Shown: positions 1 to 43,883 of the stretch, in pieces | Numbering within the stretch: position 1 is the first letter of the stretch | Layout: each line of letters starts with the position of its first letter | Source: Alphaproteobacteria bacterium | GTDB taxonomy: Bacteria; Pseudomonadota; Alphaproteobacteria; Rhizobiales; Beijerinckiaceae | Length of the DNA stretch: 43,883 nt | Assembly: GCA_029979185.1 (NCBI GenBank) | Contig: JAPOIA010000004.1 | Coordinates: forward strand, 1-43,883 | Reading direction: 5' to 3' | Program-made: the position numbers and the translations under genes | Notes under the pieces: generated by a model | Seen by the model: only the letters and a program-made list of their open reading frames with translations | What the model was told of the DNA's origin: nothing | Database searches by the model: none

Positions 1-213
1 TGTGCAGAGAGCAAGCTAGCGCCCGACCGTCAGGCATTACGACCTGTCTGTGCAATGCGCACTGGGGATCGGGTGTTCCGGCCCCTTGCATTTCGCATCA
101 ACCCGAAAAGTTGCAGACTTTTCGGACCAAGTTGATGCGTAGGAGACTTTCCAAAACCCGGCCATTCGAGGCGCGGGAATGCGGACTGCTGTTTGAATGT
201 CTGAAAACACGCT

Positions 214-347
214 GTCACCCCGGACGCCGAAGGCGATCCGGGATCTTTCGATACGGAGAAAGGTCCCGGATAAATGCTGCGCATTTTCCGGAATGACCAA
301 AGATGGAGAGCGATCCCGGCTCTGCGCTGCGCCTGTCCGGGATGAGG
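214..347. repeat. Cluster of BIME-like palindromic repeat modules
   Basis: Three imperfect palindromes: CCCCGGACGCCGAAGGCGATCCGGG (about 217-243), GGTCCCGGATAAATGCTGCGCATTTTCCGGAATGAC (262-297) and GATCCCGG...CCGGGATGAG (312-346). The middle module recurs at 13235-13270 with about 33/36 identity. Confidence 0.75.
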
Positions 348-484
348 GCCGCGTAGGGTCTCGCCCGCCCTGTTCCCTGCGGAACAGCGGCTTTCGTGTC
401 CTGTCTGTAGGGTGCTTTTCATCGGGCGGGATTGTTCGCCCTTTTGGAGACCTCAACGCAACCAGACACGAACAGGAGACTACC

Positions 485-865
485 ATGACCGCCAGGACCG
501 TACCCGCCGCCATCGCTTTCGCCGCGGTCGCCGCTGCAAACTTCGCCGCTCCCACGGCCGCTTCTGCCCGCGATGACGAGCGCACCCGTGCCGTCGTCGG
601 CGCATTGCTGGCCCTGTCCGGCGCGCCGTCGTTCGAGGGCCGCGGCTACCGGCATCTCGAATTCCGCGGGCATCGGGGTCATCGCGGCAAGCGGTTCGGC
701 CATCGTGGCGGGCATCGCTACAGCGAATATCGCGGCCATCGCGGCGGCACGGTCTATAACCGCTACAACGGCCCACGTTCCAGCAACGGAGGCGGTGCCG
801 TCTGGCGCGACATTGGCCGGTCCCCCAATGCGACCGGCAAGTTCTATACGGTGATTGGTCAGTAA
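485..865 (+). CDS. Secreted Gly/His/Arg-rich small protein of unknown function
   Basis: ATG at 485 preceded by an AGGAG-like RBS; N-terminal signal-peptide-like segment (MTARTVPAAIAFAAVAAANFAAPTAASA); GHRGHRGKRFGHRGGHRYSEYRGHRGG repeats; followed by a strong terminator. Confidence 0.65.
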   Translation: MTARTVPAAIAFAAVAAANFAAPTAASARDDERTRAVVGALLALSGAPSFEGRGYRHLEFRGHRGHRGKRFGHRGGHRYSEYRGHRGGTVYNRYNGPRSSNGGGAVWRDIGRSPNATGKFYTVIGQ

Positions 866-894
866 GACTGACACTGGCTTATAGAAGTCCAGGA

Positions 895-927
895 CGGCGC
901 GGGTTGGAGAGAGCCCGCGCCGTTTTT
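895..927 (+). terminator. Rho-independent terminator
   Basis: Stem CGGCGCGGG / CCCGCGCCG followed by TTTTT. Confidence 0.75.
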
Positions 928-936
928 GCGCTCCAG

Positions 937-1692
937 TCAGAAGTCCCGCAGCAGCCGCCCGTATCCGTCCAGCCGGTCGTCCAGTCCGCCGGCGCGCAGG
1001 GCGGCCCAGAAGGTTGCCTGGTTCGAGGTGACCACCGGCTTGCCGAGTTCCTCCTCGAGCTGGCCGATCATCGTCATCACCGGAAAATCGGTGCAGGCGA
1101 CGAACAGGGCCTGCGCCTCCTCGCGGTCGGCGCCGCGCAGGTGGTCGAGAATTTTGTCCCGCGGCGTGCGGGCGATGCGCGGATAATCCTCAAGGCCTTT
1201 TTCGCCGATCCCAAGGCCCGCTGCATGCACCGTCTCGATGCCGTTTTCGGCGAGGAACTTCACTTCGTGGTCGTTCAGCGCGTCGTGATAGGGAGATGCC
1301 AGCGCGATGCGAAAGACGCCGAGCGCCCGCAAGGCCTGCAGGATGGAGGCGGCGGTGGTCACGCAGGGAATGCCGGAAACTTTCGTCATGTAGCCGGGCA
1401 GGGACGAGGGCGGATTGACCATCGAGCCGGCGGTGCAGCCATAGGCGATGACGTCCGGCTGCGCCAGCGCCAGGTCGCCGGCCGCCTTGTCGATGTCGGC
1501 ATACAGGCGCTTGGCGCCTTCCTCGCTGGTGGAATCCAGATGCAGCGCCATGCGCGTTGCGTGGATGGTGACGCCCTGCGGCGCCATGATCTGCCACTCG
1601 GCCTCGTTGACCGTATTGGTCGGCGGCACGATCAGGCCGATCTTGCCGCGCCAGCTGTAGAGGCTCTGGTGGCGTGCGGTTTCTGCTTGCAT
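937..1692 (-). CDS. Maleate cis-trans isomerase / arylmalonate decarboxylase (Asp/Glu racemase superfamily) protein
   Basis: GKIGLIVPPTNTVNEAE N-terminus and two conserved Cys contexts (AYGCTAGSM, LFVACTDFPVM) typical of the family. Confidence 0.8.
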   Translation of the reverse strand: MQAETARHQSLYSWRGKIGLIVPPTNTVNEAEWQIMAPQGVTIHATRMALHLDSTSEEGAKRLYADIDKAAGDLALAQPDVIAYGCTAGSMVNPPSSLPGYMTKVSGIPCVTTAASILQALRALGVFRIALASPYHDALNDHEVKFLAENGIETVHAAGLGIGEKGLEDYPRIARTPRDKILDHLRGADREEAQALFVACTDFPVMTMIGQLEEELGKPVVTSNQATFWAALRAGGLDDRLDGYGRLLRDF

Positions 1693-1695
1693 GTC

Positions 1696-2262
1696 CTACT
1701 CCGGAACTCTGTCAGCGATACTGCGCGACGTGGAGCGCCGCTGCCATTTGACCCTGTCCGGCATCTGCCGTTCGACCAGCTCGCGAAACTCCTGCCGCTG
1801 CGCCTGGCTGGCGAAAACCCTGTCCGGCACGACAATTCCCTGCATCCGGTTGAGCCACAGGAAGTGGTAGCCCGGCGCATCGTCAGCGCGCACGAAAGCG
1901 GACCAGTCTATGCGGCTTTCGACGCCGCGGTCATTCGTGCGGACATCTGCTTCGGTCGCATCGATTTCAACCAGCGCACCAGCGAGCGACTGCTTGCGAT
2001 AGTAATGGCGGATCTGCAGCGGGACGACGACGTACTGAATGGCGATGATGGCGCCGCCCACACCGGCGAGCACGATCGCAATAAACTGAATGTGCCATCC
2101 GCGGATATTGGAAACCGCCACCAGCAGGACGCCGGCAACCATCAGCACGATGGCCAGATACAACGCCCATCTTCGCCACCAGCGGCTGAACCGGCCCTGA
2201 TCCATCATCGCATGTGTCAGCGCGCGATAGTCGGGCAGGGAGTATTGGTAGCGCAGTTCCAC
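1696..2262 (-). CDS. YcxB-like C-terminal domain membrane protein
   Basis: Two hydrophobic segments followed by IDWSAFVRADDAPGYHFLWLNRMQGIVVPDRVFASQAQRQEFRELV, typical of YcxB-like proteins. Confidence 0.65.
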   Translation of the reverse strand: MELRYQYSLPDYRALTHAMMDQGRFSRWWRRWALYLAIVLMVAGVLLVAVSNIRGWHIQFIAIVLAGVGGAIIAIQYVVVPLQIRHYYRKQSLAGALVEIDATEADVRTNDRGVESRIDWSAFVRADDAPGYHFLWLNRMQGIVVPDRVFASQAQRQEFRELVERQMPDRVKWQRRSTSRSIADRVPE

Positions 2263-2277
2263 GTCAGCTTGTCCCGC

Positions 2278-3198
2278 TCAGGCCTTGCTGCCGTCAGCAG
2301 ACTCCTCGGCACCTGCCCACTTCTTCTCGAAGTCCCAGACATTCTGGAAGCCCATCAGCAGGCTGAAGTCCTTGAAGTCGTAAAGCGGCGTCTGCAGTCC
2401 GGCGCTGGAGCCATGCTGATGCAGGTGGCTGTAGGCAGAGCGTACCGCCGCACCCATGGCCAGGAACCCGATAGTCGGGAACAGACCGATGGTAAAGCCG
2501 ATGTCCTGCAGTTCCTGCGCTGTCAGCACCGGTGTCTTGCCACCCTCCACCTGGTTGGCCAGCAGCGGCTGGTCGAACGAACGGCAGATTTTTTCCATTT
2601 CCTCGAGGCTTTCCGGCGCTTCGACGAACAGGATATCAGCCCCGGCCTTGGCGAAGGCTTCAGCCCGGCGCAGCGCCTCGTCCAGTCCGTGCAGGTTGCG
2701 CGCATCGGTGCGGGCGATGATGAGGAAGTCCTTCGAATCGCGCGTGTCGACGGCAACGCGGATTTTCGCCACGGCCTCTTCCAGCGAAACCACCGGGCGT
2801 CCGGGCGTATGGCCGCATTTTTTCGGGAAGACCTGATCCTCGAGCTGGATGCCGGCAGCGCCCGCCTTCTCGTAGCCGCGCACCGTGTGCTCGACATTCA
2901 AGAGGCCGCCGTATCCGGTGTCGCCATCGGCGATCAGCGGCGAGTTGGTGTTCTCGACGATCCGCGCCACGCGGCCCACCATGTCAGTGTAGGTGGCAAG
3001 CCCGGCGTCCGGCAGGCCAAGATAGGAAGCGACGGCGCCATAGCCGGTCATGTAGATGGCGGGAAAATCGAAGGTGTCGGCAATGCGGGCGGAGATCATT
3101 TCGAAGCAGCCGGGCAGGGCGGTGAAGGTCTTCGCGCGCAGGCGCTTCGCCAACGCAGCTTGTCTGGCAGCCTTCTTGTCTTCCATCGTTGCAGTCAT
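2278..3198 (-). CDS. Isocitrate lyase / PEP mutase superfamily protein (oxaloacetate decarboxylase or methylisocitrate lyase-like)
   Basis: QLEDQVFPKKCGH, IIARTDA and DGDTGYGG motifs; start taken at MTATMEDKK. Confidence 0.85.
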   Translation of the reverse strand: MTATMEDKKAARQAALAKRLRAKTFTALPGCFEMISARIADTFDFPAIYMTGYGAVASYLGLPDAGLATYTDMVGRVARIVENTNSPLIADGDTGYGGLLNVEHTVRGYEKAGAAGIQLEDQVFPKKCGHTPGRPVVSLEEAVAKIRVAVDTRDSKDFLIIARTDARNLHGLDEALRRAEAFAKAGADILFVEAPESLEEMEKICRSFDQPLLANQVEGGKTPVLTAQELQDIGFTIGLFPTIGFLAMGAAVRSAYSHLHQHGSSAGLQTPLYDFKDFSLLMGFQNVWDFEKKWAGAEESADGSKA

Positions 3199-3221
3199 CA
3201 GTGTCCCTTCCTGCCGGTAAG

Positions 3222-4088
3222 TTATTTCTGCGCGAGCATTTCGCGTGTCACATATTGGGCGAATGTATTGGGCTTGCGGCCCAGCAACCATTGCATTAGC
3301 TGCCCGTTTCCAATCAGTCCATGGGCGTCGTAGTGCTCGTTCATGATGCGCATGTTGTCGAGCCGGTGCTGCGGCATGCCGGCTGCTGTGGCCTGCGCCA
3401 GAAAATCCTCAAGCGGGCGTTTGCGTGCTTCCACCGGCCTGCCGAGCAGTCCGGTGAGGATACGGGCGCAGTCCCCCTGCGACAGGGCGTCCATGCCGGC
3501 AAGCTGGTAGGTGGCGAATTCGTGGCCCGGACTGGTCGCAACGATAGCCGCCGCTTCCGCCAGATCTTCAAGATCGGCGAGGGAAAAGCGGGCGCTGGTG
3601 CTGAACGGCATCGTGTGAACGCCACTTTCGGCAACGCTCTTCCAGGTTCCGGCAAGATGCTGCATGTATCGCGACGGCTGCAGGATCGTATAGGTCAGAC
3701 CGGATTCGATCAGATACTGCTCTGCATCCAGTTTTCGCCGGTGATGAGGCACGCTGATGACCGGGTGGAGTACCGACCACAGGATCAGCCGGTTCACACC
3801 GGTCGTTGCGCAGAAGTCGGTCATCCTGCGGGCAATGACATCTTCCTGCGGATGCATGGGCGGGCAGATGTGCAGCACCTGTCCACACCCCTGCAGCGCT
3901 GCAGCAAGGCTGGCGTCATCGTCCAGATTGCCGATGGCGAAGTCCTCCACCCCGAGCGGTACGAGCACGTCCTGCGCTTCGCTGCGACGGATGAAGGCGC
4001 GAAGCTTCGCGCCGCGGGCTGTCAGAGCGGTTATGATGCGCCGTCCGGTATTTCCGGAAGCGCCGGTAACGAGAATGGGTTGTGTCAT
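3222..4088 (-). CDS. NmrA-like NAD(P)-binding Rossmann (atypical SDR) protein
   Basis: ILVTGASGNTGRRIITAL N-terminal nucleotide-binding motif; NmrA/QOR2-like layout. Confidence 0.8.
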   Translation of the reverse strand: MTQPILVTGASGNTGRRIITALTARGAKLRAFIRRSEAQDVLVPLGVEDFAIGNLDDDASLAAALQGCGQVLHICPPMHPQEDVIARRMTDFCATTGVNRLILWSVLHPVISVPHHRRKLDAEQYLIESGLTYTILQPSRYMQHLAGTWKSVAESGVHTMPFSTSARFSLADLEDLAEAAAIVATSPGHEFATYQLAGMDALSQGDCARILTGLLGRPVEARKRPLEDFLAQATAAGMPQHRLDNMRIMNEHYDAHGLIGNGQLMQWLLGRKPNTFAQYVTREMLAQK

Positions 4089-4182
4089 CGCGCAAACTTA
4101 TAACGGGCTGCGGCGGACGGGAAACTCAAAAAAGCGGAAGGGTGGACGCCCGCGCGTTTCGGCGTGCTGCCCATCGGGCCTG

Positions 4183-4647
4183 CTACGCGGCGTCCTGCGT
4201 GCTCTCGCTAGTCAGCAGGGAGAAAATGCCGGCGCTGTCGCGGGTCTGCCGCAGTGCCGCCATGAGCTTCTCGTCGCGGAATGTGCGGGCGATCTGGGCG
4301 AGGGCCTTCAGATGATCGGCACCGGCGCTTTCAGGGGCGATCAGTGCAAAAATGATATCCACCGGCACACCATCCGTGGCATCATATTCTATCGGTTTCT
4401 CCAGCCGTGCAAGCACGCCGAACATGCGACCGAGTTTGGGTATCTTGGCGTGGGGAATGGCAATGCCCTCGCCAACGCCCGTCGAGCCGAGGCTCTCGCG
4501 CTGCCACAGCCCGTCGAAAATTTCCCGCTCCTTGAGACCGGAGACGGCCGCAGCACGCTCGCTGATTTCGAGCAAGGCCTGTTTCTTCGAACTCACCCGG
4601 GTGACGGGCAGGATCGCGTCGGCTGCAAGCAGATTTTCCAAACCCAT
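4183..4647 (-). CDS. ptsN: PTS IIA-like nitrogen regulatory protein
   Basis: MGLENLLAADAILPVTRVSSKKQALLEISE; phosphorylation-site context GIAIPHAKI; downstream of rpoN-hpf. Confidence 0.92.
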   Translation of the reverse strand: MGLENLLAADAILPVTRVSSKKQALLEISERAAAVSGLKEREIFDGLWQRESLGSTGVGEGIAIPHAKIPKLGRMFGVLARLEKPIEYDATDGVPVDIIFALIAPESAGADHLKALAQIARTFRDEKLMAALRQTRDSAGIFSLLTSESTQDAA

Positions 4648-4762
4648 GTAAGAGCCCTTATTCAGTCTTTGCACAGTGAAGCGGTCAATCTTCCGTACAT
4701 GTAAATTCCGGCGACGCCTGCAGGCATGCGCCGTGATGAAAATGAAACCTTCAAAGCAACTA

Positions 4763-5353
4763 TCAGGCCGTTTTGTCTCCGGCTGCAGGATCGATCCAGC
4801 CGATATTGCCATCAGGCCTGCGATAAACAATGTTGACGCGATCGCTGGTTGCGTGACGGAAGACAACCACTGGAGCGCCGGTCATGTCCAACCGCATCAC
4901 CGCTTCCGAAACCGGCAATGTCTCCAGAGCGGCGGTCTTCTCGGCGACGACCACAGGGTTGAAATCCTCGACCTCGCCCTCTGCCTCCTGATCAGGCGCT
5001 TCGAGTACATAATCGGCAATCATCGCACCGTTTGCGTTCTGCGCGGTCTTCAGATGATGGTCCTTGAGCTTGCGATTGTAGCGGCGCAGACGCTTTTCCA
5101 GACGCGTCGCCGCGGCATCGAAGCTTGCGTAGGGTTCGTGCGCCCTGCCTTCCGAATGAAGGGTCATGCCTGACGACAGGTGCAGGGTGCAATCGCTGCG
5201 GTATCCGGCGCCTTCGTGGTCAACGACGATGTGACCGGAAACACTGCCATCGAAATATTTGCTGATGGCTGCTTCGACCCGGTCGAGGATATGCTCCCGC
5301 ATCGCTTCGCCAAGGTCGAAATTCTTTCCTGTCACTCGTAGGGTCATTCTCAA
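4763..5353 (-). CDS. hpf: Ribosome hibernation promoting factor (long form)
   Basis: MRMTLRVTGKNFDLGEAMREHILDRVEAAISKYFDG N-domain and long-HPF C-terminal domain; synteny with rpoN/ptsN. Confidence 0.92.
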   Translation of the reverse strand: MRMTLRVTGKNFDLGEAMREHILDRVEAAISKYFDGSVSGHIVVDHEGAGYRSDCTLHLSSGMTLHSEGRAHEPYASFDAAATRLEKRLRRYNRKLKDHHLKTAQNANGAMIADYVLEAPDQEAEGEVEDFNPVVVAEKTAALETLPVSEAVMRLDMTGAPVVVFRHATSDRVNIVYRRPDGNIGWIDPAAGDKTA

Positions 5354-5596
5354 ACCTGCACATTGGACTACGCGAACTGCGCTACGCGGCTGTCAGAAAC
5401 ACATCGCTCCGGTAATTGCAATTCACCTGAACGACAATTGCAGCACGGTGATGTCGAATCATGAACACCTTAGGATTGTTTGCGGTTGCCGTCCATACAA
5501 TTGACGGCCGCGTGTTTGGATATGTGGATTTTATTTCTATTTATTACAGCATCTTACAAAATATTTGCACAGAATCCAACGCGTGCCGGCAAGCGG

Positions 5597-7171
5597 TCAG
5601 CTGCCGGCAAACATGGCGATTTTTTCGCGCCGGCGCTGAACCGAAGAGGGTATGTGCAGGCTTTCCCGATACTTTGCGACCGTGCGGCGGGCGATGTCGA
5701 TATTGGCTTCCTTCAGGCAGTTGACGATCGCGTCGTCCGATAGCACTTCTTGTGGTTTTTCCTGATCGATCAATTGCTTGATGCGGTGGCGGACCGCCTC
5801 GGCGGAGTGCGCCTCGCCGGTTCCGTGAGACGGTATGGCGGCTGTGAAGAAATACTTGAATTCGAACAGGCCGCGGTGGGTGGCCATGAACTTGTTCGAG
5901 GTGACGCGCGAAATGGTCGATTCGTGCATCCCGATAGCATCCGCCACGGTCTTGAGATTGAGCGGGCGCAGGTGCTCCACGCCCTGGGCGAAGAACGCAT
6001 CCTGCTGGCGAACGATTTCCGTCGCTACCTTGAGTATTGTCCGGGCACGCTGCTCGAGGCTGCGGGTCAGCCAGTTGGCATTTTGCAGGCATTCGGCGAT
6101 GTAGCTCTTGTCGCTGTCCCTTGTGGCGCTGCTGTTGACGGTCGCGACGTAGGTCTGATTGACAAGTACACGCGGCAAACCCTCTGGATTCAGTTCGATA
6201 TGCCAGGAACCGTCTGGCGCCGGGCGCACCGAAACATCCGGGGTGACCGGCTGGATAGGAGCGCCTCCGAAGGCGCGGCCGGGTTTGGGGTCGAGTTCGC
6301 GGATTTCGGCAATCATGTCGGCGATGTCGTTCTGGTCGACGCCGCAGATCTTGCGCAGCTGGGCGAATTCGCGTTTCGCCAGCAGTGGCAGGTTTTCGAT
6401 CATTGCCTGCATGGCGGGATCGTAACGATCGCGCTCGCGCAACTGGATAGCGAGGCATTCGGCGAGGTCTCGCGCGCCGATTCCCGGCGGATCGAAAGTC
6501 TGGACAATGCCCAGAACGCGCTCGATACGCTCGATGTCTGCACCGAGCCGTTCGGCAATTTCCGCCACGGGCTCGCGCATGTATCCGGTTTCATCAATGG
6601 AATCGATGATCGTCTGGCCGATCAGCAGGTCAGTCAGGTCGGTTATGGCAATTGAGAGTTGCCGGTTGAGATGCTCGGACAGGGACACTTCCGCTGCAAC
6701 ATAGGCTTCAAGATTGGGCGCTTCGCCGCTGCCGTCGCCTCCCGTGCCGGTCCATGACGTTGCGGACAGGCCGCTGTCTGCATGGTCCGCTGCCGGAGCA
6801 GCCGTGGCGGGCATGTCGGCGTCATAGGTGTTTGAAATTTCGGTGCCGAGTTTTTCTTCCAAAGCGCCGGCATCCACATCAAGGCTTTCGCGAGCCCAGT
6901 CGCCCTCGCTCTGATCCGCTATCGCGTCGGTGTCGCCATAATCTTCGCCGCCGCTGGCATCGCCATCGTCCTTGCCGGTTTCGGGAAGAATCTCTCCCGG
7001 GGCGCTGACGTCGTCGGCTCGCTCGAGCAGGGGGTTGCGCTCCAGCTCCTGTTCGACATACGCGCTCAATTCCTGGCTGGACAGCTGCAGCAGCTTGATC
7101 GCCTGCAGCAACTGCGGCGTCATGACCAGCGATTGGCCTTGCCGCAACATCATTTTGGCCGATAACGCCAT
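5597..7171 (-). CDS. rpoN: RNA polymerase sigma-54 factor
   Basis: Q-rich N-terminal LRQGQSLVMTPQLLQAIKLLQLSSQEL; RpoN box ARRTVAKYRESLHIPSS; start taken at MALSAKMMLRQGQ. Confidence 0.96.
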   Translation of the reverse strand: MALSAKMMLRQGQSLVMTPQLLQAIKLLQLSSQELSAYVEQELERNPLLERADDVSAPGEILPETGKDDGDASGGEDYGDTDAIADQSEGDWARESLDVDAGALEEKLGTEISNTYDADMPATAAPAADHADSGLSATSWTGTGGDGSGEAPNLEAYVAAEVSLSEHLNRQLSIAITDLTDLLIGQTIIDSIDETGYMREPVAEIAERLGADIERIERVLGIVQTFDPPGIGARDLAECLAIQLRERDRYDPAMQAMIENLPLLAKREFAQLRKICGVDQNDIADMIAEIRELDPKPGRAFGGAPIQPVTPDVSVRPAPDGSWHIELNPEGLPRVLVNQTYVATVNSSATRDSDKSYIAECLQNANWLTRSLEQRARTILKVATEIVRQQDAFFAQGVEHLRPLNLKTVADAIGMHESTISRVTSNKFMATHRGLFEFKYFFTAAIPSHGTGEAHSAEAVRHRIKQLIDQEKPQEVLSDDAIVNCLKEANIDIARRTVAKYRESLHIPSSVQRRREKIAMFAGS

Positions 7172-7452
7172 ATGCTCAACCCGCTTCCACGTTTGCCGGC
7201 AGATGTGCTTTCCGCCGGCACGCGCCCCGTCCATCGACAATCCCGGGCGCGAACCCGTCAGGATTTCCGGCAGGCAGTATAAAACGGCCTGCTTCTTGCT
7301 TATAGACATTTATGCACGGAATTTCCGTAAACAAAGGGTCGCAGTCTGCGCAATTCCCGGGACGGGGTTAAATAAGGGTGAGCGCGGCTGCGCCTATAGG
7401 ACAGTGGGCCATCGCGAGAGGTCGCGAATGACCTCAAGTTTCTGAAACAATG

Positions 7453-8220
7453 CTATAATCTGAAGTCTTGGCCAAGATACAGCCGGCGCACATCAGGGTC
7501 GTCGACGATGGCCTGAGGCGAGCCTTCGGTCAACACATGGCCTGAATGGATAATGTAGGCCCTGTCGATCAATCCCAATGTTTCCCGCACGTTATGGTCT
7601 GTTATCAGGACGCCGATACCGCGCTGGGTCAGGTGCCGGACCAGGACCTGGATATCGCCGACCGCAATGGGATCGATGCCCGCGAAAGGTTCGTCGAGAA
7701 GCATGAACGAGGGCTGGCTGGCCAGCGCACGGGCAATTTCGCAGCGCCGCCGTTCGCCGCCGGACAAGGCAATGGAGGGGGAATGGCGCAGCCGCGCAAT
7801 GTCGAATTCCTGCAGCAGTGCTTCCAGTTCGGCTTCCTGCCGGTCGCGTTCCTTGAACGTCACCTCGAGTACGGCGCGGATGTTGCCTTCAACAGTCAGG
7901 CCGCGAAAAATCGACGCTTCCTGTGGCAGGTAGCCAATGCCAAGGCGGGCCCTGCGATACATGGGCAACTGGGTGACGTCGTGTCCTTCTAGCTGGATCA
8001 TTCCCTTGTCGGGGCGGACCAGGCCGGTGATCATGTAGAAAACGGTAGTCTTGCCGGCGCCGTTGGGGCCGAGCAGGCCAACGGCCTCGCCACGGGCAAC
8101 AGCGAGGCTGACGTCCTGCACGACAGTGCGGCCGCCATAGCTCTTGCCTAGATTCCAGGCGCAAAGCCAGCCTTCATAGCGCTGGTCCCAGCCCTGATCT
8201 GCTGCCTGTTTTTCAGTCAC
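7453..8220 (-). CDS. lptB: LPS export ABC transporter ATP-binding protein
   Basis: Walker A GPNGAGKTT, signature LSGGERRR, Walker B FMLLDEPFAGIDP; next to lptA/lptC/rpoN. Confidence 0.95.
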   Translation of the reverse strand: MTEKQAADQGWDQRYEGWLCAWNLGKSYGGRTVVQDVSLAVARGEAVGLLGPNGAGKTTVFYMITGLVRPDKGMIQLEGHDVTQLPMYRRARLGIGYLPQEASIFRGLTVEGNIRAVLEVTFKERDRQEAELEALLQEFDIARLRHSPSIALSGGERRRCEIARALASQPSFMLLDEPFAGIDPIAVGDIQVLVRHLTQRGIGVLITDHNVRETLGLIDRAYIIHSGHVLTEGSPQAIVDDPDVRRLYLGQDFRL

Positions 8221-8265
8221 CTATCCCCCAGCGGATAATGCGTGCGGCCTGTAGCCAATACCCTG

Positions 8266-8898
8266 TCAGCGCCGGTTGCCGGAACCGGAGCCCCTTGCCG
8301 GTGTACGATTGCCGCCCGGGACAAATACGCTGGTTACCCGGCCGCCGCCAGAGATCCGGGCTCGCCCGGAATTGAGATCATAGACCAGACGCGCCTTCGG
8401 GCCACCGCGGGTAATGTTGGAGCCCTGGGTCAGAATCGGATTACCGATCAGGTAGACGACATTCTTCTTCTTGTCGAACAGGCCGGAATTTCCGGTGCCG
8501 ACCTGATCCTTCGAGGTGATGGTAACCGGTCCTGCAGCTTCCATTCGTTCAATCTGGTCGCCGCTGCTGCCGGATCCCGATTGTGCGTTCTTCATGGCGC
8601 CTTTGACGAGAAAGATCGTCAGCTTGGAGCATTTGAGAGTGGCGTCACCCTGGCTGGCGACAACACCACCGGAATAGACTAGCTTGCTTTCCTTGTCGAG
8701 GAAGTCGAGGCGGCCGGCATTGATGCTGATCGGGGCGTTGGACTTGCCGCCGGGAATGATGGCGCTGGCGGTACGTTTCTGGGCGGCGGCAGGCGTATGG
8801 ACACATATCGCGAAGGCCGCTGCACAGGCTACGGCGCAGGCCGCAGCGCGAGCAAAGGTCCGGATCGCCGACGGTGCGGCGGGCGATGGTGACGCCAT
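8266..8898 (-). CDS. lptA: LPS transport periplasmic protein LptA (OstA-like)
   Basis: Signal peptide and OstA-like pattern (PISINAGRLDFLDKESKLVYSGGVVASQGDATLKCSKLTIF); synteny. Confidence 0.88.
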   Translation of the reverse strand: MASPSPAAPSAIRTFARAAACAVACAAAFAICVHTPAAAQKRTASAIIPGGKSNAPISINAGRLDFLDKESKLVYSGGVVASQGDATLKCSKLTIFLVKGAMKNAQSGSGSSGDQIERMEAAGPVTITSKDQVGTGNSGLFDKKKNVVYLIGNPILTQGSNITRGGPKARLVYDLNSGRARISGGGRVTSVFVPGGNRTPARGSGSGNRR

Positions 8899-8900
8899 GA

Positions 8901-9773
8901 TTATTGTCCCTCGTTCGTTGCGCCGGTTGCAGTCTGCGGGGAAGGGGCAGGTGCAACTCTTTGCGTGGCATTCAGCGCATCTTGCGATGCGCCGGCGGTT
9001 GCCGATTCATTGCGTCCGTTTAGCATACTGCGGACATTGCCGATGAAGATAATGCGCTTGCCGTTGTCGTCCACCTTGAGGCCGTTGGCGTCAATTGTGC
9101 CGCTGGCCATGTTCACCGAAACCGGATCCTGCGAGATCACGTCGCCGGATTTGAAGTTGATCGCTGCGCTGTCGAGCAAGATCAGGTAGGAACTGCCGCG
9201 AAACCGGATGCGGGCGTCGGATCCGGACTTGCTGAGCCGCATCCTGTCGGCGCTGGAATCGAAGACGCCGGCGGGGGCGGAGACCCTGATTGTGTCCTTG
9301 TCGTTGACCTTGATGGTGGCGTCGATTTCGTTCAGCTCGATAATCGTTGGCTTGCGGATGTCCTGAATGCCGGATCGCGCCACAAGCTGGTAGGGGCGCC
9401 CGTCCTTGCGGAAGCCGCTGAGCCTTGGATGTTCCATGGTTATGCGCGTGCCATTGAAGGTGGCGCGCGACAGGGATACGTCCTTCGGCAGCCTGGCAAA
9501 CGGATCGAACCAGGCGTAGGCTATGGCAGCGACAAGCAAAACGCCGGAGCCTACGACAATTGCCCGCTTGAGCCAGCGGACCCGGCGTGAGTGGGCGCGC
9601 GCCGCAGCGAAGGCCGCAGCCTGCTGTGCAGGATTGCGGATGCTTATCCGGTGGTGTCCGGCATATGCGGCGGCATCGGTCATGTCTTCAGGTTGTGCTT
9701 TTCCGGTCCAGTCGAATTTGGCAACGATCCTTACACCATACAGGTGCATTTCGCAGGGGGCTGGCTCCTGCAT
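8901..9773 (-). CDS. lptC: LPS export system protein LptC
   Basis: Single N-terminal TM plus LptC-like domain; directly upstream of lptA. Confidence 0.85.
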   Translation of the reverse strand: MQEPAPCEMHLYGVRIVAKFDWTGKAQPEDMTDAAAYAGHHRISIRNPAQQAAAFAAARAHSRRVRWLKRAIVVGSGVLLVAAIAYAWFDPFARLPKDVSLSRATFNGTRITMEHPRLSGFRKDGRPYQLVARSGIQDIRKPTIIELNEIDATIKVNDKDTIRVSAPAGVFDSSADRMRLSKSGSDARIRFRGSSYLILLDSAAINFKSGDVISQDPVSVNMASGTIDANGLKVDDNGKRIIFIGNVRSMLNGRNESATAGASQDALNATQRVAPAPSPQTATGATNEGQ

Positions 9774-9877
9774 ATCCCGCTGGCGATCTGCGCCTAGCGC
9801 GCGTATGGGGCTCGATTAAGGCGCTTCAGTTGCCTTCCCGGCAATCACGATTGGTTGAGCGGCGGGAAGCCTGCCGC

Positions 9878-10492
9878 CTACGAATGGGAGAAAATATCCT
9901 CTTCGGCCCAGCCCATCAAATCGAGACGTGCGCGGTCCGGCAGGAAACGGAAACAGGCCTGGGCAACCTCCGTCCTTCCTTCGCGTTCCAGCATCGCATC
10001 CAGCTTGTCGCGCATGGCGTGCAGATGCAGGACGTCCGAGGCGGCATATTCCTGTTGCGCCTTGGTGAGTTCCGCCGCGCCCCAGTCCGAGGACTGCTGT
10101 TGCTTGGACATGTCTATGCCGAGCAGCTCGCGGGCCAGATCCTTCAGCCCGTGCCGGTCGGTATAGGTGCGGGTCAGGCGCGAGGCGATCTTGGTGCAAT
10201 AGACCGGCTCCGGCATGGCGCCGAAGGCGTTGTAGAGCACGGCAAGGTCGAAGCGGCCGAAGTGGAAGATTTTCGTGACCTTCGGATCGGCGAGCAGCCG
10301 CTGCAGGTTGGGGGCGGATGTCTGTCCGGCTGCAATTTGCACCACATCGGCCGACCCGTCGCCCGCCGACAGTTGTACCACGCAGAGCCTGTCGCGATGC
10401 GGGTTCAGCCCGAGCGTTTCGGTATCGATGGCGACAGAATCGCCGAATGTGGAATTGTCGGGCAGATCGCCCTTGTGCAGTCTGATGGTCAT
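9878..10492 (-). CDS. rnd: Ribonuclease D (3'-5' exonuclease domain)
   Basis: VAIDTETLGLNPHRDRLCVVQLS (Exo I), FHFGRFDLAVL (Exo II), YAASDVLHLHAM (Exo III); start at MTIRLHKGD. Confidence 0.88.
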   Translation of the reverse strand: MTIRLHKGDLPDNSTFGDSVAIDTETLGLNPHRDRLCVVQLSAGDGSADVVQIAAGQTSAPNLQRLLADPKVTKIFHFGRFDLAVLYNAFGAMPEPVYCTKIASRLTRTYTDRHGLKDLARELLGIDMSKQQQSSDWGAAELTKAQQEYAASDVLHLHAMRDKLDAMLEREGRTEVAQACFRFLPDRARLDLMGWAEEDIFSHS

Positions 10493-10654
10493 CCCGGCGG
10501 CAGCTCCAAAAATCGTCTCCAAAATCGGCAATGCCGAATCCTGCCGGAACCATAGCACACACTCGGCGGGCGAAAGCAGTGCAATAGCGAAAAATCGGCG
10601 GTCGGGATTGCCACCCGGCCTGTTTTCTGTTGCGTCGATCTGTTTTCGCCGAGA

Positions 10655-11716
10655 CTATTCGAACTTGCTGAGCGCCAGCGCCTTCTTGATGATCTCCGGC
10701 GGCGTCGATTTGAAGCCCTCCATGATTTCGCCGATGCGCTTGCCTTCCATCGGCTCGAAAGTCACGTTGAGCTTCTTGCCGTCGGCGACGGTGCCGGGAT
10801 CTTTCATGGTATCCATCAGCGCCTTGCGCAGGGCTGCGACCCGGTTCGCCGGCGTGCCGGGCGGGGCGAAGACGGGCCGCGTAATCGACGTAGGCCGGAA
10901 CAGGATTTCACCGATCTTCTTCATCTCGTCGGTAGGCAGGAACTTGCGGACGCTGACCGCATCGCCGAAAGTCGCAACCTTGTCCTTGTCGAGATTGACG
11001 TGGAATACGACCTTCAGATCGCCAGATTCCAGTTCGCTCTTATAGGCGGTCTTCACCGAGGATTCGTACATGCCGCAGGTTGCGTCGACCTCGCCCTTCT
11101 GGGCGGCGAGCATGACCGCCTTTGTGCCGCGATAGCCGTGTACCACCTTGATTGGCGCTTTCGCCACGTGCTTCAGGAACATTGGAAAGCGCGTCGTCTC
11201 GGTCTCTGGCGACAGCGAGCCGAAGACGATGGTCTTCTTTGATTTTATCATATCATCGAGCGTCCTGATGCCGACGCCGGCGCCCTTCCATACCGCGCAG
11301 GAATTGGTGTCGTTGTGCATGGAGCCGATCCATTCGAACTTCGCCGGATCGTATTTGGCGTTCTTGTTGCCGAATAATGGCTCCAGCATCACTGCGGCCG
11401 CGGCAACGCCGAGCATGGTGCCGTCCTTCGGCGCGACGGAGTAAATCCACCCGGCGACACGCATGCTGCCTGCACCGGGCATGTTGGCGACGACGACAGT
11501 CGGATTGCCGGGAATGTGCTTCGACAGGTGCCGCGCGACGAGACGGGTCGTCGTATCGTAGCCGCCGCCGGCACCGAACCCAACGTTCAGCGTAATCGTC
11601 TTGCCCTTGTAGAAGTCGGCTACGGCATCGGCGCGCGCTGTACTTGACACCAATCCGGCCACCAGCGCGGCAAGAGAAATAGCGCTGGCGTGGCGCATTC
11701 TGCGAGAAACCGTCAT
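10655..11716 (-). CDS. Tripartite tricarboxylate transporter substrate-binding protein (TctC/Bug family)
   Basis: Signal peptide, DFYKGKTITLNVGFGAGGGYDTTTRLVARHLSKHIPGNPTVVVANMPGAGS. Confidence 0.88.
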   Translation of the reverse strand: MTVSRRMRHASAISLAALVAGLVSSTARADAVADFYKGKTITLNVGFGAGGGYDTTTRLVARHLSKHIPGNPTVVVANMPGAGSMRVAGWIYSVAPKDGTMLGVAAAAVMLEPLFGNKNAKYDPAKFEWIGSMHNDTNSCAVWKGAGVGIRTLDDMIKSKKTIVFGSLSPETETTRFPMFLKHVAKAPIKVVHGYRGTKAVMLAAQKGEVDATCGMYESSVKTAYKSELESGDLKVVFHVNLDKDKVATFGDAVSVRKFLPTDEMKKIGEILFRPTSITRPVFAPPGTPANRVAALRKALMDTMKDPGTVADGKKLNVTFEPMEGKRIGEIMEGFKSTPPEIIKKALALSKFE

Positions 11717-11904
11717 TCAATCCTCCCTGCAGCGCATCGTCCGATGCGCCTGTTGTTCGCCCTTCTGACCAGGCAGAGGGCAGGCTATTCCCTTTGCGGA
11801 ATGCCGGCAATCGGGAAATGGTGCCTTCGATTGACTGGCGAGGCCTGGGCGGTCAAAAAAGAGGCGGGAGTGAGTTGAGGCGCATAATATTGGGGAGGTT
11901 TGCC

Positions 11905-13167
11905 ATGTCCGTCAGGCGGCTGCGTATTGGCATGATCGGCATCGGCGTCGGTGGGGCAGAGATCCTGCGGGCCATGGACGGGATGGAGACGATCGAGGTG
12001 GTCGCCGGGGCGGACCTCGTGCCGGAGACGCTGCGGCGCTTCAATGAGCGCTTTCCGGAAGCGCGCACCTACCTGTCGGCGGAAGAATTGTGCCGCGACG
12101 ACAATGTGGACGCTGTCTGGGTGTCCTCGCCTAACCGCTTCCATGCCGAGCACACGATCATGGCCGCCAATCATGGCAAGCATATCGTCGTGGAAAAGCC
12201 GATGGCGATTTCACTGGCAGAGGCGGGAGCGATGGTCGAGGCGGCGGAGAAGAACGGCGTCAAACTGCTGGCCGGCCATACCCGCGCCTTCACGACGCCG
12301 ATCCGCGCCATGCGAAAGATCATCCAGTCCGGCTACTACGGTCAGCTTCGCGCGCTCAACATCTGGTCCTATTCCGACTGGATGCTGCGGCCCAGGACCG
12401 CCGATGAGCTCGATATCAACCAGGGGGGAGGTATCCCCTACCGGCAGGGGCCGCACCAGGTCGATACGGTGCGGTTGCTCGGCGGCGGGCTGGTCCGCTC
12501 GATCCGCGCCCAGACAGGCGACTGGATGAAGGAGCGTTCCATCCCCGGCTATTATTCGGCGTTCCTGGAATTCGAGAACGGCCTGCCGGCGACCATCGTC
12601 CATAACGGCTATGGCTATTTCGTCGGCGCCGAACTGGTGCCGTGGGGCTCCGACAAGCACATATACACAGCGCAGCAGCGTGGCGACATCCGCCGTCAGT
12701 TGCGGGCGGGTACCCGCGACGAGACCACGGACAAGCAGTCGATCCGCATCGGTGGTTCACGCGAGAAGGAATATTTCTACGACGAATCGAAGAACCCCTG
12801 GGTGCCGGAGGATATGGGTTTCGCTATCGCCAGTCTCGACCGGGCGGACCTGCGGCAATCGCAGTTCGGTGTTTTCGTCCACGACGACGACGGCAAACAC
12901 GATCTCGACGTGGTTCCGGATCATGAAATGGGCATGGTGCAGCGCCGCGCCGAGCTGGAGGAACTCTATGCGTCGGTCGTTCATGGTACGCCGCTGTGGC
13001 ATGACGGGCGCTGGGGTATGGCGACGCTGGAGGTATGCCTTGCCATCATCGAGTCGGCGAAGCAGCGCAGGGAAATCATGCTGCAGCACCAGATGCCGGT
13101 GCGAGACGACTATGATGCGGACATGGCCGTGCCGCTGCCGGTTACAATGGCCGGCGGGAAGCACTAG
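11905..13167 (+). CDS. Gfo/Idh/MocA-family oxidoreductase (phthalate dihydrodiol dehydrogenase-like)
   Basis: RIGMIGIGVGGAEILRAM Rossmann motif, VVEKPMAISLAEA, GGGIPYRQGPHQVDTVRLLGGG. Confidence 0.85.
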   Translation: MSVRRLRIGMIGIGVGGAEILRAMDGMETIEVVAGADLVPETLRRFNERFPEARTYLSAEELCRDDNVDAVWVSSPNRFHAEHTIMAANHGKHIVVEKPMAISLAEAGAMVEAAEKNGVKLLAGHTRAFTTPIRAMRKIIQSGYYGQLRALNIWSYSDWMLRPRTADELDINQGGGIPYRQGPHQVDTVRLLGGGLVRSIRAQTGDWMKERSIPGYYSAFLEFENGLPATIVHNGYGYFVGAELVPWGSDKHIYTAQQRGDIRRQLRAGTRDETTDKQSIRIGGSREKEYFYDESKNPWVPEDMGFAIASLDRADLRQSQFGVFVHDDDGKHDLDVVPDHEMGMVQRRAELEELYASVVHGTPLWHDGRWGMATLEVCLAIIESAKQRREIMLQHQMPVRDDYDADMAVPLPVTMAGGKH

Positions 13168-13177
13168 ATAAAGGTAT

Positions 13178-13272
13178 GTGATCCCGGAAGCGGTAGAGCC
13201 GCTATCCAGGATCTCCCAAGTGTATGCGGATAGCGGTCCCGGATAAATGCTCTGCATTTTCCGGGATGACGG
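13178..13272. repeat. BIME-like palindromic repeat upstream of trpF
   Basis: Palindrome 1 GATCCCGGAAGCGGTAGAGCCGCTATCCAGGATC; palindrome 2 GGTCCCGGATAAATGCTCTGCATTTTCCGGGATGAC (13235-13270), matching 262-297. Confidence 0.8.
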
Positions 13273-13279
13273 AAACAGA

Positions 13280-13939
13280 ATGCTCACTTCAGTCACGATA
13301 AAAATCTGCGGGCTTTCGACGCCCAATACCTTGCAGGCGGCGCTGGATGCGGGGACCGATATGGTCGGCTTCGTCTTTTTCGCGCCAAGCCCGCGCAACA
13401 TTTCCTTCGATCTTGCCCGTGGTCTGGGCTCCTTGGCCAAGGGGCAGGCGGACAAGGTAGCGCTCAGCGTCGATGCTGACGATGCGCTGCTCGACCAGGC
13501 GGTGGCGGCCCTGCAACCGGATATCCTGCAACTTCACGGCAAGGAAAGCCCGGCGCGGATCGCGGTGCTCAAGGACCGTTACAAGCTGCCGGTGATGAAG
13601 GCGATCCATGTGTCCGAAGCTGCGGACCTTGCAGTCATGAACGAATACGAGGACGCAGCCGACCGGCTGCTGTTTGACGCCAAGCCCCCGAAAGGTGCGG
13701 TCCTGCCCGGCGGCAATGGCGCGGTATTCGACTGGACGATCCTGCATGGTGTGAAGACCGCAAAACCGTGGATGCTGTCCGGCGGGCTCGACGCTTCCAA
13801 TGTCAGCGAGGCGATCCATGTTACCCGCGCTCACGGTGTAGACGTATCGTCCGGCGTCGAAAGCGCCCCTGGCATAAAGGACGAAGGACTGATCCGCGCT
13901 TTTGTGAAAGCGGCGCGTGAGGCGGCGGCAAGCTTCTGA
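13280..13939 (+). CDS. trpF: Phosphoribosylanthranilate isomerase
   Basis: VTIKICGLSTPNTLQAALDAGTDMVGFVFFAPSPRNIS; C-terminal DVSSGVESAPGIKD. Confidence 0.95.
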   Translation: MLTSVTIKICGLSTPNTLQAALDAGTDMVGFVFFAPSPRNISFDLARGLGSLAKGQADKVALSVDADDALLDQAVAALQPDILQLHGKESPARIAVLKDRYKLPVMKAIHVSEAADLAVMNEYEDAADRLLFDAKPPKGAVLPGGNGAVFDWTILHGVKTAKPWMLSGGLDASNVSEAIHVTRAHGVDVSSGVESAPGIKDEGLIRAFVKAAREAAASF

Positions 13940-14020
13940 CGGCCTGGCTTTGAGGGTGTGGCTTTGAGGGCTTGGCGCGGCGGTCCATAGCGAATAGAAC
14001 GCTACCGACAGGAGCCATCC

Positions 14021-15265
14021 ATGAACGAACATCTCAATTCCTTCCGCAGCGGGCCGGACGAGACCGGGCATTTCGGTATTTTCGGCGGCCGTTTCGTCGC
14101 CGAGACATTGATGCCGCTCATCCTCGATCTCGAAAAGGCCTATGGCGAGGCCAAGGCCGATCCGTCCTTCCAGGCCGAACTTGACCATCTGGCCAAGCAC
14201 TATGTCGGGCGGCCTAGTCCTCTGTATTTCGCCGAGCGGATTACCGAGCATTTGCGTGGGGTTGCGGCGAAGAATGGCGGCTCGGGCGGGGCGAAGGTCT
14301 ATTTCAAGCGCGACGAGCTGAACCATACCGGTGCGCACAAGATCAATAACGTTCTTGGTCAGATCCTGCTCGCCCGGCGGATGGGCAAGAAGCGGATCAT
14401 TGCCGAGACGGGAGCGGGTCAACACGGGGTCGCGACCGCGACGGCCTGCGCAAAATACGGGCTGGAATGCGTCGTCTATATGGGTGCGGTCGATGTGGAG
14501 CGTCAGAAGCCTAACGTCTTCCGCATGAAGCTGCTGGGCGCCAAGGTCGTGCCGGTGCAGTCCGGAGCACGCACCCTGAAGGACGCAATGAACGAGGCGC
14601 TGCGCGATTGGGTGACCAATGTCGCCGACACGTTCTACTGCATCGGCACGGCGGCCGGCCCGCATCCCTATCCTGCCATGGTGCGGGATTTCCAGTGCGT
14701 GATTGGCAACGAAACCCGCTGGCAGATGGAAGAGGCGGAAGGGCGGTTGCCGGATTCGCTGATTGCGGCAATTGGCGGCGGCTCCAACGCCATCGGCCTG
14801 TTCCATCCCTTCCTCGACGATCCATCGGTGGAAATCTACGGTGTGGAAGCGGCTGGCTACGGGCTCGAGGTGCCGGACGGCCATGCAGCCTCGCTTGCGG
14901 GTGGACGCGCTGGCGTACTGCATGGCAATCGCACGTATCTGCTGATGGACGAGGATGGCCAGATCAACGAAGGCCATTCGATTTCCGCCGGTCTCGACTA
15001 TCCCGGCATCGGACCGGAACACGCCTGGCTGAAGGAATCGGGCCGTGTGACATATCTGTCGGCGACGGACAAGGAAGCGCTGGCGGCGTTCCAGTTGTCC
15101 TCGCAGCTGGAAGGCATCATCCCGGCGCTCGAGCCCAGTCATGCGCTAGCGAAAGTCATCGAGCTTGCGCCGCAAAAGCCGCGCGACCATCTAATGGTCA
15201 TGAACATGTGCGGGCGTGGTGACAAGGATATCTTCGCCGTCGCCGAGCATCTGGGCGGAATGTAA
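14021..15265 (+). CDS. trpB: Tryptophan synthase beta chain
   Basis: [21 protein letters not shown]-lysine motif [38 protein letters not shown]. Confidence 0.97.
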
Positions 15266-15291
15266 GTTGCGCAGCCTTGCGCTCGCTTCGA

Positions 15292-15375
15292 TCAGCGCAA
15301 TGCAAATGCCAGCGCTGCGAGCAGCAGGATCAGGGTTCCCAGGCCGTGCAGCAGTCGTAAATTGGAATGGCGCAT
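15292..15375 (-). CDS. Possible 27-aa single-TM peptide
   Basis: MRHSNLRLLHGLGTLILLLAALAFALR; lies 11 nt downstream of the ferric-reductase-like gene on the same strand. Confidence 0.25.
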   Translation of the reverse strand: MRHSNLRLLHGLGTLILLLAALAFALR

Positions 15376-15386
15376 TGCTATCCCCG

Positions 15387-16759
15387 TCAATCGTAGCGGA
15401 AACGTTCGCTGACGATCTCGCCGGGCTTGACGCCCATTGCGCGCAGTGATCGCTCGACCGCATCCATCATCGGCAGCGGGCCACAGACATAGTATCGCGT
15501 TGCGGCATCGCGATCTGCAAGGCATTGTTCCAACACTGGTTGCGTCAGGTCTCCGGCAGGCCCTGTCCAGTCAGGCGGCGGTTCGCCGAGAACGAGGTGC
15601 AAGCGCAGGCCGATGCTTTCCCGCATTGCCTCCAGTTCATCGCGGGCAACGATCTGCCCGGAAATCCGGTTGCCATAGACAAGGGTGACAGGAACCTTCT
15701 CGCCGCGCCCATCAAGCGAGCGCAGCAACGACAGGACAGGTGCTATTCCGACCCCCCTGCGATGAATACGAGAGGGCCGGTCAGCCTGTCCGGCAGGATG
15801 AAACTGCCGTGCGGGCCGTCAATATATGCGGCTGTGCCGGGCTGAATTGATCCAAGCCGGTCCGTGAAGTCGCCGCTTTCCTTGATCGTGAACTCCATCC
15901 GCGGCAGCGCTGCCGGCGCCGACGATATCGAGAATGGATGTTCGGTGAGACTAAAGGGCGAATGCCCGATATTCAGCCAGACGAACTGCCCTGCAGCGAA
16001 GTTGCGGCTTTTCCCGCTCTCGGGCTCGATGACAACACGCCATGTGCGTAGTGCAGCTGGCTCCACTGCAACGACCTTGTACGGATCGCGGATCTGCATC
16101 AGAGGCCGCAGGCCATAGATGACGGCCAGCGAGCCGAAAGCGATGGCGCTGAGTAGCAGCCATATACCGGCCAGCAATGGGCTGGCGCTGTATGTGCCGA
16201 TGGACAGCATGTGATGCAGGCCGAGAGCCGCTATCGCGCCAGCACCCAGGCCATGGGTCAGGCGCCAGGCTTCGTAGCGGATTGGCAGCCGGTCGCGCCA
16301 GATGCCCATGGCCATGAGGAATATCAGCAGGATCCAGGCAACAACGCCTGTGCGCAGCCGCTCCGACATGAACAGGGTCAGCAGCAGGTCGCCGGCGCCG
16401 TCGCGCCCGGACATCAGCCTTGGCGCGGCGTAAAGCATCGGATGAACCAGTAAAAGGACGAAAAGCGTGCGCGCGGCAAGCTGGTGCAGATGCAGGATGA
16501 CATCAATGCCGGCCTTTCCGGAGATCAGGAAAAAGCGCCCGGACAGCAGGAACTGCGCGAGCAGCAGGGCGAAGCCGCTCATCGCCAGCGCTGCGGAAAA
16601 CTCGCGCCAGCGGTTTTCCGGTTCTTCGCCTGTCAGGGCAGCTATCGCCAGGGGTATCACGGCAAGCGCCAGCAGGAGGCTTGCTACGAGGCCCGGTGCA
16701 AACGCCCATTTACGGGCTTCGCGTGGCGTTGGTCCGCGCTCCTGTGGCGTTGTGTTCAT
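15387..16759 (-). pseudogene. Ferric reductase-like transmembrane flavoprotein / FNR oxidoreductase, frameshifted
   Basis: Frame 1 (15743-16759) has a multi-TM His-rich domain and FAD domain ending LVFIAGG-SE*. Frame 2 resumes GIAPVLSLLRSLDGRGEK...YYVCGPLPMMDAVERSL to stop at 15387. One extra G in the C6/G6 tract near 15752-15757 would give FIAGGVGIAPVLSLL. Confidence 0.82.
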
Positions 16760-17049
16760 TTCTTTTGATCGGCAATGTGCCGGATGATGAGGGCGCGGTC
16801 CTCAGCGGAAGGCGGGTAATGCTTGCTCAGGACCCCATCCAGCCAGGTCTTACGTTTTGTGTCGTCCGGTTCCTTTCTTAGCCAGCCGCTGATCGCACGT
16901 TTACCGTGACACTCACCGCAACTCTTCTTAAAGGCCTGATCTGCTTCGTCCGCCCGGACGTTTGAGGCGAGGGGCGCCACTGCGAGAGCGAGCAGCATCG
17001 CCAGGAGAGCCAGCCAGCGCGAGCGGCCTGGGGCAGAGCATAGTCGCAT
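16756..17049 (-). CDS. Small c-type cytochrome-like protein
   Basis: Signal peptide and one CXXCH motif (KKSCGECHGKR); 4-nt overlap with the start of the downstream reductase. Confidence 0.75.
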   Translation of the reverse strand: MRLCSAPGRSRWLALLAMLLALAVAPLASNVRADEADQAFKKSCGECHGKRAISGWLRKEPDDTKRKTWLDGVLSKHYPPSAEDRALIIRHIADQKK

Positions 17050-17222
17050 GATTCTCCTCCTCACTGCATCGGGAGAAAGCAATCTTGCATGATTTTGTGT
17101 CGATTTATTTGAGCCAGCGCAAAACCGCTATCTTTGTGAGCCGCTAACCGCAGAGTTCGTTCAGCGTGTTGCTCCTACGCGCGCTCTTTTTGTAGTGCGC
17201 CTTTCCCCTCACCTGAGAATGC

Positions 17223-17549
17223 TTACCCTTTTTTGCGGGCAGCCTGTTCTGCGCGGTCGGCCATGCGCTTGATCATTTCCTTGGTCAGCGCACCGGTGCG
17301 CCTGGCTTCCTTGCGTGCGTAGAGACCTTCGGGCTTGTCAGGCTCCGACGCCGCGGTCTCTTCTTCCGTAGCGGTCAGCGCCTGGATGGCGCGGCCCGAA
17401 GTCGTTTCGGCGGCGTAATCATGGAAAACGGAATCGGGATCCCATAGCGCCGCCTCGCGCGCGGTTTCTTCCCTGTCCTTATCCTTATCCTTTCCGGCCA
17501 CGACGTCCTTCTTCCGGCTTTCATCTTCAATTCGCGGTTTATCGGTCAT
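17223..17549 (-). CDS. Charged hypothetical protein
   Basis: MTDKPRIEDESRKKDVVAGKDKDKDREETAREAALWDPDSVFHDYAAE; start overlaps the end of the GNAT gene. Confidence 0.55.
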   Translation of the reverse strand: MTDKPRIEDESRKKDVVAGKDKDKDREETAREAALWDPDSVFHDYAAETTSGRAIQALTATEEETAASEPDKPEGLYARKEARRTGALTKEMIKRMADRAEQAARKKG

Positions 17550-18027
17550 TCGGGCTTTGCCCGTCAAGTCCGGGGAAACCCGCAAGATTTCGCAAAGCCT
17601 GCCCGGAAATCGCATAGGCACACGCTTGCACAGACCGTTCGGAAAAGCCCAGTGATGTATAGAAGCTGTTTGCTCCATCATTCGTCAACGCTGCCGAAAG
17701 GGTTATTGCAGCGCATCCGCCTGCGAGTGCTTCGCTGGCAAGATGTTCCATGAATTTGCGGCCGAGGCCCAATCGGCGGAACTGCGGCTTCACGAACATC
17801 AGGTCCAGATGCCGGATGCGCAAGCCGCGCAGCAGGTTCGGCCAGTCGTAAGTCATGGCGCTTCCGACCGGGAGGCCGTTGACAATGGCCAGGTGAATTT
17901 GTCCGATTGCGCTTTCGCCATGGCAGTATCGCGCGACAGATTCTGTCGTTGCAACATGGTTGTCGCCATGGAAAGACATCAGTGCCGTGATCATGTCCGC
18001 GGCGCTCGCGCATTCGCAATTCAGCAT
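17539..18027 (-). CDS. GNAT-family N-acetyltransferase
   Basis: LDLMFVKPQFRRLGLGRKFMEHLASEALAGG acetyl-CoA-binding motif; NSFYTSLGFSE. Confidence 0.8.
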   Translation of the reverse strand: MLNCECASAADMITALMSFHGDNHVATTESVARYCHGESAIGQIHLAIVNGLPVGSAMTYDWPNLLRGLRIRHLDLMFVKPQFRRLGLGRKFMEHLASEALAGGCAAITLSAALTNDGANSFYTSLGFSERSVQACAYAISGQALRNLAGFPGLDGQSPNDR

Positions 18028-18273
18028 CGGTCGAAAAGTGAATTCAGGGCAGGTGGCGTCTTCTGGTGCGATGCTCGGCTTCGAGGGCGTGGCTTTTTCT
18101 CCACGAGGGCAGTTGCGGCAATACTCTTTCAGAAGTTGTCAGGCTGCAGTGCCCTGTCGCACAGGTCCGGCATAGCCGGAGGCAGGCGAAAATAGGCGGC
18201 AACGGCTTGGAAAGTGCTGCGCTTGGGCGTAGAAGCGGGCATTCGGAATTTACCGCAACAGCGAGAGACCGCC

Positions 18274-19890
<1,617 letters not shown>

Positions 19891-19925
19891 GGAAGCAAAG
19901 CGGTCGGCAAGAGTGGAAGCCGAAG

Positions 19926-20981
19926 ATGAAAAGTTATCAGACAGGCTTGCTCCATCACCGGCCGGACAAGTCTTCTCCTGGTTACACGATCATCGCGCCG
20001 ATGCGGCACGAGTCCAGTTACATCGTGAACATGGAAGGCGAGGTCGTTCATGAATGGAAGCTGCCGGGCCCCTTGGGGTCCAAGGCTTTCCTGCTACCCA
20101 ACGGCAACCTGCTGTGTTCCGTCGTAACGGCGGATGGCATTCCCATTCCCGGCGCGAAAGGCGGCCGCATTCTCGAACTGGGTTGGGATGGCAATATCGT
20201 CTGGGAGCATATCGATCACAGCCAGCACCACGACATTGTCCGGCTCGACAACGGCAACACGTTGTACCTGTCGCGGGAAGTCTTGAGCGACGAGGATGCG
20301 GCGAAAGTGATCGGGGGGCTTCCGGGAACGGAAATAAAGGGCAAGATATTCGGCGATGTAGCCCGCGAAGTGAATGTGGATGGAGAGCTTGTCTGGGAGT
20401 TGTATTTCAAGGATGCCGATTTCGAGACGTTTCCGCTGGCGTCGGATTGCCATCGCGGTGAATGGGCCCATGCGAATTCAATAGCCGCCACCTTGGATGG
20501 CGATGTTCTGGTGAGCTTCCGGCATCTCGACACGATCATGATAGTCGGACGCGAAACGAAAGAGATAGTCTGGCACATGCGGGACCAGACCTGGGGTCAT
20601 CAGCACAATGCCGAAATGTTACCCAATGGAAACATAACGCTCTTTGCAAACGGCATGAACAACCTGCATCAGCCTTTGCACTCGCGTGCGCTGGAAATTG
20701 AACCCAAGTCCGGCAAGATCGTCTGGCAATACATGGACCCGCAACGGTGGACCTTTTTCAGTCCCGTCATGAGCGGGATACAGCGGCTGGAGAACGGCAA
20801 TTCGCTGATTTGCGAAGCGCTTAGCGGACGGGTGTTCGAGGTGGATGGCGCGGGGAAGATCGTGTGGGACTATATCGTTCCGATGCATCATCCCAATCCG
20901 GTGGTGCATGGTTCCAGCAACATCCTGTTCCGGGCCTATCGCTACGCGCCGGATTCAGCGGAAATTGCTGGGAGGCTTTAG
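19926..20981 (+). CDS. Arylsulfotransferase (ASST)-family beta-propeller protein
   Basis: Repeated blade motifs G.IVWE/Y; GEWAHANSIAATLDGDVLVSFRHLDTIMIV; GHQHNAEMLPNGNITLF. Confidence 0.82.
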   Translation: MKSYQTGLLHHRPDKSSPGYTIIAPMRHESSYIVNMEGEVVHEWKLPGPLGSKAFLLPNGNLLCSVVTADGIPIPGAKGGRILELGWDGNIVWEHIDHSQHHDIVRLDNGNTLYLSREVLSDEDAAKVIGGLPGTEIKGKIFGDVAREVNVDGELVWELYFKDADFETFPLASDCHRGEWAHANSIAATLDGDVLVSFRHLDTIMIVGRETKEIVWHMRDQTWGHQHNAEMLPNGNITLFANGMNNLHQPLHSRALEIEPKSGKIVWQYMDPQRWTFFSPVMSGIQRLENGNSLICEALSGRVFEVDGAGKIVWDYIVPMHHPNPVVHGSSNILFRAYRYAPDSAEIAGRL

Positions 20982-21087
20982 GCTTATATCACTATAGTGT
21001 TTCTGGTTTGATGAGGCGCTCCAGCGGACCGATTGGTGCAGTGATTTTCCTTCAAATAGTTGAACCCGATTCATACTAGGACTGATT

Positions 21088-22451
21088 ATGAGCAATGACG
21101 AATTATTTATTCCCCCTTACGTCGAAGCGCCGGAACAGATCCGGTTATCTCCCGGACTACTGAAAGCAGCTATCAACAATACGATAAGCACATGGCCGAA
21201 ATCGCTCTACGAGACCGGTTTCTACAAGCCGCCTGGAACGCGTGTCCTGTTGACCTGCGATGAGGGAGCGATCGAACAGATGCTGTTGCGCGAAGCCGAC
21301 AGGTTCCCGCAATCGAACCTGACGTTGCGGATATTGTCGCCTGTCTGGCGCGGCGGGCTTGCCGCACAAAGCGGCCATGCATGGCGCTGGCAAAGGCGCG
21401 CCATGGCGCCGGCCTTCACGCCTGCCGCCGTAGAGCCGGTCATAGCCCCGGCCGTCCGGTCGGCGCGCAAACTGGCGGTACGCATGCAGGATGATGGAGT
21501 GCCGGTGGACGTTTTTGCGGCCGCCGCCGATGCCGTTACAGATGTGGTGTTCGATACATTTCTTGGAGCTGCTTCCGCCGAAGGTAGGAAGCGTTTCAAC
21601 GCGGCGGGGATCGAACTTACCCGGCAGATGGGCAAGCTCAACCCGGCAGATATTTTCAATCTTCCGAACTGGACCCGGCCCTCGCTGGGCATGACTGCGC
21701 GCGGCCCGGCAGACGATCTTCACGCGCTTGTCGCGGAACTTCTTACTGATGAAACGCTTGCCGACAAACAGTCGGGCCAGTTGCATCTGCTGCGCATGCT
21801 TGCTTCTGCTGTTGATCCGGAAACTGGTACAGCAATGAACCCGGTGCGCCTGCGCGAAAATATTGTTGGCGCACTGGCGGCAGGGAGGGAAACCACGGCG
21901 CTTGCGCTGGCGTGGACGCTCTGGCTTGTGGCCCGTCATCGCCCGACGCGCGAAAGACTGGCGTTGGAGGCAGCGGCGCTGCCCGCAGAGGAAGAACTGA
22001 CGGCCGAGACATTGCGTTCCGCACCGTTCAGCCTGCAGGTTATTCGTGAGGCGATGCGGCTTTACCCGCCCGCCCCGCAGATCGCGCGAACCGCAGCCGA
22101 AGCAGTCAACCTGGCCGGCCACGAATTGCGCAAGGGCGATCAGGTCGTCATTGCAGCCTACGCCTTGCATCGCCGCGAAGACTATTGCCCGATCCGCACG
22201 CCTTCGATCCGGACCGCTTTTCAGCAGAGCGATACAATGCACGGGCTTCCCGCCTGCGTTACCTGTCGTTCGGCGGCGGGCCGCGCATCTACCTCGGCAT
22301 GGCCTTCGCGCTTGTGGAAATGCAGGCGATGCTCGTGACTATAATGCGAACAGGCTCACCGGTGGTGAGTCCCGGGCATGACATTTTGGACTTCGAAGTT
22401 GGAGCAACCTTGCGACCAAGGAACGGCCTGTTCGTTGCGCTGGACAGTTGA
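21088..22451 (+). pseudogene. Cytochrome P450, frameshifted and with altered heme-ligand residue
   Basis: Helix C WRWQRRAMAPAF, I-helix AAGRETTALA and ExxR IREAMRLYPP in frame 1 (21088-22338). Frame 2 resumes PDPHAFDPDRFSAERY...FGGGPRIYLGMAFALVEMQ to stop at 22451. A TGG to TG deletion at about 22185 restores EDYWPDPHAFDPDRF if repaired. The heme loop has Tyr where Cys is expected. Confidence 0.85.
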
Positions 22452-22476
22452 TGCTGCCTAATAGAGCCCGCCACCC

Positions 22477-23205
22477 TCAGGCGGCGGAGGTTTTCGGCTT
22501 GGTCGGCAGGACGATCACCTTCGTCTTCACCGGCGTTTTGTTGTACAGGTCCATCATGTCCTGTGTGAGCAGGCCGGTGCAGCCGCTCGTGATGCCCTTG
22601 CCGATCGTATCGGGGAAGATGGTGCTGTAGATCGTGTACAGCGTGTACCGTCCGTTCTGGTATAGGTAGAGCACGCGGGCGCCGAGCGGATTGTCGAGGC
22701 CGCCCGGCATGCCCTTGGCGTATTTGGCCGCTTCCGGCTGTCGTGCGATCATTTCCTTCGGCGGGGTCCAGGTCGGCCATACGCCCTTACGGCCGACATA
22801 GGCCTCGCCGCTCCATTTGAATCCGTCGCGGCCGACATTGGCCCCATAGCGGGTCGCCCAGCCTTTGCCCTCGATGCGATAGACGAAGAAGTTGCCGGGA
22901 TCGATGATGATCGTGCCGGGTGCTTCCGCGCTCTCGTAACGGACTTTCTGACGGTAGTATTTCGGGTCGACCTTCTTGTAATCGGCTGCCGGAATCTTGA
23001 ACTTGTCGTCGTCAATCGAGGCGTACATCTGCGACAGCTGTGCATCGCTCAGCCCGGATGCGGTGCAACCCCCCAGTGCGATCGCGCCGAGACTTGCAGC
23101 AGAGCCAAGCAAAAGCGACCGGCGGTCCAGAAGCTTTCGGTGAAGTTCAGATGTGGTGACGCCTTCGATTGCGCCGGAACCGGTGCTGTCTCCCTTGATG
23201 ATCAT
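22477..23205 (-). CDS. L,D-transpeptidase (YkuD/ErfK)-family lipoprotein with a non-canonical active-site motif
   Basis: Lipobox-like ALGGC; GGLDNPLGARVLYLYQNGRYTLYTIYSTIFPDTIGKGITSGCTGLLTQDMMDLYNKTPVKTKVIVLP. Confidence 0.8.
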   Translation of the reverse strand: MIIKGDSTGSGAIEGVTTSELHRKLLDRRSLLLGSAASLGAIALGGCTASGLSDAQLSQMYASIDDDKFKIPAADYKKVDPKYYRQKVRYESAEAPGTIIIDPGNFFVYRIEGKGWATRYGANVGRDGFKWSGEAYVGRKGVWPTWTPPKEMIARQPEAAKYAKGMPGGLDNPLGARVLYLYQNGRYTLYTIYSTIFPDTIGKGITSGCTGLLTQDMMDLYNKTPVKTKVIVLPTKPKTSAA

Positions 23206-23385
23206 GACTTGCCATTCTCCTGTCGTAATGCCCGACCGGATGATACTCCGGCATACAAACTGAACGCCCCTGCCATACGCTCCTGCGGGGTGACTTTGCC
23301 TCCGGTTGGTCCGCTTGGCAAGCTTGGCGAACTGCGCGGTCCGGTATTTTGCTCTGGCTAGCCTGTTGCCCTGACGGAATGAGGC

Positions 23386-23718
23386 TCACCGTTGCTTTCG
23401 TTTGCCCATCGGCATCACCGTGCGCACCCTGCCGCCGGAGCGATAGATCCGGATGCCGTTGACAGAACCTGAGTGCACGCGCTTGCGACCATATTCCCTA
23501 GCTGAATTGCGGATTTTTCCCTTCGGCGCACGATATGCCTTACCCGACCGCGATGCGCCACGCTTCGGGCCGAAGGATGCGAGGCACCTGTTGTAGGCGT
23601 CGCCGTCCTGGACTTTTTCGCAGTCGTTGATCGCACGCGGCTTCGCCGTGGCGGGCGTTGCTGCGAGCAATGCTGCAGCTATTGCGGCAAGGGTCAAATA
23701 TCGGGAGGAAAGTTTCAT
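23386..23718 (-). CDS. Small secreted basic hypothetical protein
   Basis: Signal peptide MKLSSRYLTLAAIAAALLAATPATA; two Cys (DCEKVQDGDAYNRCLASFG); basic C-terminus. Confidence 0.55.
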   Translation of the reverse strand: MKLSSRYLTLAAIAAALLAATPATAKPRAINDCEKVQDGDAYNRCLASFGPKRGASRSGKAYRAPKGKIRNSAREYGRKRVHSGSVNGIRIYRSGGRVRTVMPMGKRKQR

Positions 23719-23738
23719 CAGGTTCGAAATATCCGGTG

Positions 23739-24467
23739 TCATCGTCCCAGCAGATAACCCAGAACCGGGGGCACGATTATGGCGGTCATCAGTGCGTTGA
23801 GCGCCAATGCTATGGCGGCAAATGTACCTGCGACGGAATTGACCTGAAAGGCACGCGCGGTGCCGATACCGTGCGAAGCGAGCCCGGCGGCGAAACCGCG
23901 CGCCCGCCAGTCGCGGATGCCGAACAGCGTCAGCAGCGGCGTCACGATGATGGCGCCGAATATCCCGGTCAGGATCACCAGCACGGCAGCCAGCGCGGCG
24001 TCACCGCCCAGTTCGCTGGCGATGCCCATGGCCACGCCCGCGGTGACGGACTTCGGAGCGATGGAAGCAATAATGGTTTGTGGCACGCCGAACAGTTTGA
24101 CGATGGTAACTGCCGATACGAGCGCTGTCAGCGACCCGGCCACAAGAGCCGCCAGCATCGGCGCAATCGCGCGGGCGACGACCCGGCGGTTCTGGTACAG
24201 CGGCAGGGCGAGCGCCACGGTCGCCGGGCCAAGCATGAAGTGAACGAATTGCGCGCCTTCGAAATAGGTCTTGTAGGGCGTGCCGCTGAGCGCCAGCAAA
24301 AGGGCAATCATCCAGACCGCGTGCAGCACCGGATTGGCGAGCGGATGCCGGCCTGTTGCGGCTGAGAACCGGTCGGCAACGGCATAGGCGATCAGCGTCA
24401 CCGAGAGCCACAACAGCGGCGTGCGCGACAGGTAAACCCATAGCGAAAAGAAATTGTCGCCGCTCAT
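23739..24467 (-). CDS. lrgB: LrgB/CidB-family membrane protein
   Basis: LrgB-like SVTAGVAMGIASELGGDAALAAVLVILTGIFGAIIV and ASHGIGTARAF. Confidence 0.9.
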   Translation of the reverse strand: MSGDNFFSLWVYLSRTPLLWLSVTLIAYAVADRFSAATGRHPLANPVLHAVWMIALLLALSGTPYKTYFEGAQFVHFMLGPATVALALPLYQNRRVVARAIAPMLAALVAGSLTALVSAVTIVKLFGVPQTIIASIAPKSVTAGVAMGIASELGGDAALAAVLVILTGIFGAIIVTPLLTLFGIRDWRARGFAAGLASHGIGTARAFQVNSVAGTFAAIALALNALMTAIIVPPVLGYLLGR

Positions 24468-24862
24468 TGCATGTCCTCACCGGTCTGCGGCTCGGCATTC
24501 GTCAGCGAAGCAACGAAGCGAAAGACAAAAGCTGTTACGAGAAGGCCGAGAATTGTCGAGACGACGAGGGCCAGCGCCAGCGCCAGTCCGTGCGTGCGCA
24601 GTACCTGCAGGTTCTGGATGACACCGACCCCGGCGGGAACGAACAGCAGGGATAGGTTGGCAAGCAGCATATTCGCGGCATTGTCGAGCGAGCCGTCGTT
24701 GATCTCGCGCGGCAAGACAGGTTTTGCCTTGTCGCGCAGGAACAGCAGCGCCAGTAGCAATGTCGCACCAAGCACCGGACCCGGCACCGGCACGCCCAGC
24801 CCGCGGGCAAGACCTTCGCCGGCGAGCTGGCACAGCAGCAGGGTTGCGATAGCGATGACCAT
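24464..24862 (-). CDS. lrgA: LrgA/CidA-family holin-like protein
   Basis: Hydrophobic 132-aa protein with VPVPGPVLGATLLLALLF and LLFVPAGVGVI; ATGA overlap with lrgB. Confidence 0.88.
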   Translation of the reverse strand: MVIAIATLLLCQLAGEGLARGLGVPVPGPVLGATLLLALLFLRDKAKPVLPREINDGSLDNAANMLLANLSLLFVPAGVGVIQNLQVLRTHGLALALALVVSTILGLLVTAFVFRFVASLTNAEPQTGEDMQ

Positions 24863-24902
24863 GACAAGGCGTCCTTACGTGGCGCCCGAAGCGTGTTACG
24901 CG

Positions 24903-27326
24903 CTACCCGCGCAGCGTCGCGCCGGTTTTCTTTGTCACTTCGGCGACGATCTTTCCGGCGACGGCCTCGATCTCGGCATCAGTCAGTGTCTTTTCGCGCG
25001 GCTGCAGCGTCACGGAGATCGCCACCGACTTCTTGCCCTCGGGAATGCCGGTGCCTTCGTAGATATCGAAAACGTTCACTCCGGCCAACAGGCTGCGTTC
25101 CGCCGATTGCGCGGCGCGCAGAATGTCGGCGGCGTTGACGCTGCGGTCGACAATGAAGGCGAAGTCGCGTTCAAGCGCCATGAACTCGGACATGTCGAGC
25201 TTCGGCTTTACCTTGGTCGGCTTGGCGCGCGGCGCTGGTACGGCATCGAGGATGATTTCAAAGCCGCAAACCGGTACGTCGATGTCGAAGGCTTCCAGCA
25301 CGGCGGGATGCAGTTCGCCGAAATGGCCGATAATGTTCTTCGGGCCGAACTGCAGGGTGCCGCTGCGGCCCGGATGCAGCCAGGACGGGCCGCCGGGTAC
25401 GACAGCCATGCCCTGCGCGGCAACGCCGAGCGCGCCGAGCATCGCCATGGCGTCGGTCTTGGCGTCGAATACGTCGATGGATTTCGACGCGCCAGCCCAA
25501 TGGCGGCCGGAGCCTGCCAGTTTTGCTGTGCCGGAGCGGACGGCGGCTGCGGCCTGGCGCTGGTCGCGCTCGCCTGCGCCAAGGAATATCTGGCCGACTT
25601 CGAACAGGCCGACATCGCGATAGCCGCGGTCGGCATTGCGGCCAACGGCTGCCACGAGACCGGGCATCAGGCTGGGGCGCATGTCGGACAGGTCCGAAGC
25701 GATCGGATTGGCCAGTGCCAGCTCCGGCTTGCCGCCGCCGAACATCTCTGCGCGGTCCTTTGAAATGAACGACCAGTTGACCGCTTCGACAAGGCCCTGT
25801 GCCGCCAGCGCGCGGCGTGCCTGGCTGGTACGCCGCTGCAGGACGGTCAGGATCGGTTTGGCGACGGTCGCCTCCATACGCGCCAGCGGTACGGATGCGA
25901 CGCGGTCGACGCCGGCTATACGGACGACTTCTTCAACGAGATCGGCCTTGCCTTCGACGTCTGGCCGCCATGTCGGCACGGTGACGGCGACATTGTTCCC
26001 TGTTCCTTCCACGGTGAAACCGAGCTTCTGCAGGGTTTCGATCTTTTCCTCGCGTGGCAGTTCGAGGCCGGTAAGCCGTTCCACTTCGCCAAGGGGGAAT
26101 TCGATCCTGTTGACCGGGTTCGGGACTTCTCCGGCGACGATCAGTTCGGAAGGCTCGCCACCGCACAGGTCCATCACCAGATGGGTAGCGAGTTCCGCGC
26201 CCGGCACACAGAAGGCCGGATCGATGCCGCGCTCGAAGCGATAGCGCGCATCGGTGATGATGCCGAGATCGCGGCCCGAACGGGCAATGTTCATCGGATC
26301 CCACAGCGCTGATTCGATCAGCACATCTTTCGTGCTTTCGTCGCAGCCGGATTCCTCGCCGCCCATGATGCCGGCGATGGATTCAACGCCCTTGTCGTCG
26401 GCGATGACGACAGTTTCGGATGCGAGCTCATAGGTCTTGCCGTCGAGCGCCAGAATCTTCTCGCCATCCTTCGCGCGGCGCACGACGAGATTGCCCGTAA
26501 CTTTCGCGGCATCGAAGACATGCAGCGGGCGGCCGCGGTCGAAGGTGACGTAGTTGGTGATGTCGACCAGCGCGTTTATGGGGCGCAGGCCGATGGCGCG
26601 CAGGCGCTTCTGCATCCATTCGGGCGAGGTGCTGTTGGTCACGCCGCGCACCATGCGCAGGGCGAAGGCCGGGGCGAGATGCTTGTCCTCGTCGGCGAAA
26701 TCGAGCGTCACGGAAACCGGGCAGGGGAACTTGCCCTCCGACGGTTTGATTGCATGGCCCTTCAGCTTGCCGATGCCGGCGGAAGCCAGGTCGCGGGCGA
26801 TGCCGTGGACGCCAGTTGCATCCGGGCGGTTGGGGGTAAGGCCGATCTCGATGACAGGATCGGAGAGTTTGGCGAATTCGACATAGATCTCGCCGACCGG
26901 CGCATCTTCCGGCAGGTCGAGAATGCCGTCATGGTCGTCGGATAGTTGCATCTCCGCGCCGGAACAAAGCATGCCATTGGACTCGACGCCGCGGATAACG
27001 CCCTTGCCCAGCGTCATGTCCTTGCCGGGGATATAGGTGCCAACCGGCGAAAAGACGCCTTTCATGCCGGTGCGGGCATTCGGTGCGCCGCAGACGACCT
27101 GCACCGGTTCCTTGGCCCCGGTATCGACCATGCAGACGCGAAGTCTATCCGCATCCGGATGCTGTTTCGCCTCGATGACGCGGGCAACGATGAAGTCCTT
27201 CAGCTTCGCTGCCGGATCGTCGACGCTTTCGACCTCAAGGCCGATCTTGGTGAGGGCCTCGCAAATCTCCTCCAGCGAGGCGCTGGTATCGAGATGGTCC
27301 TTGAGCCAGGAGAGGGTGAACTTCAT
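24903..27326 (-). CDS. pheT: Phenylalanine-tRNA ligase beta subunit
   Basis: [21 protein letters not shown]; tRNA-binding, B5 and FDX-ACB domains readable throughout. Confidence 0.97.
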
Positions 27327-27748
27327 TGTTTTGCTCCATCGAAGCCCTCCCCCCTTGCGGGGGAGGGTTGGGAGGGGGGCGGATGGACGCGACTGCGGGC
27401 GGCCTGCAAAATCAGGCTGGCGACGCGATCGCGGTTGTCGAGAATTTCTTCGTTGGTGAAACGCAGAACCTTGTAGCCGCGCTGAAACAGAAAATTGGAC
27501 CGGCGGCGGTCTGCACTTTCCACGTCAGGATCGTTGTGGTGAACGCCAGCCGCTTCTACGATCAATCTTGCGGAATGGCATACGAAGTCAGCGATGTATG
27601 GAGCTATCGGGGTTTGCCGCCGAAACGACAGACCGTTCAACCGATGCGCGCGCAACATCTGCCACAGGGCTTCTTCAGCCCGTGTCATCCGGCTTCGCAT
27701 CTCTTTCGCGTTGCGTCGTGTTGTTTCCGGTATGGTGCGATGTGGCAT
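27323..27748 (-). CDS. DUF559-domain protein (Vsr/PD-(D/E)XK endonuclease-like)
   Basis: [55 protein letters not shown]...[23 protein letters not shown]. Stop TGA overlaps pheT ATG (ATGA). Longer start possible at 27769. Confidence 0.88.
27345..27380 (+). repeat. Palindromic G/C-rich repeat, copy 1 (pheT-proximal)
   Basis: CCCTCCCCCCTTGCGGGGGAGGGTTGGGAGGGGGGC; 9-bp perfect stem CCCTCCCCC/GGGGGAGGG with loop CTTGC, then GGGAGGGGGGC. Confidence 0.9.
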
Positions 27749-27773
27749 TGAAATCGGGGACGGCATCAAGATC

Positions 27774-27810
27774 GCCCCCCTCCCTGGCCCTCCCCCGCGA
27801 GGGGGGAGGG
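27774..27810 (-). repeat. Palindromic G/C-rich repeat, copy 2 (pheS-proximal), inverted relative to copy 1
   Basis: Reverse complement CCCTCCCCCCTCGCGGGGGAGGGCCAGGGAGGGGGGC aligns to copy 1 with only loop/linker differences. Confidence 0.9.
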
Positions 27811-27829
27811 ACGTTCAGAACTCTTCACA

Positions 27830-28930
27830 CTAACTGGTCAGCCCGCCGGCCAGCGTCGGCAGATCGAGCGGGCGGAAGCCGTAATGCGACAGCCAGCGGA
27901 CGTCGGCCTCGAAGAAGGGGCGCAGGTCCGGCATGCCATATTTCAGCATGGCGATGCGGTCGATGCCCATGCCCCAGGCGAAGCCCTGATACTCGTCCGG
28001 GTCGATGCCGCAGTTGCGCAGCACATTGGCGTGGACCATGCCGCAGCCGAGGATTTCCAGCCAGTCCTCGCCCTCGCCGAAGCGGATTTCGCCGCCCTTG
28101 CGCGAGCACTGGATATCGACTTCCATCGACGGTTCGGTGAAGGGGAAGAAGGACGGGCGGAAGCGCATCGTCACATTCGGCACTTCGAAGAAGGCCTTGC
28201 AGAATTCTTCCAGGATCCATTTCAGATTGCCGAGGTGGGCCGTCTTGTCGATCACCAGCCCCTCGACCTGATGGAACATGGGCGTATGGGTCTGGTCGGA
28301 ATCGCAGCGATAGGTGCGGCCCGGGCAGATGACGCGGATCGGCGGCTTCTGGTTCAGCATGGTGCGTACCTGCACCGGGCTGGTATGCGTGCGCAGCAGC
28401 TTGCGCTGACCGTTCTCGTCCGGGTTGAAGAAGAAGGTGTCGTGCATCTCCCGGGCGGGGTGTCCTTCCGGGAAGTTCAGCTTGGTGAAGTTGTAGTCGT
28501 CCTGTTCGACGTCCGGCCCTTCGGCGATGGAAAACCCCATGTCGGCGAAGATCGCTGCCAGTTCGTCCATCACCTGGCTGATCGGATGAATGCGCCCCGT
28601 TGCGGCAGCAGGCTCGCGGACAGGCAATGTAACGTCCACCGTTTCGGAGGCAAGGCGGGCTTCCAGCGCAATCTGCTTGAGGACCGTGCGCCGGTTGGCG
28701 ATGGCGCTCGTCACCGTGTCCTTGACGACATTAATGGCGGCGCCGGCGGTCTTGCGTTCCTCCGGGCTCATCTTGCCGAGGGTGGCGAGTTTGGCGGATA
28801 CGGTGCCCTTCTTGCCGAGCGCGCCGACGCGCACGGCTTCGAGCGCTGCCTCGTCGGAAGCGGCGGCCACGGCGGAAAGGATTTCAGACTGCAGGGTTTC
28901 GAGATCGGACATGGATTCGAGATCGGACAT
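27830..28930 (-). CDS. pheS: Phenylalanine-tRNA ligase alpha subunit
   Basis: [28 protein letters not shown]; class II aaRS motifs ([28 protein letters not shown]). Confidence 0.97.
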
Positions 28931-29100
28931 GGAAATGCGCTCTCACATCGAGAAATCTCCAGAGCCATTGACGATTCCACTGAATCGCTTGCTGGCCCCA
29001 GCTCATTGACTTGACGCGTTCCCGGACGGAAAACCGGTGACCACTTTTCCTGGAAACGCTTCAGTTTGCAGCGCGGGCGCAAATCCATCCGGCTGCAATG

Positions 29101-29128
29101 AAAAAGCGGAGGCTACCAGGCCTCCGCT
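29101..29128 (-). terminator. Rho-independent terminator downstream of rplT
   Basis: On the minus strand: AGCGGAGGC-CTGGTA-GCCTCCGCT followed by TTTT. Confidence 0.75.
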
Positions 29129-29163
29129 TGCGTTTGCAGACCCCGGTAGCAGGATCGAAGAAA

Positions 29164-29529
29164 TCAGGCAGCCTGCGGCAGCGCAGCCTTGGCCTTTTCG
29201 ACGATCGCCTTGAAGGCGTCTGCCTCGTGAATGGCCATTTCGGAGAGAACCTTGCGGTCCACCTCGATCCCGGCCTTCGCGAGGCCGTTGATAAACTGGC
29301 TGTAGTTGATCCCGCATTCACGCACGGCTGCGTTCAGGCGCTGGATCCAGAGGGCGCGGAAGACGCGCTTCTTGTTCTTGCGGTCGCGGTAATTGTACTG
29401 CATCGCCTTGTCGACGGCAGCCTTGGCGGTGCGGATCGTATTCGAGCGGCGGCCGCGGTATCCCTTGGCCTTGTCGAGAATTTTCCTGTGGCGGGCATGG
29501 GCTGTAACGCCGCGTTTTACGCGTGCCAT
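29164..29529 (-). CDS. rplT: 50S ribosomal protein L20
   Basis: [55 protein letters not shown]. Confidence 0.98.
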
Positions 29530-29587
29530 GACAGATCTCCTTCAAAAACTGGAAAGTTGGAACTCAGGGGTAGCCTCATGGCTCCCG

Positions 29588-29788
29588 TCAGGCGTTGGGC
29601 AGGAAATACTTTTTGACGTTCTCGCCGTCGGACTTGAACAGTATTGCCGTACCGCGCAGGTTCCGGATCTGCTTGTTGGTGCGCTTGATCATGCCATGCT
29701 GCTTGCCGGTCTGGGCATAGACAACCTTGCCTGTGCCAGTGACCTTGAAGCGCTTCTTGGCGCCGGACTTTGTCTTCAACTTGGGCAT
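29588..29788 (-). CDS. rpmI: 50S ribosomal protein L35
   Basis: [22 protein letters not shown]...[17 protein letters not shown]. Confidence 0.97.
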
Positions 29789-30030
29789 TTTGCTCTCCTT
29801 TGCGGGCAAATCCCGCGAAATAGACCGGATTTCGTCAGAAAACCGGCTGTCGACTCATGTGAGCGAACAAAACCGCCACGGCAGCCCTGACTGGCCGGGC
29901 GGTTCGAAGTTGCGGCTTATAGGGAAAGTCCCGCCAATATGCAAGCGCAATAAGGCGGGATTTCCGGGCGCCGGGTCCCGAGGGAGGACCCTGGCGCATC
30001 AACCGATCCGTCCGCAGGACCCTGCCGGGA

Positions 30031-30435
30031 TCAGTTGTCGTCGTCCTTCTCGATGTCGCCATCGATCAGGCCCGATACGTCATCGTTGTCGTCCTCATCG
30101 TCCTCGAGGAAGGCATCGCTGGAATTGTCGTCGTCGTCCCCTTCGACATCGACATCCACATCGATGTCCACATCGACATCGGAAGAGGTTGTCACCTTGC
30201 CGTCATCGTCATCGTCCGCCTCGTCCAGCGGCACGATTTCCGCACCCATGTCCTCGTCGTCATCGTCCTCCGAGGCAACGTCCGCGGGAGCGGGAGCAGC
30301 AGGACGGGCCATTACATGGGCCGGCTGATATGTCTCGCCGCAGCGGGGACACAGGATCGGGTCCTTGTTAAGATCGAAAAACTTGGTGCCGCAGCTCTCG
30401 CATTGCCGCTTGCTGCCCAGTTCCGGTTTCGCCAC
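30031..30435 (-). CDS. FYDLN-acid / TIGR02300-family protein
   Basis: MAKPELGSKRQCESCGTKFFDLNKDPILCPRCGETYQP followed by a long Asp/Glu-rich tail. Confidence 0.9.
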   Translation of the reverse strand: MAKPELGSKRQCESCGTKFFDLNKDPILCPRCGETYQPAHVMARPAAPAPADVASEDDDDEDMGAEIVPLDEADDDDDGKVTTSSDVDVDIDVDVDVEGDDDDNSSDAFLEDDEDDNDDVSGLIDGDIEKDDDN

Positions 30436-30733
30436 GATAGATATTCCTTCGTCTGTTATTCAGCCACGTCATGACGGGTGGGTTGTTCTGTCCGCCGGCT
30501 CTCCGGCCCGCCATTCTTGCGTCCGGGCCTGATCCTTCAATCAACCCGGGATCGCTTGCAGGGCTGGTTAACGGGTTTGGGCTCCGGTTAGTCGCCACTT
30601 GCGCTTGTGTCAAATGGAAATCTTGAATTGCACTGCGTCCGCTCCGCCCTTCCGGTGCGCCGGTTTGCATCGTCCGCCGGAAGGGATAGGGATTCTCGAT
30701 AGATCAAGCCGGTTTCCATAGTGCTAACGCTGA

Positions 30734-32844
<2,111 letters not shown>

Positions 32845-32873
32845 CAATCGGGCGCACATCGGGGGAGGATGCG

Positions 32874-33842
32874 ATGCAGTTGCGCGAATTTGGCAAGACA
32901 GGCCTGAAGGTCTCCCAAATCGGATTTGGCTGCGGCCGTGTGGGCGGCCTGCTGATCAACGGCAGCCAAAGGGATCGGGAGCGCGCCTTCGATGTTGCGC
33001 TGGCAGGTGGCATCAACTGGTTCGATACGGCAGAGGCCTATGGCAGCGAGCAGGCGCTCGGAGATTTGCTCGCCTCGCGCAAGCCGGACGTGAATGTTTC
33101 AACCAAGGTAACGCTCGATCCGCGCTCGCAGGATATTGCAGGCGATCTGGTGAAGCAGGCGGAGGCCTGCATGGAGCGGTTGCAGCGCGACCATTTGACC
33201 GTGCTGCAGGTGCACAACCGGATCGATGATGCGGGAAGCGAGAACGGCCTGACCAGCGCCCAGATGCTGGGGCCGGTCCTGGACGGGCTCTTGCAGATGC
33301 AGCGCGCCGGCCGCACCCGGTTCATCGGGCTGACGGCGCTGGGCGATATATCTTCCATCCTGAAGGTGCTGGATTCCGGGCAGTTCCAATCGGCGCAGGT
33401 CTATTACAACGCGATCAATCCGAGCGCCCACCGGGCCATGCCGGCCGGCTGGTCTGGGCAGGATTTTGGTGGCGTCATGGCGGCTGCGAAACGGCACGGC
33501 ATGGGCATGCTGGGCATTCGCATTCTCGATGGCGGGATCATCGCTACCGACAGTCGCGAAAAACCGGTCTCGATGATGGCGCGGCAGACCAGCGAAGAGA
33601 TCGAGCAACACAAGACGCACAAAATGCTGGCTATGCTGCAGCAGAAATTTCCCGAAGCGATCCGCAACCGGGCGCAGTTCGGCGTGCGTTATGCATTGTC
33701 CTGCCGCGAACTGTCGCTCGGCCTGGTGGGGATCGGAGCGCCTGACCATGTCGAGCAGGCGCTGGAAGCGGAAGCCATGGGCCCACTGCCGGAGGCCGTC
33801 CTGAATGCAATCGAAGCCATGTATCAGACCGATTTTGTTTAG
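32874..33842 (+). CDS. Aldo/keto reductase
   Basis: LREFGKTGLKVSQIGFG; catalytic context WFDTAEAYGSE, STKVTL, LQVHNRID. Confidence 0.9.
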   Translation: MQLREFGKTGLKVSQIGFGCGRVGGLLINGSQRDRERAFDVALAGGINWFDTAEAYGSEQALGDLLASRKPDVNVSTKVTLDPRSQDIAGDLVKQAEACMERLQRDHLTVLQVHNRIDDAGSENGLTSAQMLGPVLDGLLQMQRAGRTRFIGLTALGDISSILKVLDSGQFQSAQVYYNAINPSAHRAMPAGWSGQDFGGVMAAAKRHGMGMLGIRILDGGIIATDSREKPVSMMARQTSEEIEQHKTHKMLAMLQQKFPEAIRNRAQFGVRYALSCRELSLGLVGIGAPDHVEQALEAEAMGPLPEAVLNAIEAMYQTDFV

Positions 33843-34093
33843 GAAACCGTGCTTCGGATCTCGTTTTCGCGTGCAGATGCTGACAGATCCGATGATCTTC
33901 TCTTGCATTATTTTCGTTTTGTTCTATATGAGGTTCATCAGTTTTTCATCTGGATCATCCTTGGGTGGTCAGTTTGGAGAGTGGGGCCCCCGGGACCCGC
34001 TCTTTTTGTTTACCTTCAGCCTATGCCGGACAGCATGTGTCCGTTTCGGCATAAGCGTTCGATCCTGCATCGGTCGGGATCATACAGGCAGAT

Positions 34094-34831
34094 ATGACGA
34101 CCAGCGCGCCACAGACGGATATAGCGGCTGACATCGACGAGCCGCGTCTGATGACCGAAACCGGTCCGGCAGCCCGCGTAGCGGCCGTGGTTGCGCCTGC
34201 GCTGCGCGATATCGGCTATCGCCTGGTGCGGGTACGGGTTCTCACCGGGCAGGGTACAGTCCTGCAAATCATGGCTGAAAAGCCGGACGGAACCATGAGT
34301 GTCGACGATTGCGAGGCGGCGAGTATGGCTATTTCGCCGGTGCTCGACCTCGAGGATCCGATCAGCCAGGCCTACCGGCTGGAAATGTCCTCGCCGGGTA
34401 TCGACCGGCCTCTGGTGCGCCTGTCCGACTATCGCCGTGTGATATCCCATGAGGCGCGGATCGAGACTTCGGTACTGGTTGCTGGACGGAAAAAGTTCCG
34501 GGGCTGGATCGAGGGTGTCCGCGGCGAGGGCCGCGATGCGGTCATTCAGCTGCGGCGGATGGATGCGCGCGAGGACGAAGAGGCGGACGTATCCATTCCC
34601 GTCGCGGAGATCGCCGAAGCGCGGCTGGTGCTGACGGAGGCGCTGATCCGCGAAGCCTTGCGGACCGGCAAGGCGCAGCTGGACGAGCCGGAGGAAGGTG
34701 ATCCGGAAGGTTTTGAAGCTGTTGCAGCGCCCAAGCGCGGACCGGGCCGTTTTGCCGGCCGCCGGCAGGGCCGGGCGCAAGGCAAGACAGCGCAAGGCAA
34801 GGCAAAGGGTGTTGTGGGCCGGAAGAAATAG
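34094..34831 (+). CDS. rimP: Ribosome maturation factor RimP
   Basis: [36 protein letters not shown]...[15 protein letters not shown]; upstream of nusA. Confidence 0.95.
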
Positions 34832-34879
34832 TCCGGCACGTTTGGTGGAATTATTGTTGTTTCCTCAGGAGGAAAGACC

Positions 34880-36511
34880 ATGGCCGTAAGCGCCAACAGA
34901 CTGGAACTGCTGCAAATCGCCGACGCGGTAGCGCGCGAAAAATCGATTCCGCGTGAAATCGTGCTGAAATCCATGGAAGAGGCGCTGCAAAAGGCTGCCC
35001 GCTCCCGCTATGGACAGGAGACCGAGGTTCGCGCCGAAATCAATCCGAAGACCGGCGAAATCCGCTTTTCCCGGCTGCTGATGGTGGTCGACGAGATCGA
35101 GAACGACGCCACGCAGATCTTGCTGGCCGATGCGCACAAGAAGAATCCGGCTGCGCAGGTCGGCGACTGGATTTCCGAGACTTTGCCGCCGTTCGAATTC
35201 GGCCGCATCCCGGCCCAGTCGGCCAAGCAGGTCATCGTGCAGAAAGTGCGCGAGGCCGAACGCGACCGGCAATATGAAGAATTCAAGGACCGGATCGGCG
35301 AAATCATCAACGGCGTCGTCAAGCGCGTCGAATACGGCAATGTCATCATCGACCTGGGCAAGGGCGAAGCGGTCATCCGCCGTGACGAACTGATACCGCG
35401 CGAGGTGTTCCGTCCCGGCGACCGGGCGCGGGCCTATGTTTACGACGTGCGCCGCGAGCAGCGCGGTCCGCAGATTTTCCTGTCGCGCACCCATCCGCAG
35501 TTGATGGCGAAACTTTTCGCCCAGGAAGTGCCGGAAATCTACGATGGCGTCATAGAGGTGAAGTCGGTAGCCCGTGATCCGGGATCGCGCGCCAAGATTG
35601 CCGTGGTCTCGCGCGATGCCTCGATCGATCCGGTCGGCGCCTGCGTCGGTATGCGCGGTTCGCGCGTGCAGGCCGTGGTGAACGAGCTGCAGGGCGAAAA
35701 GATCGATATCATTCCGTGGTCTGCCGATGCGGCGACGTTCATCGTCAACGCGTTGCAGCCGGCCGAAGTGGTGAAAGTGGTGCTGGACGAGGATTCTTCC
35801 CGCATCGAGGTCGTGGTTCCTGACGAACAGCTGTCGCTGGCGATCGGCCGCCGCGGCCAGAATGTGCGCCTTGCCTCGCAGCTCACCGGCTGGGATATTG
35901 ATATCCTGACCGAGGCCGAAGAATCCGAGCGCCGGCAGAAGGAATTCGTCGAACGCACCAATATCTTCATGGAAGCGCTGGATGTGGACGAGACGATCGG
36001 CCAGCTGCTGGCTTCGGAAGGCTTCCGTTCGGTCGAGGAAATCGCCTATGTGGAGCCGGAAGAAGTGGCTTCCATCGAAGGGTTCGACGAGGATACGGCG
36101 GAAGAAATCCAGAATCGCGCCCGGGCCTATCTGGAACGGATCGATGCGGAATTTGCCGAAAAGCGCCGGGCGCTGGGCGTTTCCGACGAGCTCCTGGAAA
36201 TCGATGGCATGACCAACGAAATCCTCGCACGGCTGGGCGAAAACGACGTCAAGACGATGGAAGATTTCGCTGGCTGCGTGCCTGACGACCTGTGCGGCTG
36301 GACGGAGAGAAAAGACGGCGAAACCATTAAAAACGCTGGTTTTCTTGACGGAATCGAAATCTCTCGCGTCGATGCCGAGGCCATGATCATGAAAGCCCGC
36401 GTCAAGGCAGGCTGGATCGAGGAAGAGCCGGAAATCGACGAAGCGGTCGTGGACGAAGCTGCTGGCGACGAGGCGTCCGAGGGCGGCAGCGCGCCGGCCG
36501 CAGCGCAATAA
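34880..36511 (+). CDS. nusA: Transcription termination/antitermination factor NusA
   Basis: S1/KH domains: [51 protein letters not shown]. Confidence 0.97.
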
Positions 36512-36569
36512 TGCACGATAACGGGTTGGACCGGCAGCGGATCGTTACCATGTAGCGGGATAGAGGCCA

Positions 36570-37289
36570 GTGACGGCAAGTTTGGAACAGCAGGCGGACA
36601 AGTCCCGGACATTCCGGGATTCGCACAAGCGCGAGACACGGGAACGAACCTGTGCGGTCACTCGCGTTCAGTGCGATCCGGTTCAGCTGATCCGGTTTGT
36701 CGCCGGACCTGATGATGTGATTGTGCCGGACCTCAAGCGAAAGCTTCCCGGCCGCGGTGTCTGGGTTACGGCAAACGCCGACATGGTAGCCCAGGCGGTT
36801 AAACGCAACGCTTTTTCCAGGAGTCTGAAGCGGCCGGTCAAGGCGGATGCCCGGTTACCGACGCAGGTCGACGCTTTGTTGGAAGAGGATGCGCGGCAAA
36901 GCCTGGCTATGGCCAACAAGGCTGGTAAGGTGGTCACCGGCGCGTTTCAGGTCGAAAAACTGATCCAGAGCGGGGCTGTTGTAGCGCTCGTCCATGCGTC
37001 CGACGGCAGTTCTGACGGGGCGCGCAAGATCAATCAGGTGCTGTTCCGGCATCTGGAAGAGCGGGCAAATGATGTGCCGCGAGTCGAAATTTTCGATTCT
37101 GCCCAATTGGGTTTGGCATTAGGGCAAACAAATGTGATACATGCAGCGCTCAGGCAGGGTGCGGCATCCGATGCATTCCTGGTCCGGGTCAGCCGTCTGG
37201 CTGAATACCGGGCAGGCCAGCAGAAACAGCAGACCGCCAGGGCGCGCTGCGATCAGGACACGCAAGGCGCTGAAGTCGAGGATAAATGA
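36570..37289 (+). CDS. YlxR-family (DUF448) RNA-binding protein with L7Ae-like C-terminal domain
   Basis: [42 protein letters not shown]; position between nusA and infB. Confidence 0.88.
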
Positions 37290-39961
37290 GCGAGACAAAA
37301 AGTACGGGCGAAAAGACATTGACGGCAAAGCCGAAGACACTGACGCTGAAGCGGCCGGTGGAGGCCGGAGTTGTGCGTCAGAGCTTCTCGCACGGACGCA
37401 ACAAGGCTGTCGTGGTGGAAAAGGTCAAGCGGCGCACCGTTGGCGGTGCGGCCGAGCCTGCCGCACGCGCCGAAGCGCCTGTGGCCCAGCCGAAGACCGT
37501 CCAGACAGCCAAGCCTGCTGCCAAGACGCCGTCGGGACGCGCAGCGCGTACGCCTGGCGCGCAAGCGGAAGGCGCCTCGGGCGCGCAGCCGGGCGTCGTA
37601 TTGCGGACCCTGACTGAAAGCGAGCGCGAGGCGCGTACGCGGGCGCTCGTCGATGCGCGCGAGCGCGAGCTGGAAGCCCGCAAACAGGCTGAGATCGAAG
37701 CGAAAGAACGCGCCGAGCGTGACGCTCGCGAAGCTGTCGAGCGTGCCGCTGCCGAAGCCCGGAAGGCAGAGGAAGAGGCTCGCCGTACGCAAGATGCTGA
37801 AGCCAAGCGCAAAGCCGAAGTGGCTGCGGCGAAGCGCATGGGTACGCCCGCTCCGGCCCGTCCGGTTCCTGCCGAGGAGTCCGCGGCTCCTGCCCAGCGC
37901 GCTGCCGAGCCTGCTGCCGCGAAGCCGGCGGCGGCTCCTGCTGCGCCCGGCAAGGCCCGCAGCATTGCCGATCTGGTCAACGAGGAAGCCGATGCCAAGC
38001 GTATCATCCGCCGTCCCGGAATGCCGACGAAGGTTGTGCAGCCGCCGCGCCCGGCGCGCGGCGCCCCGCAGAAGCAGCGCGGCCGGCTGACGGTTTCCAA
38101 TGCAACCGCCGAGCAGGAAGAGCGCACGCGGTCCGTCGCGTCGTTCCGCCGCCGCATGCAAAGGCTCAAGGGCGGCAGTGCGCCGCCGAAGGAAAAGCTG
38201 TCGCGCGAAGTCATTCTGCCCGAAAGCATCACGGTGCAGGAATTCGCCAACCGCATGTCCGAACGCGCGGTCGACGTTATACGCCTGTTGATGAAACAGG
38301 GCGTGATGCTGAAGGGTACCGACCTGATCGATCTGGATACCGCGGAACTGGTGGCCGAGGAACTCGGCCACACGGTCAAACGCGTTGCCGAGTCGGATAT
38401 TGAAGAAGGTCTCTTCGACGTTCCCGACGAGGAAGATACGCTGGAGCCGCGGCCGCCGGTCGTCACCATCATGGGCCATGTCGACCACGGCAAGACCTCC
38501 TTGCTCGACGCCATTCGCGAGGCCGATGTGGTGGCCGGGGAAGCCGGCGGCATCACCCAGCATATCGGCGCCTATCAGGTGACCGCGCCGAACGGCGCGA
38601 AGATCAGCTTCATCGATACTCCCGGTCACGCGGCGTTCACTGCGATGCGCGCCCGCGGCGCCAAGGTGACAGATATCGTCATTCTGGTCGTTGCGGCCGA
38701 CGACGGCGTCATGCCGCAGACGGTAGAAGCCATTTCCCATGCCAAGGTAGCGGGCGTGCCGATCATCGTTGCGATAAACAAGATCGACAAGCCCGATTCC
38801 AATCCGATGCGCGTGCGCAACGAACTTCTGCAATACGAAGTGCAGGTCGAAAGCATGGGCGGCGAAACCCTCGAAATCGAGGTGTCGGCGCTCAAGAAAC
38901 TCAATCTCGACAAGCTGCTGGAAGCCATCGCCCTGCAGGCGGAAGTGCTCGAGCTGAAGGCCAATCCGAACCGCAAGGCGGAAGGAACGGTTGTCGAGGC
39001 GTTGCTGGATCGCGGTCGCGGCCCGGTAGCGACGGTGCTGGTGCAGCGCGGTACGCTCAAGACCGGCGATATTATCGTTGCCGGTTCGCAGTGGGGCCAT
39101 GCGCGTGCGTTGATTGACGATACCGGACGGACGCGCTCTTCTGCCGGTCCGTCGATGCCCGTCGAAGTGCTGGGTTTCGGTGGCACGCCGGAAGCGGGCG
39201 ACCGGGTGGCAGTTGTCGACAGCGAGGCGCGGGCGCGCGAGATCTGCGAATATCGCGAAAGGCAGAAGCGCGAGCAGGCTGCTGTCCGCAGCGCCGGTGC
39301 ACGTGGTTCGCTCGCCGATCTGATGAGCCAGATCAAGACGGAAGGCCGCAAGGAGCTGCCGCTGATCATCAAGGGTGACGTGCAGGGTTCCGTCGAAGCG
39401 ATCATTGCGGCGCTGGACAAGCTGGGCACCGACGAAGTTGCTGCCCGGATTATCCATTCCGGCGTTGGCGGCATCAGCGAATCCGATATCACGCTTGCCG
39501 AAGCGTCCGGCGCTGTTGTCATCGGCTTCAATGTTCGCGCCTATCGCGAAGCGCGCGATCAGTCGGAACGGTCGAATGTCGAAATCCGCTATTACAATAT
39601 CATCTACAATCTTGTGGACGATATCAAAGCGGCGATGTCCGGCCTGTTGTCGCCGGATCTGCGTGAGACCATGCTCGGCAATGCGGAGATCCTGGAAGTG
39701 TTCAACATTTCCAAGGTCGGCAAGGTTGCCGGTTGCCGTGTTACCGACGGCAAGGTCGAGCGCGGCGCCAATGTGCGCCTCATTCGCGACAACGTGGTTA
39801 TTCACGAAGGGTCGCTCAGCACGCTCAAGCGCTTCAAGGACGAAGTCAAAGAGGTGCAGGCCGGTCAGGAATGCGGTATGTCGTTCGAGAAGTACGAAGA
39901 TATGCGCGCAGGCGATATCATCGAATGCTATCGCGTCGAGGAGATAGCCCGTTCGCTGTAG
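37286..39961 (+). CDS. infB: Translation initiation factor IF-2
   Basis: [45 protein letters not shown]; Ala/Glu/Arg-rich N-terminal region. Confidence 0.98.
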
Positions 39962-40159
39962 GGCTGGTCCGCTACCGCTCGCAGCATTGTTCACACGATC
40001 ATCAAACACGCCAAGGGATGGAGTCCGGTTCCGGACTTCCGCCCCGCGGCATTGTGCGGTCCGGCATTGACTGTCGGTCCGCTCCGGTTCCCAGACTGCC
40101 GCAGCTGACTCGTAGATATTTTGCCGGGTCTGTATGCGACGATGCGCGAAGGAGGTTCC

Positions 40160-40612
40160 ATGTCGCGATCACATCACAAGGGCGGTGAGCCGTCGCAGCG
40201 AATGCTGCGCGTAGCGGAACTCGTCCGTCACGCGATGTCGGAAATGCTGACACGCGGCTATGTTAATGATCCGGTTCTCGACGGGCATGTCACGACCATT
40301 CCCAAAGTGCAGATGAGTCCCGATCTCAAATGTGCGACGGTGTTCGTTCTCCCGCTCGGCGGCAAGGATACCGATGCGGTGCTGGGCGCGCTGGAGCGCC
40401 ACCGCAAGACCTTTCGGGCCGAGGTTGCGCGCATGGTCAATCTGAAGTTCGCGCCGGATGTGCGCTTCCGTATCGATGACAGTTTCGAGAATGCTGCGGC
40501 CATTGATGCGTTGCTGAATTCGCCGAAGGTCAGGCAGGATACCGCGGACATGGCTGAAGACGCAGGTCATCAAGAAGAGACCGAGCAACAGACGGGCAAG
40601 CGGCCGAACTGA
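40160..40612 (+). CDS. rbfA: Ribosome-binding factor A
   Basis: [38 protein letters not shown] upstream. Confidence 0.95.
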
Positions 40613-40613
40613 C

Positions 40614-41519
40614 ATGAACGCTCCCCGCTCCAAACGCATCGATGTCGATGGCTGGCTGATCCTCGACAAGCCGCAGGGCATCACATCGACGCAAGCCGTG
40701 TCGCGCGTCAAGCGCCTGTTCAACGCAAAGAAGGCCGGCCATGCCGGTACTCTCGATCCGCTGGCCACCGGTATCCTGCCGATCGCATTCGGCGAAGCAA
40801 CCAAGACCGTGCCCTTCGTGCAGGACGGCAAGAAAGCCTATCTGTTCACGGTTTCCTGGGGCGTCGAAACCGACAGCGACGATGCCGAGGGCTCTGTCGT
40901 CAAGACGAGTGAAATGCGGCCCGAACGGGCGGCAATACAAGCGATCATGGACCGGTTCACCGGTACGATCATGCAGGTACCGCCGTCCTATTCGGCGATC
41001 AAGGTAAATGGCGAACGCGCCTACGACATCGCTCGCGATGGCGAGAAGGTGGAACTCGCTGCGCGCGAGATCACCATCGATTCCCTGGAGCTGATGGAAT
41101 TCGGGCCCGATCACGCCGTGTTCGAGGCGCGTTGCGGCAAGGGTACCTACGTGCGCGCCATCGCCCGCGACATGGGCCGGGCGCTGGGCTGCCTCGGGCA
41201 TGTCACGGCGCTGCGGCGCACCCGGGTTGGTCCATTCGAGATCAGCGATGCAGTGCCGCTGGAAGCGCTTGAAGCGGAGGGCGCCAATCCGGCGGATTTC
41301 CTGCTGACCGTCGAAGCCGGATTGACCGAACTGCCCTGCGTCGTCGTGGATCGCAATGGCGCGGCGCGGTTGCGGCGCGGCCAGAGCCTGATTTTGCGCG
41401 GCCGCGATGCGCCGTTCGACGGCATAGCCTATGCGGCCTGCGGCGGCGTACCGATCGCTTTCGGCCAGGTAGAGGGTGGCGAACTCAATCCCAGCCGGGT
41501 ATTCAACCTGCCTTTCTGA
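40614..41519 (+). CDS. truB: tRNA pseudouridine(55) synthase
   Basis: [45 protein letters not shown]. Confidence 0.97.
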
Positions 41520-41758
41520 GATTGCAGGCATGCGTGTCGCAAACCAATATAGCGGCAGGCTATGGCCATTTGCGCCAATTCGTGTATAAGCGCCCCATCT
41601 CGCCGGATGTCACCGGCGGGCTGCGTATTCGGCGACCTTGCTGGACGACATCCCGGCCCGGCCGCTGCAATAACGATTACAGTCCCCTTTTCCGCGCTGG
41701 CCTTGTTGCCGATATCAGCGGAACGAGGATAACCATCTGGAAAATAAAGGAAGACCCG

Positions 41759-42028
41759 ATGTCGATTACGATGGAGCGCAAGCAGGCGCTGATTCAGGAA
41801 TATGCCACCAAGGCCAATGATACCGGTTCTCCGGAGGTGCAGGTCGCCATCCTGACGGAACGGATCACCAACCTGACCGAGCATTTCAAGACCCACAAGA
41901 AGGACAACCATTCGCGTCGCGGCCTGCTGAAGCTGGTGTCGCAGCGCCGTCAGCTGCTTGACTACGTCAAGAAGAACGACGAGCCGCGCTATCGTACGCT
42001 GATCGAGCGTCTGGGCATCCGCCGCTAG
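41759..42028 (+). CDS. rpsO: 30S ribosomal protein S15
   Basis: [60 protein letters not shown]. Confidence 0.98.
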
Positions 42029-42071
42029 CGCGGTGTGCCGCTTCCGGTTTTCCGGACCTCACGAGACTACG

Positions 42072-42096
42072 GGAAGACGGCATGGGGCCGCCTTCC
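42072..42096 (+). terminator. Possible rpsO-pnp intergenic hairpin (attenuator or RNase III site)
   Basis: GGAAGACGGC / GCCGCCTTCC stem with one A.C mismatch, followed by TTTA. Confidence 0.45.
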
Positions 42097-42230
42097 TTTA
42101 CCGAAAAGAACCGTGCCATGGCAGGATTGCTAGACGCTGTCGCCCAAGCGAACCCTTAGTGGATTCAAGGCAACGTCTTGCTATCTTGACCATGGCCGTT
42201 TTGTTCCGACAGCCATGAAAGATATTGAAC

Positions 42231-43883
42231 ATGTTTGAAATTCATCGCGAAACGCTCGAATGGGCCGGCCGCCAGCTCACCCTCGAAACCGGCCGCATCG
42301 CCCGTCAGGCCGACGGATCGGTTTTCGCCACCTGGGGTGAAACCTCCGTGCTTGCAACTGTCGTTTCCGCCAAATCGGCAAAGCCTGGCGTCGACTTCTT
42401 CCCGCTAACAGTGAACTATCAGGAAAAAGCATTCGCAGCGGGCCGCATTCCCGGCGGCTACTTCAAGCGCGAAGGCCGCCCGAGCGAGAAGGAAACGCTG
42501 GTTTCGCGCCTGATCGACAGGCCGATCCGTCCGCTGTTTCCCGATGGCTATCGCAATGAAACACAGGTCGTCATCACTGTGTTAAGCCACGACCTGGAAA
42601 CCGACCCCGATGTTCTGGCGATGGTTGCGGCCTCCGCAGCTTTGACTCTTTCGGGCGTTCCGTTCATGGGCCCGATCGGCGCCGCGCGCGTCGGCATGAT
42701 CAACAATGAGCTGAAGCTCAATCCGACCATCGACGAGATGAAGGACTCGAAGCTTGACCTGGTAATTGCCGGTACGCACGACGCCGTCATGATGGTGGAA
42801 TCGGAAGCGCACGAGCTTTCCGAGGACACGATGCTTGAAGCTGTCATGACTGGCCATCGCGGCTTCCAGCCGGTTATCGATGCGATCATCCGTCTTGCCG
42901 AGAAGGCAGCAAAAGAGCCGCGCGAACTGGCGGTCAAGGACAACTCGGAAGCCGAAAGCGCCGTGGCCGCAATTGCCGAAGCTGAGCTGCGCGAAGCCTA
43001 CAAGATCACCGCAAAAGCTGATCGCTACAACGCTGTCGATGCGGTGAAGGCAAAGGTGGAAGCTGCACTTCTTCCCGAAGATGGCGAGCCGAAATTCAGT
43101 GGCGAAGTCGTCAAGAAAGTCTTCAAGGAACTGCAGGCGAAAGTGGTTCGCAACAATATCCTTGATACCGGCATTCGTATCGACGGGCGCGATGTAAAGA
43201 CGGTCCGCCCGATCCTGTCGCAGGTCGGCGTATTGCCGCGCACCCATGGTTCGGCTCTGTTTACCCGCGGCGAGACGCAGGCACTGGTAGTGGCCACGCT
43301 GGGAACGGCGGAGGACGAGCAGTTCATCGACTCGCTGGAAGGCACCTACAAGGAAAACTTCCTGCTGCACTATAACTTCCCTCCCTACAGCGTCGGTGAG
43401 ACCGGCCGCATGGGCTCGCCTGGCCGGCGCGAAATCGGTCACGGCAAGCTGGCCTGGCGCGCCATTCGCCCGATGCTGCCGAGCAAGGCAGAGTTCCCCT
43501 ATACTCTGCGTGTCGTATCGGAAATTACCGAGTCGAACGGCTCGTCCTCGATGGCGACCGTCTGCGGCACTTCGCTGGCGCTGATGGACGCGGGCGTTCC
43601 GCTGAAGAGCCCGACTGCCGGTATCGCCATGGGCCTCATCCTGGAAGGCGAGCGCTATGCTGTCCTATCCGATATTCTCGGTGACGAGGATCATCTCGGC
43701 GACATGGACTTCAAGGTGGCCGGTACCTCTGAGGGCGTCACGTCCCTTCAGATGGACATCAAGATCACCGGCATCACCGAGGAGATCATGAAGATCGCCC
43801 TCGATCAGGCCAAGGGCGGTCGCGAGCACATCCTCGGCGAAATGTCGAAGGCCATCACCGCTTCGCGCGGCCAGGTCGGCGAG
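42231..43883 (+). CDS. pnp: Polyribonucleotide nucleotidyltransferase (3' end truncated by the window)
   Basis: [47 protein letters not shown]...[25 protein letters not shown]; open at window end. Confidence 0.97.

Follow-up and report, generated by a model that had tools for sequence, protein, structure and literature searches.

Introduction

The question raised by this locus is how a DUF559 gene with a nearly identical palindromic repeat at each side came to lie between pheS and pheT. The window is the whole stretch of 43,883 nucleotides that was analysed. It comes from an Alphaproteobacteria bacterium (Rhizobiales; Beijerinckiaceae; GCA_029979185.1, contig JAPOIA010000004.1, positions 1-43,883), and the assembly is 3.0 Mb in 433 contigs and 82% complete. 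The original prediction for the locus was a REPtron-like mobile unit in which a Vsr/PD-(D/E)XK-like protein takes the position of the RAYT. Known REPtrons and REPINs depend on RAYT (TnpA_REP) proteins, which are IS200/IS605-like (PMC2817692, PMC3116915, PMC8266576).

DUF559 proteins include E. coli YcjD (PMC1189080) and VsrA of Caulobacter, for which a Vsr-like role in mismatch repair is proposed in the one functional study of a DUF559 protein that was found (PMC12907096). VsrA, YcjD and NGO0050 (PDB 3HRL) belong to the same family as the window protein by Pfam and structure. VsrA is read there as a mismatch-repair nuclease, and that paper makes no mention of palindromes. Among open-licence papers, titles and abstracts give no link between DUF559 and palindromic repeats, and no link to DUF559 was found in the REPIN/RAYT and RIME/Bru-RS literature; an earlier description is possible.

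The DUF559 unit between pheS and pheT

The locus has the following features.

27830..28930 (-): pheS (phenylalanyl-tRNA synthetase alpha), host operon gene
27327..27829 (no strand): segment from pheS stop to pheT start, 503 bp; 10-18 bp in most relatives
27774..27810 (-): repeat 2, pheS side, inverted; hairpin CCCTCCCCC-CTCGC-GGGGGAGGG, inward tail CCAGGGAGGGGGGC, G4 motif GGGGGAGGGCCAGGGAGGGGGG
27323..27766 (-): DUF559 (PF04480) gene, 147 aa; ORF list, Pfam E=2.3e-36, AF2 model, Foldseek
27401..27721 (-): DUF559 domain core, Pfam profile match
27345..27380 (+): repeat 1, pheT side; hairpin CCCTCCCCC-CTTGC-GGGGGAGGG, inward tail TTGGGAGGGGGGC, G4 motif GGGGGAGGGTTGGGAGGGGGG
27327-27344 and 27811-27829: outer flanks of the insert, short; these include the likely pheT ribosome-binding site
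24903..27326 (-): pheT (phenylalanyl-tRNA synthetase beta), host operon gene

All three genes lie on one strand, and the DUF559 stop codon overlaps the pheT start (ATGA). As predicted, the single ORF between the repeats is a DUF559 gene on the strand of pheS and pheT (PF04480, E=2.3e-36; 124.4 bits against a cut-off of 20.6). The only other Pfam match, MTES_1575, is below the cut-off of that profile. A profile search of the assembly identified one DUF559 gene.

The coordinates predicted for the near-identical, inward-facing repeats are right, and the 23-nt cores (27345-27367 on the plus strand and 27788-27810 on the minus strand) differ at one base. The further claim that the window holds no other copy is upheld at up to three mismatches, and none of 100 dinucleotide shuffles of the window contained the hairpin. 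Elsewhere in the 3.0-Mb genome there are no close copies (0-1 mismatch) beyond the two DUF559 flanks, and the only hairpin found is a weaker one with 2 mismatches (C433:25328).

Each repeat is able to form a 9-bp hairpin (CCCTCCCCC/GGGGGAGGG) and has a G-rich tail on the gene side; in folding of the pheS-side copy, pairing of the hairpin with its own tail is slightly preferred. The G-rich strand of each repeat is a canonical G-quadruplex motif that reads towards the gene. The window has four canonical G-quadruplex motifs, two of them in 27345-27380 and 27774-27810. The repeat next to pheT is read through by the DUF559 ORF and encodes the C-terminal tail of the protein.

Comparison of pheS-pheT spacing in relatives was proposed as a check for an empty site. 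Most congeners with a readable junction have a gap of 10-18 bp (TAAGGAGAGAGACATG and similar), compared with 503 bp in the window, so DUF559 is not a fixture of this site in all relatives. This supports a DUF559/REP unit inserted between pheS and pheT in the window. The nearest relative (PheS 89% identical) is too distant for the insert junction to be fixed to the base. A few relatives have inserts in the gap that are unrelated to the DUF559 unit: congeners L075 and L079 have a DUF4160/DUF2442 gene pair (Pfam check in L079), and L062 and L083 have other inserts. The pheS-pheT gap looks like a recurrent insertion site within the genus.

Fold and conserved residues of the DUF559 protein

The AlphaFold (AF2) model of the window protein has a pLDDT of 86. 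Foldseek ranks 3HRL, a DUF559 protein, before the EDxHD homing endonuclease I-Bth0305I (3R3P; TM by target 0.72-0.77) and then Vsr (1CW0, 1VSR; TM about 0.5; E about 0.01). The sequence profile likewise finds 3HRL and 3R3P. The predicted fold of the window protein is EDxHD/Vsr-like PD-(D/E)XK and not HUH. Residues E31, D60, H77, and D86 are conserved and present in the window protein, and their order and spacing suggest that these columns are the EDxHD motif. EDxHD homing endonucleases (I-Bth0305I) and Vsr have this fold and the E-D-x-H-D pattern in common with DUF559. Unlike the homing endonucleases, the window DUF559 gene is free-standing and REP-flanked, with no intron or intein.

Position 73 is A in the window protein and D in 44 of 46 aligned sequences (ExDG motif changed to EAAG). 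The window protein also has H in place of Q at position 76. By its distance from the conserved H, the aspartate at position 73 is apparently equivalent to D115 of Caulobacter VsrA. Because this near-invariant residue is replaced, the window copy may be impaired, and loss or change of its predicted activity is possible.

Bracketing of DUF559 genes across bacteria

Enrichment of repeats at DUF559 genes is a central expectation of the original prediction, and it was found in both samples. The same repeat occurs on both sides (score >=18, inverted or direct) of 72/100 DUF559 genes, compared with 6/719 other ORFs at the same loci. In an independent class-wide sample covering many families, 15/29 DUF559 genes are bracketed (12/29 by inverted repeats) compared with 0/203 control segments, which were scored for inverted repeats only. 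With inverted repeats alone (score >=18), brackets were found at 46 of 80 DUF559 genes and 3 of 2707 control segments; these 80 named loci are mostly from Alpha-, Beta- and Gammaproteobacteria, with a few from other phyla. Gene-specific repeats are present on both sides in more than half of 30 same-family loci, and most of the 20-kb stretches (n=20) have bracketing DUF559 repeats when scored against their own local controls. The ORF and segment controls (6/719, 3/2707, 0/203) rule out general repeat density as the source of bracketing. In the main sample about 28% of the DUF559 genes have no detectable bracket, and in the independent sample the share is half. The collection scan used the narrower alignment A2, since A1, the broad one, was too diverse; the viral_contigs scan found no relatives. 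A single-contig 3.4-Mb genome from another family (G211, contig C1) has 10 DUF559 matches.

The bracketed units are short, with a median of 496 bp from one repeat to the other. Clear brackets are inverted in 42 cases and direct in 26. The prediction of inverted brackets is thus borne out in the window and in the majority, but not as a rule. Direct brackets are common, in many cases because each flank is a whole doublet, as in S. meliloti. A strict terminal-inverted-repeat transposon was considered but does not agree with direct repeats in a third of clear brackets. G4 motifs at DUF559 flanks read towards the gene in 78/200 cases and away from it in 24/200 (control 0.8%). DUF559 genes are co-directional with both neighbours in 26 cases and antisense to both in 8. 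Many occupy sites conserved across genera, including cysS-cimA, pdhC-lpd, and acnD-prpF (names read by eye from translated ORFs), and some of these have no repeats. Such conservation suggests that these genes stay in place and do not jump often.

Covariation of protein and repeat

Covariation of DUF559 with repeat sequence had been predicted, and both the Mantel and the within-genome tests found it. Across 91 bracketed genes, repeats are more alike where the proteins are more alike (Mantel rho 0.21, reached by 0/1000 permutations). Among paralogues within genomes G027, G036, and G079, rho is 0.53, a value reached by 0/2000 permutations. Paralogue pairs with a protein score >=0.8 have a repeat score >=0.7, and the remaining pairs have scores <=0.43. 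The correlation between genomes is weaker but positive (rho 0.20). Covariation is partly duplication of whole units. The protein closest to the window protein in A1 (51% identical) is from another genus (L031), and its locus has an identical 23-nt hairpin.

Dispersed copies, doublets and an empty site

Genomic dispersal of the repeats was assessed by pattern search. Genome G027 (6.9 Mb) encodes 8 DUF559 genes and has about 80 copies of the hairpin CCCTCCCCCCTTGTGGGGGAGGG (two mismatches). These copies are overwhelmingly +/- pairs about 104 bp apart, forming ~127-bp doublets with inward-facing repeats (REPIN-like). Three DUF559 genes on contig C59 of this genome have the same ends as the doublets at a spacing of ~441 bp. 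Identity among the three units is 86-87% and extends beyond the repeats, by ~67 bp on one side and ~41 bp on the other. One doublet also has the outer flanks of the DUF559 units, as would be expected of a deletion derivative. The site of one G027 unit is empty in congener G066 (flanks 82% and 78% identical, gap 167 vs 757 bp), and there is no repeat at the empty site. In S. meliloti, at least 39 places match the doublet flanking its DUF559 gene. Cognate repeats are dispersed in G027 and S. meliloti, but not in the window's own genome.

Some G027 doublets (L087, L091, L114) have a further outer inverted arm of ~30 bp (CTAGTGGTCTGCGTCAGCCAAATTGAAAGG), resulting in nested palindromes of roughly 200 bp. 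Two Sinorhizobium sites were rejected as full/empty pairs. At the smc locus, strain Ak57 retains a DUF559 remnant with its 3' side deleted, and at the second site DUF559 is present in both strains. The deletion in the S. meliloti Ak57 remnant (L215) ends at the repeat hairpin.

Repeat load and gene presence

Hairpins of the general type CCYTCYCCC-N5-GGGRGARGG were counted in 149 genomes of the family. Genomes with DUF559 have a mean of 9.7 hairpins and those without have 2.2 (p=9e-5; partial rho 0.32 given genome size). Comparison of pairs from the same genus gives a weak contrast (39 pairs more, 24 fewer, 37 ties). Six of the 33 genomes with at least 10 hairpins lack any DUF559 match above cut-off, and a search relaxed to E<=10 did not change this; either the gene was lost or is unassembled, or another enzyme is involved. 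Genomes G007, G039, G132, G134, G138, and G145 have 11-30 hairpins of the general type without DUF559, and three of them are <90% complete.

In E. coli, an even sample of 60 of the 5,426 complete genomes (37 with ycjD, 23 without) has a median of 14 places per genome for the repeat beside ycjD. The median is 15 in genomes with ycjD and 3 in those without (p=1e-9, phylogroup uncontrolled). ycjD occurs mainly in phylogroups A, B1, and C (PMC12817139), and phylogeny therefore confounds the contrast. At the E. coli sapF-ycjD-fabI locus (L211:2525-3250), repeat-like elements lie downstream of ycjD and none upstream, which is a one-sided version of the arrangement.

Comparison with RAYT REPtrons

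Y1_Tnp is absent from the window's genome (G000) and from 13 of 17 other genomes tested, which were chosen mostly for repeats. Within 1.5 kb of the Y1 loci examined in other genomes there is no CCCTCC-type repeat; some of these loci carry other terminal repeats (ATTACGGTGACA type). RAYTs were therefore rejected as the spreaders of the repeats, given the absence of Y1_Tnp in 14/18 repeat-bearing genomes and of CCCTCC-type repeats at Y1 loci.

The window has a cognate palindrome pair around its gene, and DUF559 units resemble RAYT REPtrons in placing the gene between two such palindromes. They are also alike in that the repeats are dispersed, in genomes other than the window's own, as solos and inverted doublets, the repeat sequence follows the enzyme, and there are usually few gene copies and many repeats. 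Unlike RAYT REPtrons, the enzyme is PD-(D/E)XK/EDxHD rather than an HUH tyrosine enzyme (the window protein is DUF559, not a PF01797-type Y1/HUH protein). The DUF559 REP is a hairpin plus G4 tail without the GTAG/CGTC tag of RAYT REPs, a tetranucleotide found at the foot of 3/91 arms, and the brackets are mostly inverted and in a third of cases direct. As the enzyme is not HUH and the GTAG tag is absent, the likeness is limited to organisation: a REPtron-like, putatively mobile unit is retained in that sense, and membership among REPtrons is not. A Vsr/PD-(D/E)XK-like protein probably occupies the RAYT position, as had been proposed.

Discussion

Bacterial REPs are spread by enzymes encoded within their REPtrons, and we consider a similar relationship probable here. 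In this reading, the segment between pheS and pheT is a REPtron-like unit, a DUF559 nuclease gene inserted with its own cognate REP pair, and the nuclease spreads the repeats. The unit would have the hairpin outside, the G-rich tail inside, and the DUF559 gene between. The cognate repeat, as a hairpin and/or a G-quadruplex, may be recognised by the nuclease and then cut or nicked, probably where it is exposed as a single strand during replication or transcription. Cutting would allow repeats to spread, either singly as solo REPs or paired as inverted doublets, and occasionally the unit that bears the gene may spread too. Support comes from bracketing, its taxonomic breadth, protein/repeat covariation, and the common ends of units and REPIN-like doublets, as well as from one empty site, the correlation of repeat load with the gene, and the nuclease fold. 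From these we infer the action of DUF559 on the repeats and the way DNA is copied.

DUF559 could instead be a resident or mobile Vsr-like repair nuclease in repeat-rich intergenic gaps, with REPs spread by something else landing beside it. The Vsr-like fold, the VsrA study (PMC12907096), and the many DUF559 sites conserved across genera agree with this, as do direct brackets alongside inverted ones and orphan repeats without DUF559. We nevertheless regard it as unlikely, because other ORFs at the same loci are hardly bracketed (6/719), repeat type varies among the paralogues of one genome and follows the protein, no RAYT able to spread the repeats was found, and G027 units and dispersed doublets have ends and outer flanks in common. 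The regular ~127-bp doublets with the ends of the unit are left unexplained by homing alone, and the G066 empty site has no repeat. Both points weigh against a free-standing, homing-endonuclease-like selfish gene whose product cleaves repeats, allelic or ectopic, and which is then copied into place when flanking repeats recombine. The repeats would in that case be homing targets and not offspring. This explanation is improbable, although I-Bth0305I (3R3P) is the next best sequence and fold match after 3HRL, the EDxHD columns E31, D60, H77, and D86 are conserved, and unit copies within one genome are alike only in the segment around the repeats.

The strong G+C hairpins lie between co-directional genes, and DUF559 genes co-directional with both neighbours outnumber those antisense to both (26 vs 8); both observations would fit a gene acquired horizontally and surrounded by ordinary elements of an operon, such as terminators, mRNA stabilisers or attenuators. 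The hairpins have no T-run, however, and one sequence recurs on either side of the gene, is specific to that gene and is also dispersed through the genome. Covariation and dispersal disfavour operon elements, and we give this explanation very little credence. Chance similarity of G+C-rich sequence has nothing in its favour except the low complexity of the hairpin, and it is refuted by the shuffles (0/100) and controls (3/2707, 6/719, 0/203).

Short palindromic repeats are widespread between bacterial genes. RIME and Bru-RS1 are named as rhizobial and brucella palindromes (PMC2573895, PMC3163539), and where PMC2573895 describes RIME or Sm-type repeats it gives their function as unknown. Like DUF559 repeats, RIME, Bru-RS1, and E. 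coli box C are short palindromic intergenic elements. Bru-RS1 is a 103-bp palindromic repeat. The ~127-bp two-hairpin doublets presumably resemble RIME, and we take the DUF559 repeats to be similar to E. coli box C; both likenesses are by description. Identity of DUF559 repeats with RIME, Bru-RS1, or box C is a lead. We know of no enzyme named so far for CCCTCTCC...GGAGAGGG palindromes. Tentatively, and with slightly less than an even chance of being right, DUF559 proteins propagate REPs as a second and independent enzyme class (PD-(D/E)XK instead of HUH) that acts on hairpin/G-quadruplex REPs, and they are the missing enzymes of widespread "orphan" CCCTCTCC-type palindromes in Pseudomonadota, possibly including RIME, Bru-RS, and E. 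coli box C.

Pseudomonadota commonly carry palindromes of the CCCTCTCC...GGAGAGGG type, which a DUF559 link would tie to a 12-17 kDa Vsr-like nuclease. The presence of ycjD in E. coli, the structure 3HRL, and the knock-out phenotype of Caulobacter vsrA make the question testable with existing strains. A mismatch-repair role, as proposed for VsrA, may exist as well and could be a domesticated derivative. If the reading is true, DUF559 would gain a function, the enzymes that disperse short repeats would include a further fold, and mobile Vsr-like nucleases would appear to have been recruited to repair by domestication.
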